This document shows, one piece after another, positions 1-64,000 of a DNA stretch of 64,000 bases. Both the position numbers and the translations under genes were made by a program. The DNA comes from Prescottella agglutinans. Lineage in GTDB: Bacteria; Actinomycetota; Actinomycetes; Mycobacteriales; Mycobacteriaceae. Numbering within the stretch: position 1 is the stretch's first letter; each line of letters opens with the position of its first letter. The notes beneath the pieces were generated by a model, which was not told the DNA's origin, searched no databases, and saw only the letters and a list, made by a program, of their open reading frames with translations. The stretch covers positions 186,001-250,000 of the forward strand of contig NZ_RKLP01000005.1 in the NCBI RefSeq assembly GCF_004011865.1. Direction: 5' to 3'.

Positions 1-1
1 C

Positions 2-985
2 GAGATTCCTGCCGATCTTTCCGGGGAGTTCGCGTTCGGCGCCGGCCAATCCCTCACGCTCCGCCGCACCGTGGACGGCGTCGAGCACCGCCGCGCGTAC
101 TCCATCTGCGCCCCGATCGGATCCAACCCCCGTATCGGGGTCCGCGAGGTCGCCGACGGACTCTTCTCGAACTGGTTGGTCCACCAGGTACGCCGGGGCG
201 ACAGGATCGATGTCCAACCCCCGTCCGGCTCGTTCGTCGCGGACCCCACCGCCGGTGGCCGGCACGTCCTGATCGCGGCGGGCTCCGGGATCACGCCGAT
301 GCTCTCGATCGCCGCGACGATGCTCGCCAACCCCGAAACCGAAGTGGTTCTCCTCTACGGGAATCGGCGCACACGTTCGGTGATGTTCGCCGAGGAGATC
401 GCCGACCTCAAGGATCGATACGGTGCGCGCTTCCACGTCGTCCACGTGCTGTCTCGGGAGCCCCGTGAGGTGGAACTCTTCACCGGCCGTCTCGACGCCG
501 ACCGACTCCGCGCGATCTTCGACGCCGTGGTGCCGATCGCCGGTGTCGATCATTTCTGGTTGTGCGGGCCGTACGGCATGGTCACCGACGCCGAAGTCGT
601 ACTCGGCGAACTGGGCGTCGACCCGAAGCGTGTCCACCACGAACTGTTCTACGTCGACGACGTACCCCCGCCCCCGGCACGCCACCGTGACGAGGCTGTC
701 ACCGGCCCCAGCAGCGAGGTCACCCTCGTCCTCGACGGACGCTCCACCACCGCGACGTTGCCGCGGGACGAGACGATCCTCGACGCAGCAGAGAGGTACC
801 GATCCGATCTGCCGTTCGCCTGCAAGGGCGGAGTATGCGGAACCTGCCGCGCGAAGGTCACCCACGGTGACGTCGACATGCGGCGCAACTATGCGCTCGA
901 GGACTACGAGGTCGATGCCGGCTTCGTCCTCACCTGCCAGAGCTATCCGGACAGCGACGACGTGACCGTCGACTTCGACGCCTGA
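2..985 (+). CDS. paaE: Phenylacetyl-CoA epoxidase reductase subunit PaaE (5' end outside window)
   Basis: Passes electrons from NAD(P)H through FAD and a [2Fe-2S] centre to the PaaABC oxygenase that epoxidises phenylacetyl-CoA. The frame is open from base 2, so the N-terminus lies before the window; the GTG at 71 is internal. In order the protein shows an FAD-binding barrel (RAYSIC), an NAD-binding part (AAGSGITPML, then WLCGPYGM) and a C-terminal plant-type ferredoxin domain with the cysteine pattern CKGGVCGTC plus a later LTC. The paaK gene follows 66 bp downstream on the same strand, which supports a paa operon. Other class IB reductases share this architecture; the neighbour decides the name. 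Confidence 0.88.
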   Translation, partial: EIPADLSGEFAFGAGQSLTLRRTVDGVEHRRAYSICAPIGSNPRIGVREVADGLFSNWLVHQVRRGDRIDVQPPSGSFVADPTAGGRHVLIAAGSGITPMLSIAATMLANPETEVVLLYGNRRTRSVMFAEEIADLKDRYGARFHVVHVLSREPREVELFTGRLDADRLRAIFDAVVPIAGVDHFWLCGPYGMVTDAEVVLGELGVDPKRVHHELFYVDDVPPPPARHRDEAVTGPSSEVTLVLDGRSTTATLPRDETILDAAERYRSDLPFACKGGVCGTCRAKVTHGDVDMRRNYALEDYEVDAGFVLTCQSYPDSDDVTVDFDA

Positions 986-1051
986 CCGCCCGGCCCCGCC
1001 CTTCACCACATCGACCCCAGTCGCACCCGACCGCGCCACCCGGAGACCACT

Positions 1052-2347
1052 ATGACCAGCACCGTCACCCCGTCACAGGATATCGAATTCGCAACGCGGG
1101 ACCGGATCTCGTCCCTGCAGCTCGAGCGCCTCCAGTGGTCGCTGCGCCACTCCTACGAGAACGTCCCGCACTATCGGAAAGCGTTCGACGACGCCGGGGT
1201 CCACCCCAGCGATCTGAAGGACCTCGGCGACCTCGCGAAGTTCCCGTTCACCACGAAGGCAGATCTGCGGGACAACTACCCGTTCGGAATGTTCGCAGTG
1301 CCGCAGGATCACGTGTCACGAATTCACGCCTCGTCGGGAACGACGGGCCGTCCCACTGTGGTCGGGTACACCGCGACCGACCTCGACAACTGGGCCGACC
1401 TTATTGCGCGTAGCCTTCGCGCCGGCGGCGTGCAGCCGTCCGACAAGGTCCACGTCGCCTACGGGTACGGACTGTTCACCGGTGGGCTCGGCGCCCACTA
1501 CGGCGCGGAACGGCTGGGCTGCACGGTCATTCCGATGTCGGGAGGGATGACCGAGCGGCAGATCCAGCTGATCGAGGACTTCCGTCCGGACGCGATCATG
1601 GTCACCCCGTCGTACATGCTCACGATCGTCGACGCGATGCTCGCCAAGGGAATCGATCCGGCCGGAACGTCACTGCGCACGGGCGTCTTCGGAGCGGAGC
1701 CGTGGACCGAGGAGATGCGCGGCGAACTCGAGCAGCAGTTGGGTATGGACGCCGTCGACATCTACGGACTGTCCGAGGTCATGGGTCCTGGGGTCGCGAT
1801 GGAGTGTGTGGAAACCAAGGACGGCCTTCACATCTGGGAGGACCACTTCTATCCGGAGGTGATCGACCCGGTCACCGGCGAGGTGCTGCCCGACGGTGAG
1901 GAGGGCGAACTCGTCTTCACCTCGCTCACCAAGGAGGCGATGCCGATCGTTCGCTACCGCACCCGCGACCTCACCCGACTGCTACCGGGCACCGCGCGCA
2001 CGATGCGCCGTATGCAGAAGGTGACCGGCCGAACCGACGACATGATCATCCTGCGCGGGGTCAATCTCTTCCCGACGCAGATCGAGGAGCTCATTCTCGC
2101 GGTGACCGGTCTGGCTCCCCAGTTCCAGTGCGTTCTCGACCGCCCCGGCCGCATGGACGAGCTGACCGTCCGCGTCGAGTCCCGGCCGAACAGCTCGACT
2201 CACGAGGCCGATCAGCAGGCCGGCAGGCTGCGGCAGTTGGTGAAGGATCGCATCGGTGTCACCGTCGCGGTGGAGGTCCTGTCCCCGGGGAGCCTGGACC
2301 GATCGATCGGCAAGGCCCGGCGCCTGATCGACAATCGACCTTCCTGA
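1052..2347 (+). CDS. paaK: Phenylacetate-CoA ligase PaaK
   Basis: Activates phenylacetate to phenylacetyl-CoA with ATP, the entry step of the aerobic phenylacetate pathway. The 431-residue length is usual for the family. The AMP-binding loop SSGTTGRP is at residues 94-101, followed by the DIYGLSE region near residue 235 and the hinge motif GRTDDMIILRG near residue 326, where PaaK-type ligases differ from other adenylating enzymes. It follows paaE on the same strand and ends just before a strong terminator shared with the convergent TetR gene. Cytosolic. Confidence 0.93.
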   Translation: MTSTVTPSQDIEFATRDRISSLQLERLQWSLRHSYENVPHYRKAFDDAGVHPSDLKDLGDLAKFPFTTKADLRDNYPFGMFAVPQDHVSRIHASSGTTGRPTVVGYTATDLDNWADLIARSLRAGGVQPSDKVHVAYGYGLFTGGLGAHYGAERLGCTVIPMSGGMTERQIQLIEDFRPDAIMVTPSYMLTIVDAMLAKGIDPAGTSLRTGVFGAEPWTEEMRGELEQQLGMDAVDIYGLSEVMGPGVAMECVETKDGLHIWEDHFYPEVIDPVTGEVLPDGEEGELVFTSLTKEAMPIVRYRTRDLTRLLPGTARTMRRMQKVTGRTDDMIILRGVNLFPTQIEELILAVTGLAPQFQCVLDRPGRMDELTVRVESRPNSSTHEADQQAGRLRQLVKDRIGVTVAVEVLSPGSLDRSIGKARRLIDNRPS

Positions 2348-2353
2348 AAATAG

Positions 2354-2388
2354 CTGGGGCGCCTCGGATCCGATCCGAGGCGCCCCAG
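2354..2388. terminator. Bidirectional terminator between paaK and the TetR gene
   Basis: Perfect 17-bp inverted repeat (CTGGGGCGCCTCGGATC and its complement) with a one-base loop, 7 bp after the paaK stop. It separates two convergent genes, so it can end both transcripts. Confidence 0.85.
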
Positions 2389-2423
2389 TTCTCGTCGGTC
2401 TGCCCGCCCCGGGAACCCCGGGG

Positions 2424-3032
2424 TCAGGCCCTCATCCCGTCGAAGGTCAGCGCGACTACCGCGTCCGCGAGCTCGGCGACCGATTCGCCCCCGCGCGGCC
2501 GGTACCACTCGATCAGCGAGTTGACCATCCCGAACACCAGCCGGCTCGTGAGGGCCGGATCGATCCCCGGCCTGAGGTCGCCTTCCTCGGCGGCGGCCAC
2601 CACCAGATCACTGACGAAGGCATCGAATTCCCGGCGGCGCGCGAGGGCACGTCGTTCGACTGCCGTGTTCCCACGAACCCTGAGAAGCAATGTCACGTAG
2701 GGAAGCTCGGTCACGAGCACCTCGACGCTTCGCCGCACCAGGTACTCGAGTCGATCGATGGACCGACCGCTCGTCACCTGATCTTCGGTCGTGACCGCGA
2801 AGAGCGCGTTGAGGGCCCGGGCCAGCGCGAGCTCCAGGAGCTCGGCCTTGCCGGACACGTGGTGATAGATCGACGACTTCGTGATGCCGAGCCGCTGGGC
2901 AAGCGCCTCCATGCTGGTGCCGTCGTACCCCTTGTCGTTGAACACCTTCACCGCAACGGCGAGCAACGAGTCGAGATCGTATCCCGGTCGCCCGGGCGAC
3001 CCCGTTCTTCGGGCTGGACCTGCCGCCGCCAT
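2424..3032 (-). CDS. TetR-family regulator, probably PaaR-like repressor of the paa genes
   Basis: A 202-residue DNA-binding protein with an N-terminal helix-turn-helix (MEALAQRLGITKSSIYHHV, about residues 41-59) and a helical C-terminal ligand domain. The ATG at 3032 has an AAGGAA ribosome site 8 bases upstream. It is convergent with paaK at the end of the paa operon, the usual place for the actinobacterial phenylacetyl-CoA-responsive repressor. A perfect palindrome 62 bp upstream of the start suggests autoregulation. The ligand is inferred from context only. Confidence 0.75.
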   Translation of the reverse strand: MAAAGPARRTGSPGRPGYDLDSLLAVAVKVFNDKGYDGTSMEALAQRLGITKSSIYHHVSGKAELLELALARALNALFAVTTEDQVTSGRSIDRLEYLVRRSVEVLVTELPYVTLLLRVRGNTAVERRALARRREFDAFVSDLVVAAAEEGDLRPGIDPALTSRLVFGMVNSLIEWYRPRGGESVAELADAVVALTFDGMRA

Positions 3033-3093
3033 CTCGCGCGTTCCTTCCAGGACGTGGACACCCCGCCTCAGAACGTGCGGCTCGACGTCAGCC

Positions 3094-3109
3094 TACCGAA
3101 GGTTCGGTA
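3094..3109. promoter_or_regulatory. Palindromic operator upstream of the TetR gene
   Basis: TACCGAA-GG-TTCGGTA is a perfect dyad with 7-bp arms, 62 bp upstream of the TetR start. It has the size and symmetry of a TetR operator. If this protein is PaaR, the same motif should recur before the paa operon outside the window. Confidence 0.6.
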
Positions 3110-3155
3110 ATCCCCGTGGGCCGACCGCCGGATCAGGATGCCCCCGGGCACGACA

Positions 3156-3198
3156 ACGACCACTCCCCCCGCGCTGTGCACGCGGGGGGAGTGGTCGT
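3156..3198 (-). terminator. Terminator of the SDR/cupin operon
   Basis: 18-bp perfect inverted repeat (ACGACCACTCCCCCCGCG and its complement) with a 7-base loop, 15 bp past the stop of the SDR gene. No T tract follows; placement and stability support termination. Confidence 0.7.
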
Positions 3199-3212
3199 GC
3201 CGGGCCGCGGGG

Positions 3213-3995
3213 CTACGGCAGCACCGCGCCGCCGTCCACGTGCAGAGACTGCCCGGTGACGTTGGCCGCGTCGGCCGAGAGCAGGTACGCGACGGCTCCG
3301 GCGACGTCCTCGACGGTCTGCGGGCGCTTCATCGGGATGAGCTGGTCGACCATCGCGCCGAAGATCTGCTCGGGCGCCACCCCGGCGAGGGCCGGGTCGT
3401 GCTCGGCGAGCCAGCCGGCGGACTGTCGCCACATATCCGTCCAGATCAGTCCGGGCAGAACCGCATTGACGCGAACGGAGGGGGCGAGCGCACGGGCCGA
3501 CGACTGGGTCAACGCTAGCACCGCCGCCTTCGAGGAACCGTAGGCGGTCAGCAGCTCGTGCCCGTTCCGGGCCGCGATCGAGGAGAAGTTGACCACGGAC
3601 CCTTCGCGAGCACGCGTGGCCAGCTCCGCGGCGAAGGCCTGAATGGCGAAGAAGACCCCGCGGACGTTGACCGCGTATGTCTTGTCCCAGGTGTCCACGT
3701 CGAGTGCGTCGTACGGCCAGAATCCGCCGAGGCCGGCCACGTTGACGAGACCGTCGAGGTCGTCGTGCGCGGCGAAGGCTTCCGCGACGGCCGCCTGCAA
3801 CGCACCCGCGTCGCAGATGTCCACCACGTGGGTGGTCACCGTCACCCCGCGGGACCCCACTGCGGCAGCGGTTTCCGCCAGCCGCTCCTTGTCGATGTCG
3901 AGCAGTGCCACACCCCGGCCGTCGGCGGACATCCGTTCGGCGACACCGCGCCCCAGGCCGCCTCCGGCACCCGTGACGAGGACCGCGCCCGCCAT
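3213..3995 (-). CDS. Short-chain dehydrogenase/reductase next to a cupin
   Basis: NAD(P)-dependent oxidoreductase of 260 residues. The cofactor loop TGAGGGLG is near residue 8, the NVAG motif follows, and the catalytic set is Ser in FSSIAARNG and Tyr-Lys in AYGSSK. The C-terminal LHVDGGAVLP is typical of classical SDRs. Its ATG directly follows the TAG stop of the cupin gene, so the two are co-translated and likely act in one pathway, probably reduction or oxidation of a hydroxyketone-like compound. The substrate cannot be read from sequence. Confidence 0.85.
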   Translation of the reverse strand: MAGAVLVTGAGGGLGRGVAERMSADGRGVALLDIDKERLAETAAAVGSRGVTVTTHVVDICDAGALQAAVAEAFAAHDDLDGLVNVAGLGGFWPYDALDVDTWDKTYAVNVRGVFFAIQAFAAELATRAREGSVVNFSSIAARNGHELLTAYGSSKAAVLALTQSSARALAPSVRVNAVLPGLIWTDMWRQSAGWLAEHDPALAGVAPEQIFGAMVDQLIPMKRPQTVEDVAGAVAYLLSADAANVTGQSLHVDGGAVLP

Positions 3996-4580
3996 CTAGC
4001 GGCCCGTCCGAGCAGGCAGATGCGCGACCGCGTCGTTCGCCGCGGCGAGGTCGTAGAGCAGGTCGTGCGTGATGACCCCGGCGACGGTGCCATCCTCGTT
4101 GTATCCGACGATCGGACCGTGGAAGATGCCGAACATCAAGGATTCCACCTCCTGCTTAGGCAGGTGGACGATGCCGGCCGGTTCGTAGATGTAGTGGTTG
4201 GGGCCGATGGACTCCGCCTCACCCTCGTACGCCCAGCGGCCGAAGATGTTGAACGCCTCCGCGGCGCCGCAATGCATGTGCAGCGGGGCCTGCGCATTCT
4301 CCGCCACGTACAGCAGGATCGAGGCCGCGCCGGTCGTCTCGTTGATGTTCAGGAGCTTGAAAGACGTACCCGGCATCGGGAACGGGGTCCACGGGATGTC
4401 GTCGCAGTTGTTGACCCGGGAGGCGAGACTGAGCGTCGGCCCGGTCACCGGGGAACTCGCGCGGGCGAAGACCTCGGCGACCGGAGCGTTGGACTGCGGG
4501 TCGATCTCGGGACCGGCCAGTTGCGGGCGGATCGGCTCGACCACACGAGCATCGTCATGGTGAGTGGCGTTGACAGACAT
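3996..4580 (-). CDS. Cupin protein of the 2,4'-dihydroxyacetophenone dioxygenase-like type (copy A)
   Basis: Single-domain cupin of 194 residues. Likely metal ligands are His101 and His103 (HMH), Glu108 and His139 (AGIVHLP), a 3-His/1-Glu set as in mononuclear iron or nickel dioxygenases. An in-frame ATG at 4613 exists, but AGGAGG 7 bases before 4580 fixes this start. Its core (IPWT..PMPGT.FKLL) matches the cupin at 8287-8820, and each copy sits with a dehydrogenase and a LysR gene. A role in C-C cleavage of a hydroxy- or diketone is an inference from the family; a sensor role (ChrR-like) is the alternative. Confidence 0.7.
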   Translation of the reverse strand: MSVNATHHDDARVVEPIRPQLAGPEIDPQSNAPVAEVFARASSPVTGPTLSLASRVNNCDDIPWTPFPMPGTSFKLLNINETTGAASILLYVAENAQAPLHMHCGAAEAFNIFGRWAYEGEAESIGPNHYIYEPAGIVHLPKQEVESLMFGIFHGPIVGYNEDGTVAGVITHDLLYDLAAANDAVAHLPARTGR

Positions 4581-4644
4581 CGGATTTCCTCCTGGATTCG
4601 GGGACTCACCCATGCTCCGATGTGGCGGCCGTCACGTCCATGAC

Positions 4645-4677
4645 GTATTCTCACCCGACCGTTAGACGAATACCTAA
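4645..4677. promoter_or_regulatory. Possible LysR binding dyads in the divergent promoter
   Basis: Between the divergent cupin and LysR genes lie GTATTC-N17-GAATAC (4645-4673) and overlapping TTAG-N8-CTAA (4662-4677). LysR proteins usually bind such interrupted dyads between divergent genes. Neither is a perfect T-N11-A box. Confidence 0.4.
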
Positions 4678-4688
4678 GGTCGTGCACG

Positions 4689-5591
4689 ATGGATCTGAAT
4701 CTACGGCTCGTGCGCTACTTCGTGGCTGTCGCCGACGCCGGGACCTTCACGAAAGCAGCTGAGCAACTGCACATTGCGACGCCGTCACTGAGCCAACAGG
4801 TGCGCAAGCTCGAAGAGACGCTGGGCGTCTCACTGCTCGAGCGTGACCACCGCGGAGCTCGTCTCACCGAAGCCGGGCGGGACTTCCTCGAGGAGAGCCG
4901 GGCGCTGTTGGTGGCCGCCGAATCTGCGGTGGGCGCGGCCCGTCGCCACAAGCGCAGCTCGTCCGGGAAGGTGCGCCTCGGATTCCTTGCCGGCGGCGCC
5001 GGGGAGCTGACCCGGCCGATCGTCGACGAGTTCCATCGACGAGAACCCGACGTGGAACTGGAACTGACACAGCTGGCGTGGGGGGACGAGCTGTCGGCCT
5101 TGACCTCCGGTCGGGTCGACATGGTCGTCGCCCGCCCGCCTCTCGAGTCGCACCCCCGGCTACGCCGGGTCGTTCTGTTCGAGGAGCCCCGTGTCCTGCT
5201 GATGGCACACGACCACCCGTTGGCCCGCCGACGGAAGCTACGAATCGCCGACCTCGCCGACGTCGTTCAGGTGGACACCCGAGAAGGGACCCGAGACTGG
5301 CGCAACTGGTGGTCGATCGATCCGCGGCCGGACGGCACACGTCCCACCTACGGCCCCATGGTGAACAGCATCGAGGAGATGGTCCAGGTCGTCGCGACCA
5401 CCGATGCGGTCGCGATCACCGGTGCAGGCGTTGCCAGCCTGTTCCGGCGAGCGGACACCACCTCGCGACTCATCGCGGACGCCGCGCCGTCGACCGTCGA
5501 GCTCGTCTTCCTGGCCTCGGACATGCCCAGCGCCGTCGAACGTTTCGTAGCGGTTGCGCTCGGACTGAGCGCAGTCCTCGGTACCCGCTGA
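4689..5591 (+). CDS. LysR-family regulator (copy A)
   Basis: A 300-residue activator with an N-terminal winged helix (FTKAAEQLHIATPSLSQQVR, residues 20-39) and a periplasmic-binding-like effector domain. Divergent from the cupin/SDR operon with 108 bp between starts, the classic arrangement for a LysR protein controlling its neighbour. Its effector domain holds the stretch DPRPDGTRP, also found as NPRPDGTRA in the LysR protein at 7321-8241, so the regulators as well as the cupins are paralogues. Confidence 0.88.
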   Translation: MDLNLRLVRYFVAVADAGTFTKAAEQLHIATPSLSQQVRKLEETLGVSLLERDHRGARLTEAGRDFLEESRALLVAAESAVGAARRHKRSSSGKVRLGFLAGGAGELTRPIVDEFHRREPDVELELTQLAWGDELSALTSGRVDMVVARPPLESHPRLRRVVLFEEPRVLLMAHDHPLARRRKLRIADLADVVQVDTREGTRDWRNWWSIDPRPDGTRPTYGPMVNSIEEMVQVVATTDAVAITGAGVASLFRRADTTSRLIADAAPSTVELVFLASDMPSAVERFVAVALGLSAVLGTR

Positions 5592-6159
5592 CCAGGCGGG
5601 TTCCCATGCGCCGTCAAGCGCCACGGTGCTGGAACTGACCGGCCGCCTCCCGGCATGCGCTACGCACCTCGTCCAGACGACGGCGAACGAACGGACGACC
5701 GTCGTGGCGACACCGAGACTCCGGCGAACCGGGCAGCCGGCTCCTGCGAAGCCTGCAAAGGGAGATAGCTACACCAACACCCCCCGACGCGCTCCGCCCT
5801 TGATCCACCCCGATCCCCCTGGCCTCCCTCGAAGGCAGAGCCCGCCAAGAAGTCCGTTCCCCTGCACATCTTCCCGAGCATTTAACAAACGCCCAATAGA
5901 TTCAATAATTACTACAATCCCAATTGTACTAAGGTTCAAAATTAACACCAGTCAACCAATTTGCTAACGTGGCCACTGGTATCGATATTTCGACCATGTG
6001 GCGAAGAATCACATTACTGCCCAGTAGATTTGCGGAATCGTTAACACTCTTGATCGGCACGTAATAGCGTGTCGTGCGTTGCAAGGGATCCGACGGCCTA
6101 ACCTTGCAACGACCACCCCCTAGAACAGGCCGCCATATGGAATCCAGAGGTGAATCTGT
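5592..6159. other. Long intergenic region with an AT-rich block
   Basis: 568 bp with no convincing gene. 5881-5940 drops to about 30 percent GC in otherwise strongly GC-rich DNA, and low GC continues to about 6060. A 10-bp inverted repeat (CGTTGCAAGG at 6077-6086, CCTTGCAACG at 6102-6111) sits 50 bp before the next start. This looks like the promoter region of the small-gene cluster and could be a target of an AT-binding silencer such as Lsr2. An open frame at 5626-5967 has proline/arginine-rich, gene-unlike composition. Confidence 0.5.
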
Positions 6160-6577
6160 ATGAGCATTCGGAACAAGGCAGCACTCGCCGGCGTCCTCGC
6201 CGGCGCCGCAGCGATGACCGCCCTCGGCGCGGGCGTCGCCCAGGCAAGGTAATCCGCAGCGGCCAACCGCGGACTACCAAATGTGTGGAAACGTCCTCAG
6301 TGGTGGTGCCGGGGTTGGTGGCGTTTCCGTCACCGGCACTCTGAGCACCGGCGGGACCTACACCGCCACCACGGCCGCTGACGGCGGGTACTGCCTGCAG
6401 GGCAACGCAGCCATGAAGACCGCCGTTCTCGGCGGCGCCAAGGTCACGTTGGTCGGCAACTCCGGAGCGGTCAACTTCGGAACGTGGGGGACGTCGGGTA
6501 TCGGCACTCTCGACTTCTTTACCCATCAGGATTCGGTGTACACCAATTCTGCCTACGGATTCAACGGCACTCTCTGA
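6160..6577 (+). pseudogene. Secreted protein gene interrupted by a +1 frameshift
   Basis: Frame 1 from ATG 6160 (AGAGGTGA ribosome site) encodes a clear Sec signal peptide, MSIRNKAALAGVLAG then AAAMTALGAGVAQA, and stops at 6252. The next frame is open from before 6242 to 6577 and continues with a mature-type, Gly/Thr/Ser-rich sequence (GNPQRPTADYQMCGNVLSGG) of about 110 residues with two Cys (MCGN and GYCLQG) that could form a disulfide. Deleting one base near 6246 (GCAAGGT to GCAGGT) joins them as AQA followed by GNPQ, a good signal peptidase site. Either the gene is broken, the sequence has an error, or expression uses frameshifting. The family is not recognised. Confidence 0.65.
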
Positions 6578-6592
6578 TCCGTTTGCACGCTG

Positions 6593-6632
6593 TTCATTGC
6601 CCCTCGGCATCCCTTTGCCGGGGGGCAATGAA
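6593..6632 (+). terminator. Hairpin between the secreted protein and the small ORFs
   Basis: Outer arms TTCATTGCCCC (6593-6603) and GGGGCAATGAA (6622-6632), with an inner CGGCA/TGCCG stem. No T tract. It may be a partial terminator or an mRNA-stabilising element that sets the expression ratio within the cluster. Confidence 0.55.
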
Positions 6633-6672
6633 TGGTGACTCATGCAGCGACATACCTCTGGAAAGGAAATAC

Positions 6673-6783
6673 ATGTCCTACGATCTCCTCGCAGCCCTGC
6701 GCACATTCGTGATGGGGATGGCGCCGGTCCTCGGCGGATCTCTCACAGGCCTGAACACCATGTCCGGCAACGGCTACTCCTAG
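6673..6783 (+). CDS. Small ORF 1, 36 residues
   Basis: Starts at ATG 6673 behind AAAGGA with five bases spacing. The peptide begins MSYDLLAALRTFVMGMAPVL and ends GNGYS: a hydrophobic or amphipathic N-terminal half, a Gly/Ser/Asn-rich tail, no Cys and no signal peptide. First of four similar-sized ORFs, each with its own ribosome site. In related mycolata, tandem signal-less peptides (PorA/PorH of Corynebacterium) form outer-membrane channels; that comparison rests on size, composition and arrangement only. No homologue recognised. Confidence 0.55.
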   Translation: MSYDLLAALRTFVMGMAPVLGGSLTGLNTMSGNGYS

Positions 6784-6808
6784 CAGCACGAAATCCTACG
6801 GAGGAACG

Positions 6809-6928
6809 ATGCTCTCGATTCAGAACGCAACCAGCTCTCTCGGCCAGACCGTCGAGCAGATGCTCCCGATCCTGTTCCTGGTCCTGGTGCAGCAACCCAT
6901 GACGCTGTCCCTGGGCACACCGGCCTGA
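6809..6928 (+). CDS. Small ORF 2, 39 residues
   Basis: ATG at 6809 follows GGAGG by four bases, a strong ribosome site. The peptide starts MLSIQNATSSLGQTVEQ and has a central hydrophobic run (MLPILFLVLVQQP) long enough for a short membrane helix. No Cys and no signal peptidase site. It lies 25 bp after small ORF 1 and is probably co-transcribed with it. Unknown function. Confidence 0.55.
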   Translation: MLSIQNATSSLGQTVEQMLPILFLVLVQQPMTLSLGTPA

Positions 6929-6962
6929 CTCGGATAGCAACCAGCAGAAAGGAAGTATCAAC

Positions 6963-7079
6963 GTGGATTTCCGGCAGCTCTTGACAGATCTACTCCGGGT
7001 GGGGATGGGCTCGTGGATGGGTGGTGATTACACCGGTTCAGGCCGGCTCGGCACCGACTTCCTCAAAGCACTCTCGTAA
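6963..7079 (+). CDS. Small ORF 3, 38 residues, GTG start
   Basis: GTG at 6963 preceded by GAAAGGAAG. The peptide reads MDFRQLLTDLLRVGMGSWMG and continues with a Gly-rich middle (GGDYTGSG) and DFLKALS at the end. The N-terminal half could form an amphipathic helix. It lies 34 bp after ORF 2 and 9 bp before ORF 4. No homologue recognised; the start is chosen from the ribosome site. Confidence 0.5.
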   Translation: MDFRQLLTDLLRVGMGSWMGGDYTGSGRLGTDFLKALS

Positions 7080-7088
7080 GGAGACATC

Positions 7089-7205
7089 ATGCTCGGAAAG
7101 TTCTTCGACGGATCCCTCGACCTCGTCTATATCTTTGGCAACCTCACGTTGGTCGGCCTCTACACGGCGTCGAGCCAGGGTGGCGGCTGGCAGAGCCTCG
7201 GCTGA
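7089..7205 (+). CDS. Small ORF 4, 38 residues
   Basis: ATG at 7089 follows AAGGAG with five bases spacing. The peptide starts MLGKFFDGSLDLVYIFGNLT, remains hydrophobic, and ends in a Gly/Ser/Trp-rich tail (QGGGWQSLG). Last gene of the cluster, 26 bp before a strong terminator. No Cys, no signal peptide, no recognised family. Confidence 0.55.
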   Translation: MLGKFFDGSLDLVYIFGNLTLVGLYTASSQGGGWQSLG

Positions 7206-7231
7206 CAACCCTCGAGGCACGCCTAATGCAC

Positions 7232-7260
7232 AGAGCCCCCACCGGACAGGTGGGGGCTCT
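7232..7260 (+). terminator. Terminator of the small-ORF cluster
   Basis: Perfect 12-bp arms AGAGCCCCCACC and GGTGGGGGCTCT around a 5-base loop, directly after small ORF 4. It closes the transcript and separates it from the opposing LysR gene. Confidence 0.85.
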
Positions 7261-7320
7261 TGCGCTGCCGGCATTCCGGCCGACACCAGGTGGTCGCGCT
7301 CCTGTGACGAGCCCCAATCT

Positions 7321-8241
7321 TCACTCTGCCGGTGGCTCCATCGCTACATGGCGACAGGCCTGACCTATCGCATCCTGGAGCGTTGCCAGCTCCGGCCTTC
7401 GATTGCCCTCCAGAGTGCACAGGGTGAGCACGCTCGGGCTGATGTCGTCGATGGGCACGAAGCAGACCAGCGGATGGCGATAGTAGGTGGGCAGCGACTC
7501 AGGCGTGGTGGTGACCCCCGCGCCGGCGGCGACCGCTTCGAGCAGTTCCTCCACGGTCGAGACTGCAAGACTCGGTTCGGCTCGGGTGCCGTCCGGGCGC
7601 GGGTTCACCATCCAGAAATCGGTCCATTCCTGCGGCCCGCCGCTGCTGCTGATGAACGGCTCCGCGGCGATCTCGGCGAACCGGATCGACGCCCGGTCGG
7701 CCAACGGGTGGTCGTGGGCAAGCACGGCCACCCGTCGCTCGGACAGAATTCGCTGGCGCCGAACTCCCTCGGCTGGAAAGGGCTCCCGGACGAAGACTGC
7801 ATCGATGTCGCCGGCCAGCAGCGGAGCCAGTTGCTCGCTCCACTCGAGGTGGTGCAACTTCACGTGCAGATCGGGATCGGCGGAGCGGAGTCGATCCAGC
7901 ACGGCAGTCGTGAGCAGACCGGCACCGGTTGCCATGAACCCGATGTCGATGCTGCGACGGCCCAGACGGACCGATTCACGCCACCGCAGAAGAGTCTCGT
8001 TGGCGGCCACGACTGCGCGGGCTTGCGGGATCAGCGCGCGTCCGGCTTCGGTCAGCTCTACGTGTCGCGAATTGCGTTCGAAGAGAAGGAAACGCAGGTC
8101 CTTCTCCAACCGGGACACCTGCTGACTCAGCGCCGGCCCGGTCATGTGGAGCAGTGCGGCGGCGCGGCCGAAGTGCAGCTCGTCCGCCACGGCCAGAAAA
8201 CACCGAAGCGCCTGCGGCGAGACATACATGCTGCACCTCAC
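7321..8241 (-). CDS. LysR-family regulator (copy B)
   Basis: 306 residues with an N-terminal helix-turn-helix (GRAAALLHMTGPALSQQVSR, about residues 25-44) and an effector domain containing NPRPDGTRA, shared with the LysR gene at 4689. A second in-frame ATG at 8229 would shorten it by four residues. It lies 45 bp downstream of the cupin B gene on the same strand, so dehydrogenase, cupin and regulator form one operon here, whereas in module A the regulator is divergent. Confidence 0.87.
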   Translation of the reverse strand: MRCSMYVSPQALRCFLAVADELHFGRAAALLHMTGPALSQQVSRLEKDLRFLLFERNSRHVELTEAGRALIPQARAVVAANETLLRWRESVRLGRRSIDIGFMATGAGLLTTAVLDRLRSADPDLHVKLHHLEWSEQLAPLLAGDIDAVFVREPFPAEGVRRQRILSERRVAVLAHDHPLADRASIRFAEIAAEPFISSSGGPQEWTDFWMVNPRPDGTRAEPSLAVSTVEELLEAVAAGAGVTTTPESLPTYYRHPLVCFVPIDDISPSVLTLCTLEGNRRPELATLQDAIGQACRHVAMEPPAE

Positions 8242-8286
8242 ACGCCATCGGTTGGAGAATCGGTGTCAGGCTAACCGATTCGGCGG

Positions 8287-8820
8287 CTACCCGATCGCCT
8301 TCGCGTGCATGTCCTGCGACGGATCGGTGGCGTAGTCGACCAGCTGGAGTTTCTCGACGGCGTCGTTGTCACGCGCCATGTAGTAGTGCAGCCGGGCGTC
8401 GGCGACGACCGCGAGGCCTCCGTCCGGCAGGTAGCCGGCGATCGGGCCCTCGACCATGGCGATCATGACGCAGCCATCCGGGGCAATCGGCGTGTGTACT
8501 GCCCCGGCGACCTCGCAGGTGTACATGCCGGCCATGCCGGGATCGTCCTCCTCGTAATAGAACCCGCCTTCCAGGAGGTATGCCTGCACATTTCCCATAT
8601 GCCAATGCGGGGTGGCGACGGTGCCGGGATCCACTTTCAGGATGAGGGTGAACGCGCCGGTCACGAGATTGCAGTACAGCAGCTTGAATTGCGTTCCGGG
8701 CATCAGCCAGTCGGTCCATGGAATTTCGCCGGGGTCGACGAATTCCTTTCGCGCGCCCTTCGGCGTGACGCCGGGGTCGGTCATCCAGAATGTCGGTCCG
8801 AGGTTCGAGGCAGCGGTCAT
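8287..8820 (-). CDS. Cupin protein of the 2,4'-dihydroxyacetophenone dioxygenase-like type (copy B)
   Basis: 177-residue single cupin. Candidate metal ligands are His72 and His74 (HWH) and His109 (AGAVHTP); the usual Glu position is Gln79, unlike copy A. It shares IPWTDWLMPGTQFKLL with the equivalent segment of the cupin at 3996-4580. It lies 40 bp after a zinc alcohol dehydrogenase gene related to 2,3-butanediol dehydrogenases, so a hydroxyketone or diketone substrate is plausible. Function is inferred from family and context. Confidence 0.7.
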   Translation of the reverse strand: MTAASNLGPTFWMTDPGVTPKGARKEFVDPGEIPWTDWLMPGTQFKLLYCNLVTGAFTLILKVDPGTVATPHWHMGNVQAYLLEGGFYYEEDDPGMAGMYTCEVAGAVHTPIAPDGCVMIAMVEGPIAGYLPDGGLAVVADARLHYYMARDNDAVEKLQLVDYATDPSQDMHAKAIG

Positions 8821-8860
8821 GGGTTTCTCTTTCTGTTCCGTGGGAGGGGGCTTCGGTTCG

Positions 8861-9919
8861 TCAGCCGACGGCCGTCATGTCGACCAGGATCTTGATGGCT
8901 GTCTGGTCCCGGAGTGGGCCGAACCCGTCGGTGATGAGGTCCTCGAATGCGATCGTCTGCACCCAACTGTCCAGCGGGTACGCCCCACGAGCCATGAACT
9001 CGATGGTCTCCGGGTAGTCGCGGCAGTACGCGATGGAGCCGACGATCTCGCACTCGTTGAACAGGATCTCGGTGGGGTTGAACTCGACCGGTTTCTGATG
9101 CACCGCGACGACCACGACTCGGCCGTGTCGAGCGGTCGAGCGGACTGCATTCAGGAAAGTGGCCGGCACGCCGGCCGTCTCGAACGATCTCGCGACACCG
9201 GCTCCATCGGTGTGCGCGCGCAGTTCCGCGACGACATCCGTCTCGTTGGGATCGATGACCTTCGTGGCTCCCACCGCTTCAATCGCCGCGCGCCGGGCCG
9301 CCGACGGCTCGATCACGGTGATGTCCTCGATGCCTATGGCCCTCAACGCCAGAAACACCCCGATCCCGATGGGACCGGCCCCGTGGACGGCGACGCTGCT
9401 GTCCGGAGCGACATCGCCTCGGCGCACGGCGTGCAGGGCCACGGCCAGGGGTTCGATCAACGCTCCCTCGCGGGTGCTCATCCCGTCGGGCAGCCGATAG
9501 ACGTGATCGGCATCGACGACTGCATACTGACCGAGCCCACCCCCGCCCGCCCAGCTGTAGCCGACTGCGGCGATGCTGCTGCAGAGGTTGTACGAGCCGT
9601 CCAGACACGCCGGGCATCGTCGACAGTTGACGGTCGGTTCCACCGCGACGGCGTCGCCGACCGACAGCTCGTCGACACCTGCCCCTAGCGCCACGATCTC
9701 GCCGGAGAACTCGTGACCGAGGACGACCGGGACACTCACTCCGGTGAGAGGATGCGGGGTTATCGGCGCCATCATCGGCGCATGGAAATACTCGTGCAGA
9801 TCGCTGCCGCACAATCCATTGAAATGAACCCGAACTTTCACCTGACCAGGACCTGCAATAGGCTCAGGAATGTCCTCGAAACGGATATCCCCGACTCCGT
9901 GATAGCGGGCTGCTTTCAT
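8861..9919 (-). CDS. Zinc-dependent alcohol dehydrogenase, 2,3-butanediol dehydrogenase-like
   Basis: NAD(P)-dependent medium-chain dehydrogenase of 352 residues. It has the catalytic zinc site (GLCGSDLHE, GHEFSGE), a structural zinc loop with four Cys (CRRCPACLDGSYNLC), and the cofactor fold GAGPIGIG. The HAPMMAPITPHPLTG segment is characteristic of butanediol dehydrogenase-like members. The ATG at 9919, behind a GGAG, fits the family N-terminus MKAARYHGVGDIRFEDIPEP; an upstream in-frame start at 9988 only adds atypical residues. First gene of the operon with cupin B and LysR B. Confidence 0.85.
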   Translation of the reverse strand: MKAARYHGVGDIRFEDIPEPIAGPGQVKVRVHFNGLCGSDLHEYFHAPMMAPITPHPLTGVSVPVVLGHEFSGEIVALGAGVDELSVGDAVAVEPTVNCRRCPACLDGSYNLCSSIAAVGYSWAGGGGLGQYAVVDADHVYRLPDGMSTREGALIEPLAVALHAVRRGDVAPDSSVAVHGAGPIGIGVFLALRAIGIEDITVIEPSAARRAAIEAVGATKVIDPNETDVVAELRAHTDGAGVARSFETAGVPATFLNAVRSTARHGRVVVVAVHQKPVEFNPTEILFNECEIVGSIAYCRDYPETIEFMARGAYPLDSWVQTIAFEDLITDGFGPLRDQTAIKILVDMTAVG

Positions 9920-10265
9920 TCTTGGAACTCCTGCGCTCGAGAATCGGAATCTTTCCGACGTGACGCAGACAACAGTCGCACCGAACACGCGGGGAAGTCC
10001 AGGTACTTTCTTTCGCGAATCGATAAGCCGCGCTTACCGATCGGGACGAGCGCGCGCTTCTTCGGCCTGTCGGTCGATCGGCCGCGTCCACCGCCCTCCC
10101 CCGCGATTAGCGCACTCGACGCTTCGTGCACCCGTCCCCGGAACCGGCAAGTGCGCGAATCGCGAGGTGTGATCGAGGTCACCTCCGGTTGCGGAATGGC
10201 GGCGGCGGTGCCACCGTTGTAACCACAGTCTTTGAAGTTTCAACTACTTTCCTCTGGGAGTGCAC
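9920..10265. other. Divergent promoter region between dehydrogenase and YceI genes
   Basis: 346 bp with no convincing ORF. It contains the palindrome at 10227-10248 next to the YceI gene. Nothing else was recognised. Confidence 0.5.
10227..10248. promoter_or_regulatory. Palindromic operator before the YceI gene
   Basis: AGT-N2-TTGAA-N2-TTCAA-N2-ACT is symmetric about 10237/10238 and ends 17 bp before the YceI start. The spacing resembles MarR-type operators. No adjacent regulator gene is present, so the regulator lies elsewhere. Confidence 0.5.
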
Positions 10266-10820
10266 ATGACCACCGCCGCCACCACCCTTCCGAACCTGAC
10301 CGCCGGCACCTGGGCCATCGACCCCACCCACTCGACCGTCGGATTCGTGGTCCGGCACCTCGTGGTGAGCAAGGTCCGCGGCACGTTCAACGACTTCACC
10401 GGTGCCATCACGGTCGCCGAGGACGGCACCCCGTCCGTGCAGGCCGAGATCCAGGTCGCGTCGATCGACACCAACAACGAGCAGCGCGACGGCCACATCA
10501 AGTCGGCCGACTTCTTCGACGTCGAGCAGTTCCCGACCGCGAAGTTCGTCTCCACCGCCGTTCGTCCGGCCGGTTCGAACTTCGTCGTCGAGGGCGAGTT
10601 CACGCTCCACGGCGTGACCAAGCCGGTCGAGTTGGCGCTCGAGTTCCTGGGCGTCAACCCGGGCATGGGCAACGGTCCGGTCGCCGGTTTCGAGGCCACC
10701 ACCACCATCAACCGCAAGGACTTCGGCATCAGCATCGAGATGCCGCTCGAGGGTGGCGGCGCCGTCGTCGGCGACAAGATCACCATCAACCTCGAGATCG
10801 AGGCCGGCCTCCAGGCCTGA
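10266..10820 (+). CDS. YceI-family lipid/isoprenoid-binding protein
   Basis: 184 residues forming the YceI-type lipocalin-like barrel that binds isoprenoid or other amphiphilic molecules. Typical motifs are WAIDPTHSTVGFVVRHLVVS near the start, then GHIKSADFFDVEQFPTAKF and FTLHGVTKPVE. No signal peptide, so it is probably cytosolic, unlike the E. coli periplasmic protein. The ATG at 10266 follows GGGAG at good spacing; a GTG six bases earlier is less likely. Monocistronic, with its own terminator and operator-like palindrome. Confidence 0.9.
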   Translation: MTTAATTLPNLTAGTWAIDPTHSTVGFVVRHLVVSKVRGTFNDFTGAITVAEDGTPSVQAEIQVASIDTNNEQRDGHIKSADFFDVEQFPTAKFVSTAVRPAGSNFVVEGEFTLHGVTKPVELALEFLGVNPGMGNGPVAGFEATTTINRKDFGISIEMPLEGGGAVVGDKITINLEIEAGLQA

Positions 10821-10831
10821 TCTCCCCCTAC

Positions 10832-10878
10832 AACGCACCCGCTGCGGCCACCTCCCCCGGTCGCAGCGGGTGCGTTTT
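10832..10878 (+). terminator. Rho-independent terminator of the YceI gene
   Basis: Perfect 15-bp arms AACGCACCCGCTGCG and CGCAGCGGGTGCGTT with a 15-base loop, followed by two more T. Confidence 0.88.
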
Positions 10879-11102
10879 CGATATCCCCTCGTCTGGTCGG
10901 ACGAATCGGCTCAGGCAGTTCGCCGCGCGCAGCCCGGCACCTGCGCACCCGGTCACGGTGCGGTTCGTCGGGACATGGTCGGTGTCATCATGAGGAAGCG
11001 TCCGGACCGATGACTTTTCGACCGGCGGCCGGTCTACCCGGAGGAACCGCCGATCGCCGTGCGCACCAGGGCGCGACGTCACTCGACCACGAGAGGACCG
11101 AC

Positions 11103-11549
11103 ATGGCTGTCACAACCGAGACCATGCGACCGTTCGAGACCATCATCGGACGATGGATGACATCGGGCACCGTGCTCGACGAGGACGGGAAGGCTGTCGC
11201 GACGATCGACGGCACCGACGAGTACGAGTGGATGCCCGGCGGGAAATGGATCGTCCATCGTGTGGACGTGATGATGGGCGACGACCACGTGCACGCGCTG
11301 GAACTCATCGGCGAGCACGACGCCGAGACCGGCACGTACGCCATGCGGGCGTTCGACGGCTCCGGCGCGTACGGAACGATGACCGCACACCTCAACGCGG
11401 ACGGCTCATGGACGTTCCTGGGGGACGGGATGCGCAGCACCCTCTGGCCGTCCACGGATAGATCGTCCATGACGGCGCTTTGGGAACGACAGGGTAGCTC
11501 CGGCAGTTGGATCCGATGGATGGACATGCGCTTCGTCGCAACAACATAG
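11103..11549 (+). CDS. DUF1579-like protein
   Basis: 148 residues starting MAVTTETMRPFETIIGRWMT. The pattern of a short N-terminal helix, GRWMTSGTVLDEDG, then alternating strands with WMPGGKWIVHRVDV resembles the DUF1579 family of small beta-barrel proteins with unknown function. Start chosen at 11103 behind GAGAGGA; an open frame reaching upstream to 11010 lacks coding character. No signal peptide. Convergent with the rifampicin monooxygenase gene, 13 bp apart. Confidence 0.65.
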   Translation: MAVTTETMRPFETIIGRWMTSGTVLDEDGKAVATIDGTDEYEWMPGGKWIVHRVDVMMGDDHVHALELIGEHDAETGTYAMRAFDGSGAYGTMTAHLNADGSWTFLGDGMRSTLWPSTDRSSMTALWERQGSSGSWIRWMDMRFVATT

Positions 11550-11562
11550 GGGTCACCGGAAA

Positions 11563-15292
<3,730 letters not shown>

Positions 15293-15425
15293 CCAGGCCT
15301 CCCCACAGGTGAATCGGATGCGAATGCGCGGAGAGTATCGAAGGCGCGACCCGCCCCGGGGCGGATTCGCCGCATCGACGGCGCGCGATGAGTTTCGAGC
15401 GTGGGCCCGGTCTGTACGGCAAGAG

Positions 15426-15448
15426 GCTCCGCGCACCGGGCGCGGAGC
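15426..15448. promoter_or_regulatory. Inverted repeat in the 5' region of the DoxX-like gene
   Basis: GCTCCGCGC and GCGCGGAGC, 9-bp perfect arms around 5 bases, 23 bp before the start at 15471. It could be an operator or a 5' hairpin near the ribosome site. Confidence 0.4.
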
Positions 15449-15470
15449 GGCCCGAGGAACGGAGCACACC

Positions 15471-15902
15471 ATGACCACCGCAGCCCCCCACACCCGCACC
15501 GCCTCGGCCGCCGCCACCGTGTCGCCGCGAGCCCGCCTCGTCGGGCGCGTCGTCACCGGCCTGGTGGTGGCCTTCCTGCTGTTCGACGCGGGCATCCACC
15601 TCGCGAACATCCAACCGGTCCGCGATTCGATGGCCGAGTACGGCTTCCCCGACTACGCGCCCTACATCATGGGTGTGGTGATGCTCGCGTGCCTGGCGCT
15701 GTACCTGGTGCCGGTCACGTCGATTCTCGGTGCCGTGCTGCTCACCGGGTATCTCGGCGGGGCGGTCGCCTGCAACATCCTCACCGAGCAACCGCTGCTG
15801 TCGACGATCCTGTCTCCGGTCTACGTCGGAATCTTCGTGTGGGGCGGGCTGTACCTGCGCGACGCCCGTGTCCGCGCGATCATGCCGCTCGTCCGCGACT
15901 GA
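15471..15902 (+). CDS. DoxX-like small membrane protein
   Basis: 143 residues with four predicted membrane segments: VVTGLVVAFLLFDAGIHL, YIMGVVMLACLALYLVPV, ILGAVLLTGYLGGAVAC and ILSPVYVGIFVWGGLYL. Length and pattern match the DoxX-like family (PF13564 type). ATG 15471 lies behind GGAG. Divergent from the phospholipase C gene. Physiological role unknown. Confidence 0.75.
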   Translation: MTTAAPHTRTASAAATVSPRARLVGRVVTGLVVAFLLFDAGIHLANIQPVRDSMAEYGFPDYAPYIMGVVMLACLALYLVPVTSILGAVLLTGYLGGAVACNILTEQPLLSTILSPVYVGIFVWGGLYLRDARVRAIMPLVRD

Positions 15903-16000
15903 TCCGGCGCGTCGAACGCCCCCGCCCCGTGCGCGGATCGGCGGGGGCATCGGGGTGCCGCGAGCCGGGCCCGGCCGCCCGCGGCGGGGAGCGGCATAGG

Positions 16001-16387
16001 GTGGTCGTCGTGAAGAAGTACCTTCCCGCCGCCGTAGTCGACATCCTGCTGATCCTTGCTTTCGCCGCGGCGGGCCGGAGCAGCCACGAGGAGGCCGCGA
16101 GCATCAGCGGTCTGCTGACCACGGCATGGCCGTTCCTGACCGGCCTCGCGGCGGGCTGGCTCATCACGGTAGGGCTCTACCGCGACAAGTTCGATCCCCG
16201 GCTGGTGGTCCCGACCGGTGTCGTCGTGTGGGTCTCGAGCCTCGTGATCGGAATGCTGATCCGGGTGCTCGTCGGCCAGGGCACCGCGTTCTCCTTTATC
16301 CTGGTCGCGGCGTCGTTCCTCGCCCTGTTCCTCATCGGATGGCGGGCGTTGTATCAGACCCTGCGGTCGCGTCGGCCCCTCGCCTGA
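16001..16387 (+). CDS. DUF3054-family membrane protein
   Basis: 128 residues with four membrane segments (VVDILLILAFAAAG, LLTTAWPFLTGLAAGWLI, VVVWVSSLVIGMLIRVL, FILVAASFLALFLIGW). The D-I-L-L-I start and length of about 120-130 residues fit DUF3054, common in actinobacteria. GGGGAG nine bases before GTG 16001 supports this start over the GTG at 16010. Unknown function. Confidence 0.75.
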   Translation: MVVVKKYLPAAVVDILLILAFAAAGRSSHEEAASISGLLTTAWPFLTGLAAGWLITVGLYRDKFDPRLVVPTGVVVWVSSLVIGMLIRVLVGQGTAFSFILVAASFLALFLIGWRALYQTLRSRRPLA

Positions 16388-16464
16388 CGCTCGCACCCCT
16401 ATCGCTACACCTGCGGCGGGCCGCTGCCCGCTGCCTGCTCGACACGACAGTCCCCGGAGTACCC

Positions 16465-17937
16465 ATGAGTTCGCGAGTCGAACAACTGCCCTCTACCCCC
16501 TCTTCCGACCGCGGCTTCTTCGGCCAGCCGTTCGCGCTGGCGAACCTGTTCGGGGTGGAGATGTGGGAACGGTTCTCGTTCTACGGCATGCAGGGCATCC
16601 TGCTGTACTACCTGTACTACACCGTCGAGCAGGGCGGACTCGGCCTGGACGTGGCGGCCGCCACCAGCATCGTCGGCGCCTACGGCGGCACCGTCTACCT
16701 GTCGACCATCGTCGGCGCGTGGGTCGCGGACCGGCTGCTCGGTTCCGAACGCACCCTGTTCTACAGCGCGTGCCTGATCATGCTGGGCCACATCAGCCTC
16801 GCACTGCTTCCCGGTCTCGCCGGGGTCGGCGCCGGGTTGGTCCTGATCGCGTTCGGCAGCGGCGGGTTGAAGGCGAACGCCACCTCGCTGGTCGGTGACC
16901 TCTACGCACCTGACGACGAGCGACGCGACGCGGGCTTCTCGATCTTCTACATGGGCATCAACCTGGGCGGCCTGATCGGCCCGTTGCTGACCGGGTGGGC
17001 GCAGAAGAACTGGGGCTTCCACGTCGGCTTCGCCCTGGCCGCCGTCGGCATGGCGCTGGGGCTGATCCAGTACACGCTGGGCCGACGCCGCCTGAACGGG
17101 ATCGGCTCGCGGGTGCCCAACCCGCTGCCGGTCGCCGACCGACCGCGCGTGATGGTGTTGGCTGTGGTCGCCGTCGTCGTGGTCGTCGCGCTGACACTGA
17201 CCGGGGTGATCACTGCCGACCATCTGTCGACCATCGTCGTAGCGGTCACGGTCATCGCCGCGATCACGTACTTCGCGGTCATCCTCACCAGCCGCAAGAT
17301 CACCGCGCAGGAGCGCAGCCGGGTGTTCGCGTTCATCCCGATGTTCATCGCGAGCGCGGCCTTCTGGTCACTGTTCCAGCAGCAGTTCACCACCGTCGCG
17401 ATCTACGCGGACGAGCGCCTGGACCGCAACCTGTTCGGGTGGGATTTCCCGCCGACGTGGGTGCAGTCGATCAACCCGGTGTTCATCATCATCTTCGCCG
17501 GCATCTTCGCGGCGATCTGGACCAAACTCGGCTCGCGGCAGCCGTCGTCGCCGATCAAGTTCGCGCTCGGCACGGGCATCATGGGCCTCGCGTTCCTGTG
17601 CTTCATACCGATGTCCGGCGGCGGCGCCAACAGCGCCCCGCTGCTCGGACTCGCCGGCATCCTGCTGCTGTTCACGGTCGCCGAACTACTGCTGTCGCCG
17701 GTGGGCCTGTCGCTGTCGACCAAGCTGGCGCCCGCGGCCTTCCACACCCAGATGGTCGCGCTGTTCTTCCTCTCGATCGCTCTCGGGTCGAGCCTCGCGG
17801 GCACGCTGTCGGGCTACTACAACCCGGACAACGAGGTGCCGTACTTCGCGACCGTCGGCCTGGCCTCGATCGGCATCGGTGTCGTGATCGCCGTGCTGTC
17901 ACCGTGGATCCGACGCCTCATGCGCGGCGTGCACTGA
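16465..17937 (+). CDS. POT-family proton-coupled oligopeptide transporter
   Basis: 490-residue inner-membrane importer of di- and tripeptides driven by the proton gradient. The family signature EMWERFSFYGMQ (ExxERFxxYG) is at residues 32-43, and FYMGINLGGLIGPLLTG matches the second POT motif. About 12-14 membrane helices can be seen. The start is ATG 16465 after GGAG. It ends at a long inverted repeat shared with the convergent phosphatase gene. Confidence 0.92.
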   Translation: MSSRVEQLPSTPSSDRGFFGQPFALANLFGVEMWERFSFYGMQGILLYYLYYTVEQGGLGLDVAAATSIVGAYGGTVYLSTIVGAWVADRLLGSERTLFYSACLIMLGHISLALLPGLAGVGAGLVLIAFGSGGLKANATSLVGDLYAPDDERRDAGFSIFYMGINLGGLIGPLLTGWAQKNWGFHVGFALAAVGMALGLIQYTLGRRRLNGIGSRVPNPLPVADRPRVMVLAVVAVVVVVALTLTGVITADHLSTIVVAVTVIAAITYFAVILTSRKITAQERSRVFAFIPMFIASAAFWSLFQQQFTTVAIYADERLDRNLFGWDFPPTWVQSINPVFIIIFAGIFAAIWTKLGSRQPSSPIKFALGTGIMGLAFLCFIPMSGGGANSAPLLGLAGILLLFTVAELLLSPVGLSLSTKLAPAAFHTQMVALFFLSIALGSSLAGTLSGYYNPDNEVPYFATVGLASIGIGVVIAVLSPWIRRLMRGVH

Positions 17938-17948
17938 CCCACCGCCCT

Positions 17949-18015
17949 CCCGCGTTTTGCGCACTTGTCGCGCCGAATCGCACCCGATCTCAGCGATAAG
18001 TGCGCAAAACGCGGG
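17949..18015. repeat. Long inverted repeat between convergent genes
   Basis: Arms of 18 perfect base pairs (CCCGCGTTTTGCGCACTT at 17949-17966 and its complement at 17998-18015) extend to 23 bp with one mismatch. It lies exactly between the POT transporter stop and the phosphatase stop. It can act as a bidirectional terminator, but arm length and A/T-containing core also suit a dispersed repeat of REP type. Confidence 0.7.
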
Positions 18016-18615
18016 TCAGCGGACGAGCAGATCCCGCACGTGCGACGTCTCGTTCACCGACGCGACGCGCCACCCGCCGTTGCGGGAGACCAGCACCCGG
18101 CTCACGGATACGTAGTCGAGCGGGAAGGTCAACGGTCGCGGCAGGCCGAGGATCTCCTGCAGGAGGACGTTGATCACCCCGCCGTGCGCGACGATCACCA
18201 CGGTGTCCTCGTGACTCGACTGCGCGACGACCGCCTTCGTCGCGTCGAGTACCCGCCCGCGGAACGCGTCCTCGTCGACGAAATCCGGCAGCAACCCGGC
18301 ACGGATGCGTTCGAAGGCCTCCGGCATCCGCTCACGGGCCTCGTGGATCGGGATGTAGTAGCTCTGCTCGTAGTCGTACTCGGCGAACCGCTCGTCTATG
18401 TCGTGCCGGAGCGCCGCCGATTCGACGAGCGGCCCGGCGGTCTCGATCGCGCGGCGCTGCGGACTGGACACGACACGCGCGACCTCGATGCCGGTGAGCG
18501 CGTACGGGAGGCGCTGCGCCTGCCGGCGGCCGAGTTCGGTCAGGCGCGGATCGGCGCGCCCCTCGGCGACGGCGACGTGCTCCGGCAGCGCGTGCCGGAC
18601 CAGGATCAACTGCAC
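18016..18615 (-). CDS. Histidine phosphatase superfamily protein
   Basis: About 199 residues of the phosphoglycerate mutase-like fold. The catalytic motif is LVRHALP (RHA in place of the usual RHG) with the second His in VAHGG. The frame opens at 18663, but the GTG at 18615 puts LILVRHAL near the N-terminus, as is usual, and avoids overlap with the upstream SDR gene. Substrate unknown; such proteins act on small phosphorylated metabolites. Confidence 0.8.
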   Translation of the reverse strand: MQLILVRHALPEHVAVAEGRADPRLTELGRRQAQRLPYALTGIEVARVVSSPQRRAIETAGPLVESAALRHDIDERFAEYDYEQSYYIPIHEARERMPEAFERIRAGLLPDFVDEDAFRGRVLDATKAVVAQSSHEDTVVIVAHGGVINVLLQEILGLPRPLTFPLDYVSVSRVLVSRNGGWRVASVNETSHVRDLLVR

Positions 18616-18634
18616 GATCGACCGCCCCGCGCGA

Positions 18635-19372
18635 TCACGCCACGTACCCCGACGCGCCGGCACGGCTGAGCACCAGCTTGGACAGCACTGCCCGGTTCGA
18701 CAGTCGCATCACGGCGTCGACGAGTTCGACGACGTCGTTGACGGTGAGCATCGACTCGGCGGGGATGGACTCCTTGGTCCAGTCGGACATGTCGGTGTCG
18801 ACGTAGGCCGGTGCGATCGCCGTCGCGGCGATCCCGTTGCCGGACTGCTCGGCGTTGAAGGTCTCCACGAGGGAGATCAGCGCGGCCTTCGTCGCCCCGT
18901 ACACGGCGAGGTTCGCCTCCGCGTACACGCCGGTGATCGACGACACCGCAACCACTTTCGCCCCGTTCTCGGGGTTGTCGGCGGCACCATTGCGCAGCAG
19001 CGGCAGCGAGGCCTGCAGCAGCGCGAAGGGGGCGGTGAGGTTCACCGCCACGGTCTTGTCGAACCGCCGCATGGGGTACTCCCCCACGGCGCCCGCCGAG
19101 CCGACCCCCGCGTTGAGGACGAGGGCGCGCATCGACCCGAACCGGTCCGCGTGCGCGGCGGCGATGGTCTCGGCGGTGTCGGGGGCGGCCATGTCGGCGG
19201 CCACCGCGACCACGTCCGGGGCGCCGGCGCCGCGGAGTTCCGCGGCGACGGCGTCGAGCCGGGACGCGTCCCGCGCGGTGACGGTGAGGGCGTAGCCCTG
19301 CGCGGCGAGACGGTGCGCGATGCCCAGGCCGATGCCGCGGGACGCGCCGGTGATCAGTGCACTGTTCGTCAT
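18635..19372 (-). CDS. Short-chain dehydrogenase/reductase in an acyl-CoA operon
   Basis: 245 residues, NAD(P)-binding TGASRGIG, LNAGVG, catalytic Ser in VVAVSSITG and Tyr-Lys in VYGATKAA. Its start overlaps the phosphotransferase stop by four bases (ATGA), so it is translated with that gene and the acyl-CoA dehydrogenase. This set recurs in actinobacteria in degradation of acyl-CoA compounds. Precise substrate unknown. Confidence 0.85.
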   Translation of the reverse strand: MTNSALITGASRGIGLGIAHRLAAQGYALTVTARDASRLDAVAAELRGAGAPDVVAVAADMAAPDTAETIAAAHADRFGSMRALVLNAGVGSAGAVGEYPMRRFDKTVAVNLTAPFALLQASLPLLRNGAADNPENGAKVVAVSSITGVYAEANLAVYGATKAALISLVETFNAEQSGNGIAATAIAPAYVDTDMSDWTKESIPAESMLTVNDVVELVDAVMRLSNRAVLSKLVLSRAGASGYVA

Positions 19373-20396
19373 TGCTTTCCTTCTCCCATCGCGGCGAGTC
19401 CGGCGGCCACGAGCGGTTCGACGGCCTGGTACGCCTGCGCGAAACCGTCACCGGTCGTGGCGCCCTCCCGGTGGCGGTGCGTGATGCCCTCGGCGATGAC
19501 GGCGAGCTTGAAGTTGGCCAGGCCCAGGTAGAAGCCCCAGTGGTCGAGGCTCCGCTCGGTCACGGTGGCGTACTTCTGCGCGATCTCGTCCGGGGACGGC
19601 AGCCTGGGGCTGGTCCACGCCGCGGGCTCGCCGAGGATGACGTCCAGTGCCGGATGCCGGTAGACGCACATCTGCGCCAGGTCGGTGAGGGGGTCACCGA
19701 GCGTCGACATCTCCCAGTCGACCACCGCGACGACGCGTCCCGGATCGTCGGCGGCGACGAGGGTGTTGTCGATCCGGTAGTCGCCGTGCACGATCGCCGC
19801 CTGCGAACTGGCCGGGATCGCATGCTCCAGGAGGGAGTGCAGGCGCTCGAGGTCGCGCAGTTCACGGGTCTTGACCCGCTCCCACTGGCGCGCCCACAGC
19901 GCCACCTGCCGGGACAGGTAGCCGTCGGGACGGCCGAACGCCTCGAGCCCCACCTCGCGGTGGTCGACGGCGTGCAGGGCGGCGAGAACGCGCACCAGTT
20001 CGTCCACGCACGAGTCGATCTCGACGCTCGTGAGGGTGTCGAGATCGTCGACGGTGCGGATCACCCGACCGTTCACGAATCCGGTGACGGCGAACGGCGC
20101 GCCCATCACGGACTCGTCGTCGCACAGCGCCACGGTGGGCGCGACCGGGACCGGGGATGCCTGCAGCGCGGCGCACACCCGGAACTCGCGGGCGACGTCG
20201 TGCGCGGACGGCGTCAGTCCCGCGGTCGGGGGCCGCCGCAGCACCCACTGCGAGGCGTCGTCGAACACCTTGAAGGTGAGGTTGGACTTGCCGCCGGAGA
20301 TCAGTTCGGCGCGCAGTGCGCCCGCGGTGGGAACCCCGGAATCGTCGAAGAAGCGTTGCAGCGCATCCAGATCGAGCCCGTCGAGGCGTGCCGTCG

Positions 20397-20400
<4 letters not shown>
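19369..20400 (-). CDS. Aminoglycoside-phosphotransferase-like kinase linked to acyl-CoA dehydrogenase
   Basis: 343 residues of the APH/choline-kinase fold. Catalytic loop VHGDYRIDN and metal-binding DWEMSTLGDP are intact. Proteins of this subgroup are fused or linked to acyl-CoA dehydrogenases; in animals ACAD10/11 act with such kinase domains on 4-hydroxy fatty acids, phosphorylating the hydroxyl group before elimination. The four-base overlaps with both neighbours support one pathway. It is not an antibiotic-resistance gene by context. Confidence 0.85.
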
Positions 20401-21611
<1,211 letters not shown>

Positions 21612-21631
21612 GTCACACCTCCACGTCTCCC

Positions 21632-21651
21632 GACCGAACGATCGCTCGGTC
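21632..21651. promoter_or_regulatory. TetR-type operator upstream of the acyl-CoA dehydrogenase operon
   Basis: GACCGAACGATCGCTCGGTC is a 20-bp dyad with one mismatched pair, centred on CGATCG. It lies 21 bp before the acyl-CoA dehydrogenase start and just after the TetR gene at 21706, whose product is the obvious candidate. Confidence 0.7.
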
Positions 21652-21705
21652 GCAAGTACGGTCGCACAGTCCCGGCGATCGGTCAAGGGCGGGCGGTCGA
21701 GCGGG

Positions 21706-22317
21706 TCAGCGAGCGCCGACCGCTCCCCGAGCGATCTCGAGGTATCGCTCCACCAATTCGCCCGGCGTCAGCGGCCCGTCGGGGCGGTACCAACCGGCCA
21801 CCGCGACACACATGGTCGTGACGGCCCTGCTCGCGTCGCCCGGGTACGGCGTGCGGAAGGAACCGTCCCGCACCCCGGCCTCGACGATCGTGTCGAGGAT
21901 CCGCTGCTGCTCGTCCCGCATGCCGACGTATTCCGCGCGGACCTCCGGTTCCATGCTGCGCATCTCGGTCGACGCGACGAACGCCTGCTCGCGCCGGAAC
22001 ATGTGGAAGCGCAGCAGCGATTCGACGACGGCGTCGAACTGCTCGCTCGGCGAGGGGCCGGCTTCGGCGAGGGCGCACCGGGTGCGGTCGAGCAGGTCGG
22101 ACATGACGACGCGCATGAGACCCGCCAGCATCGCCTGCTTCGACGGGTAGTGGTGGTACAGCCCGGGCACCGACAATCCGGCGCGCGCCGCGACCTCCCG
22201 GATCGACGCCCCCTCGTACCCGCGTTCGGCGAACATCTCCAGCGCCGCGACCAACGGCCCGGGCAGGGTCGTCGCCCCGTAGTGCCGCCAGGAGCCAGGT
22301 ACCGCGTCGGATGTCAT
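21706..22317 (-). CDS. TetR-family regulator of the acyl-CoA dehydrogenase operon
   Basis: 203 residues with helix-turn-helix ASIREVAARAGLSVPGLYHH near residues 36-55 and a TetR_C-type ligand domain. The frame opens at 22431, but MTSDAVPGSW from ATG 22317 fits the family, and the upstream part falls in the palindrome-rich promoter. It is followed by the operator and the acyl-CoA dehydrogenase operon, and is divergent from the extradiol dioxygenase. An acyl-CoA ligand is inferred from context. Confidence 0.8.
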   Translation of the reverse strand: MTSDAVPGSWRHYGATTLPGPLVAALEMFAERGYEGASIREVAARAGLSVPGLYHHYPSKQAMLAGLMRVVMSDLLDRTRCALAEAGPSPSEQFDAVVESLLRFHMFRREQAFVASTEMRSMEPEVRAEYVGMRDEQQRILDTIVEAGVRDGSFRTPYPGDASRAVTTMCVAVAGWYRPDGPLTPGELVERYLEIARGAVGAR

Positions 22318-22376
22318 ACCCACACCGTATTCACGCGGTCGCCCGATCGTGCCGAGCCCACCCTCTCCGACCCCCG

Positions 22377-22418
22377 CGAATATTCGTAGGTATTGCCAAC
22401 GATTGGCATACACGTGTA
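22377..22418. promoter_or_regulatory. Cluster of three palindromes in the TetR/dioxygenase divergent promoter
   Basis: CGAATATTCG (22377-22386), TGCCAA-CGA-TTGGCA (22394-22408) and TACACGTGTA (22409-22418) follow one another within 42 bp. All are perfect dyads and lie 45-86 bp before the dioxygenase start. Confidence 0.5.
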
Positions 22419-22462
22419 ACTTCGCGAACACCCGTCCGCTGCATCACCCGAGGAGGTCGACG

Positions 22463-23389
22463 ATGATCCAGGAACTGTCGTACATCGGAATCGCATCACC
22501 GAGATTCGAGGAGTGGCGCGCCTACGGCACCGCCCAACTGGGCGCCAGGATGGCCGACGACGGACCCGACGGCGCCGTCCGTCTCGCGGTCGACGACGTC
22601 GACTACCGGATCGCGATCCATCCCGGCGACCACGACGAGTTCCGCTACGCAGGTTGGGGTCTGGCGAACGAGACGGATCTGCGGCAGTTCGTCGCCGGTC
22701 TCCGGGACCGCGGCGTCGACGTCCACGCGGGCGACGACGCCCTGGCCGCCGAGCGTCAGGTCGCCGAATTGGTGTGGTTCGAGGACCCGTGGGGCATCCG
22801 GCACGAGCTGAGCTGGGGGAAGCGCGCCACTCCCCTCTCCTTCACGCCCGGACGGCCGATGCGCGGCGGATTCGTCACGGGCGATCAGGGCCTCGGTCAC
22901 GTCGTGTTCCAGGTGCCGGATCTGCAGGAAGCCGATCGTTTCTACGTCGACGTCCTCGGATTCCGGCTGTCGGACCGCATCTCGACCGACCGGTACACCG
23001 TGCGCTTCTATCACGTCAACGGACGCCACCACTCGCTCGCACTCAGCGAACTGCCCGGATTCGTCGGCTTCAACCACCTGATGCTCGAGGTCGAGCACCT
23101 GGACGACCTCGGCACCGCGATGGATCTCGTCCACGAGACCGGCACCGAGGTCGTGCAGACGCTGGGCCGGCACACCAACGACCTCATGACGTCGATCTAC
23201 ATCGACACGCCGTCGGGGATGCAGATCGAGTACGGGCACGGCGGCCTGGTGGTCGACGACCTCAGCTGGGTGGCGCGCACCTACGACCGGCCCAGCTACT
23301 GGGGGCATCGCCGCCCGGCCGGCACCCGGTCACGGGTTCCCGGGATCGTCCGACCCGTGGAGCCGCGCCCGGTGCCCGCCGTCGTCTGA
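22463..23389 (+). CDS. Extradiol ring-cleavage dioxygenase (BphC-like, VOC superfamily)
   Basis: 308 residues in two vicinal-oxygen-chelate domains. The C-terminal catalytic domain has the three iron ligands expected for type I extradiol dioxygenases: His146 (GLGHVVFQV), His205 (GFNHLMLEV) and Glu256 (MQIEYGHGG). It opens the ring of a catechol-type substrate beside a hydroxyl group. Start at ATG 22463 behind GAGGAGG. No ring-hydroxylating or hydrolase gene is adjacent, so the substrate (biphenyl-, steroid- or lignin-derived) is open. Confidence 0.88.
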   Translation: MIQELSYIGIASPRFEEWRAYGTAQLGARMADDGPDGAVRLAVDDVDYRIAIHPGDHDEFRYAGWGLANETDLRQFVAGLRDRGVDVHAGDDALAAERQVAELVWFEDPWGIRHELSWGKRATPLSFTPGRPMRGGFVTGDQGLGHVVFQVPDLQEADRFYVDVLGFRLSDRISTDRYTVRFYHVNGRHHSLALSELPGFVGFNHLMLEVEHLDDLGTAMDLVHETGTEVVQTLGRHTNDLMTSIYIDTPSGMQIEYGHGGLVVDDLSWVARTYDRPSYWGHRRPAGTRSRVPGIVRPVEPRPVPAVV

Positions 23390-23405
23390 CACGCTTCGGT
23401 CGGCG

Positions 23406-23870
23406 TCAGTCGCGACAACCCGTCGGCGCCTCGAGCGCCGAGATCGCCGCGGTGGCCTCGGCCAGCAGGGCGCGACGTTCCGGCGTCAGCGCACCGAAGA
23501 CGGCGGCCTCGACGTCGTCGAGCGCGCGATCGGCCTCGACGAGCAGCGCGCGTCCCTCGTCGGTGATCGACACGATCTGTCGGCGACGGTCCTCCGGATC
23601 GCGATTGCGTTCGACGTAGCGGGCCTTCTGCAGCGAGTCGAGGTAGGCGACGATGTCGCCCGGATCGAGCACGACCCGGGCCGCGAGGGCCTTCTGGTGG
23701 CACGGGCCGAGTTCGTTCAGGGTGCTGAGAATCGCGTGCTGATTGGGAAGCAACCCCACCTCGGAGAGCTTCTCCGCGTAGAACTGCCGAACCTTCCACG
23801 CAGCCTTGACGAACACGTATCCGAGCCGGTCCGCGAGGTGCGGTGTCTCGGAGTCACGGGCGGCAGGCAT
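23406..23870 (-). CDS. MarR-family regulator
   Basis: 154-residue winged-helix dimer. The recognition region QKALAARVVLDPGDIVAYLDSLQKARYVER with DPEDRRRQIVSITDEGRALL forms the wing. Convergent with the extradiol dioxygenase, 16 bp between stops. It ends with a Cys (GCRD) that could be redox active, but no second Cys pair is evident. Target unknown. Confidence 0.85.
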   Translation of the reverse strand: MPAARDSETPHLADRLGYVFVKAAWKVRQFYAEKLSEVGLLPNQHAILSTLNELGPCHQKALAARVVLDPGDIVAYLDSLQKARYVERNRDPEDRRRQIVSITDEGRALLVEADRALDDVEAAVFGALTPERRALLAEATAAISALEAPTGCRD

Positions 23871-23887
23871 GGAGCGAGTATAGAGAG

Positions 23888-23935
23888 GGCGACCCGCTCG
23901 ACCGCCGGTGACGACCGGCCGGCGAGCGGGTCGCC
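23888..23935 (-). terminator. Terminator after the inactive penicillin-binding lipoprotein
   Basis: 13-bp perfect arms GGCGACCCGCTCG and CGAGCGGGTCGCC with an inner GC-rich hairpin, two bases past the stop at 23938. Confidence 0.75.
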
Positions 23936-23937
23936 GC

Positions 23938-25620
23938 TCACCTCTCGACGGGCTTCGCCATCTCCCGCATCAGCAGGTCGGTCATCTTCAGCGCCCGGTC
24001 GCCGCCGTCGGCGTCGGCGACGAACACCGCGAAGGCGAGGTCGCCGCGGGAACCGAAGAACCAGCGATCGGTGTCGTTGCCCGACGCGATCCCCATCAGG
24101 TCGGGGTACTGCTTGAGGAACGACGCCGGACCTCTCTGCACGTTGTCGCGCATCGCGGCTCGCAGCTGATCGGTGACGTTCGCGGGCAGCGCGTCCTCGG
24201 CGTTCTTCGCGGTGGCCTGCTGCCCCTCGACGATCATCGGCATCGGGGCGCTGCCGCGGGCGACGGACGCCGCCACCATCGCGAGCCCGAACGGGCTCAC
24301 CTGCGGCTCGGTTCCGTTCTTGGACTGCATCACCTGGTCGACCCCCGACTGCGACGCCGTCAGCACCGCGGTCTCCGGGTCCAGCCCGGGCATCTCGTAG
24401 TCGAGTCCGATGCCGAGCTGCCGTCCGGCGCGCTCGAGGTCGTCGTCGCTCACCTTCCCCGGTTCGACTCCCGCCTGTGCGGCGGCCGCCTGCCGCACCA
24501 GGTCCAGCGAGTTGCCGGCCGGGTACAGCCCGGTGAAGGCCACGGGCCCCTGTTCGATCGCCTGATTGTTCTGGGCCGCAACGACAACCGCGCCGGTCGA
24601 CGGCCGGATCGCGACGATCGCGGCCGGGGTGCCGACGCTGACGACGGCGTTCTCGGCGGCCAGCTGCAGCCCCGAGTCGAGGGTGGCCTTGATGTCCGGC
24701 CCGGGCGGCCCCTGGTAGCCCACCTGCTGCTGCATCGCGCCGTCCGGTTCGACGACGTTGACGGCCCAGCCGGCGGTGGCGTCGCGGTTCATCTGCCACA
24801 CGGTGCGCAGCGGATCGAGCAGCGGCGTGACGATCCGGCGGTCGGTGGTGATGAGCTTCGGCTGCTTGTCGACCACGACGCCGGGGATGCCGGCGAGGTC
24901 CTTCTCCAGGTACTGGTAGTCCTGGTCGCGCAGCAGGACCGCAACCACCTTCTCCCCCGGCTTCGCGGCCATCTCCTGGCGCATCGAGTCCCCGGTCACG
25001 AGCGGGGCCACGGGCTCGAGGGCCTTCGCGACGCGGTCGGTGGTGGCGACCGGGTCCGGCATCGACGCCGGGTCGAGGGTGATCGCGTTGATGGTCTGCT
25101 CCGCCATCAGCGGATGCCCCGTGCCGTCGAACACGAGCGGCGGCGCCGCATCGGTACGGTCGTACCGAACCGTTCTGCCGTGACCGAGCGGCGGCGCGAG
25201 GAGCGTGGGGTCCCAGGAGACGCGCCACCCCACCGACAGCTTCTTGACGCCGCCGTCGGTGTAGTAGCTCCAATCCTTCCCTTCGCCGAAGTTCCACGCG
25301 GCGTCGACGGTGAAGAACCCGGAGTCGCCGTTGAGCTCCATGAACTGGGCGAGGGTCCACTGGGAGTGCTCGGCATCGAGGCCGTCGAACATCTGCTGGA
25401 TGGATTCCTCGGCCGCGTTGGGGTACGACGTGAGCGCGGCGGCGGCCTCGGCGTCCCGATCGTTGAGGGCCTGTACGAATCCGGAGACCACCGACTGCGC
25501 ACTCTCGTCGGACTTCTGGCCCACACAGGACACGAGTGCAACCGCCAGCACCGCCACGAGCCCGAGCGGCAGGGCAATCACACGACTGCGCCGGACGCGG
25601 GGCGACGCTCGGAAACCCAT
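23938..25620 (-). CDS. Penicillin-binding lipoprotein lacking all three catalytic motifs
   Basis: 560 residues. The N-terminus is a lipoprotein signal with LVSC (Cys32), then an NTF2-like MecA_N domain and a transpeptidase-like domain. It is clearly a paralogue of the gene at 25754-27502: both share PAAIVA.RPSTGAV, TGLYP.G and RGDLAFAVFVA-type segments. However, the active-site Ser-x-x-Lys has become Asn370 and Asp373 (PAGNSLDL), the segment holding the second motif is deleted, and the KTG region reads GIASGNDTDRW. It cannot acylate with beta-lactam or cross-link peptidoglycan. It is full length with an intact frame, so it is probably a regulatory or structural pseudoenzyme rather than a pseudogene. 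GGGAGG precedes ATG 25620. Confidence 0.85.
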   Translation of the reverse strand: MGFRASPRVRRSRVIALPLGLVAVLAVALVSCVGQKSDESAQSVVSGFVQALNDRDAEAAAALTSYPNAAEESIQQMFDGLDAEHSQWTLAQFMELNGDSGFFTVDAAWNFGEGKDWSYYTDGGVKKLSVGWRVSWDPTLLAPPLGHGRTVRYDRTDAAPPLVFDGTGHPLMAEQTINAITLDPASMPDPVATTDRVAKALEPVAPLVTGDSMRQEMAAKPGEKVVAVLLRDQDYQYLEKDLAGIPGVVVDKQPKLITTDRRIVTPLLDPLRTVWQMNRDATAGWAVNVVEPDGAMQQQVGYQGPPGPDIKATLDSGLQLAAENAVVSVGTPAAIVAIRPSTGAVVVAAQNNQAIEQGPVAFTGLYPAGNSLDLVRQAAAAQAGVEPGKVSDDDLERAGRQLGIGLDYEMPGLDPETAVLTASQSGVDQVMQSKNGTEPQVSPFGLAMVAASVARGSAPMPMIVEGQQATAKNAEDALPANVTDQLRAAMRDNVQRGPASFLKQYPDLMGIASGNDTDRWFFGSRGDLAFAVFVADADGGDRALKMTDLLMREMAKPVER

Positions 25621-25753
25621 GGCCACAATCCTCCCGTTTGTCACTTGCGTAACAAGCACGGATCGCCTACGAAGAAGTCACGATTGCGCCACCGGCGCAA
25701 CTTTCCGATACCTCCCCGTTACCCCGTGGGCCCCGACCCGGAACCGCGTGACG

Positions 25754-27502
25754 CTACCGCAGGAATCGACCGGCAGCGTCCAACGCGGGTCCCGAACTAT
25801 CCGCTCCCGCAACGAAAACCGCGAAAGCCAGATCCCCGTCGATGCCCACGAACCATCCGTGTGAATCTGTGCCATCACCGTACTCTGCGGTGCCCGTCTT
25901 GCCCGCTAGGTTGGGCAGATCGGCGAGAATCCTCGCGGTACCTTCCGTTACCGTCTCCCGCATCATCGCGCGCAGATCGTCGTCGACCTCGGCGGGCGCG
26001 GGGGCGACGACCCGGTCCGGGACCCCGGGGCGGCCGACCACCATCGTCGGCGCCGGTGTCGACCCGTGGGCGATGGACGCCGCGACGAGCGCCATCCCGA
26101 ACGGTGACGCCGTCACCGCCCCCTGCCCGATCGCCGACTCGACGCGCGCGGCGGGCGTCTCCGCGGGAGGGACGGTCCCGGTGACCGTCGTCAGCCCCGC
26201 GGTCACGTAGTCGACGCCCAGGCCGAACTGCTCGGCGGCCCGCGGCAGCGCGTCGGCGGGCAGCGAGACCGCGAGCCGGGCCATCGTCGTGTTGCACGAG
26301 TGCGCGAACGCCGTGTGCAGCGGGACCGGGCCGAGGTCGAAGTTGTCGTCGTTGGGGATCTGCCGGCCCTCGACATTCTCGGTGCCCGGGCACGGCAGCA
26401 CCGTGTCGGGCGTGACCTTCCCGGCCTGCAGCGCAGCCGACGTCGTCACCGTCTTGAACGTGGACCCGGGCGGATACAGGCCGGTGAGGGCGATCGCCCC
26501 CTGCGCATCGGCGGGTGCGTTCTGCGCGACGGCGAGCACCGCGCCGGTCGACGGCCGCAGCGCCACGATCGCCGCCGGCTGCGGGACACCCGCGAGCGCG
26601 TTCTCGGCCGCCGTCTGCAGCTTCAGGTCCAGCGTGGTGTCGATGTTCGGGGCGGGGCTACCGTCCTGCCCGGCGATCCGCTGCGCGCTGCCGTCCGCCC
26701 TCACCATCTGTACCGCCCACCCGGCCGACGCGTCCTGTCCCTCCTGCCAGAGGCTCGCGAGATCGGCGAACACCGGCGACGCCAGCGCCTTGTCGACGGT
26801 GAGCAGCCGGGTCTGGTCCACCAGTTCCACGCCCGGGACCGCCGCCAACCGCGTCCGGATCGGCGCGATGTCGGATTCGCGCAACGTGACCGCCGTGACC
26901 GGCTTGCCGTCCGCCTTCGCGAAGTCGCCGCGCAGCGACTCGGCGGTGATCGTCGGGACGATCGGGGCGAGCAGCGGCGCCACCACAGCGGGGTCCGCCG
27001 ACGGATGCAGGTTCACCAGCGTGACCACCTGCTGCGTCATGACCGGCTGCCCGTCGCCCGCCCGCACCTGCGGCGGCCTCCCCGCCGTCGGGGTGAAGCG
27101 CACCGTCGAATCGGCGTCGAGCCCGGGCACCAGCAGCCCGGGATCCCACGAAAGCCGTTGCCCACCGGAGACGTTCACGACCGCCCCCTCGGTGGAGTAG
27201 CGCCATTCCCTGCCGTCCCCGAAGTCCCAGTCCGCGTCGAGGGTGAACGAGTCACCGCCCTGCGCGACGGTGAAACTGTGCCCCTGCGCGGCGAGACCGT
27301 CGAACATCGCGCCGATCGCGGCCGACGCGGCCGCCGGGTCCGTGGTCAGATCCGCGGCCGCCTGGACGTCCCCGCTCGCGAGGGCGTCCGCGAACCGCTG
27401 CTCCGGGGAGGGGTCGTTCCCACCGCATCCGGACAGCACCAGAGCGGACGCGGCGGCCAGGACGATCAGGTTCGTGCGGGGGCCGGAGCGCAGCGGAGAC
27501 AT
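25754..27502 (-). CDS. Penicillin-binding lipoprotein with MecA_N domain (PBP-lipo type)
   Basis: 582-residue class B transpeptidase anchored outside the membrane through lipobox LSGC (Cys26). The MecA_N-like domain spans about residues 30-145. The catalytic motifs are intact: Ser347-x-x-Lys350 (PPGSTFK), Ser402-Cys-Asn404 and Lys535-Thr-Gly (GKTGTAEYGDG). It cross-links peptidoglycan peptides. The mycobacterial counterpart is called PBP-lipo. Transcribed ahead of the inactive paralogue, with 133 bp between them. Confidence 0.9.
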   Translation of the reverse strand: MSPLRSGPRTNLIVLAAASALVLSGCGGNDPSPEQRFADALASGDVQAAADLTTDPAAASAAIGAMFDGLAAQGHSFTVAQGGDSFTLDADWDFGDGREWRYSTEGAVVNVSGGQRLSWDPGLLVPGLDADSTVRFTPTAGRPPQVRAGDGQPVMTQQVVTLVNLHPSADPAVVAPLLAPIVPTITAESLRGDFAKADGKPVTAVTLRESDIAPIRTRLAAVPGVELVDQTRLLTVDKALASPVFADLASLWQEGQDASAGWAVQMVRADGSAQRIAGQDGSPAPNIDTTLDLKLQTAAENALAGVPQPAAIVALRPSTGAVLAVAQNAPADAQGAIALTGLYPPGSTFKTVTTSAALQAGKVTPDTVLPCPGTENVEGRQIPNDDNFDLGPVPLHTAFAHSCNTTMARLAVSLPADALPRAAEQFGLGVDYVTAGLTTVTGTVPPAETPAARVESAIGQGAVTASPFGMALVAASIAHGSTPAPTMVVGRPGVPDRVVAPAPAEVDDDLRAMMRETVTEGTARILADLPNLAGKTGTAEYGDGTDSHGWFVGIDGDLAFAVFVAGADSSGPALDAAGRFLR

Positions 27503-27559
27503 GCCCTCGCATGATGCCCGACCCGCGGGCGGTTCGCCGCCCGTGCCGCGCCCGGTGGC

Positions 27560-28588
27560 TCAGCCGATCGCCGGTAGCCGGACGACCTGTCCGGCATAGG
27601 CCAATCCGGCACCGAAGCCGAGGAGCAGCGCGGTGTCGCCGGGGCGGGCGCCGCCGGACCTGAGGAGTTGTTCCATCGCCATCGGGATCGACGCCGCGCT
27701 GGTGTTGCCCGTCTCGACGATGTCGCGGGCCACCGCGACGGTGTCGGGCAGTCCGAGCGTCCGGATCAGGGCGTCGGTGATGCGACTGTTCGCCTGGTGC
27801 GGCACGAAGGCGTCCAGGTCGTCGGCCGTGACTCCGGCCTTGTCGAGAGCATCCCGGCACGCCTTCTCCAGGAAGGTCACCGCCCACCGGAACACGGCCT
27901 GACCGTTCATCCGGATGTAGGGCCGCTCCGCGTCCGAGCCGCGCTCCTCGACCTCGGCGAAGAACTGCTGGAAGTCCTTGTCCTGCTTGATCGCCGCGGT
28001 CTGGCTGCCGTCCGATCCCCACGCGGCGGGACCGATACCCTCCGCCTCGGCGGGACCCACCACGACCGCGCCGGCACCGTCGGCGAAGATGAACGCGCAG
28101 GTCCGGTCGGTCTGATCGAGCAGGTCGGACAGCCGCTCCACGCCGATCACCAGGACGTGCCGCGCCTGCCCGGCGCGGACCAGGCTCGCAGCGTTGCCGA
28201 GCGCGTAGCAGAAGCCCGCGCAACCGGCGGAGATGTCATAGGCCGCGGTGTCGTGCATGCCGAGTTCGGTGGCCACCACCGCGCCGGCCGACGGCCCCAG
28301 CACCATCTGCGACGACGTCGCCAGCACGACCGCGTCGATCTGTTCGGCCTCGACACCCGCGGCGGCGAGCGCGTCACGGGAGGCCGCGACACTCATGCTG
28401 ACGATGGTCTCGTCCGGATCGGCCCAGCGGCGGGCGGTGATCCCGGAACGGGTCCGGATCCACTCGTCCGACGAGTCGATCCGGTCGACGATCTCCGCGT
28501 TGGGCACGACGCGTCGGGGCCGATACGCCCCGAGACCCAGAAGGGCTGCGTGAGCGACAGGACTGGCGGTGGCGATGGGGGCAGGCAC
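27560..28588 (-). CDS. 3-oxoacyl-ACP synthase III-like protein (FabH family)
   Basis: 342 residues of the thiolase fold. The catalytic triad is Cys123 (SAGCAGF), His264 (VPHQAN) and Asn295 (ETGNTSAAS), as in FabH. It condenses an acyl-CoA with malonyl-ACP, or makes a related C-C or ester bond. Alone with a divergent TetR regulator and no other fatty-acid genes, it is more likely a specialised or second FabH than the housekeeping enzyme. Two operators lie just before its start. Confidence 0.87.
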   Translation of the reverse strand: MPAPIATASPVAHAALLGLGAYRPRRVVPNAEIVDRIDSSDEWIRTRSGITARRWADPDETIVSMSVAASRDALAAAGVEAEQIDAVVLATSSQMVLGPSAGAVVATELGMHDTAAYDISAGCAGFCYALGNAASLVRAGQARHVLVIGVERLSDLLDQTDRTCAFIFADGAGAVVVGPAEAEGIGPAAWGSDGSQTAAIKQDKDFQQFFAEVEERGSDAERPYIRMNGQAVFRWAVTFLEKACRDALDKAGVTADDLDAFVPHQANSRITDALIRTLGLPDTVAVARDIVETGNTSAASIPMAMEQLLRSGGARPGDTALLLGFGAGLAYAGQVVRLPAIG

Positions 28589-28600
28589 GGCATCCTCTCC

Positions 28601-28652
28601 ATGTGAACCGATCGGTTCACATGGTTCGATCTAACATGAACCGATCGGTACA
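28601..28652. promoter_or_regulatory. Two TetR operators in the KAS III/TetR divergent promoter
   Basis: 28601-28622 is a perfect 22-bp palindrome built around GTGAACCGATCGGTTCAC. 28637-28652 repeats its core as TGAACCGATCGGTACA with one mismatched pair. They are 34 bp apart centre to centre, between the KAS III start (28588) and the TetR start (28675), so one dimer pair can control both directions. Confidence 0.8.
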
Positions 28653-28674
28653 CACAAGCCCGGAGGGAACCCGC

Positions 28675-29295
28675 ATGACCGCCCCACGACCGCGAGCTCG
28701 ACTGCTCACGAGCACGATCGCCGTGGTGCAGGAGCACGGGGTGCACGCCGCCGGACTGACCGAGCTGCTCAAACGAAGCAATGCGTCGCGCAACTCCCTC
28801 TACCAGCACTTCCCGGCCGGCAAGGGCCAACTCGTCGAAACGGCGGCGCGGATCGTGTCGCGCGTGGTGCATTCGCACGTGGCCGCGATGGCGGACAAGC
28901 TGGCGAGCACGCCTTCGGTGGCGCAGTGGCTGGACGAGCTCTTCGCGTTCTGGCTCGACCCGCTCGAGTCCAGCGAGTACCGACTCGGTTCGTTCATGAT
29001 GGCCGCGGCGCTGGACGAATCGGACCCGGCGGTGCAGGCCGCCGCCGGCCAGGCGTTCGACGACTGGACCACCCGGCTCGCGGACGGCATGGTGGCCGCC
29101 GGAATCGGACACGCCAGCGCGCGCTCCACGGCAGGGTTCGCACTGTCCGTGATCGAGGGCGCCATCGTGCAGAGCCGCGCGCTCGAGTCCAGCCGGCCGT
29201 TCGCCGATGCGCACGACCAACTCCGCATCCTGCTGGAACTTCACCTCGCGAAAACAAACCTCGAGGACGGTGGCACTCCGGTGCGAACGGAGTAA
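28675..29295 (+). CDS. TetR-family regulator divergent from the KAS III gene
   Basis: 206 residues with helix-turn-helix LTELLKRSNASRNSLYQHF (about residues 28-46), a variant typical of the AcrR/YxaF-like group. GGAGGG before ATG 28675 fixes the start; the earlier ATGs lie in the operators. It probably represses itself and the KAS III gene through the two palindromes. Confidence 0.85.
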   Translation: MTAPRPRARLLTSTIAVVQEHGVHAAGLTELLKRSNASRNSLYQHFPAGKGQLVETAARIVSRVVHSHVAAMADKLASTPSVAQWLDELFAFWLDPLESSEYRLGSFMMAAALDESDPAVQAAAGQAFDDWTTRLADGMVAAGIGHASARSTAGFALSVIEGAIVQSRALESSRPFADAHDQLRILLELHLAKTNLEDGGTPVRTE

Positions 29296-29337
29296 TCATG
29301 TAATCAGTGCAAGCAGATCGACCCGAGGAGGACGATC

Positions 29338-29898
29338 ATGAGAAAAGCACACGGCCACGGATTCGGACGCCCCGGCGGGTGGCAGCAGGCCGACGCACCC
29401 GATGCCTCGGACGCCGCGGACTGGTTCGCGGGCAGACTCCCCGACGACTGGTTCACCGGCCCCGCCACCGTGGAGGTGGATCGCGAGGAGATCGTGGTGA
29501 CCGGTGAACTGCCCCCGGTCGAAGCCGGGGACACCGAGGACTCGGAGGCTGCGGCGGCGGGACGCGTCTCGCGGTTCCGGGAGTCGACCAGACCTGAGCG
29601 CATGCAGATCGCCGACGAGGCCGAAGCCCGCTACGGGCGGAAGGTCGCGTGGAGCGTGCGGATCGGCGACCGGCGAATCCTGTTCACCCACCTCGCCGTT
29701 CCCGTGATGACCAGGCTGCGCCAGCCCGAGCGCAAGGTCCTCGACACCCTCGTCGACGCGGGCGTCGCCCGATCCCGCGCCGACGCGCTGAACTGGACCG
29801 TCAAGCTCGCCGGGCAGCACAGCGAGGAATGGCTCGCCGAACTGCGCGACGCGATGCGCAAGGTCGACGACCTGCGCTCGGAGGGGCCACAGATTTAG
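29338..29898 (+). CDS. Conserved-type hypothetical protein, 186 residues
   Basis: Starts MRKAHGHGFGRPGGWQQADA at ATG 29338 behind GAGGAGG. An acidic first half (DWFAGRLPDDWFTGPATVEVDREEIVVTGEL) is followed by a basic segment and a helical end (LDTLVDAGVARSRADALNWTVKLAGQHSEEW) that resembles a ribbon-helix-helix or short coiled region. No signal peptide or membrane segment. It lies 42 bp after the TetR gene and may be co-transcribed. I recognise the type from actinobacterial genomes but no function. Confidence 0.65.
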   Translation: MRKAHGHGFGRPGGWQQADAPDASDAADWFAGRLPDDWFTGPATVEVDREEIVVTGELPPVEAGDTEDSEAAAAGRVSRFRESTRPERMQIADEAEARYGRKVAWSVRIGDRRILFTHLAVPVMTRLRQPERKVLDTLVDAGVARSRADALNWTVKLAGQHSEEWLAELRDAMRKVDDLRSEGPQI

Positions 29899-30490
29899 GG
29901 CGTCTCCCCTACTCAACCATTCCAGCAATCGGGGACCAGTTCACACACGCTGCCAACGCATGAGGGGACCCTTCAGCTTCGAGGCCAGGCTCAGATATAC
30001 ATCGCCGGATCGATGGTACGACGTCGGATTGACGCGACTGTCGAGAGGAGAGTCGATGTGTTCTTTGGGTGCGGACAAGATGGCGATGCCGGAAAGTATT
30101 CAGCCGCAGCCGAAAGGCCGGGTCTGCTCGTCGCCTGCACGGTTCGGACGTGAACGCCGCACTGACCTGTACGGAAATACCGTTGTCGATCAACGCGCCC
30201 CGTCGATCTCGGGGGTCCATCTTGCAGTTGCGCGACGCGGCTCTGTGCCAGCGCACGAGCCGCGTCGCAATCATCCTGGCCGCCGTCGGATGAACCGCGC
30301 CACCGCTACCGCATCGACCGGATAGCTGCGATACCTCGCGGGTGAGCGCGGCGGCTGCGCAAGCAACCCACGGCGTTTGTCGTAGCGCGGTGTTTGCGCG
30401 TGTGATCCGGCCTGAGCGGCCAATTCACCGGTGCGGGGCGGATGGGCGCATGCTCGACCGGTATCTGCGTCCCAGGTCGAGCATGAGTCG
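29899..30490. other. Intergenic region without a convincing gene
   Basis: 592 bp. Open frames on both strands (for example 29960-30325 and 29909-30274) have no recognisable motif and gene-unlike composition. The right end holds the terminator of the sugar transporter. Composition is less GC-rich than the flanks, so it may be a decayed gene. Confidence 0.4.
30449..30485 (-). terminator. Terminator of the sugar porter operon
   Basis: 11-bp perfect arms CATGCTCGACC and GGTCGAGCATG with a 15-base loop, six bases past the transporter stop. Confidence 0.7.
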
Positions 30491-31903
30491 CTACCCCATT
30501 TCCTCGAGTGTCTTGCCTCGGGTTTCTGGAACGAACCGGAGCACGAACAGTATCGATAGGCCCGCGAAGATCGCGTAGATCACGTAGGCGCCGGACAGGT
30601 TCCAGTCCGAGAGCGAGGGAAAGGTCGCGGTGACGACCCAGTTGGCGATCCACAGCACGGAGGCGGACAGGCCGAGGGCGGCTGCACGAATCTTGTTCGG
30701 GAACATTTCGCCGAGCATCACCCAGACGACCACACCCCAGGACAGGCCGAAGAACAGCACGAACGAATGCGCCGAGATCAGCGCGATCATGCCCTGGGTC
30801 TGTGGGAGTGAGGCGGTGGCGCCGGATCCGGTTTTTGCGGAGAACGCCCAGGCATCGAGCGCGAGCGAGATGGTCATGCCGATTGAGCCGATAAGCGCCA
30901 GCGGTTTTCGGCCGATCCGGTCCACCAGTGCCATGGCGATGACCGTGCCGATGATGTTGATGATCGAGGTGGTGAACGAATACAGGAATGAGCTCGACGG
31001 GTCGATTCCCACCGACTGCCACAGCGTGGCCGAGTAGTAGAACGCGACATTGATGCCGACCAGCTGCTGGAAGACCGCAAGTCCGATGCCGACCCACACG
31101 ATGGGTAGGAATCCGAATCGACCACCGAGCAGGTCCTTGAAGGTGGATTTGTGTTCGCTGCTCATCGCCTGGTGGATTTCGGCGACTCGTGCGTCCAGGT
31201 CGATGTTCTCGCCTTCCACTTCGGCGAGCACCTTCTTCGCTTCCGCGGTGCGGTCCACGGAAATCAGGTAGCGCGGTGACTCGGGAATCTTGAACGAAAC
31301 GACCCCGTAGAGCAGGGCCGGCGCCGCCATCACGCCCAGCATCCATTGCCAGGCTTCGAATCCGGCGATGATGCCGCGCTGGTCACCGTCGGCAATCTGC
31401 AGAATCGCGTAGTTGACCAGCTGTGAGAGCGCGATACCGATGATGATCGCCGCCTGCTGGAACGAACCGAGCCGCCCTCGATAGGCCGGCGGCGCTACCT
31501 CGGCGATGTAGGCGGGGCCGATCACCGACGCCATTCCGATCCCGATGCCGCCGAGGATGCGCCACATCGCCAGATCCCAGAGCGCGAAGGGCAAGGCCGA
31601 TCCGACCGCGCTTACCAGGAACAGGACCGCTGCGATCCGCATGACGCGAATTCGCCCGATGCGGTCGGCCAGGCGGCCCGCCGTGGCCGCGCCGATCGCA
31701 CACCCGATCAGTGCGATGGCGACGACCTGAGCCAAGGCTGCCGACCCGATGTCGTATCGGTCGCGGATGGCCGCGACCGCACCGTTGATGACCGCGCTGT
31801 CGTAACCGAACAGGAAGCCGCCCATGGCGGCGGCTGCGGTGATGAAGATGACGTGCCTGATCTGGTTGGACGCCTGCCTTGTTTGCAGTCCGGTCGTGCT
31901 CAC
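30491..31903 (-). CDS. Major facilitator sugar porter
   Basis: 470-residue, 12-helix proton-coupled monosaccharide importer. Sugar-porter signatures are present: GRLADRIGRIRVMR, the PESPRYL motif after helix 6, GRKPLALIG, and PETRGKTLEEMG at the C-terminus. GTG 31903 has GGGAG seven bases upstream; the frame runs further upstream only through an overlapping small gene. It overlaps that gene by four bases (GTGA). Divergent from the dehydrogenase operon, so it probably imports the pentose or related sugar the cluster degrades. Confidence 0.9.
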   Translation of the reverse strand: MSTTGLQTRQASNQIRHVIFITAAAAMGGFLFGYDSAVINGAVAAIRDRYDIGSAALAQVVAIALIGCAIGAATAGRLADRIGRIRVMRIAAVLFLVSAVGSALPFALWDLAMWRILGGIGIGMASVIGPAYIAEVAPPAYRGRLGSFQQAAIIIGIALSQLVNYAILQIADGDQRGIIAGFEAWQWMLGVMAAPALLYGVVSFKIPESPRYLISVDRTAEAKKVLAEVEGENIDLDARVAEIHQAMSSEHKSTFKDLLGGRFGFLPIVWVGIGLAVFQQLVGINVAFYYSATLWQSVGIDPSSSFLYSFTTSIINIIGTVIAMALVDRIGRKPLALIGSIGMTISLALDAWAFSAKTGSGATASLPQTQGMIALISAHSFVLFFGLSWGVVVWVMLGEMFPNKIRAAALGLSASVLWIANWVVTATFPSLSDWNLSGAYVIYAIFAGLSILFVLRFVPETRGKTLEEMG

Positions 31904-32142
31904 CGGCGGGCTCCCGTCTCGCGTGCTCGATTCCGGTCGACCTCGATGAGGTGCGCCGCGCCGTTCCGCGAGGTAGTCCCGGACGACGGCGTGGCCTGCT
32001 GATGGGCCATCTGGCCGGGGTCGACGCGAAGCATCGGGGAGTCCGGCACGTCGAGGGCGGCGGGATCGATCCCACGGTGCGTGACCGGCACATAGCCCCC
32101 GGAGTTCGCCGGGTCCTGCAAGGTTTTGGTTGCTGAGTTCAC
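31900..32142 (-). CDS. Small protein translationally coupled to the sugar porter, 80 residues
   Basis: GTG 32142 has GGAGGG five bases upstream, and its TGA overlaps the GTG of the porter. The product is hydrophilic: MNSATKTLQDPANSGGYVPV, then THRGIDPAALDVPDSPMLRV, and a Ser/Thr/Arg-rich end. No signal peptide or membrane segment. Ribosome site and coupling argue for a real gene in a stretch that could otherwise be read as a transporter extension. No family recognised. Confidence 0.55.
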   Translation of the reverse strand: MNSATKTLQDPANSGGYVPVTHRGIDPAALDVPDSPMLRVDPGQMAHQQATPSSGTTSRNGAAHLIEVDRNRARETGARR

Positions 32143-32245
32143 TAAGGCCCTCCACGGCTCTTGTCGGTGATCGGACAGCACTTTCGGTCTTCCTTAGCGG
32201 CCGCTCTCGGGCCGAGTCGAGAAGGGTGCGGCAGCCTCCCGGCAC

Positions 32246-32267
32246 AACTGGTATGACCGGTCATGCC
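32246..32267. promoter_or_regulatory. GntR-type operator, copy 1
   Basis: Contains GGTATGACCGGTCATGCC, a dyad centred on CCGG with one mismatched pair. The 22 bases here are identical to those at 34421-34442 at the start of the FadR/GntR gene. It lies between the divergent porter operon and dehydrogenase operon. Confidence 0.75.
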
Positions 32268-32327
32268 GGAAAGTATGACTACGCCGAAACTCGGCCGTCA
32301 AGGGTTTCGGATGACCAATTTCAAACT

Positions 32328-32345
32328 GGTCAAACCGGTGTGACC
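32328..32345. promoter_or_regulatory. Second operator-like inverted repeat
   Basis: GGTCA-N8-TGACC, with the same half-site (TGACC) as the 22-bp operator, 80 bp before the dehydrogenase start. A weaker site for the same regulator is plausible. Confidence 0.45.
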
Positions 32346-32424
32346 GGTATACGATCCGGTCCTTAAATCAGCCAGTTCGCTGCTCGCAGTGATCTGCAAG
32401 AGTGCATTTCAGGAGGGATATTCG

Positions 32425-33477
32425 ATGCTCGCGGCTCGATGGCATCGTCGCGGTGACGTCCGACTCGAAGACGTCCAGCCGCGCCCACGGCGCGACGACG
32501 AGCTCTTGGTCAAGGTCCACTGGTGCGGCATATGCGGAACTGATTTGGAAGAGTTCCGCGATGGACCACTCATCATTCCGGTGGACGACCCCCACCCCCT
32601 CAGTGGGCGCACGGCGCCGCTGACCCTGGGGCATGAGGTCGTCGGCGAAGTCGTCGAAGCCGCCCGCGACGGCAGCGGGCCACCCGTCGGCACGATGGTG
32701 GTACCCGATGTGGTGAACGGATGCGGCAGCTGCTGGTGGTGCCTGCGGCACGAGGACGGCCTGTGCCCGAACCTGTCGGTTCTCGGGCAACAGGACGACG
32801 GTGGTCTGGCCGAGTTCATGGTCGCGCGGGCCCGGACCTGCGTTCCCCTTCCGTCTGGTCTGAGCGCCGCGGACGCGGTTCTGGCCGAGCCGGCCGCGGT
32901 GGCGGTCCGTGCCGTTCGCAAGGCTCCCGATCCGATCGGTTCGACCGCGGTCGTCATCGGCGGCGGCACGATCGGCCAGTTGACCGCACAGGCGGCGCTG
33001 GCTCTGGGCGCAGCGAACTGCTGGATCGTGGACCCGAGCCCGTTCCGCCGGGCCTTCGCCCAAAGTCATTCGGCCGTGCGAGCGCTGGCGCCCGAGGAAC
33101 TGGACATGCTGATCGAGGACCTCGACGATCCCGGCGTCGACGTCATCTATGAATGCAGCGGGGCGCCCGGGCAGATCGAACGATCCCTGGCTCTGGTTCG
33201 ACCGGGAGGCACCGTCGTCGCCGTCGGCCTCGGCGCGCAGCCCCAGCCGCTTCCGCTCCCCCCGGTGGTGTTGGGCGAACGCCGACTGATCGGGTCCGCG
33301 GCTCATCTGTGGGATGTGGACGTCGCCCAAGCGGTGCGAATGCTCGCCGACGGCCGACTCCAGGCGAAAGAACTGATCACACACCGCGTTCCACTGCAGG
33401 ACTTGGTGACAATCGCGCTGCCTCTGCTGGCCGCGCCGGACGCGGAGGTCCTGAAGGTTGCGGTGGATTGCCGATGA
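32425..33477 (+). CDS. Zinc-dependent sugar or polyol dehydrogenase
   Basis: 350-residue medium-chain dehydrogenase. The catalytic zinc site is WCGICGTDLEEF and GHEVVGE; the structural zinc loop has four Cys (CGSCWWCLRHEDGLC); cofactor loop GGGTIGQ. AGGAGGG seven bases before ATG 32425 gives a clear start. Its stop overlaps the SDR start by four bases. Within the cluster it is one of two candidates for the first oxidation, of sugar to lactone or of polyol to sugar. Confidence 0.87.
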   Translation: MLAARWHRRGDVRLEDVQPRPRRDDELLVKVHWCGICGTDLEEFRDGPLIIPVDDPHPLSGRTAPLTLGHEVVGEVVEAARDGSGPPVGTMVVPDVVNGCGSCWWCLRHEDGLCPNLSVLGQQDDGGLAEFMVARARTCVPLPSGLSAADAVLAEPAAVAVRAVRKAPDPIGSTAVVIGGGTIGQLTAQAALALGAANCWIVDPSPFRRAFAQSHSAVRALAPEELDMLIEDLDDPGVDVIYECSGAPGQIERSLALVRPGGTVVAVGLGAQPQPLPLPPVVLGERRLIGSAAHLWDVDVAQAVRMLADGRLQAKELITHRVPLQDLVTIALPLLAAPDAEVLKVAVDCR

Positions 33478-34265
33478 GCACTGCAGACCTTGATCAGCAA
33501 CACCACGGCGCGCTCGATCTGTCGACGCATACCGTCCTGCTCACGGGTGGCCTGGGCGGTCTGGGGCCGGCGATCGTCCGCCGTCTGGCAGAACATGGCG
33601 CGACCGTCGGGGTAGTGGACACCGCCGAGGACGGCGCCAAGATCCCCTCGAATCCCCGTGTCCGCTACCACCGCTGCGATGTCACCGATCCGGTCGCCGT
33701 CCGCGACATGGTCGCCCGGTGCGACGAATGGCTCGGTGGCCGGCCGACGATCGTGTGCTGCCACGCCGGAGTGGTCGGCGACGCCCACCCCGTCCAGGAA
33801 TTTCCGCTGGACGCCTTCCGCCTGATCCAGGATGTGAACACCACCGGCAGCTTCCTGGTCGCCCGCGCCGCGGCCGCCCTGTGGCGAGAACACCACGAGC
33901 CCGGGCATCTGATCTTCACCACGAGTTGGGTCTCCGATGTGCCGTGGCCGGGCATCGCCCCCTACAGCGCCTCCAAGGCCGCCATCAAATCCCTGATGCG
34001 CAGCTTCGCCCGAGAGCTGGCGCCGTACGGGATCCGCAGCAACGCGCTCTCGCCGGGGATCGTGGGCGTCGGCATGGCCAAACATCAGTGGGACACCGAC
34101 CCGGACTACCGTGCTCGGGCCGCACGTGCCGTCCCACTGGGATCGCTGCAGACCGCAGAGTCGGTTGCCGACGCCTTCCTGTTCCTGTGCTCGGATCTCG
34201 CCTCGTACATGACAGGTTCGACGCTCCTGGTCGACGGCGGCGCAAGCCTGTATCCGCTCGACTGA
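33474..34265 (+). CDS. Short-chain dehydrogenase of the sugar oxidation cluster
   Basis: 263 residues. Cofactor loop TGGLGGLG, then CHAGVVGDAHPVQE, catalytic Ser in FTTSWVSDVPWPG and Tyr-Lys in PYSASKAA; ends GSTLLVDGGASLYPLD. It overlaps the preceding dehydrogenase by ATGA. Likely oxidises the sugar at C1 to a lactone, which SMP-30 then hydrolyses, or acts on a pathway hydroxy acid. The NAG motif of classical SDRs is HAG here. Confidence 0.85.
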   Translation: MSTADLDQQHHGALDLSTHTVLLTGGLGGLGPAIVRRLAEHGATVGVVDTAEDGAKIPSNPRVRYHRCDVTDPVAVRDMVARCDEWLGGRPTIVCCHAGVVGDAHPVQEFPLDAFRLIQDVNTTGSFLVARAAAALWREHHEPGHLIFTTSWVSDVPWPGIAPYSASKAAIKSLMRSFARELAPYGIRSNALSPGIVGVGMAKHQWDTDPDYRARAARAVPLGSLQTAESVADAFLFLCSDLASYMTGSTLLVDGGASLYPLD

Positions 34266-34385
34266 GGCCGGCCCGGCAGCTCTGTGCACCGAATGGGCGT
34301 GGCTCAACCTCAACCTCAACCGTGGGTCGGCGCCGTCGGCCGCCCCTCGAAAAGCGGTAGTGCAGATCACCGCGGAGAGCGATCC

Positions 34386-35267
34386 ATGCACTTGACGGCC
34401 GGTTTCGAGGCTGCCATAATAACTGGTATGACCGGTCATGCCAGTTATGGCGATCCAGCAACCCCGCCGTCCGGCGCACATCTCGCGGCGATGCTCGAGG
34501 AGCGCCTCGTGGCGGGAGAGTGGCCGCCCGGGTCGCGAATGCCGTCGGAGCGGGTGCTGTCCCAGGAGTACGCGGTGAGTCGTCCGGTGATCCGGGAGGC
34601 GCTGCGGTCTCTGCAGGAGCGCGGCTTGATCAGTGTGGCCGCCGGTCGCGGGAGTTTCGTTCGCCAGATACGGCCGACCAGCGACGGCGGCGATCCGCTA
34701 CTGCTGGTGCGGCGCGGTGAGGTCACCGCGCGGCATCTGGTGGTCGCGCGCGCCATGCTCGAGGGGCAAGCAGCGGCACTCGCCGCGGAGCACCGGTCCG
34801 AAGACGATCTGGCGGATATGCGCCGCATCCTCGACGCGCTCGACCAGCAGAGCGCGCTGTCGACCTGCGCGGATCTGGATGTCGCGTTTCATGAGGCGAT
34901 CGCCATCGCCTCGCGGAACCCGGTCATTCAGATCATGTTCGGCTCGATCCGACCGCTGACCCACGGAGTCATGCTGCGGAGCCTCACCGACCGCACGGTC
35001 ACCGGGGCGGCACTACCGCTGCACAACGTCATCCTCGAAGCGATCGCAAACAAGGACCCCGATGCCGCGCGGCTGGCGATGACCGAGCACATCGAAGCCG
35101 CCCAGCACTTCTACGGGGACGACCTCGACGTCGCCTTGTCTGATGTGCTCAACCGCCGCGCAGCAGGCGCACCCAACATCGCCGCCCTGCTCAACGATGT
35201 CAGCCGGTCGATCGCGGATCTCCCCACCGACCCCCAAACCGACGGCCCACCAACCGGATCCAACTGA
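34386..35267 (+). CDS. FadR-subfamily GntR regulator of the sugar cluster
   Basis: 293 residues from ATG 34386 (GGAGAG six bases upstream); an alternative ATG at 34428 lies inside the operator. The winged helix (MPSERVLSQEYAVSRPVIREALRSLQERGLI, about residues 50-80) is followed by an FCD-type helical domain with His and Asp residues that usually bind a metal and a carboxylate ligand (FHEAIA, IEAAQHFY). It sits between the dehydrogenases and the dehydratase genes. A sugar acid is the likely inducer, as for DgoR-like proteins. Confidence 0.85.
   Translation: MHLTAGFEAAIITGMTGHASYGDPATPPSGAHLAAMLEERLVAGEWPPGSRMPSERVLSQEYAVSRPVIREALRSLQERGLISVAAGRGSFVRQIRPTSDGGDPLLLVRRGEVTARHLVVARAMLEGQAAALAAEHRSEDDLADMRRILDALDQQSALSTCADLDVAFHEAIAIASRNPVIQIMFGSIRPLTHGVMLRSLTDRTVTGAALPLHNVILEAIANKDPDAARLAMTEHIEAAQHFYGDDLDVALSDVLNRRAAGAPNIAALLNDVSRSIADLPTDPQTDGPPTGSN
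34419..34448. promoter_or_regulatory. GntR-type operator, copy 2, at the regulator start
   Basis: A 30-bp dyad with 15-bp arms and one mismatched pair, centred on the CCGG in GGTATGACCGGTCATGCC. Its central 22 bases equal those at 32246-32267. It overlaps the regulator's own 5' end, indicating autoregulation. Confidence 0.78.
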
Positions 35268-35425
35268 GCGGACCGGGCGCGTCGGGCCTGGCGGACATCG
35301 TCGCTGAAGCGTGGTCGACACGGCCCCAATCCTTCTTTGATTCATGTTCGTTCGCGCGCACACCGCCGGCACTCGGGGGCGGGAGTCACGCGCTCACCAC
35401 GTATACGAAAGGCCTGTGATTTAGC

Positions 35426-36625
35426 GTGCATATTGTCGCATTGGAGACGCTGCGGCCCCGATTCCAGAACAACCTGTGCGTCCTCGTCCTGCAAACCAAC
35501 GAGGGCCTCGTCGGACTCGGCGATACGTTTCTGCAGTCGGCCGCGGTCGAGGCATACCTGCATTCCCACGTCGCCCCACTGCTTCTCGGCCTCGACGAGC
35601 CGACACCGGAAGCGGTATCGCTCCTACTCGCCCCGTACGTCGGATTCCAGGGCGGCGGCGTCGAGACGCGCGCCAACGGCGCAGTGGACATTGCACTCTG
35701 GGACCTGCTGGGCAAGCAAAGTGGACAGACCGTGTCCCGCCTGCTCGGCGGCCCGGTCCGCGACACAATCGGCGTCTACAACACTTGCGCCGGCCCTGGC
35801 TACATCCAGGACACGTCGCGGCAGTCCTCGTCCAACTGGGGACACAGCCAAGGCGAGTACGAAGACCTGGACGCGTTCCTCACCCAACCCGGCCGATTGG
35901 CCAAGGAGCTCTACGCTGAGGGCCTGCGCGGGATGAAGGTCTGGCCCTTCGATCACGCCGCCGAGAAGTCCGGGGGTAACCGGATCACTTCGGCCGACCT
36001 GGATTCGGCGATGACCGTGATCCGGGAGATCCGCGACGCGGTCGGCATGGACATGGACCTCATGGTGGAGTTGCACGGCCAGTGGTCGCGCCGCGCCGCC
36101 GTCGACATCTGCCGGGCATTGGAGCCCTACCAGCCATTCTGGGTGGAGGACCCCGTCCGCCCCGACGCCGTCGACGCCCTCGCCGCCCTGACCAACGAAG
36201 TGGGCGTGCCGATCGCGACCGGCGAGACCGCGCTCGGACGCCGCGGCTTCCTGCCGCTGCTCGAGCAGGGCCGCATCGCCTACGCCACCGTCGACGTCCA
36301 GTGGACCGGTGGCCTCACCGAAGCGCGGAAGGTCGCCAACCTCGCCGATGCGTTCTCCGTACCGGTCGCCCCCCACGACTGCACCGGCCCGATCACCCTG
36401 GCCGCCTGCTTCCACCTGGCCATGGCGCAGCCCAACGCCCTGATCCAGGAAACCGTGCGTGCCTTCCTGCGCACCTGGTACCCGCGCGTGGTCACCGGCT
36501 TGCCCGAGATCCAGAACGGAGTTGCGGCCCTCTCACCCGAGCCCGGTCTGGGGCTGCAGATCGCAGCTGGCCTGAGAGACGACCCGGACACAGTGCGTCG
36601 GGTCACCAGCATCGAAACGTCATGA
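35426..36625 (+). CDS. Enolase-superfamily sugar-acid dehydratase
   Basis: 399 residues of the mandelate racemase/muconate lactonising fold. Metal ligands fit Glu215 (MVELHG), Glu241 (WVEDPV) and Glu267 (TGETALGRR), with a catalytic His317 (PHDCTGP) and Lys171 in GMKVWPFD. Such enzymes remove water from an aldonic acid to give a 2-keto-3-deoxy acid. GTG 35426 is the only start giving the conserved N-terminus, and its ribosome site (AAAGG) is weak. Position before an FAH-family dehydratase and semialdehyde dehydrogenase suggests arabinonate or xylonate as substrate; galactarate- or fuconate-type activity cannot be excluded. Confidence 0.83.
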   Translation: MHIVALETLRPRFQNNLCVLVLQTNEGLVGLGDTFLQSAAVEAYLHSHVAPLLLGLDEPTPEAVSLLLAPYVGFQGGGVETRANGAVDIALWDLLGKQSGQTVSRLLGGPVRDTIGVYNTCAGPGYIQDTSRQSSSNWGHSQGEYEDLDAFLTQPGRLAKELYAEGLRGMKVWPFDHAAEKSGGNRITSADLDSAMTVIREIRDAVGMDMDLMVELHGQWSRRAAVDICRALEPYQPFWVEDPVRPDAVDALAALTNEVGVPIATGETALGRRGFLPLLEQGRIAYATVDVQWTGGLTEARKVANLADAFSVPVAPHDCTGPITLAACFHLAMAQPNALIQETVRAFLRTWYPRVVTGLPEIQNGVAALSPEPGLGLQIAAGLRDDPDTVRRVTSIETS

Positions 36626-36656
36626 CCGAGACGACCCGGCAAGCAAAGGACCACCG

Positions 36657-37532
36657 ATGAACCTTGTCCGATTCCTCGACGACGACGGCAGAGCGAAACT
36701 GGGCGTGCTCGACGCGGCCGGTGTCCATCCGCTCCCGCTGCCAGACATGGCGACCCTGCTGCGACACAGCGCCGCCGAGATCAGGGAACTCACCGAGCAG
36801 GCGATCCCGACCGACGCCGTCCGGCCACTCGCTCGAACGTCGCTACTGGCACCGATCGACGGTCTTACCGAGGTCTGGGGCGCCGGCGTCACCTACCTGC
36901 TGTCCCGATCCGCCAGAATGGAAGAGTCGCGCCACGATCTGGTGTACCAGGACGTCTACGACGCGCAACGACCGGAACTGTTCTTCAAGTCCGCCGCCTG
37001 GCGGGTACGCACCGATGGTGAGCAGGCTGGGATCCGCGCCGACTGCCCTGACAGCGTTCCCGAGCCGGAGCTGTGCCTGGTCCTCAACCGGCACGCCGAG
37101 ATCATCGGAGCGCTGGTCGGCAACGACGTCACGGCCCGCGGAATCGAGGCCGAAAACCCCATCTACCTGCCGCAGGCCAAGCTGTATGCCGGTAGTTGCG
37201 CACTCTCGCCACAGATCGTCCCGTGGTGGTCGATCACCGCCCCGGAAGATCTCGGCATCACGATGACGATCCAGCGCGGTCAGGAAACAGCATTCAGCGG
37301 CGAGACCCGGACCTCGTCGATGAAACGTGATTACGCCGAACTGGTCGAATGGCTGTTCCAAGCCAACGAGTTCCCCGACGGTGTCGTGCTGTCCACCGGA
37401 ACCGGCATCGTCCCCCCGCTGGGCGACGGCCTGCGCGACGGCGACGTCGTCACCGTGTGCATCGACCAAGTCGGCGTTCTCACAAACACAATGGCGCAGA
37501 TCCAGCGCACGGAAGGAGCCCTCGCACGATGA
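36657..37532 (+). CDS. FAH-family 2-keto-3-deoxy-pentonate dehydratase
   Basis: 291 residues of the fumarylacetoacetate hydrolase fold. Metal-binding acids lie in EPELCLVLN, with GNDVTARGIEAENPIYLPQAK and STGTGIVPPLGDGLRDGD as family signatures. The overall sequence resembles the 2-keto-3-deoxy-D-arabinonate dehydratases (KdaD of Sulfolobus, XylX of Caulobacter), which form 2-oxoglutarate semialdehyde. That product is the substrate of the next gene, whose ATG overlaps this stop (ATGA). A hydrolase or lyase role is the alternative. Confidence 0.8.
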   Translation: MNLVRFLDDDGRAKLGVLDAAGVHPLPLPDMATLLRHSAAEIRELTEQAIPTDAVRPLARTSLLAPIDGLTEVWGAGVTYLLSRSARMEESRHDLVYQDVYDAQRPELFFKSAAWRVRTDGEQAGIRADCPDSVPEPELCLVLNRHAEIIGALVGNDVTARGIEAENPIYLPQAKLYAGSCALSPQIVPWWSITAPEDLGITMTIQRGQETAFSGETRTSSMKRDYAELVEWLFQANEFPDGVVLSTGTGIVPPLGDGLRDGDVVTVCIDQVGVLTNTMAQIQRTEGALAR

Positions 37533-39052
37533 CTGTGATCAGCCTGAACCCGATGGACGCAAGCGTGAACGGCTCCGTCGAGGACACCACGTCCGAGGAG
37601 CTACAGACCATCTTGACCGCCGCGGCGGCAGCAGCACCCGCGGTCGCGTCAGCGTCGGCAGCAACACGCGCGGTCTGGATGCGAGCAGTCGCCAATGCGC
37701 TCGACGAGCGCGCCGACGAGCTGGTGGCCTTGGCCGACCGGGAGACCGGCCTCGGAGTTCCGCGGCTGACCGGCGAGCTGGCCCGCGCAACCGGTCAGCT
37801 ACGGCTGCTGGCATCCCACGCCGAGACCGGCGAACCCTTCGACCCGACGATTGACACCGCCGACCCGGCATGGACTCCCACACCACGTCCGGATCTGCGT
37901 TCGATTCGTGTCGGTATCGGCCCGGTCCTGGTGTTCGCCGCCAGCAACTTCCCCTTCGCTTTCAGTGTCGCCGGTGGCGACACCGCCAGCGCGTGGGCTG
38001 CCGGCTGCCCGGTCATCGTCAAAGCCCACCCCGGACATCCGCTGCTGTCGGCCGCGGTCGCCGACATCATCACGGCAACCTTTGCTGAAAATGACGCACC
38101 TGCAGGGATATTCGCACTCGTTCACGGGTACAGCACCGGCACGGCGGCCCTGTCCGCCCCGGAGATCGCCGCGGCAGCCTTCACCGGATCCACGGTCGGT
38201 GGCCGCGCCCTGCACGACATCGCGGCCGCCCGCGAGAACCCGATCCCGTTCTTCGGAGAACTGGGCGGCATCAACACAGTCGTGGTCACCGGGCGCGCGA
38301 GCTCGGAGCGCCCCGAGGAGATCGCGGCGGGACTGAGCCAGTCCTTCCGGCTCGGCGCCGGCCAGTTCTGCACGAAGCCAGGACTGATCCTGCTACCGGC
38401 CGACAGCGATGTACCGGCCCGCCTCGCGACACTGATCGCCGACCTCCCCGCGCCGGTGATGCTCGGCATCGACCTGCGCGACCAGTACCGGGGTCAGCTC
38501 CGAGACTTCCTCGCGCACAAACCCGTGCAACAGGTGGCGGCTGGGCTGGAGCCGACAGAGCAGGCCGGAGCCCACGAACAGATCACGGTCGCACAGACTA
38601 CGGTTGCGGCCCTGCTGGCTGACGTCGAGGGACTCACCGAGGAACATTTCGGACCCACCACCCTGCTGGTCACCTACGACTCGCCCGAGGAACTGTGGCA
38701 GGCGCTCGCAGTGTTGCCCGGTTCGCTGACCGCCGGCGTGCAGCGGGCGGCCGGTGAGGATGTCGCCGACCTGGTCGCGGCGCTGGCGAGGCGAGCCGGG
38801 CGGGTGTTGGTCGACGACTGGCCGACCGGAGTTGCGGTCAGTTGGGCGCAGTTCCACGGCGGGCCGTATCCGGCCACCACCGATCCCCGATACACCGCCG
38901 TCGGCACCGCAGCGATCGACCGCTTCCTGCGCACAGTCGCCTACCAGCACGTCCCTGAAGACGCACTGCCCCCGTGGCTGCACGACAGCAACCCCGAGGG
39001 AATCCTCCGGCGTATCAACGGAACCCTCACTACAGAGCCGGTGAAGCAGTAA
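37529..39052 (+). CDS. 2-oxoglutarate semialdehyde dehydrogenase
   Basis: 507-residue NAD(P)-dependent aldehyde dehydrogenase. The catalytic Cys is in AGQFCTKPG and the general base Glu in FFGELGG; FAASNFPFAFSVAGGDTASA is characteristic of the 2,5-dioxovalerate (KGSA) dehydrogenase subgroup. It yields 2-oxoglutarate for the citrate cycle. GGAAGGAG precedes the ATG within the end of the FAH gene. It completes a Weimberg-like route. Confidence 0.87.
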   Translation: MTVISLNPMDASVNGSVEDTTSEELQTILTAAAAAAPAVASASAATRAVWMRAVANALDERADELVALADRETGLGVPRLTGELARATGQLRLLASHAETGEPFDPTIDTADPAWTPTPRPDLRSIRVGIGPVLVFAASNFPFAFSVAGGDTASAWAAGCPVIVKAHPGHPLLSAAVADIITATFAENDAPAGIFALVHGYSTGTAALSAPEIAAAAFTGSTVGGRALHDIAAARENPIPFFGELGGINTVVVTGRASSERPEEIAAGLSQSFRLGAGQFCTKPGLILLPADSDVPARLATLIADLPAPVMLGIDLRDQYRGQLRDFLAHKPVQQVAAGLEPTEQAGAHEQITVAQTTVAALLADVEGLTEEHFGPTTLLVTYDSPEELWQALAVLPGSLTAGVQRAAGEDVADLVAALARRAGRVLVDDWPTGVAVSWAQFHGGPYPATTDPRYTAVGTAAIDRFLRTVAYQHVPEDALPPWLHDSNPEGILRRINGTLTTEPVKQ

Positions 39053-39056
39053 ACCG

Positions 39057-39908
39057 ATGAAGACCTCGACAGCCCAACAGCTCACCGGTGTTGTGACCCA
39101 TCACGGTGAAGGGCCGGTGTGGCTGAACGGCCACGGCCTCGTCGTGCTCGACATGCTCGCTGGCGACATTGTCCTGCTCGACGAGGCCGGCGAGGTCTCT
39201 CGGCGGATCAACGTCGGGCCGGTGGTCGCCGCCCTGCGCCCGCGACGTGGCGGCGGCTTCGTTGCCGGGATCGAACGTGGCTTTGCCCTGCTCGACAACG
39301 ACTGGACAGTGACCGACACCATCGAATGCTGGACCGATCCCTCCATCCGCATGAACGATGGAACCTGCGATCCGGATGGCCGGTTCTGGTGCGGGTCCAT
39401 GTCCTACGACTTGGTCCCGGGCGCCGGTGCGCTGTGGCAGCTACATCCCGACGGCGCCACCACCATCGCTGCGTCCGGTGTCGGCTGCTCGAATGGTCTG
39501 GCATGGACGCAGAGTGGCAACCACGCCTATTACGTCGACAGCCTGACGAACCGGATCGACATGATCACCGTGGGGTCCGAGGGGAACATCCTGAGCAGGA
39601 CGCCTTTCCTGGACACTGCTGGTCTGGGTTTCCCTGACGGCCTCGCCGTCGATCGGGCCGACGGCGTCTGGCTCGCTCTCTTCGATGCAGGCCGCCTGGT
39701 GCATGTCGACCGTCATGGCCGTCTCGACGCCGAAATCACCGTTCCAGCAGGGCAGGTCACCGCCTGCACTTTCGGTGGCCCCCGATTCGACCAGCTCTAC
39801 ATCACCACATCCCGATATCAGCTCACCGAGCCGGAACAAGGGGCCGGAGCGGTGTACATCGCCGAGCCGCCGATCGGCGGATTCGGGCCGTTCGCATTCC
39901 GCAGCTGA
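39057..39908 (+). CDS. SMP-30/gluconolactonase-family lactonase
   Basis: 283-residue six-bladed propeller that hydrolyses sugar lactones. Metal ligands are expected at Glu18 (GEGPVW), the Asn of RMNDGTCDPDGRFWCGSM or NGLAW, and Asp in GFPDGLAVD; all are present. It starts four bases after the dehydrogenase stop. In the pathway it opens the lactone made by the first dehydrogenase. Confidence 0.88.
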   Translation: MKTSTAQQLTGVVTHHGEGPVWLNGHGLVVLDMLAGDIVLLDEAGEVSRRINVGPVVAALRPRRGGGFVAGIERGFALLDNDWTVTDTIECWTDPSIRMNDGTCDPDGRFWCGSMSYDLVPGAGALWQLHPDGATTIAASGVGCSNGLAWTQSGNHAYYVDSLTNRIDMITVGSEGNILSRTPFLDTAGLGFPDGLAVDRADGVWLALFDAGRLVHVDRHGRLDAEITVPAGQVTACTFGGPRFDQLYITTSRYQLTEPEQGAGAVYIAEPPIGGFGPFAFRS

Positions 39909-40281
39909 ACCGGGGAGTGGGAAGGTGTTGGTCTCCATCGCGGACAGGATGATCAGCGGCATGTCGGGCTCCGGTCCAGAGCCGCGGACCTCGCCGAACA
40001 GGCACGGCAGGTTCAGGGACTCCCGCAGCCACTGCCGATAGCCGTTGCTGACAATCGGGACCCCGGCTATACCGACGAGCTGCAGGGAGAGGCCATGACA
40101 GATGTGCCCGGTTCGCTTTCGGCGAGTGGGCATTGTCGCCGAGAACGGCCTCCGGTCGGGTCTGCGGCCGTCCACGACCGATCCCGTTCCTACGGGGCCG
40201 GTGTGGTCCTCTCAGCGATCTGCATCCGAGGAGGTTCCTCACCAAATAGGAGACACGCCCCGGGCCGTGAGGCGACCGCGG
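39909..40281. other. Intergenic region with a possible alpha/beta hydrolase remnant
   Basis: 373 bp. On the minus strand the segment about 39945-40110 reads YRQWLRESLNLPCLFGEVRG followed by GPEPDMPLIILSAM, reminiscent of a stretch in actinobacterial alpha/beta hydrolases, but without the rest of a gene. I judge it a fragment at most. The remainder shows nothing recognisable. Confidence 0.3.
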
Positions 40282-40776
40282 TCACTCGAGGGTAACCTCG
40301 GTCAGCCGACCGGTGGCGACGTCGAACACGAAGCCGCGCAACGATTCGGTGAGCGTGACGAACGGGCTGGCCGCGATCCGGCGCAGCGACTGCCGGACGT
40401 CCTCGTCGACGTCCGGGAACGCCTCGGCGGACCACGCGGGCTCGATGCCGGTCTCGTCCTGGAGGGCGCGCTTGAACTCGTCGTCGGTGAACGTCAGCAT
40501 GCCGCAGTCGGTGTGGTGGATCAGGATGATCTCACGCGTGCCGAGCAGTCTCTGACTGATCGCGAGGGAACGGATCTCGTCGTCGGTGACGACACCGCCC
40601 GCGTTGCGGATCACGTGCGCCTCGCCCGCCCCGAGGCCGAGGACTCGGTAGACGTCCAGTCGCGCGTCCATACACGCGACGACGGCGACGTGCCTGCTCG
40701 GCGGCAGCGGCAACGGGCCCGCGAAGCTCTCGGCGTAACGCTTGTTGTTCTCGAGGTACTCGTCGGTGACAGTCAT
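40282..40776 (-). CDS. Beta-class carbonic anhydrase
   Basis: 164-residue zinc enzyme interconverting CO2 and bicarbonate. Zinc ligands are Cys35 (VACMDARLD), His88 and Cys91 (HHTDCGM); the Asp37/Arg39 dyad of the family is present. The short length is typical of the Rv1284-type subgroup of actinobacteria. ATG 40776 has GGGAG at good spacing; the earlier ATG at 40824 is not needed. Divergent from the ABC-F gene. Confidence 0.92.
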   Translation of the reverse strand: MTVTDEYLENNKRYAESFAGPLPLPPSRHVAVVACMDARLDVYRVLGLGAGEAHVIRNAGGVVTDDEIRSLAISQRLLGTREIILIHHTDCGMLTFTDDEFKRALQDETGIEPAWSAEAFPDVDEDVRQSLRRIAASPFVTLTESLRGFVFDVATGRLTEVTLE

Positions 40777-40884
40777 CGGCGTCTCCCGGATCACTGGGGT
40801 GGAGCAGGGGTCGAATGCCCGCACTTGCCCTTCATGGTCGTCGCAGTGACGCGAACGCGGAACCCTTCCGCTCCCCGCGAGCGG

Positions 40885-40923
40885 AATAAATGGGTTGCGC
40901 GTCGGTTGAATCGGTCATACGGT
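40885..40923 (+). promoter_or_regulatory. Promoter of the ABC-F gene, WhiB7-type candidate
   Basis: AT-rich AATAAAT (40885-40891), three bases, then -35 TTGCGC (40895-40900), a 17-bp spacer and -10 TACGGT (40918-40923). An AT-rich block three bases before the -35 is the known mark of WhiB7-activated promoters, which drive ribosome-protection genes in mycobacteria and relatives. Confidence 0.55.
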
Positions 40924-40989
40924 GGTCGACGTTCTGTTCCCGAGGATCGGAGAGGCCCTTGCTCCTGTAGAGGTGACCCGCGCCTGAGC

Positions 40990-41055
40990 GTGACCGTGTG
41001 CATGTCGCATGCGATCGCGCACCGCAACCAACCTCTCGGAGCATCGAATGCCTAA
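40990..41055 (+). CDS. Upstream leader ORF overlapping the ABC-F start
   Basis: GTG 40990 (or ATG 41002) opens a 21- (or 17-) codon frame, MTVCMSHAIAHRNQPLGASN then A, whose stop lies eight bases inside the ABC-F gene. Leader peptides overlapping or near the start control several antibiotic-inducible ABC-F genes by ribosome stalling. No strong ribosome site is visible, so this is tentative. Confidence 0.35.
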   Translation: MTVCMSHAIAHRNQPLGASNA

Positions 41056-42670
41056 GTCCACCACGTCCGTATCCCTGTCCGACCTCGCCTTCTCCTGGCC
41101 CGACGGGTCCCCGGTCGTCGACGGTCTCGACGCCGTGATCGGTTCGGGCCGCACCGGTCTGGTGGGGCTCAACGGTTCCGGCAAGTCCACGCTGCTCGAG
41201 CTCATCGCCGGACGGCTGCACCCTACCCGCGGCTCGGTCACGACCCACGGCACCGTCGCGTACCTCCCTCAGGACCTGACGCTCGATCCGACGGTGCGAG
41301 TCGACGTGGTGCTCGAGATCGCCGACATCCGACAGTCGTTGGCGCGCATCGAATCCGGCTCCGGATCGGACTCGGACTTCGACACCGTCGGCACCGCCTG
41401 GGACATCGAGGAGCGCGCGGTGTCGACGCTGCACCGGCTGGGCCTGCAGCGCATCGTCGCCGGCGTCGCCGACCTCGACCGCACGGTGGGTGAACTGTCC
41501 GGCGGCGAGACGACATTGCTCGGTCTCACCGCGCAACTGCTGCGCGAGCCGGACATCCTGCTGCTCGACGAGCCGACCAACAACCTCGACGGTGCGAGCC
41601 GGGATCTTCTCGCCGCGGCCGTGCGGCAGTTCCCCGGCACCGTGCTCGTCGTCAGCCACGACCGGGACCTGCTCGAGACGATGGAGTCCATCGCCGAACT
41701 GCGCGACGGGCGCCTTCGCATGTTCGGTGGCAATTTCACCGACTATCTGGAGGCGATCGAGGCGGAGCAGGAGGCGGCGCGGGCGGCGGTCCGCGACGCC
41801 CGCAGCGACGTCCGCAAGCAGGGTCGCGAACTCGTCGAGACGCAGATCAAGCTGGACCGCCGGGCGCGCTACGGCCGAAAGATGTTCGAGAACAAGCGGG
41901 AACCGAAGATCGTGATGGGTCTGCGCAAGCGGGCCGCCCAGGAGTCGGCCGGCAAGCTCCGTGGAAACCACGCCGAGAAGCTCGACGACGCCAAGCGCAC
42001 GCTGGCGGAAGCGCAGGACCGGGTGCGCGACGACCGCGAGATCCGCATCGACCTGCCCGACACCGCAGTGTTCCCCGGGCAGCAGGTGATCGCGTTGGAA
42101 GGGGCGCGCCTGCGCAGCGGCCAGACGCTCGATCTCACCGTGACCGGGCCCGAGCGGATCGCCCTGATCGGACGCAACGGCGCCGGCAAGACCACCCTGC
42201 TCCACGCGATCGCCGAGCACGGCGCGCGGGTCCCGTTCGCGCTCCTCCCCCAGCGAATCGACATCTTCGACGACGACGCGTCGGTGGCGGAGAACGTCGC
42301 AGGCGCCGCCCCGCACGCGACGGCCGAGCAGGTCCGGGGCAGCCTGGCCCGGTTCCTGTTCCGTGGCGCCGAGGCCGACGCCCCGGCGTCGACACTGTCC
42401 GGTGGCGAACGGCTGCGGGCGGCTCTCGCAATGCTCCTCGCGGCCGATCCGCCGCCGCGGCTGCTGATGCTCGACGAGCCGACGAACAACCTCGACCTGC
42501 CGAGCCTCGCCCACCTGGTCCAGGCACTGAACGGTTTTCGCGGCGCGCTGGTCGTGGTCAGCCACGACAGCCGGTTCCTGCGCGACATCGGCATCACCCG
42601 ACGACTCGAGATCGACGATTCGGGGCTCACCGAGCCCCGAGAGGAGCCCGGGGAAGAGCGTCCGGAGTGA
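41048..42670 (+). CDS. ABC-F family ATPase, probable antibiotic-resistance or ribosome-rescue factor
   Basis: 540 residues with two ATP-binding domains and no membrane part. Walker A motifs are GLNGSGKST (40-48) and GRNGAGKTT; signatures LSGGETTLL and LSGGERLRA; Walker B LLLDEPTNNLD and LMLDEPTNNLD. A charged linker of coiled-coil type lies between the domains (EAIEAEQEAARAAVRDARSD). ABC-F proteins bind the ribosomal E site and can displace macrolide-, lincosamide- or pleuromutilin-type drugs. ATG 41048 follows GGAG by six bases. The upstream region resembles a WhiB7-type promoter with a leader ORF. Confidence 0.88.
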   Translation: MPKSTTSVSLSDLAFSWPDGSPVVDGLDAVIGSGRTGLVGLNGSGKSTLLELIAGRLHPTRGSVTTHGTVAYLPQDLTLDPTVRVDVVLEIADIRQSLARIESGSGSDSDFDTVGTAWDIEERAVSTLHRLGLQRIVAGVADLDRTVGELSGGETTLLGLTAQLLREPDILLLDEPTNNLDGASRDLLAAAVRQFPGTVLVVSHDRDLLETMESIAELRDGRLRMFGGNFTDYLEAIEAEQEAARAAVRDARSDVRKQGRELVETQIKLDRRARYGRKMFENKREPKIVMGLRKRAAQESAGKLRGNHAEKLDDAKRTLAEAQDRVRDDREIRIDLPDTAVFPGQQVIALEGARLRSGQTLDLTVTGPERIALIGRNGAGKTTLLHAIAEHGARVPFALLPQRIDIFDDDASVAENVAGAAPHATAEQVRGSLARFLFRGAEADAPASTLSGGERLRAALAMLLAADPPPRLLMLDEPTNNLDLPSLAHLVQALNGFRGALVVVSHDSRFLRDIGITRRLEIDDSGLTEPREEPGEERPE

Positions 42671-42963
42671 CGACACGGCGACACGAGCGGCAATATGAGG
42701 TGTGTCTCTTTCGGGGCATCGGTTCGCGGCGATTGCGCACAGGAGCCCTGTTCCGTTCCAGGGCAGAAGGTCCCGGTTCGGTCCCGAATCGGAGTCACAC
42801 GAGCCCCACGTGACACATCTCGATCCCGCCTCCGGATCTTGAGTTTTGGAAACGAATGCGGTTCTGCCGGATGGGCTTGCGCCCACCGTTACGGTGAATT
42901 CCGAACGAAGAGAACCGAGCAGATGCGCTACCCCCCGACGATCGAAAGTCGTGCCGAAACGAC
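42671..42963. other. Intergenic region after the ABC-F gene
   Basis: 293 bp. I looked for a cobalamin riboswitch or a nickel-regulator box ahead of the metal transporter and saw none. No gene or strong hairpin was recognised. Confidence 0.4.
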
Positions 42964-43203
42964 ATGCAGACCTACGACTACCCGACCGACCTCGACGACT
43001 CCATGAACGAAGCGGACGACCTGCGCGTCCCTAGCGAACGCGCCAAACGAATCGTCCTGATCCTGGGATCCGCACTCGCGACGATCAGCCCGTCCGGCCT
43101 GGCCTTCGCGATCGGAGTGCCGTTGGCAGAGATCGCACGCATCTTTGCGCTGACCACGGCACCGGTCGGGTGCGCGTTCCTCCTGCTGCGACCCCGCAGC
43201 TAG
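42964..43203 (+). CDS. Possible small membrane protein, 79 residues
   Basis: Starts MQTYDYPTDLDDSMNEADDL; an acidic N-terminus is followed by basic SERAKR and two hydrophobic segments (IVLILGSALATISPSGLAFAIG and IFALTTAPVGCAFLLL). No ribosome site precedes ATG 42964 or the internal ATG 43003. Composition and topology are protein-like, but evidence is weak. It lies 157 bp before the nickel transporter operon. Confidence 0.4.
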   Translation: MQTYDYPTDLDDSMNEADDLRVPSERAKRIVLILGSALATISPSGLAFAIGVPLAEIARIFALTTAPVGCAFLLLRPRS

Positions 43204-43360
43204 TGCACGACGGCAACCGTCGAACCGGACCATTCCGGAAAGCCTGTTCAGCTGTTCACATGTCCCGATAGACTTGGCCGCAACGATTCCCCGGCCCCGG
43301 GAGGGCAGCGTGGCTATCGAAGCGGCCGTCGTGGCGAATGCCGAAACGGATGTCGTCGCA

Positions 43361-44047
43361 ATGCACATGAGCGACGGGATCATCAATGCCCCCACTTCCG
43401 CGCTGTTCTGGGCCGTTGCGGTCGTGGGCGTCGGCGTGGCGATCTGGCGCGCCAGAACCGAACTGGACGAGCGGACCGCACCGATGGCGGGTCTGGTGGC
43501 CGCCTTCATCTTCGCCGTCCAGATGATCAACTTCCCGATCCTTCCCGGCGTGAGCGGGCACCTCCTCGGTGGTGGACTGGCCGCGATCCTGGTCGGGCCG
43601 TACACGGGCGCGCTGTGCATCGCGATCGTGCTCACCGTCCAGTCCCTGCTGTTCGCCGACGGCGGCCTCACCGCCCTCGGCGCCAACATCACCAACATGG
43701 CGCTGGTCGGGACCGCGGTCGGGTACGCCGTCGCCGTGGTCCTGCGGCCGTTGCTCGCCGGCCGGGGAGACGGCGGAATCGGCGTGCTCGCATTCGTTTC
43801 CGCCTGGTGTGCAACGGTTCTCGCGGCCTCGATGTTCGTGGTCGAGTACGCGATCGGCGGGTCGGCGATCACGTCGCTGCACACGGTGGCCGCGTACATG
43901 TTCGGCACGCATGCGCTCATCGGCATCGGCGAGGGCATCATCACGGCATTCACCGTCGTCGCGGTCGCGCGGGCGCGGCCCGATCTCGTGTACCTGCTGC
44001 GCCGGCGAACGGTACGCACGCGCGACGACGGGGTGGTGTCGACATGA
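43361..44047 (+). CDS. nikM: Nickel/cobalt ECF transporter substrate-binding subunit (NikM/CbiM family)
   Basis: 228-residue integral membrane S component. The start at ATG 43361 gives MHMSDGIINAP, matching the family N-terminus in which the free amino group, His2 and later His residues bind the metal; upstream in-frame starts would bury this motif. Further motifs are GHLLGGGLAAILVGPYTG and LGANITNMALVGT. Overlaps nikN by ATGA. Because nickel hydrogenase and hyp genes follow, nickel is the likely ion; cobalt cannot be excluded. Confidence 0.87.
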   Translation: MHMSDGIINAPTSALFWAVAVVGVGVAIWRARTELDERTAPMAGLVAAFIFAVQMINFPILPGVSGHLLGGGLAAILVGPYTGALCIAIVLTVQSLLFADGGLTALGANITNMALVGTAVGYAVAVVLRPLLAGRGDGGIGVLAFVSAWCATVLAASMFVVEYAIGGSAITSLHTVAAYMFGTHALIGIGEGIITAFTVVAVARARPDLVYLLRRRTVRTRDDGVVST

Positions 44048-44391
44048 GCAGTCCCACCCGCACACGGTCGTGGTTCCTCGTCGGGTTCGCGGTCGCAGCA
44101 CTGTTGATCGCCGGTGTCCTCTCCTACTTCGCGAGTTCCAGCCCGGACGGCCTGGACTCCGCCACGCTGCGCGGCTGCGAGGTCGTGGAAACCGATGACG
44201 GCGAACAACTCGACGGCACGTGCATCGCCCAGGACGCCACCGATCATCACCTCTCGTCGTCTCCGTTCGCCGACTACTCGATCCGCGGCGACGGGGCGCT
44301 CACCGGCGTCGCGGGGGTGCTCGGCGTGGTTGCGGTCTTCGTCGTGGCGGGCCTGCTGTTCCGGGCCATCGCCCGGCACCGGGGACCGTGA
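44044..44391 (+). CDS. nikN: ECF metal transporter accessory subunit (NikN/CbiN-like, PDGLE domain)
   Basis: 115 residues with an N-terminal membrane helix (WFLVGFAVAALLIAGVLSYF), a periplasmic SSPDGLDSATLRG segment that is the PDGLE-domain signature, and a C-terminal helix (VAGVLGVVAVFVVAGLLFRAI). This auxiliary protein associates with the S component during metal loading. Starts within the nikM stop and ends one base before the nikQ start. Confidence 0.82.
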   Translation: MSSPTRTRSWFLVGFAVAALLIAGVLSYFASSSPDGLDSATLRGCEVVETDDGEQLDGTCIAQDATDHHLSSSPFADYSIRGDGALTGVAGVLGVVAVFVVAGLLFRAIARHRGP

Positions 44392-44392
44392 C

Positions 44393-45151
44393 GTGTCCGG
44401 GGCGCACACACACCCGCTGTACCTCGAAGGCGCGTCACCGGTGCACGCACTGCCGAGCGAGGTGAAGATCCTGGCCGCGTTCGTCGGCGTGTTCGCGGTC
44501 GTCGCGACACCGCGGGAGGCGTTCTGGGCGTTCGGGCTCTATCTCCTCATCCTGGTCGGGGTGTGGCGGATCGCCGGGATCACACTGCGCTGGCTCGCGC
44601 CGCGCATGCTGATCGAGTTGCCGTTCGTGGTGCTCGCGGTGCTGTTGCCGTTCGCGGAGTCCGGCGACCGGGCCACGGTCCTGGGACTGTCCCTGTCGGT
44701 ACCGGGCCTGCTCGCGGCGTGGAACATCCTGGTCAAGGGCACCCTCGGCGTCCTCGTCTCGTTGACGCTCGCGGCCACCACCCCGATGCGGTCCCTGCCG
44801 GCGGGACTGTCCCGCCTGCACCTGCCCGGCGTCGTCGTCACGATTGCCACCCTCATGCTCCGCTACGTGAACCTGCTTGCGGGAGAGATCGACCGGATGC
44901 GGATCGCCCGCGTCTCGCGCGGCGACGACCCGCGTTCCCTGCACCAGGTCGGTGCCGCCGCGCGCGGCGTGGGCGGGACGTTCCTGCGCGCCTACGAGCG
45001 CGGCGAACGCGTGCACCTGGCGATGCTCTCGCGCGGATTCACCGGAACGGTGCCGCTGTCCTCGGCGCCGGCCCGGCGTCGCGACTGGTGCACCGCGCTG
45101 ACGCCCGCCGCCTGCGCGGTGGCCGTCGCCACCGCCGCGTGGATGGTGTGA
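44393..45151 (+). CDS. nikQ: ECF metal transporter T component (NikQ/CbiQ)
   Basis: 252-residue transmembrane coupling subunit with several helices. The cytoplasmic coupling motifs typical of EcfT proteins appear as AERG-like MRIARVSRGDDP and ERGERVHLAMLSRGFTG near the C-terminus. GTG 44393 lies two bases after the nikN stop; the frame opens upstream only in the nikN overlap. Confidence 0.86.
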   Translation: MSGAHTHPLYLEGASPVHALPSEVKILAAFVGVFAVVATPREAFWAFGLYLLILVGVWRIAGITLRWLAPRMLIELPFVVLAVLLPFAESGDRATVLGLSLSVPGLLAAWNILVKGTLGVLVSLTLAATTPMRSLPAGLSRLHLPGVVVTIATLMLRYVNLLAGEIDRMRIARVSRGDDPRSLHQVGAAARGVGGTFLRAYERGERVHLAMLSRGFTGTVPLSSAPARRRDWCTALTPAACAVAVATAAWMV

Positions 45152-45152
45152 G

Positions 45153-45923
<771 letters not shown>

Positions 45924-46670
45924 GCTCGGCGGCGAGCCGCGGATTGGTCTGCGTCAGCTGCCAATCCGTCCAGTACTCGAGGCTGCCCGCCTGATCGGCG
46001 TCGAGTCGGTCGCACACCAGGTCCCAGTGCACGGCCACCCGGTCCCCGATCCGCAGATCCGGGACGAAGGAACCCGCACCGACGCTGCGCCGGGCGGGCC
46101 GGTCCTCGAGCGGGCCGAGCGCCAGTCGCCGGCCGTCGAACTGCAGTCCCCGCGAACGCACCGTGGCGGTGTGCGGGGTCAGGCTCACGACGACACCGTT
46201 GCGGATCCGGCACGAGTCCAGCACGTGCAGCGGTTGCGGCATCCCGGTGCCGAGCAGTCGCGTCCACGGATACACCCCGAACACGTGGAACGCGTGGGTG
46301 GGCGCGGCCTCGGGCAGCAGGGCGTCGGTGAGGTACTTCCAGTAGTGTCCGGCGCTCGCGCCGAGGCGGTCGAGCAGTTCCCGGCCGAAGCGCTCCCGGT
46401 CCACCGCCGCCGTCAGTTCGTTGCCGGTCCAGTAGCCGCGAACCACGGCGTCGTCGAGGGCGTCGTCGACGCCGGACAGGTCGGCGAGCAGTTCCTGGTA
46501 CGGCCACGCGCCACTGAACTGCCGTGCAGCCGAGTCGACGTCGCCGTCGTCCGGATCCGTGGCGCCACACGCGACGGCCTCGAGAGCCGCCGAACCCGCC
46601 GGCCCGCAGTACCCGAGCGAGTTGGGCGCGTAGGCGTAGCGCGCGAACAGGACCCGGCCGGCCGCGGCGC

Positions 46671-47801
46671 TCACTCGGGTCTCCGCCCCACCAGCAGCGC
46701 CGTCTCCCGGTGCAGGCGACCGAAGTTGTAGTACGCCGCGCACGCGCCCTCGGGCGAGACCATGCACGTCCCGATCGGGGTCTCGGGCGTGCACGCGGTG
46801 CCGAACACCTTGCACTCCCACGGCTTGATGACCCCCTTGAGGACCTCGCCGCACTGGCACGCCTTGGGATCGGCCACCCGGACGCCGGGCATCGAGAAGC
46901 GTTCCTCCGCGTCGAACTCGACGTAGTCGGGGTGGATCCGCAGCGCGCTCTGCGAGATGAACCCGAGTCCGCGCCATTCGAAGTGCGGTCGCAGCGCGAA
47001 GGTTTCGCTCATCAGCTTCAGCGCCTGCGTGTTGCCCTCGGGCCGGACGACGCGGATGTACTGGTTCTCCACCTCGCAGCGGCCCTCGCGGATCTGCTGC
47101 AGCAGCATGTGCACCGACGCGAGGATGTCGAGCGGTTCGAACCCCGCCACCACCATCGGCTTTCCGTACACCTCGGGGACGAACCGGTACGGCCGCAACC
47201 CCACCACCGTCGAGACGTGCCCGGGTCCGAGGAAGCCGTCGAGTCGCAGATCCGGGGACTCGAGGATCGCCTTGATCGGCGGCACGATCGTCACGTGGTT
47301 GCAGAAGATGCTGAAGTTCGTCACCCCCATCTGCCGGGCGCGCACCAGCGTCACCGCGGTGGACGGGGCGGTGGTCTCGAAGCCGACCGCGAAGAACACC
47401 ACCTGCTTGTCGGGGTGGTCGACGGCGATCTTGAGGGCGTCGAGCGGCGAGTACACGAATCGCACATCCGCACCACGGGCTTTCGCCTCGATGAGGTTGC
47501 CGTGCGATCCGGGCACCCGCATCATGTCGCCGAACGTCGTGAAGATGACGTCCGGCTGTTCGGCGAGGTACATCGCGTCGTCGACCCGGCCCATGGGGAT
47601 CACGCACACCGGGCACCCCGGACCGTGCACGAGTTCGACGGACGGCGGCAACAGGTGTTCGATGCCGTGCCGGTAGATGGTGTGGGTGTGGCCGCCGCAC
47701 ACCTCCATGAACTTGAACTCGTCGTCGCCGGCGAGTTCGGTGATGGACCGGACCAGCGCGCGGGCCGCCGCCGGGTCGCGGAATTCGTCCACGAATTTCA
47801 T
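46671..47801 (-). CDS. hypD: Hydrogenase maturation protein HypD
   Basis: 376-residue iron-sulfur protein that with HypC builds the Fe(CN)2CO unit. Conserved Cys motifs: EVCGGHTHTIYRHG, HGPGCPVCVIP (essential redox Cys), GFETTAPSTA, and the C-terminal cluster region CQCGEVLKG with FGTACTPETPIGTCMVS. ATG 47801 lies behind GGAGG. Upstream hypC is 25 bp away. Cytosolic. Confidence 0.96.
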   Translation of the reverse strand: MKFVDEFRDPAAARALVRSITELAGDDEFKFMEVCGGHTHTIYRHGIEHLLPPSVELVHGPGCPVCVIPMGRVDDAMYLAEQPDVIFTTFGDMMRVPGSHGNLIEAKARGADVRFVYSPLDALKIAVDHPDKQVVFFAVGFETTAPSTAVTLVRARQMGVTNFSIFCNHVTIVPPIKAILESPDLRLDGFLGPGHVSTVVGLRPYRFVPEVYGKPMVVAGFEPLDILASVHMLLQQIREGRCEVENQYIRVVRPEGNTQALKLMSETFALRPHFEWRGLGFISQSALRIHPDYVEFDAEERFSMPGVRVADPKACQCGEVLKGVIKPWECKVFGTACTPETPIGTCMVSPEGACAAYYNFGRLHRETALLVGRRPE

Positions 47802-47826
47802 GCTGCAACCTCCTTGTGCCCCGGCG

Positions 47827-48099
47827 TCAGTTGATACGCGAGGAATGGAACGCGTCGATCTCGTTCTCGTAGTCGGCGCCCATCTTCTGGACCTGGTCGA
47901 GGGTGAGCGCGGCCTCGGCCTCGTCGATCTTCGCCATCGCGAAGCCCACGTGGACCAGCACCCAGTCGCCCACCACGAGGCCGTCGTCGGCCAGCAGTCG
48001 CACACTGATGGTCCGCTGGACCCCGTTGACGTCCACCTTCGCCAGGTGCTGCTCCGTGTCGACCATCTGCACCACCTGGCCGGGAATGCCCAGACACAT
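47827..48099 (-). CDS. hypC: Hydrogenase maturation chaperone HypC (copy 1)
   Basis: 90 residues beginning MCLGIPGQVV; Cys2, exposed after Met removal, binds the iron unit. GDWVLVHVGFAMAKIDEAEA is the second conserved segment. It lies next to hypD, its partner. A second copy is at 53032-53289. Confidence 0.94.
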   Translation of the reverse strand: MCLGIPGQVVQMVDTEQHLAKVDVNGVQRTISVRLLADDGLVVGDWVLVHVGFAMAKIDEAEAALTLDQVQKMGADYENEIDAFHSSRIN

Positions 48100-48117
48100 G
48101 TCGTTTCCTCCTCTCGC

Positions 48118-49209
48118 TCAACAGATTCGCGGCAGCGGATCCCCCACCAGCATGTCCACGATCCGGCTGCCGCCGAACGCGGTGCGCAGCGCGACGATGC
48201 CCTCCGGTTCTGCCAGCACCTCCCCGACGACCGCGGCCTGCTCGCCGCCCGGACACGCACGCAGTGCCGCGAGCGCGGCATCGGTCTCCTCCGCGGCGAC
48301 GACCGCGACGAACTTGCCCTCGTTGGCGACGTACAGCGGATCGATGCCCAGCAGGTCACATGCGCCCGAGACCTGCGGCAGCACCGGCAGTGACTCCTCG
48401 TCGAGCACCACCGCCAGTCCGGTGGACTGGGCCAACTCGTTGCACACCGTGCCGACCCCGCCCCGGGTCGCGTCGCGCATCCACCGCGTCGACGGGGCCG
48501 CCTCGAGCAGCGCGTGGACCAGACCGTTGACCGGCGCCGTGTCGGACCGGATGTCCGCCTCGATCGCGAGTTCACCGCGCGCGAGCATGACGGCCATGCC
48601 GTGTTCGCCGATCGTGCCCGAGAGCAGCACCCGGTCGCCGGGCCGGACACACTCGGGTCCGAGTCGGCGGGTGACCGGCAGCGCGCCGACACCGGCGGTG
48701 CAGATGTAGACGCCGTCGGCCGCGCCCTTGCCGACCACCTTGGTGTCGCCGGTGACCACGTGCACCCCGGCCTGTGCAGCGGAATCCGCTATGTCCTGGA
48801 CGATTTCGCGTAGCAACGCGATCTCGAAGCCCTCCTCGATCACGAATGCGGCGGACAGCCATAACGGCCGTGCGCCGGTCACGGCGAGATCGTTGACGGT
48901 GCCGTGCACCGCGAGGTTCCCGATCGACCCGCCCGGGAACTGCAGGGGCTGTACCACGAACGAGTCGGTCGAGAACGCGATCCGCTCGCCCGCCGGCAGC
49001 GTCAGCGCGGCCGCGTCGCCCAACTGCTCGAGCTGCGGATTGCGCAGCGCCTCCACGAACACCGAGTCGACCAGCGCCGCCGACGATTTCCCGCCGGCGC
49101 CGTGGGCGAGCGTCACGACGTCCTCGAGGAGCCTGGGCCGGCGCTTGCGGAACGAGGCGATGCGGTCGAGGACCCGGTCCTCGCGTTCGGCGGCCGTCGT
49201 AGGTTCCAT
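48118..49209 (-). CDS. hypE: Hydrogenase maturation protein HypE
   Basis: 363-residue ATP-dependent dehydratase that converts the carbamoyl group on its terminal Cys to cyanide for the active-site iron. The AIR-synthase fold motifs LAHGAGGKSS, DAAAL and TRGGVGTVCNE are present, and the protein ends PRIC, so the essential C-terminal Cys363 is intact. Start ATG 49209 lies four bases from the stop of the SIS gene. Confidence 0.96.
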   Translation of the reverse strand: MEPTTAAEREDRVLDRIASFRKRRPRLLEDVVTLAHGAGGKSSAALVDSVFVEALRNPQLEQLGDAAALTLPAGERIAFSTDSFVVQPLQFPGGSIGNLAVHGTVNDLAVTGARPLWLSAAFVIEEGFEIALLREIVQDIADSAAQAGVHVVTGDTKVVGKGAADGVYICTAGVGALPVTRRLGPECVRPGDRVLLSGTIGEHGMAVMLARGELAIEADIRSDTAPVNGLVHALLEAAPSTRWMRDATRGGVGTVCNELAQSTGLAVVLDEESLPVLPQVSGACDLLGIDPLYVANEGKFVAVVAAEETDAALAALRACPGGEQAAVVGEVLAEPEGIVALRTAFGGSRIVDMLVGDPLPRIC

Positions 49210-49212
49210 CCG

Positions 49213-49908
49213 TCAATCCTCCTGGCTGTCGGTGGCGGGTCCGCCCGGTCTGTTCATGTGCTCCTGTGCGGCGCTCCAGAGCCGGTAGCCGACGAGCGCG
49301 TGACTCTCCTGGATGCGGTGGATGCTCTGCGATCGGATCGTGAAGCAGTAGTCCAGGTCGTCGCTCACCGCCATCCGGCCGCCGTCGTGTCCCGCGAATC
49401 CGATCGTGAGCAGACCGCGCCGCCGCGCTTCCGTCAGCGCGATCATCAGGTCGTCGGAATTCCCCGACGTCGACAGGGCGATCGCAATGTCGTGCGGGCC
49501 CGCGTGCGCGATGATCTGCCGGGAGAAGATCAGGTCGAAGCCGACGTCGTTGCCCAGCGCCGTCACCACGGCCTGGTCCGCGGCGAGCGACCACGCGGCG
49601 ACGGGCCGGCCCCGGGCCGGACGGCTGAACAGCGACGCGAGGGTGGCCGCGTCGGTGGAGCTGCCGCCGTTGCCGAACGTGTAGAGCCGACCCCCCTGCG
49701 CGAACCGCTCCGCCATCCGGCGCCCGGCCTCCTCGATCCCCGATCCCCACTCGACGGTCGAGTCCCGCTGCAGCCGAGCACTTTCCGCAGCCTTACCGCG
49801 GGCCGAGGCGGCGAGGTCGTCGAGCAGGGCGTCGGCACCCTCCTCGTGGGCGTCGATGAACGGGTACAGGAAATCCGTTCCCTCGGGGACTGGGGTCGGG
49901 CCGGTCAT
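49213..49908 (-). CDS. SIS-domain protein of the hydrogenase cluster (GmhA-like)
   Basis: 231 residues. The sugar-isomerase fold is shown by FGNGGSSTDAATLASLF and IALSTSGNSDDLMIAL, the phosphosugar-binding loops of the GmhA/DiaA group. AGGAGG precedes ATG 49908. Embedded between hypE and another SIS protein with ATGA overlap, so it probably serves hydrogenase maturation rather than heptose metabolism; lipopolysaccharide genes are absent. Role unproven. Confidence 0.8.
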   Translation of the reverse strand: MTGPTPVPEGTDFLYPFIDAHEEGADALLDDLAASARGKAAESARLQRDSTVEWGSGIEEAGRRMAERFAQGGRLYTFGNGGSSTDAATLASLFSRPARGRPVAAWSLAADQAVVTALGNDVGFDLIFSRQIIAHAGPHDIAIALSTSGNSDDLMIALTEARRRGLLTIGFAGHDGGRMAVSDDLDYCFTIRSQSIHRIQESHALVGYRLWSAAQEHMNRPGGPATDSQED

Positions 49909-50669
49909 CGCGGTACCTCCTCGTTCGGGTGGATGTCGAGGGGGATCCTGCTGATCGCGGCACCGCCGTGGACCAGCAGCAGGTCGTGGGCGGCGACGTC
50001 GCCGACGATCGTCGTGTCGACCCACTCCTCCCCGCCGGCCGTTCGGACGAGAGTGCCGTCGAGCGGATCCGACGGCGCCAGCACCACTTCCGCGAGTCGG
50101 CCCTCGTCGCTGCACGTGACGCACGCGTCGCCTTCGCACTCGACGCCCCCATCGGCGGGTGCCTGCACCAGCCCGGGGTGCTCGAAGCAGACGTGCGTCA
50201 GTTCCCACAGCAGGTGGTACATCAGCACGAACCGCCCGGTCGCGGGAACCATCGGATCGTCGGAGTCCACCCACAGGACGTGGGTGGACGCGCCGGGGCC
50301 GGGCCGCGGACCCGAGCCGATCCAGATCGTGTCCGCACCCCACGCCGGGGCCCGCCGCATGATGTCCCGCACCTGTGGTTGGTCGGCGGACGCCACCGCG
50401 AGGATCACGTCCCCGGGCCGGGTCGCGACGCGGCACTGCGCCACCGGGTCGGGTTCCACGAGCGAGACCGACGGCAGCGCCCGTTTGCCCACGATCACCG
50501 GGTGGACGAACTCGACCGCCACGTGATGGGCGTGCGGTTCCCACTGCGGCGAGACCACCCACAGGGTGGCGCCCGCCTGGAATCGACGCGCCAGGGCCAG
50601 GGCCGCGGCCGCCAGGTCCGCCGACAGCTCCCGGCCGATCAGTTCGACCGTCGCGTCACTCGTCGTCAT
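49905..50669 (-). CDS. SIS-like protein fused to a HypC-like domain
   Basis: 254 residues. The first about 165 residues resemble a degenerate SIS domain (LWVVSPQWEPHAHHVAVEFV, GDVILAVASADQ). The last 75 residues contain CEGDACVTCSDEGRLAEVV and HDLLLVHGGAAISRI, the pattern of HypC/HupF chaperones, but with Cys internal instead of at position 2. Overlaps both the downstream SIS gene and, by four bases, the upstream hypF. Likely an adaptor in metal-centre assembly; this is inference. Confidence 0.72.
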   Translation of the reverse strand: MTTSDATVELIGRELSADLAAAALALARRFQAGATLWVVSPQWEPHAHHVAVEFVHPVIVGKRALPSVSLVEPDPVAQCRVATRPGDVILAVASADQPQVRDIMRRAPAWGADTIWIGSGPRPGPGASTHVLWVDSDDPMVPATGRFVLMYHLLWELTHVCFEHPGLVQAPADGGVECEGDACVTCSDEGRLAEVVLAPSDPLDGTLVRTAGGEEWVDTTIVGDVAAHDLLLVHGGAAISRIPLDIHPNEEVPR

Positions 50670-53035
50670 GGTTGCACCTCGTCGATCGGATCGGTCCGGG
50701 AGCGACGCGCGAGCGTCGCGAGTCCCAGTGCGGCCTGCCCCAACGACAGTCCGCCGTCGTTCGCCGGCACCGACCGGTGCGTGAGCACCCGCAATCCCGC
50801 CGACTCCAGGCGGACCCGGACGAGCGCGGTCAGCAACCGGTTCTGGAACACCCCACCGGTCAGGCCCACCGTCGCCACCCCCGACCGCCGCGCAGTGTCG
50901 GCCGCGAGGCTCGCGGTCGCCGCCGCCAACGCACAGTGGAAGCCGAAGGCCAGTTCCGGCACCGGGACGCCCGCACGCATTCCCGTCACGAGTCCCCCCA
51001 CCAGCTCCGCGAGCTTCAGCTCGCCGCCCTCGATCCGCATCTCGATCGCCGCGGGCGTGCGGGCGGTGCGGGCGAGGGCTTCGAGTTCCACCGCGGCCTG
51101 GGCCTCGTAGCTGACCCGGTGCCGCACCCCCAGCACCGACGCGACACCGTCGAAGAGCCGACCGACGCTCGTCGTCCGCACGCAGCCCAGCCCGGTGTCG
51201 AGTTGCGCTGCCACCAGCCCACGTTCGTTCGCCGCCAGCGCGCGCAGGCACGGCAGTTCCTCTGCCGCCGCGGTGTCCAGGCCCACCTCGTGCAACAGCG
51301 CCAACGCGACACGGGCCGGGTTGCGCACCGCGACGTCGCCACCGGGCAGCGTGAACGGCTGCAGGTGTCCGACGCGGTCGGCGTCGAGCAGGTCCTCCCC
51401 GACCAGCAGCATCTCCCCGCCCCACACGGTGCGGTCGCAGCCGTAGCCGGTGCCGTCATACGCGATGCCCAGCAGGGGCGTCCCCACCATGCGGTGTTCG
51501 GCGACCAGCGCCGCGACGTGGGCGTGGTGGTGCTGGACCGTGCGCAGGTCGATGCCCTCGCGTTCGCTGAACTCCTCGGCCCAACTGCGCGTCGAGTACC
51601 CCGGATGGTCGTCGGCGACGACCAGTTCGGGCCGGACGTCGTGCAGCGCGGACAGTTGCGCGACGGAGTCGTCGAACGCGCGCCGACTCTCGAGGCTGCC
51701 CATGTCGCCGAGATGCCCGGAGCAGAAGGCGAAGTCCTGCCGGGTGAGGCAGAAGGTGTTCTTCACCTCGGCACCCACCGCGAGCACGGTCGGGCCGGGA
51801 CGGTCCAGCAGCACGGGCAGCGGCGCGTACCCGCGGGAGCGTCGGATCGGCGACACCGCGCCGTCGACGACCGTGAGCACCGAGTCCTCGCACGGCACGG
51901 CGATGTCGCGGTCGTGCATCAGGAACACGTCCGCGATGCCGGACAGTCGCTCGCGCGCATCGGCGTTGTCGAAGCACAGCGGTTCGCCGCCGAGATTGCC
52001 CGACGTCATCACCAGCAGTTCCGGCGGCGGGACGGCGCTGCCGGGCACCGGCGCGAACAGCAGGTGGTGCAGCGGCGCGTAGGGCAGCAGGATCCCGATC
52101 TCGTCGAGCCCCGGAGCGACATCGGCCGCCACCTCGGATCGGGTCTTCCTGCGCAGCAGCACGATCGGACGCGCGGCGCTGCGCAGCACATCGGCCTCGG
52201 CGGTTCCGACGTCACACACCCGGCGTGCGGTGTCGACGTCGGCCGCCATCACGGCGAACGGCTTGGCGGGCCGCTGCTTCCGCTCCCGCAGCCGCCGAAC
52301 GGCGTCGGGATCGGTTGCGTCGCAGGCCAGATGGAATCCACCGATACCCTTGATCGCGACGATGCCACCCGACGCGATCTCCTGCTGCACCCGCTCGAGG
52401 ACGGCGTCGTCGCCGTCGATGCGCGCGCCGGCGGCCTCCGCGTGGATCCGCGGCCCGCAGTCCGGACAGCAGATCGGCTGCGCGTGGTACCGGCGGTCGG
52501 TGGGATCGGCGTACTCGCGGGCGCACCGCGGACACATCGGGAACCGCGCCATCGTGGTCGCCGGCCGGTCGTAGGGCAGGTCCGTGACGACCGTGAACCG
52601 CGGCCCGCAGTTGGTGCAGTTCACGAACGGGTGCCGGTACCGCCGGTCGGCCGGGTCGGCCATCTCCCGCGCGCAGTCGGCGCAGATCCCGACGTCGGGC
52701 GGGACCAGGGTCCGGGCACCCGGGGTGTGCAGGCTCGGCACGATCCGGAACGTGTCGTCCCCGCGCGGCAGCGCCGGTTCGACGGTCACGTCCACCACCA
52801 CCGCGAGCGGTGGTGCATCGCGCCGCAGCCCGATCGTGAACTCCGCCAGTGCGTCCGGTCGGCCCTCGACCTCGATGAACACGCACACCTCGTCGTTTCC
52901 GCAGTGCCCGGTGAGGCCCAACCGCTCGGCCAGCCGCGCCACGAACGGCCGGAAACCCACGCCCTGCACCACCCCACGGACCGTCACCCGGTGCCGCTGC
53001 TTCGCGGCCCGGTCGGTGAACGCCTCGGCGGTCAC
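50666..53035 (-). CDS. hypF: Carbamoyltransferase HypF
   Basis: 789 residues. It makes the carbamoyl group for the cyanide ligands from carbamoyl phosphate and ATP and passes it to HypE. Domains in order: acylphosphatase (VRGVVQGVGFRPFV), two zinc-finger pairs (CADCAREMADPADRRY and CPRCAREYADPTDRRY with NCTNCGPRF and CCPDCGPRI), YrdC-like domain (IGGFHLACDAT), and Kae1-like domain (VQHHHAHVAALVAEH). GTG 53035 overlaps the hypC copy 2 stop. Confidence 0.96.
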   Translation of the reverse strand: MTAEAFTDRAAKQRHRVTVRGVVQGVGFRPFVARLAERLGLTGHCGNDEVCVFIEVEGRPDALAEFTIGLRRDAPPLAVVVDVTVEPALPRGDDTFRIVPSLHTPGARTLVPPDVGICADCAREMADPADRRYRHPFVNCTNCGPRFTVVTDLPYDRPATTMARFPMCPRCAREYADPTDRRYHAQPICCPDCGPRIHAEAAGARIDGDDAVLERVQQEIASGGIVAIKGIGGFHLACDATDPDAVRRLRERKQRPAKPFAVMAADVDTARRVCDVGTAEADVLRSAARPIVLLRRKTRSEVAADVAPGLDEIGILLPYAPLHHLLFAPVPGSAVPPPELLVMTSGNLGGEPLCFDNADARERLSGIADVFLMHDRDIAVPCEDSVLTVVDGAVSPIRRSRGYAPLPVLLDRPGPTVLAVGAEVKNTFCLTRQDFAFCSGHLGDMGSLESRRAFDDSVAQLSALHDVRPELVVADDHPGYSTRSWAEEFSEREGIDLRTVQHHHAHVAALVAEHRMVGTPLLGIAYDGTGYGCDRTVWGGEMLLVGEDLLDADRVGHLQPFTLPGGDVAVRNPARVALALLHEVGLDTAAAEELPCLRALAANERGLVAAQLDTGLGCVRTTSVGRLFDGVASVLGVRHRVSYEAQAAVELEALARTARTPAAIEMRIEGGELKLAELVGGLVTGMRAGVPVPELAFGFHCALAAATASLAADTARRSGVATVGLTGGVFQNRLLTALVRVRLESAGLRVLTHRSVPANDGGLSLGQAALGLATLARRSRTDPIDEVQP

Positions 53036-53289
53036 GGTGCCCCGTCTCCGTCGTCCCGCGGACGGCCCATCAACTCCAGACCCGCCATGGCCCGTTCGGC
53101 GCCCTCCCGGTCGACGCGCTCCACCGCGAATCCCATGTGGATCACGATCCAGTCGCCGGGGGCGAGCACAGTGTCCTCGAGCATCCCGATGTTGACCTTG
53201 CGCTCCTTCCCCTCGACGTCGACCAGCGCGAGCTGGCCGCCGTAGCCGTCGAGCAGTCGGACCACCCGCCCGGGGATTCCCAGACACAT
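53032..53289 (-). CDS. hypC: Hydrogenase maturation chaperone HypC (copy 2)
   Basis: 85 residues, MCLGIPGRVVRLL with Cys2 in place, and GDWIVIHMGFAVERVD. It differs from copy 1 in the middle and tail. Located between the maturation protease and hypF; it may be the chaperone dedicated to the large subunit, with the other working with HypD. Confidence 0.93.
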   Translation of the reverse strand: MCLGIPGRVVRLLDGYGGQLALVDVEGKERKVNIGMLEDTVLAPGDWIVIHMGFAVERVDREGAERAMAGLELMGRPRDDGDGAP

Positions 53290-53292
53290 CGC

Positions 53293-53832
53293 TCAGCCCT
53301 CCGTCTCGTCGACCGGACCACCGACCGCCGCCGGACCGAACCCGGACACGACCGCCAGCACCTCGTCCGCGGCGTCGTCCACCGCCGCGGCGACCGGCGC
53401 GGACAGCCCGATCCCCTCGTCGACGCACGCCGCCTGGCAGCCGACGACGACGGTGCGTGGGAGTCGTCCGCCCAGCGCGGCGAGGCTCGCGAACACCGCG
53501 CCCGGATCCATGCCGTGCGCGTCGAGTCGAGGGGCAGCGCCGGGGTCGTCCGGGCCGACCTCGAACACCCGGACGTCGCCCGGCCGGCCGCGGTCCGGAA
53601 CCGCGTCCACGAGAACCAGCGCGTCCCAGTCGTCGAGCAGGTCGTACGCCAGGTGCATCCCACGGATGCCGTAGTCGACCGCACGGACGCCGTCGGGCAG
53701 CGCGGCGGATGCCCGCCCGGACACCAAGGCGTGCAGCACCTCCGGGCCGAAGCCGTCGTCGCCGAGGAAGATGTTGCCGATTCCGGCGACCAGGATCCTC
53801 GGCGGCGACGCCGCGGGCGACGCGGGCGTCAT
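53293..53832 (-). CDS. Hydrogenase maturation endopeptidase (HyaD/HybD family)
   Basis: 179 residues. GIGNIFLGDDGFGPEV is the nickel-sensing N-terminal signature, with a second acidic region (VDYGIRGMHLAYDL) and Asp in LVLVDAV. It removes the C-terminal extension of the large subunit after nickel insertion. The large subunit here has a 22-residue tail after its last metal motif, consistent with a substrate for this enzyme. Confidence 0.92.
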   Translation of the reverse strand: MTPASPAASPPRILVAGIGNIFLGDDGFGPEVLHALVSGRASAALPDGVRAVDYGIRGMHLAYDLLDDWDALVLVDAVPDRGRPGDVRVFEVGPDDPGAAPRLDAHGMDPGAVFASLAALGGRLPRTVVVGCQAACVDEGIGLSAPVAAAVDDAADEVLAVVSGFGPAAVGGPVDETEG

Positions 53833-53836
53833 CTCG

Positions 53837-53956
53837 TCACATCCGGCGCATGCGCAGGTAGCGCTGCATGTCCGGGATCGACCGCACCCCGATCCACACG
53901 CCTGCCGCGGCGACCGCCGCGAACAGCACCGTAGACACCATTCCGATTGCCCTCAT
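53837..53956 (-). CDS. Small membrane protein, 39 residues (DUF6893-like)
   Basis: ATG 53956 overlaps the preceding stop (ATGA). The product begins MRAIGMVSTVLFAAVAAAGV and ends with a basic tail (PDMQRYLRMRRM), a single membrane helix with positive C-terminus. I recall such proteins in actinobacteria as DUF6893 (from memory). In a hydrogenase operon it may help to anchor the complex to the membrane. Confidence 0.75.
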   Translation of the reverse strand: MRAIGMVSTVLFAAVAAAGVWIGVRSIPDMQRYLRMRRM

Positions 53957-55380
53957 GACCGATTCTCCTCTCGCTCGTTCGCCGGATCGGCCTGCGAATC
54001 GAGTGGTTCCACTTCGTCGGGCGCGAAGTACAGGTAGCGGCCGTACCAGTCGTGCAGTTCGGCGGCCGGATCGTCGAGGATGACGACACCCACGTGCGTG
54101 CCGCCGTCGACGTCGGCGTGCACGGTGGCGACCCGGGCGACCTGGCCGGTGAAGAACAGATCCTGCGCGTCCGCCCGCCGCGAGGGCCGCAGCCGCACCA
54201 GGCTGCCCTTCGCGATCCGCACCCCGTCGACGACCACGCCGTCGGCCTCGGGCCGAACGCTGTTGTCGGCGGCTGGATCCCACCACGGCACGTCGTCGGG
54301 CACCTCGGGAACGAGTCCGCCGGGGGTGACGAACGTCGGGGGCTCTGCCGGTCCGGTGTCGAAGGCGCGCGGGTCGCGCAGTGCACCGTGCAACCGCTGC
54401 ATGTCCGACGCCGACATGCCGTCGCAGCGGTCGATGATCTGCGCCGCCAGCGGATCGGTCGCGCGGGCCTGCGCCTTCTCCTCGTCCGTCAGTGTCATCA
54501 CCCGGAGGGTGAGGATCTCGTCGATCTCGGTGGCGTCGAACAGGTCTCCGCCGCTCTCCTCGGCGACCCGCGGGTGGTCGTAGAGAATGATCGGCGACGC
54601 CAGGACGACGTCGCTGGTGCCGGGGGCGTCCCGGTCCCCGGCCAGGACCGGGTAGCAGCGATGCTGCCGGCACCCGGCCGCGGCGTCGGCGAGGCGGTCG
54701 GGCGGCTCGAGCAGCGACACGAAGCGGGCGTCGCGGGCCGCGAGGAGCAGGTGCGCACCGATGAGCGAGTGGCGAATCGCAATGTCTTTCACGGGCACCC
54801 CGGGCGCGACGACGTCGTCCAGGACGGTCTCGTTGCGCACGTCGACGGTCAGTCGCACCGCGTCGCCGATGGGTGCCGCTGTCAACTCGACCCGGCCGCG
54901 GACCGGGAACCGTGTCCGCACCAGGCGGCCGGCCGGACCGAGATCCTCGACGTCCGCGCCGCCCGGCACCCGGACGTCCCGGCCGACGCCGTCCTGCAGG
55001 TCCGCCACCCCGAACGCGCCGAGTGCGATCTCCACCTCCACGGCCTCGTCCCAGCTCACCCACGTCCGACCGTCGACGACGAGTTCGGGGACCGCCTCGA
55101 ATCCGGCCCCCCGTGTCGCCTCCACGGTCCGTACCTGCAACTGCAGGAAACGCAGCACCGGTTCGACGACACCGTCGTCACGGTCGAGCACGCACTCGAC
55201 GCGCATCGTCGAATCCTCGCCCACTCCACGGTCGGCGGCGCCGACCGGCCCGAGGACACCGAACTGCCAGCGCGACTGGTTCTTCCGCGACGTGGAACGG
55301 TACGGGTACAGCAGGTAGCCCTCGTACAGGACGGCGTCGGCCACCGCCCGCAGCCGGGCCAGATCGTCGAGTCCGGTCAC
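53953..55380 (-). CDS. Hydrogenase-cluster protein of unknown function, 475 residues
   Basis: GTG 55380 gives MTGLDDLARLRAVADAVLYE then GYLLYPYRSTSRKNQSRWQF. The body is rich in beta strands, with VELTAAPIGDAVRLTVDVRN and SPIILYDHPRVAEESGGDLFDATEIDEIL. No signal peptide, no Cys cluster, no transmembrane part. It overlaps the DUF6084-type gene upstream and the small membrane gene downstream by four bases each. Probably specific to this hydrogenase type. Function unknown. Confidence 0.78.
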   Translation of the reverse strand: MTGLDDLARLRAVADAVLYEGYLLYPYRSTSRKNQSRWQFGVLGPVGAADRGVGEDSTMRVECVLDRDDGVVEPVLRFLQLQVRTVEATRGAGFEAVPELVVDGRTWVSWDEAVEVEIALGAFGVADLQDGVGRDVRVPGGADVEDLGPAGRLVRTRFPVRGRVELTAAPIGDAVRLTVDVRNETVLDDVVAPGVPVKDIAIRHSLIGAHLLLAARDARFVSLLEPPDRLADAAAGCRQHRCYPVLAGDRDAPGTSDVVLASPIILYDHPRVAEESGGDLFDATEIDEILTLRVMTLTDEEKAQARATDPLAAQIIDRCDGMSASDMQRLHGALRDPRAFDTGPAEPPTFVTPGGLVPEVPDDVPWWDPAADNSVRPEADGVVVDGVRIAKGSLVRLRPSRRADAQDLFFTGQVARVATVHADVDGGTHVGVVILDDPAAELHDWYGRYLYFAPDEVEPLDSQADPANEREENRS

Positions 55381-56027
55381 GTCGCCACCTCCCCCGCGGC
55401 CTCGAGCAGTTCGGTCACGGCCTGGTCGATGCCGGGCAGACCGCGGGCGGCCTTGTACCGCATCAGCGCGGCGATGGTGTCGTGGTCCAGGCGCAGCCAC
55501 CCGGTCGACGGGAAGTTCTGCCGCACGGTCTCGCGCCACACGTCGACGGGCAGGTCGAACTGCGCCTCCCGATCCCACGGGACCTGCTCGACCCCGAACC
55601 CCTTGGTCCCCTTCGTGAACACCGTGCCGCTGAACAGGAAGCTCAGCGGGACCGTTCCGTCCGCGTCGCCCTCCAACGCGTGCAGGTACTTCGACGCCGT
55701 GACCTCGAAGTCGTAGGTGCACGGCAGCACCAGTTCGGTCACGCACTCGCCGGTGAACCCCGGTACCGTCGCCGTGGCGTGCAGCCACGGGAACGTCGAG
55801 AGGGTCGTCGCCCACCGCTCGCGGGGACCGAACAGGTCGAGCAGTCCCGCCTCCTCGGTGTCCGAGTAGCGGCGGCGCCGCGGCTCGATCCGGATCTGGC
55901 ACCGCAGGGCGAGCGCGTGCACGGTGGCGCCGGTCGACTCGGCGATGCGCACGCGGGCGATCAGGTTGGGGGTCACCGCGAACGGTTCGGGGCCCACCGA
56001 GAGCACCGCGAAGTCCAGGGCCGTCAC
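55377..56027 (-). CDS. Hydrogenase-cluster protein of unknown function (DUF6084-like)
   Basis: 216 residues, start GTG 56027: MTALDFAVLSVGPEPFAVTP. Central motifs: CQIRIEPRRRRY, TYDFEVTASKYLHALEGD and FLFSGTVFT. Overlaps neighbours on both sides by four bases. I recall the family as DUF6084 beside actinobacterial hydrogenases (from memory). No catalytic residues are evident. Confidence 0.75.
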   Translation of the reverse strand: MTALDFAVLSVGPEPFAVTPNLIARVRIAESTGATVHALALRCQIRIEPRRRRYSDTEEAGLLDLFGPRERWATTLSTFPWLHATATVPGFTGECVTELVLPCTYDFEVTASKYLHALEGDADGTVPLSFLFSGTVFTKGTKGFGVEQVPWDREAQFDLPVDVWRETVRQNFPSTGWLRLDHDTIAALMRYKAARGLPGIDQAVTELLEAAGEVAT

Positions 56028-56701
56028 GGCGCACCTCCGGTCTGCTCGTGGACCGGCACACTGCGCCGATCGATGCGTTCGAAGAAGTCGTCGAGTTCGC
56101 GGTGCGCGTCCTGCCCGCCGTCGAACCCGCGCCAGCACCGCCGCAACCGCCCCACCAGTTCGTAGCAGGCGTCGATCGGCAGGAGGTGGCATTCGGCGGC
56201 GGCCGGTCCGGTCTTCGGCACCCGGATCAACAGCGCCTCGACGTCGGCGACGACGGTGTCGACGGCCGGGTTGGCCTCCCGCACCGAGTCCCACGCCGCG
56301 ATGGGCAGTTCCGACTCGGTCGCGCCGGCGGGGCCGGGATAGAACGCGACCGTGCGGTCCTGTTCGGAGTTCCGGAAGAAGAAGGCGAGCCCCACCGGGA
56401 TCTCGAGCCCGTCCCACTGGCCCGGTCCCAGCCGGAAGTCCGGGAACGACAGGTACCGGTCGGGCACGGCCCGGTACCTCAGCTCGGCGCCGGGTTCGGT
56501 GAACAGCAGGTAGCACGGCCGGCACACGCACATCAGCTGCCGTCCGGCCATGTTCACCACGTGCGGATGCTCGTCGGCGATCGGCACTGCACACATCTCG
56601 CACCGTTCCCCGGCGATCGGTTGCGGCCGGGACTCCGCGATACGCCGAAGCACCCCCAGCGCCGGACCGGTGGGGGTGCCGTGGTTCGACGGCGCGTTCA
56701 C
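56024..56701 (-). CDS. Hydrogenase-cluster protein with Cys pairs (DUF5947-like)
   Basis: 225 residues from GTG 56701. A possible metal or cluster site is formed by RCEMCAVPI and MCVCRPCYLLF, followed by YRAVPDRYLSFPDF and PVGLAFFFRNSE. The Cys arrangement resembles a zinc ribbon. I recall DUF5947 for this family (from memory). Its operon position just after the NifU/Rieske-like gene suggests a part in electron transfer or assembly. Confidence 0.77.
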   Translation of the reverse strand: MNAPSNHGTPTGPALGVLRRIAESRPQPIAGERCEMCAVPIADEHPHVVNMAGRQLMCVCRPCYLLFTEPGAELRYRAVPDRYLSFPDFRLGPGQWDGLEIPVGLAFFFRNSEQDRTVAFYPGPAGATESELPIAAWDSVREANPAVDTVVADVEALLIRVPKTGPAAAECHLLPIDACYELVGRLRRCWRGFDGGQDAHRELDDFFERIDRRSVPVHEQTGGAP

Positions 56702-57636
56702 CCCGTCACCGCCGTCGGCACGGCCACCGAGAGGACGCCGTCACGCACCAGCACCGGAAGCGGATCGAGGTGATCGCCCGAGGTCTCCACCGCGGCCCCC
56801 GCGCGGCGGACGTCGTAGTGGGCCCGGCAGGTGGGGCAGCGCACCACCGCGTCGCCCACCGCACCACCGGCCCGGCGCTGCATCACCGCCCCGGCCATCG
56901 AATTCCCGCACGAGGGACACCGGTCCCGGTACGCGAAGAGTTCGTCCCCGATCCGGCACACCAGCATCGCGAGGCCGCCCACGGTGAAGCCGCCCACCTC
57001 GCCCGCACCGATCTCCGCGAATTCCGGTGCGGAAACCCACGTTCCGGGTTGCTGTCCGGAATCGCGCACGTGCGACATCAGCGAATCGACGCTGAACACG
57101 CCCGGTGTCGCCGCGGCGGGCTCGGCGGTGTCGGTCTCCACCTCGATCGCGGTGGTCTCGGGCGCCGCGGCCTGGACCGCCCCCTCCACCGCGAGCTGCA
57201 GGGTGACCGCCGACGACGGGCACCCGTGACAGCTGCCCAGTAGCCGCAGTCGCACGACGCCGTCGGCCGTCACCTCGACGAGTTCGACGTCGCCGCCGTG
57301 CGAGCCCAGGTAGGGGCGGACGTTGTCGAGCGCGGTCCGCACCCGGGTCTCGACGTCGTGCGGATGCAGCCCGCTCACCAGCAGGACGCTCGACACCAGT
57401 TCGTCGCGGGCCAGTTCGTCGACCAGTCCGGGGGTGCGCGCGGCGACGGCGAGGATCCGGTCGAGCGCCTCACCGTAGAGGTCGACCACCTCGCGGACGA
57501 GTTGCTCGGCCCGCTCCCGGGCCACCGGTCCCCCGGCCGACGCGGCGTCGAGCAGCGCCTCGATCCGATCGCCGGCTCCCCGCCAGCGATCGGATTCGTG
57601 CGTCTCGCTTCGCGTCTCGTCGTGTACCGACGCCAT
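56698..57636 (-). CDS. NifU-like and Rieske-like iron-sulfur protein, candidate electron-transfer partner of the hydrogenase
   Basis: 312 residues. An N-terminal helical part is followed by a NifU C-terminal domain with GSCHGCPSS (about residues 133-141), then a Rieske-type domain. In the latter, the usual Cys-x-His and Cys-x2-His are replaced by CPSCGNSM and CPTCRAHYD, so four Cys are available. In mycobacteria the equivalent gene next to the group 1h enzyme encodes an iron-sulfur protein needed for coupling to respiration (HhyE; from memory). Overlaps DUF5947-like gene by GTGA and follows the large subunit by 8 bp. Confidence 0.82.
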   Translation of the reverse strand: MASVHDETRSETHESDRWRGAGDRIEALLDAASAGGPVARERAEQLVREVVDLYGEALDRILAVAARTPGLVDELARDELVSSVLLVSGLHPHDVETRVRTALDNVRPYLGSHGGDVELVEVTADGVVRLRLLGSCHGCPSSAVTLQLAVEGAVQAAAPETTAIEVETDTAEPAAATPGVFSVDSLMSHVRDSGQQPGTWVSAPEFAEIGAGEVGGFTVGGLAMLVCRIGDELFAYRDRCPSCGNSMAGAVMQRRAGGAVGDAVVRCPTCRAHYDVRRAGAAVETSGDHLDPLPVLVRDGVLSVAVPTAVTG

Positions 57637-57644
57637 CCGTCACC

Positions 57645-59438
57645 TCACTCCCCGGTCATGGACTGCGTGGGCGAATGGAGCTTCTCGAGGGTCTTGCCGT
57701 CGCCGAGGTACATGTGGACACCGCACGGCAGGCAAGGATCGAAACTGCGCACGGTGCGCATGATGTCGATGCCCTTGAAGTTGTCGCGATCGTTCTCCTC
57801 GTAGATGTGCAGATCCGTCACCGCGTCCTCGTAAGGTCCCGGAACCCCTTCGGCGTCACGGGGACTCGCGTTCCACGGTGTCGGCGGGTACGGGTGGTAG
57901 TTCGCGATCTTGCCGTCGCGGATCACCATGTGGTGCGAGAGCACCCCGCGCACGGCCTCGGTGAACCCGCACCCGATGCCCTCGTCGGGGACCTCGAACG
58001 ACTCCCACGTCTTGGTTCGGCCGGCATTGATCTCGACGAGCGCCTTCCGCGCGAAGTGCAGCGCCATCGCGGCCGCGTACGCCTGGAAGTACGTCCGGGC
58101 GCGGTTGCGCTCGATCGTGTTGCTCCACTGCGGAATCTTCCACTCGAGCCTGACCGGGCCCTTCAGCGCCGTCTTCGGGAAGTCGATCTCGACACTGTGG
58201 CCGGTGGCCTTCACCTCGTCGGTCTCGACCAGCCCGGCCAGCGCGGTGGACCACATGCGGGCCAGGGCACCGCCGCCGGTGTCGAGTGCCAGGTTGCTCT
58301 TGCCGTCGAACCACCGCGGCGACATCACCCAGCTGTACTTGTCCTCGAGGTCGCGCTTCTGCGGCTTCGGGTTGGTGTGCTGGTTCCACGGGTGCCGCCG
58401 GTCCACCGGGTTGCCCAGCGGATCGGTCGTCACGAACATCTCCTGGTCGGACCAGTCGTCGTAGTAGGACGAGCCGAGCATGATCCGGATACCGAGGTTG
58501 ATGTCCACCAGGTCGGTCGTCACCATCTTGTTGTCGACGATGACACCCGGCGTGACGAACATCTTCCGACCCCAGTCGGTCATGTCCTTGTACGCGAAGT
58601 TGCACACCTCCGGATCCTGGAAGGCACCCCAGCACCCCAGCATCACCCGGCGCTCACCCACGTGCTCGTAGCCGGGAAGCGCCTCGTAGAAGAAGTCGAA
58701 CAGATCGTCGTGCATGGGCACGACCTTCTTCATGAACTCGACGTAGCGCATCAACCGCGTCGTGTAGTCGGTGATCAGCTGCACCGTCGCGACCGTCCCG
58801 ACACCGCCGGGATACAGCGTGGACGGGTGGACGTGCCGACCCTCCATGAGGCAGAACATCTCTCGCGTGAGCCGGCTGACCTGCAACGCCTCGCGGTAGA
58901 AGTCGCCGGTGAAGGGGTTGAGCGCACGCATGATGTCGGCGACGGTCTTGTACCCGTGGGCGTCGGCGTGCGGAGCCGCGGTCTTCTCGGCCTGCGCGAG
59001 GACGCCGGGATTGGTCTCCGAGACCATCTTCTCGCAGTAGTCGACCGCCACCAGGTTCTCCTGGAAGATGTTGTGGTCGAACATGTATTCTGCGGCCTCG
59101 CCGAGGTTCGCGATCCACTCGCCGAGGTGCGGCGGCTGGACCCCGTACGCCATGTTCTGCGTGTAGCACGAGCAGGTCGCGTGGTTGTCGCCGCAGATCC
59201 CGCAGATGCGACTGGTGATGAAGTGCGCGTCGCGCGGATCCTTGCCCTTCATGAAGAGCGAGTAGCCACGGAAGATGGACGACGTGCTGTGGCATTCGGC
59301 AACGGTCTTGTTCTTGAAGTCGACCTTGGTGTAGATCCCGAGGCTGCCGACGATGCGGGTGATCGGGTCCCAGGACATCTCGACGAGACCCTTGTCGTCG
59401 GCTGCCCCCCGCGTCGGCTCGGGCACTGTGGAAGTCAT
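57645..59438 (-). CDS. hhyL: [NiFe] hydrogenase large subunit, group 1h type
   Basis: 597 residues holding the NiFe centre. The N-terminal ligand motif is RICGICGDNHATC with Cys79 and Cys82; the C-terminal motif DPCLPCGVH supplies Cys569, Cys572 and His575. 22 residues follow His575, the peptide removed by the maturation protease. The sequence and neighbours match actinobacterial high-affinity hydrogenases that oxidise atmospheric hydrogen. The small subunit gene ends 46 bp upstream. Gene name follows mycobacterial usage. Confidence 0.95.
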   Translation of the reverse strand: MTSTVPEPTRGAADDKGLVEMSWDPITRIVGSLGIYTKVDFKNKTVAECHSTSSIFRGYSLFMKGKDPRDAHFITSRICGICGDNHATCSCYTQNMAYGVQPPHLGEWIANLGEAAEYMFDHNIFQENLVAVDYCEKMVSETNPGVLAQAEKTAAPHADAHGYKTVADIMRALNPFTGDFYREALQVSRLTREMFCLMEGRHVHPSTLYPGGVGTVATVQLITDYTTRLMRYVEFMKKVVPMHDDLFDFFYEALPGYEHVGERRVMLGCWGAFQDPEVCNFAYKDMTDWGRKMFVTPGVIVDNKMVTTDLVDINLGIRIMLGSSYYDDWSDQEMFVTTDPLGNPVDRRHPWNQHTNPKPQKRDLEDKYSWVMSPRWFDGKSNLALDTGGGALARMWSTALAGLVETDEVKATGHSVEIDFPKTALKGPVRLEWKIPQWSNTIERNRARTYFQAYAAAMALHFARKALVEINAGRTKTWESFEVPDEGIGCGFTEAVRGVLSHHMVIRDGKIANYHPYPPTPWNASPRDAEGVPGPYEDAVTDLHIYEENDRDNFKGIDIMRTVRSFDPCLPCGVHMYLGDGKTLEKLHSPTQSMTGE

Positions 59439-59484
59439 CGAGAAGCCTCTCTACTATCGGCGATCGCCTGTCGTCGTTCTCGCG

Positions 59485-60570
59485 CTACCAGGTGCGCACC
59501 GCGCCTGTCCTGAGCAAGCGCCCGGGCACGCGCCAGCTGGGTTCCTTGTCGAGCGTCCGGCCCGTGACACCCCGCAGCGTCCGGATCACCGATCCGTAGA
59601 CCTCGGAGACCGAACTGGAGAGGATGCCGCCCGGCGGCTCGTCCATGAACGGCATGAACTTGTCCGGGAATCCGGGCATGGTGCAGCCGATGCAGATGCC
59701 GCCGACGTTCGGGCAACCACCGAGCCCGTTCATCCAACCTCGTTTGGGCACATTGCATTTCACGACCGGACCCCAGCAGCCGAGCTTCACGATGCACTTC
59801 GGGGAGCCGTACTCGTCCGCGAAGTCGCCCTGCTCGTAGTAGCCCGCGCGGTCGCATCCCTCGTGCACGGTCTGCCCGAACAGCCACTGCGGCCGCAGCA
59901 TTTCGTCGAGCGGGATCATCGGCGCCTGATCCGTCACCTGGTACAGCAGATAGGTCAGGGTCTCGGAGAGGTTGTCCGGCTGGATCGGACACCCGGGCAC
60001 GCACACGATCGGCAGGCCGGCCTTGGACTTCCAGTCCCACCCGAGATAGTCGGGCACGCCCATCGCGCCGGTCGGATTTCCGGCCATCGCGTGGATCCCG
60101 CCGTACGTCGCACACGTGCCGGCGGCGACGATCGCGGTCGCCTTGGGTGCCAGTCGATCCAGCCATTCGCTCGTCGTGACCGGCTGCCCGGTGTCCGGGT
60201 TGCTGCCGAACCCGCACCAGTAGCCCTCGTCGTGCAGTTTCTCGTTCGGGATCGATCCCTCGACCACCAGAACGAACGGTTCGAGTTCGCCGCGATCGGC
60301 TTTCCAGAACCACTCGAGGAAATCGTCGGCGCCGCCCGCGGGACCGCACTCGAAGTCGATCAGCGGCCAGTGCATGGCGATCTTCGGCAGTCCGGGAAGA
60401 GCACCGAGGGCGATCTCCTCCACGCTCGGCTGAGTCGCCGCGGTCAACGACACCGAATCGCCGTCGCAGCTGAGTCCGGCGTTGATCCACAGGACGTGAA
60501 TGAGACCTTCGTCCGTCTCGTCAGATTTGGCGTGTTCCGGCTTCTTCGCAGCTTTCGTCGGTGTCGACAT
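59485..60570 (-). CDS. hhyS: [NiFe] hydrogenase small subunit, group 1h type, Asp-ligated proximal cluster
   Basis: 361 residues binding three iron-sulfur clusters that carry electrons from the NiFe site. No Tat signal is present, so the complex stays cytoplasmic. The first cluster motif reads LSCDGDSV: Cys35 and Asp38 instead of Cys-x2-Cys, as established for the actinobacterial-type oxygen-insensitive enzyme of Ralstonia. Further Cys lie in AAGTCATYGG, VPGCP, EGCDRAG, KLGCWGPVVKC and GICIGCTMPGF. GGGGAG precedes ATG 60570; the frame opening at 60678 is not used. Confidence 0.95.
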   Translation of the reverse strand: MSTPTKAAKKPEHAKSDETDEGLIHVLWINAGLSCDGDSVSLTAATQPSVEEIALGALPGLPKIAMHWPLIDFECGPAGGADDFLEWFWKADRGELEPFVLVVEGSIPNEKLHDEGYWCGFGSNPDTGQPVTTSEWLDRLAPKATAIVAAGTCATYGGIHAMAGNPTGAMGVPDYLGWDWKSKAGLPIVCVPGCPIQPDNLSETLTYLLYQVTDQAPMIPLDEMLRPQWLFGQTVHEGCDRAGYYEQGDFADEYGSPKCIVKLGCWGPVVKCNVPKRGWMNGLGGCPNVGGICIGCTMPGFPDKFMPFMDEPPGGILSSSVSEVYGSVIRTLRGVTGRTLDKEPSWRVPGRLLRTGAVRTW

Positions 60571-60647
60571 AGCAGCCACTCCCCGGGGCTCCACCGCCCC
60601 TGCGTCACCGGAGTCGACCCTCGGCCCACTTGCGTGACGCCCACCAC

Positions 60648-60678
60648 AATTAAGGCGCGACAGCGGTGGGTCTGTCAA
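60648..60678 (-). promoter_or_regulatory. Candidate promoter of hhySL
   Basis: On the gene strand a -35 TTGACA (60678-60673) is followed after 19 bp by TTAATT (60653-60648), 78 bp before the small-subunit start. An inverted repeat GCGTCAC/GTGACGC (60602-60640) lies between it and the gene and could be a regulator site. It would allow structural genes to be expressed apart from hypAB. Confidence 0.5.
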
Positions 60679-60688
60679 CGCCGGATGA

Positions 60689-61519
60689 TCACCCTGCGCG
60701 GCGCTCGGCGACCCACCGATACCAATCCTCCAGCCCCTCTCCGCTGGTCGCGGACAGATTGATCACTCGCACATCGGGATTCACCGACCGCGCGTTGCGT
60801 TCACACGCCTCCGTATCGAATTGAACATAAGGGAGCAGATCGGTCTTGTTGACGATCACGAGATCGGCCACCGCGAAGATGTGCGGGTACTTGAGCGGCT
60901 TGTCGTCCCCCTCGGTCACGGAGATGAGGACAACCTTGCCTTGCTCGCCGAGGTCGAACAGTGCAGGGCACACGAGGTTTCCGACGTTCTCCACGAACAC
61001 CAGCGAGTCGTTCGCGGGACTCAACGCATCCAGCGCACCTCGCATCATCTCGGCGTCGAGATGACATCCAGATCCTGTATTGACCTGAACCACAGCACAT
61101 CCCGTCGACCGGATCCGATCGGCGTCGAGCAGCGTCTCCTGGTCTCCCTCGATCACCGATATCGGACTCGACGCCCGCAGATCCCGCACGGTGCGCTCGA
61201 GCAGTGTCGTCTTGCCCGATCCGGGCGAGCTCATCAGGTTGAAGGCCCGTACCCCCCGCTCGGCCAGCCACGACCGATTGCCCGCCGCCAACCGATCGTT
61301 CTTGTCGAGGATCTTCTGTTCGAGTGTCACGGTCTCGGTCGCGGCGGGCACGTGGTCGTGATCGTGCCCGTGTTCATGATCGTGCCCGTGCCCGTGCCCG
61401 TGCCCGTGCCCGTGGGCATGCTCGTGCTGGTGTTCGCGCCGAGAAGCCCCGTCCGCCGGAATCGTGATCCGAGCCCCGGCCGGCTCGTCGACCTTGCCGC
61501 ATCCACACGTCGCGCACAT
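60689..61519 (-). CDS. hypB: Nickel-insertion GTPase HypB with His-rich tract
   Basis: 276 residues. N-terminal MCATCGCGK (Cys2, Cys5, Cys7) is a high-affinity nickel site, followed by 14 His in residues 30-56, a nickel store. GTPase motifs: Walker A SSPGSGKTTLL (97-107), EGDQET, NVGNLVCP and NKTDLLPY. It delivers nickel to the large subunit with HypA. Starts three bases after hypA. Confidence 0.95.
   Translation of the reverse strand: MCATCGCGKVDEPAGARITIPADGASRREHQHEHAHGHGHGHGHGHDHEHGHDHDHVPAATETVTLEQKILDKNDRLAAGNRSWLAERGVRAFNLMSSPGSGKTTLLERTVRDLRASSPISVIEGDQETLLDADRIRSTGCAVVQVNTGSGCHLDAEMMRGALDALSPANDSLVFVENVGNLVCPALFDLGEQGKVVLISVTEGDDKPLKYPHIFAVADLVIVNKTDLLPYVQFDTEACERNARSVNPDVRVINLSATSGEGLEDWYRWVAERRAG
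61382..61411. repeat. Hexanucleotide repeat within hypB
   Basis: Five perfect copies of GTGCCC (GGGCAC on the coding strand), encoding Gly-His units. Copy-number change would alter the His tract in steps of two residues without a frameshift. Confidence 0.85.
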
Positions 61520-61522
61520 AGC

Positions 61523-61852
61523 TCAACCCACTTCCATCGACATGATCCGCAGTTCACGACCCGAGAGGACCTCGACGTCGGCGCTGCCGCAGGGACACAG
61601 CAGCACCAGGTCGTGCAGGGGAAAGTCCTCGCCGCAGCCGCGGCAGTGCGCGCGGCCAGGCGGCTCCTCGATGTCCAGCCGGGCACCCTCCGCGACAGTG
61701 CCCTCGGTGACCAGTTCGAAACAGAACTGCATCGCGTCGGGTACCACGGCGCACAGCCTGCCCACCTGCAGTCTGATGCTGTGCACGCTGCGTCCGGCGG
61801 CACGTTCGCACACCGCATCGACGACGCTCTGGGTGATTGCCATTTCGTGCAT
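61523..61852 (-). CDS. hypA: Nickel metallochaperone HypA
   Basis: 109 residues starting MHEMAITQSVV, with the nickel-binding Met1-His2-Glu3. The zinc site is Cys70 and Cys73 (HCRGCG) and Cys86 and Cys88 (LCPCGS), the second pair spaced by one residue. ATG 61852 is required for the MHE motif; the frame opening at 61915 is not. First hyp gene after the ArsR regulator. Confidence 0.93.
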   Translation of the reverse strand: MHEMAITQSVVDAVCERAAGRSVHSIRLQVGRLCAVVPDAMQFCFELVTEGTVAEGARLDIEEPPGRAHCRGCGEDFPLHDLVLLCPCGSADVEVLSGRELRIMSMEVG

Positions 61853-61937
61853 CACGGGTGTCCGTTCGGACGGAGGCTGTCGGATCACACGATAGGACGA
61901 CGCCGCGACGAGCAACAGGGGATTCGGCGAAGTACCG

Positions 61938-62291
61938 TCAGCTCGCGTCGTGCTCGTGGAAGTGGGTCGCGCCGATCGTGTGCAGCAGTTCGTGCACGGT
62001 GTCGTCGACCAGTCGGTAGCGGACGGTGCGCCCCGACCGCGCGGCCTGCACCCATCCCTGCTGCCGCAGCAACCGCAGCGCGTGCGAGACCGCGGTTCCG
62101 GTCATCCCCAGGGCCGCCGCCAGATCGGTGACGCAGATGTCGGGCGCGTGGTGCAGGCACAGCAGCAGCCGCAGGCGATTGGGATCCGACAACAGTTCGA
62201 AACGGTTTGCCCACGCACCGATGTCGGGCGTCACGAGCGCCTGCGAGGCGCGGCGCACGTGGTCCGGGTCGATCGCCGGCGTCTGGGGCAC
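61938..62291 (-). CDS. ArsR/SmtB-family regulator, candidate nickel sensor
   Basis: 117 residues. Winged helix ICVTDLAAALGMTGTAVSHALRLLRQQGW (about 52-80). The last helix carries Asp96, His100, His104, then His110, His112 and His114 (HFHEHD), a typical metal-sensing site on helix 5 of nickel/cobalt sensors such as NmtR. GTG 62291 is the chosen start. It is transcribed toward hypA, 85 bp away, so it may control the hydrogenase operon or its own transcript. Confidence 0.8.
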   Translation of the reverse strand: MPQTPAIDPDHVRRASQALVTPDIGAWANRFELLSDPNRLRLLLCLHHAPDICVTDLAAALGMTGTAVSHALRLLRQQGWVQAARSGRTVRYRLVDDTVHELLHTIGATHFHEHDAS

Positions 62292-62372
62292 GGCACCAGT
62301 GTAGGTCCGGGTCCGGGCACGACCCGTCGAATCGGGCCCCGCCGCGGCGAGACCTACCGTGTAGGGGTGGTC

Positions 62373-63173
62373 ATGCAGCAGGCAATCAATCCGGTCGACG
62401 GCGTCGGCATCGCGTATCGGGTGATCGGCGACGGCCCGCCGCTGGTGCTCGCGCACGGGACGGCGCTGTCGAGTGCGATCTGGCGGGCATTCGGATACGT
62501 CAAGGCGCTGCGCGACGAATTCCAGTTGGTCCTGCCCGACATGCGCGGTCACGGCCGCAGCGACACCCCGCACGGTGCGGCGTCGTACGCGATGGACCTC
62601 GTCGTCGGCGACATCCTCGCGGTACTCGACGACCTCGGCCACGAGCGGGCGCACTACCTGGGCTACTCGTTCGGCGGCCGCGTCGGGCTCTCGCTCGCGG
62701 TCGCGGCGCCGGACCGCCTGCGCACCCTCACCGTCGGCGGCGGCAGCAGCCGACCGCAGGCCGGTTCGTTCGACAAGCTGTTCTTCCCGGGCTGCATCGA
62801 CGTCCTCGACCACGAGGGCATGACGGCGTTCCTCGACCGGTGGAACGCGCATCGTTCGTGGCCGCTGGACCCGGCGACGCGGGCGGCGTTCGACGCCAAC
62901 GACACCCGCGCCCTCGTCGCGTACCTGCGCCGGTCCGAGGAGGAACCGGGCGTGCCCGACGCCGCGCTCGCAGCGCTGGATGTCCCGACGATGCTGTTCG
63001 TCGGGTCCGAGGATCGGCCGCGGTTCTCGGACACCCAGAAACTGGCGTCGCTGATCCCGGGTTCCCGGCTCGCGGTGATCCCCGGTTTCGACCACGCCAC
63101 CACCGTCGCGGCATCGCCCGAGGTCCTGGCGGTGGTGAGGCCGTTCCTGGAGGAGCACATCGAAGGCGTCTAG
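62373..63173 (+). CDS. Alpha/beta-fold hydrolase
   Basis: 266 residues. The nucleophile Ser is in LGYSFGGRVG, the oxyanion region in LAHGTALSS, the acid probably Asp in GSEDRPRF and the base His in GFDHATT. PDMRGHGRSD is typical of the family. ATG 62373 is the start chosen; a GTG two codons earlier is possible. Divergent from the ArsR gene. Substrate unknown. Confidence 0.85.
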   Translation: MQQAINPVDGVGIAYRVIGDGPPLVLAHGTALSSAIWRAFGYVKALRDEFQLVLPDMRGHGRSDTPHGAASYAMDLVVGDILAVLDDLGHERAHYLGYSFGGRVGLSLAVAAPDRLRTLTVGGGSSRPQAGSFDKLFFPGCIDVLDHEGMTAFLDRWNAHRSWPLDPATRAAFDANDTRALVAYLRRSEEEPGVPDAALAALDVPTMLFVGSEDRPRFSDTQKLASLIPGSRLAVIPGFDHATTVAASPEVLAVVRPFLEEHIEGV

Positions 63174-63270
63174 ATGTACCGACCATCCTCGATGTCGATT
63201 GCAGGGCTGCCGCCGCCGAAGAATCGGAAACATCTTGGGTGACAACGGATCCCGGGATCTCGATGGCGAG

Positions 63271-63645
63271 TCAGACCAGGAGGCCGATACTGGTCGCCAG
63301 CATCACCACCGCCGTTGCGCCGTGGACGCCGTACGCGGTGGCCTTCGGCCCACCGCTGCGCAGCACGACCACCGCGTCTCCTGCGGGTACGGCGGCGAGC
63401 ACCAGCACGTACCAACCCAGCACCGGCGTCGCCGCGACGAGCATCAGAACGAAGACGGCGGCCCCGAACGCGATCTCGCGCAATCCCTTCACGCGCAGCC
63501 AGGACCGGAAGGCGGGGTCGTCGGCGTGTGTTTCGGGAATGCCGAAACCGACGGCAGCCTGCGGCGTCGTGAAGGCGCTCCCGCCCATGACGATGAGCGC
63601 CACGCCGAGCAGGCCGGCGAGAACAGTGGCAATGGTGGTGAGCAT
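63271..63645 (-). CDS. DUF4267-type small membrane protein
   Basis: 124 residues with four hydrophobic segments: IATVLAGLLGVALIVMGG, REIAFGAAVFVLMLVAATPVLGWYVLVLAAVPAG and TAVVMLATSIGLLV. PETHADDPAFRSWLRVKGLRE between the first two is typical of DUF4267 proteins. ATG 63645 chosen; the frame upstream lacks coding character. Unknown function. Confidence 0.75.
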   Translation of the reverse strand: MLTTIATVLAGLLGVALIVMGGSAFTTPQAAVGFGIPETHADDPAFRSWLRVKGLREIAFGAAVFVLMLVAATPVLGWYVLVLAAVPAGDAVVVLRSGGPKATAYGVHGATAVVMLATSIGLLV

Positions 63646-63737
63646 CAGCGGTCCTGTCCGTTGAGGGAGTCTCTTGACGAAGTGGTTGTCGGTCCATGCC
63701 GTCCGGAACGACGGCGGGTTCACGGTGGCCGAGTAGG

Positions 63738-64000
63738 TCAGGGCTCGAGCACGTAGCGACCGCGCGTCCCGCCCTTGGCCATAGCCCGGTGGGCGTCGGC
63801 GGCCTGAGCCAACGGCAGCACCGCATGCACTCGGGTCGGCAACCGGCCGGACGCGGCGCGGGCCAGCAGCTGTCCCAACCGAGGACCGTCCGACTGCGTC
63901 ACCAGTACGTTCACCGTGATCCCCCGCTCGGCCGCGGGCACCAGGTTGGGTCGGACGCCGACGAAGGCTCCGCCGTCGCGGACCAAGGTCAGGCCCCACA
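63738..64000 (-). CDS. Zinc-type quinone oxidoreductase/dehydrogenase, C-terminal part
   Basis: The frame is open through the window end (WGLTLVRDGGAFVGVRPNLV), so the N-terminal two-thirds lie outside. The visible 87 residues end with ADAHRAMAKGGTRGRYVLEP, the standard C-terminus of medium-chain quinone oxidoreductases that reduce quinones or enones with NADPH. Confidence 0.8.
   Translation of the reverse strand, partial: WGLTLVRDGGAFVGVRPNLVPAAERGITVNVLVTQSDGPRLGQLLARAASGRLPTRVHAVLPLAQAADAHRAMAKGGTRGRYVLEP

What the first reader, a model, noticed from the sequence alone, without database searches (positions are those of the whole stretch)
6160..7205. Cluster of four tandem 36-39-codon genes behind a secreted protein
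Four consecutive ORFs of 36, 39, 38 and 38 codons each have a clear ribosome site, short spacers and one terminator, and none overlaps a larger gene. All lack Cys and signal peptides, and have a hydrophobic or amphipathic part and mostly a Gly/Ser-rich end. Similar organisation is known for the tiny channel formers PorA/PorH of Corynebacterium and for multi-peptide leaderless bacteriocins; no bacteriocin exporter or immunity gene is visible. I recognise no family, so this is the best candidate here for an undescribed system.
Basis: partly seen in the sequence, partly recalled or inferred. Interest (0 to 1): 0.72.

Follow-up and report, generated by a model that had tools for sequence, protein, structure and literature searches.

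The report
Conserved four-peptide operon in Rhodococcus relatives
Four tiny genes in a row, each coding for a peptide of under 45 residues, turn out to be a real, conserved gene set of Rhodococcus-type bacteria, probably making a small-peptide structure or pore in their waxy outer membrane.

Summary
The four tandem ORFs are real genes. The window is a Prescottella (Rhodococcus equi clade) chromosome. The same four genes, in the same order, occur in 12 other genomes of five genera and on two named plasmids, under purifying selection (dN/dS 0.13-0.36). In 14 of 15 loci a secreted two-cysteine protein gene lies nearby; in the window it is frame-broken. Searching with that protein uncovered six further, diverged clusters of four or five tiny ORFs and one possible remnant; a regulatory palindrome led to one more. 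In Prescottella the clusters share a rare palindrome (TTGTACTGCAGTACAA) with genes for secreted or surface-type proteins. No Pfam, NCBIfam, PHROGs or PADLOC family, including NCBI's PorA and PorH models, fits the window's peptides. They lack Cys and an apparent signal peptide, are mostly neutral to acidic and hydrophobic (ORF4 is modelled as a helix), and have invariant serines. Best reading: leaderless, probably O-mycoloylated mycomembrane peptides forming a hetero-oligomer with the secreted protein as partner. This works like PorA/PorH of Corynebacterium but shows no sequence relationship. Channel function, localisation and lipidation are inferred, not shown. A multi-peptide bacteriocin is the main functional rival; peptide charge and the lack of a recurring exporter or immunity gene speak against it.

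The parts
5924..5939 (.). degenerate copy (4 mismatches, counted by eye) of the palindrome TTGTACTGCAGTACAA found upstream of relatives' clusters; candidate operator
   Evidence: the search of the window with up to 3 mismatches finds nothing, so in the window this is an inference
6077..6111 (.). inverted repeat CGTTGCAAGG...CCTTGCAACG in the leader of the secreted gene
6160..6252 (+). signal-peptide part of the secreted partner gene (frame 1, ends at a stop)
   Evidence: relatives intact
6281..6577 (+). mature two-cysteine part of the secreted partner, in another frame (gene broken or sequencing error)
   Evidence: matches the family profile A12 at 4.8e-25
6580..6649 (+). strong RNA hairpin between the secreted gene and ORF1, without a T run
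   Evidence: dG -48.1, z -7.4
6673..6783 (+). ORF1, 36 aa
6809..6928 (+). ORF2, 39 aa
6963..7079 (+). ORF3, 38 aa, GTG start
7089..7205 (+). ORF4, 38 aa; model: helix 2-29 plus looser Gly/Ser tail
7232..7260 (+). terminator-type hairpin closing the cluster

Best explanation
The cluster encodes the subunits of a multi-peptide envelope complex of mycolic-acid bacteria. Four leaderless peptides of 31-44 residues (five, of 29-65, in some diverged relatives) are made together, cross the plasma membrane by an unknown route without a Sec signal, and insert through their hydrophobic part into the mycomembrane. They are probably anchored or activated by O-mycoloylation of their invariant serines, and assemble into a hetero-oligomer, most simply a channel. 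The neighbouring Sec-secreted two-cysteine beta protein would be a periplasmic or surface partner. Shown: the genes, their conservation and order, selection, association with the secreted protein, a palindrome shared with surface-type genes in Prescottella, presence on plasmids and at different sites. Predicted only: the helix of ORF4 and the beta fold of the partner. Inferred: export, localisation, lipidation, oligomerisation and channel activity.
For: All four ORFs in one order in 12 other genomes (12 of 14 distinct loci scanned; the other two, L064 and L065, hold only ORF4 remnants in two of the same genomes) and on two plasmids. dN/dS 0.13-0.36 in 10 of 10 pairs of five loci. The secreted gene lies nearby in 14 of 15 loci, only 9-13 bp before ORF1 in four. 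The secreted family leads to further tiny-ORF clusters. The palindrome has 12 places in 14 Prescottella genomes: 7 at tiny-ORF clusters, 4 before members of a family of secreted proteins of roughly 230-300 aa, 1 about 500 bp before a prealbumin-domain protein. No Cys; charge neutral or acidic in 53 of 55, and acidic in PorH and PorA too. ORF4 modelled as helix 2-29 plus looser tail, mean pLDDT 80. At least one Ser is invariant in each ORF; O-mycoloylation is reported on Ser among small residues in flexible stretches (PMC11066868, passages). A class-level search of 197 genomes with the secreted profile found only the window.
Against: No sequence relation to PorA/PorH. Amphipathicity is weaker than in PorH/PorA (mean shuffle z 0.9-2.1 against 2.5-2.7). 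The distribution is patchy (14 of 401 family genomes at E <= 0.01, one of them doubtful), and the clusters sit at different chromosomal sites and on plasmids, which is odd for a main porin. The window's genome already has two MspA-family porins. The secreted partner is broken in 2 of 15 loci and not found near the cluster in 1 of 15. Nothing here tests localisation or lipidation.
Confidence: 0.48

Rival explanations
1. The peptides are a surface coat or fibre (adhesive, hydrophobin- or chaplin-like in role) displayed with the secreted beta protein, not a channel.
Confidence: 0.2
2. A multi-peptide leaderless bacteriocin of the aureocin A70 or garvicin KS type, aimed at competing actinobacteria, with the secreted protein or another gene as immunity.
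For: Number, size and tandem order of the peptides; plasmid location and patchy distribution. In L062 an ABC-2 transporter pair (ATPase and 670-aa membrane protein) lies next to the cluster on the other strand, and the near-identical L063 has the same two genes by blastp. On the P. equi plasmid a C39-like peptidase gene lies 2.3 kb before the secreted gene.
Against: Net charge is 0 or negative in 53 of 55 peptides and +1 in two; the review's Table 2 lists +2 to +9 (PMC6131525, section 8 part 1). In the flank comparison of 15 loci only the secreted family is spread over most of them; the transporter and the peptidase do not recur. Pfam on ten larger ORFs around the window's cluster (1052-13137) shows no transporter. 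Order is kept across genera.
Confidence: 0.15
3. Small plasma-membrane proteins acting on a membrane complex (regulators or assembly factors), not exported.
For: Hydrophobic peptides without an apparent signal peptide; many bacterial tiny proteins do this (recalled).
Against: Association with a secreted protein, in four loci only 9-13 bp away, and a palindrome shared with secreted proteins.
Confidence: 0.12
4. A mobile selfish or toxin-antitoxin-like cassette whose tiny hydrophobic peptides are toxic to the host cell.
For: Different sites and plasmids; a deleted copy and a decayed copy.
Against: No PADLOC match; four co-conserved peptides plus a secreted protein; a palindrome shared with ordinary secreted genes. 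No antitoxin search was made.
Confidence: 0.05

Closest known systems
PorA/PorH porin pair of Corynebacterium (NCBIfam pora_1, porH_1, porH_2)
   Same: Tiny, tandem, leaderless, Cys-free, acidic; mycolic-acid bacteria; fast-evolving (a PorH query found 6 of 61 genomes of a genus I take to be Corynebacterium)
   Different: No sequence relationship by family models or profile comparison; four or five peptides instead of two; linked secreted protein; at different sites and on plasmids, while porH/porA are described at one site between GroEL2 and PPK2 genes (PMC3792995, passages)
PorACj of C. jeikeium (40 aa) and the C. urealyticum channel protein
   Same: Similarly tiny peptides reported to form cell-wall channels (PMC3792995 passages; PMC5944148 start of abstract in the listing)
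   Different: PorACj is a single-gene homo-oligomer; the sequences were not in the text searched, so no comparison was made
MspA-family porins of Rhodococcus (PorARc, PorARr, PorBRr; PF09203)
   Same: Known channels of the genus
   Different: Sec-exported proteins, 180 and 234 aa when mature in R. ruber (PMC9233653, passages); no Pfam match of the peptides to PF09203; two MspA genes lie elsewhere in this genome
Four-peptide leaderless bacteriocins (aureocin A70, cereucin H)
   Same: Four tandem leaderless peptides of about 30 residues
   Different: Cationic, in other bacteria, with secretion and immunity genes confirmed for aureocin A70 (PMC6131525 section 8 part 1 and section 9)
CarboxypepD_reg / prealbumin-like domains (for the secreted partner)
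   Same: Sub-threshold Pfam score and similar predicted beta sandwich

Membership tests
PorA/PorH porins | Sequence match to NCBIfam porH_1/porH_2/pora_1 | tested here: not met
   The window's four peptides hit no NCBIfam model up to E 10. As control, a PorA found here scores 61.7 bits (cut-off 50) and a PorH 29.9 bits, just under its cut-off of 30
PorA/PorH porins | Profile similarity to PorH or PorA alignments | tested here: not met
   8 of 8 profile pairs compared, all at probability 1.3% or less; the profiles are short and shallow, so distant kinship is not excluded
PorA/PorH porins | Tiny, leaderless, Cys-free, acidic, tandem | tested here: met
   (acidic or neutral in 53 of 55); absence of a signal peptide judged from the sequence, no predictor run
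PorA/PorH porins | O-mycoloylated serine, mycomembrane location, channel activity | not testable with these tools
   Invariant serines exist; no biochemistry
Leaderless multi-peptide bacteriocins | Cationic peptides | tested here: not met
   2 of 55 peptides positive, both +1; Table 2 of PMC6131525 lists +2 to +9
Leaderless multi-peptide bacteriocins | Linked exporter and immunity genes | tested here: inconclusive
   No such gene recurs among 15 flanks compared by blastp of called ORFs and none is seen by Pfam in ten window ORFs; but an ABC-2 pair lies beside the cluster in L062 (and by blastp in L063) and a C39-like peptidase near that of L133. Flanks of the other loci were not scanned for domains
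Leaderless multi-peptide bacteriocins | Antimicrobial activity | not testable with these tools
   -
MspA porins | PF09203 domain | tested here: not met
   No Pfam match for the window's four peptides apart from a chance-level PF05628 at E 0.12 for ORF3
Prealbumin / CarboxypepD_reg proteins (secreted partner) | Pfam score above cut-off | tested here: not met
   19.6 bits against 32.3 at best in the three proteins scanned
Prealbumin / CarboxypepD_reg proteins (secreted partner) | Fold | tested here: inconclusive

The most novel reading that the evidence does not exclude
Rhodococcus-type bacteria carry a mobile, diversifying family of four- and five-component leaderless peptide complexes in the mycomembrane, each paired with its own secreted beta-protein and, in Prescottella, under one regulator of surface genes. 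This would be a second, independently evolved class of tiny-peptide outer-membrane channels or surface assemblies, exchanged on plasmids.
Probability: 0.42. Interest if true: 0.82.

Novelty: new variant of a known kind. Interest (0 to 1): 0.62.

Why it matters
In the papers seen here, tiny leaderless peptides acting as outer-membrane channels are described only for Corynebacterium, and how they leave the cell is unsolved (PMC12632848, passages). A second, apparently unrelated set with four or five subunits would give a comparative handle on leaderless export and on what decides O-mycoloylation. In the two annotated plasmid records seen, 2 of 8 peptide genes are annotated (the gene table is stated to be incomplete), so multi-gene systems of 30-45-codon genes may be widely overlooked. 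Earlier biochemistry reported an additional anion-selective channel in R. equi (cited in PMC9233653, passages; the original paper is not held); the cluster is a candidate to test, no more.

Tried and rejected
Rejected: (1) chance ORFs: excluded by conservation and dN/dS. (2) PorA/PorH homology: no family or profile match. (3) PDB sequence hits: for ORF1 and ORF2 nearly all are sums over designed or TALE repeats in which no stretch passes on its own, the rest weak single stretches; ORF3 and ORF4 profiles have none at E 0.1 and the secreted profile none at E 0.01. (4) PHROGs and PADLOC: nothing up to E 0.1. (5) RNA family at gathering threshold: only an unrelated hit at 60.6 kb. (6) Phage records: no match to one secreted-family query.

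Rows dropped: of 23 genomes, I followed the 11 at E <= 6.1e-5 and looked at G295 (no cluster); 11 matches at E 0.026-0.1 were not inspected. G108 (E 0.0056) and G541 were not inspected. Of 7 secreted-family genomes without a type A cluster, four carry five-ORF clusters, G074 has two candidate ORFs, G258 none that I recognise, and G199 (E 1.9e-4) was fetched but not analysed. Charge counts use 14 loci: G244 was left out as near-identical to G092, and ORF4 of G086, which is interrupted in a G run, was left out. The tiny ORFs of the diverged clusters were picked by eye from ORFs with a ribosome-site-like motif; pairs of genomes support them (G005 with G002, G052 with G025, G012:C10 with G006), G012:C4 stands alone.

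The samples hold few genomes of the positive genera. I did not search the paper library for the peptide letters. Searches for Rhodococcus tiny porins or leaderless bacteriocins (one search listed 15 of 19 and 12 of 84 papers) and for the palindrome (no paper) list nothing that, from titles and starts of abstracts, describes this; most subscription papers are not held.

Full report
Observation. The 'secreted protein' in front is not one frame: signal peptide 6160-6252 in frame 1, mature part 6281-6577 in frame 2. Whether this is a mutation or a sequencing error cannot be told here.

Identity of the window. The window is G000:C18:186001-250000 of a 5.43-Mb genome. Its held genus comprises 14 genomes, itself included. 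So the window is a Prescottella.

Conservation. DNA of the region matches G001 at 77% and G010 at 65%. The ORF1 profile finds 11 of 401 genomes of the family at E <= 6.1e-5, with 12 more at 0.0015-0.1 that are weak. The ORF4 profile finds 14 of 401 at E <= 0.01, one doubtful. Profiles of all four on six-frame translations of 15 fetched loci (14 distinct, as L012 repeats L070) show all four ORFs in order in 12, each from another genome than the window; L064 and L065 hold only an ORF4 remnant. In G086 the ORF4 frame is interrupted in a run of G. Two plasmids add loci: R. qingshengii RQCS_2 and P. equi WH99 p1. In the gene tables shown, only ORF4 of the first and only ORF2 of the second are annotated, 2 of 8 peptide genes; PLSDB's table is stated to be incomplete. 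The ORF1 profile found nothing convincing in 298 order-level genomes except the window itself; one weak match, G541, lies inside an 810-aa frame.

Selection. In codon alignments of the four ORFs from five loci, all 10 pairs have dN/dS 0.13-0.36, with changes concentrated at third positions, for example 41/21/86 by codon position for L070 against L110.

The peptides. With 14 loci aligned, invariant residues are M1, L27, N28, S31 in ORF1; S3, T8, S10, L11, G12, P20, G36 in ORF2; D9, F33, L34, L37, S38 (the last residue) in ORF3; and M1, G23, A27, S28, G31, G33, S36 in ORF4 (13 loci). Each has at least one invariant serine. Net charge is 0 or negative in 53 of 55, +1 in two. ORF4 is modelled as one helix, residues 2-29, with a looser Gly/Ser tail (mean pLDDT 80, pTM 0.40); the other three were not modelled. 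Amphipathicity is moderate: mean shuffle z 1.7, 2.1, 0.9 and 1.6 for ORF1-4, against 2.7 and 2.5 for PorH and PorA. Pfam, NCBIfam, PHROGs and PADLOC give no family for the window's peptides (a PF05628 match at E 0.12 is chance level).

Regulation. Upstream regions of several loci share a 16-bp palindrome. At up to one mismatch it has 12 places in 14 Prescottella genomes (in 6 of 14), with none for the reversed control. Seven lie at tiny-ORF clusters (six clusters). Four lie before members of a family of secreted proteins of roughly 230-300 aa (G003:C5, G004:C12, G006:C1:122820, G012:C34). One lies about 500 bp before a protein with a SpaA_3 prealbumin domain. Perfect copies occur in 2 of 201 family genomes. 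The window's site is degenerate. The regulator is unknown. This ties the peptides to surface or secreted functions by probable shared regulation, in Prescottella only.

Mobility and flanks. Flanks differ between genomes. In a blastp comparison of called ORFs from 15 loci, the secreted family is the only one spread over most loci; other shared families join two or a few loci. Pfam on ten larger ORFs around the window's cluster, between 1052 and 13137, gives AMP-binding, TetR, short-chain dehydrogenase, two Cupin_7, two LysR, alcohol dehydrogenase, YceI and FAD monooxygenase domains, so no transporter among those ten. L062 has an ABC-2 ATPase and membrane protein beside the cluster on the other strand, and the near-identical L063 the same two genes by blastp; L133 has a C39-like peptidase 2.3 kb before the secreted gene. 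At the very site of the window, RD6.2 has the two LysR genes nearly unchanged over the 60 residues shown, but only the last residues of ORF4 between them (L065), so the cluster was deleted there, while RD6.2 keeps one elsewhere. ARC_M6 has a decayed ORF4 copy (L064). Recombinase and Lsr2 genes lie near the R. qingshengii plasmid copy.

Mechanism. Known tiny leaderless peptides of this bacterial group are PorA, PorH and ProtX of Corynebacterium. They are described as alpha-helical and O-mycoloylated, PorA and PorH are thought to form a hetero-oligomeric pore, and their route across the plasma membrane is unclear (PMC12632848 passages; PMC11927696 passages; PMC9671496 passages). Size, charge, lack of Cys and signal, tandem order, bacterial group and the palindrome point the same way here. 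Sequence does not: NCBIfam's PorA model recognises a PorA fetched here and its porH_2 model scores a PorH at 29.9 bits (cut-off 30), but neither hits these peptides, and eight profile comparisons gave nothing. I therefore say 'works like', at 0.48, and not 'is a'. Patchiness alone does not argue against a porin: a single-sequence PorH search found PorH in only 6 of 61 genomes of the presumed Corynebacterium genus, probably because such peptides diverge fast. Still, two MspA porins in the window's genome show that the cluster is not its only channel candidate. The genome also has 25 PF00756 matches (22 over the cut-off), the Pfam family to which mycoloyltransferases belong (family assignment recalled); this shows no more than that candidates exist.

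Rivals. A leaderless bacteriocin would explain patchiness and plasmids, and the ABC-2 pair of L062 could be its exporter, but the charge is wrong and no exporter or immunity gene recurs. A surface coat fits the prealbumin-domain protein behind the same palindrome. Plasma-membrane micro-proteins are possible. Each has a simple refuting test, listed under next steps.

Verdict. A real, conserved kind of tiny-protein operon without a curated family: a new variant of the 'leaderless mycomembrane peptide' kind if the reading is right. Interest 0.62.

Noticed in passing
L065 (G115:C5:90500-102500), about 6095-6163; window 5770-7140: In Rhodococcus sp. RD6.2 the window's site is kept almost unchanged on both sides, but the cluster is deleted down to the tail of ORF4.
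   Followed up: partly
L064 (G167:C93), about 5960-6090 on the minus strand: A decayed ORF4-like copy without the other ORFs.
   Followed up: partly
window 6250-6280; L069 (P. equi DSM 20307), reversed strand, before about 5325: The secreted partner gene is frame-broken after the signal peptide in both, by different shifts as far as the frames tell. In G002 the secreted match is also split in two.
   Followed up: partly
L120, L113, L114, L122: The palindrome lies before secreted proteins of roughly 230-300 aa without Pfam match above cut-off, in L120 and L114 with such ORFs on both sides, followed by a second small secreted gene in several: a possible further unrecognised surface-protein locus.
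   Followed up: partly
L110 9549-9980: A second copy of the secreted partner gene directly downstream of the cluster on the R. qingshengii plasmid.
   Followed up: no
L020 reversed strand, about 1962-1972 (same place as in L060, G086): ORF4 of G086 is interrupted in a run of G; the rest of the conserved tail lies in another frame, so a sequencing error or a slippery site.
   Followed up: no
L062 2930-5670 (+), beside the cluster; same genes in L063: An ABC-2 type ATPase and 670-aa membrane protein next to the tiny-ORF cluster: possible exporter, seen in these two near-identical loci.
   Followed up: partly
window 6580-6649 and the same gap in relatives: A long hairpin without T run between the secreted gene and ORF1, with different sequence but similar shape in relatives; may set the peptide-to-partner ratio.
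   Followed up: partly
window 60573-60641, minus strand: Rfam hya RNA (RF02992), 73.3 bits, above its gathering score of 56.8.
   Followed up: no
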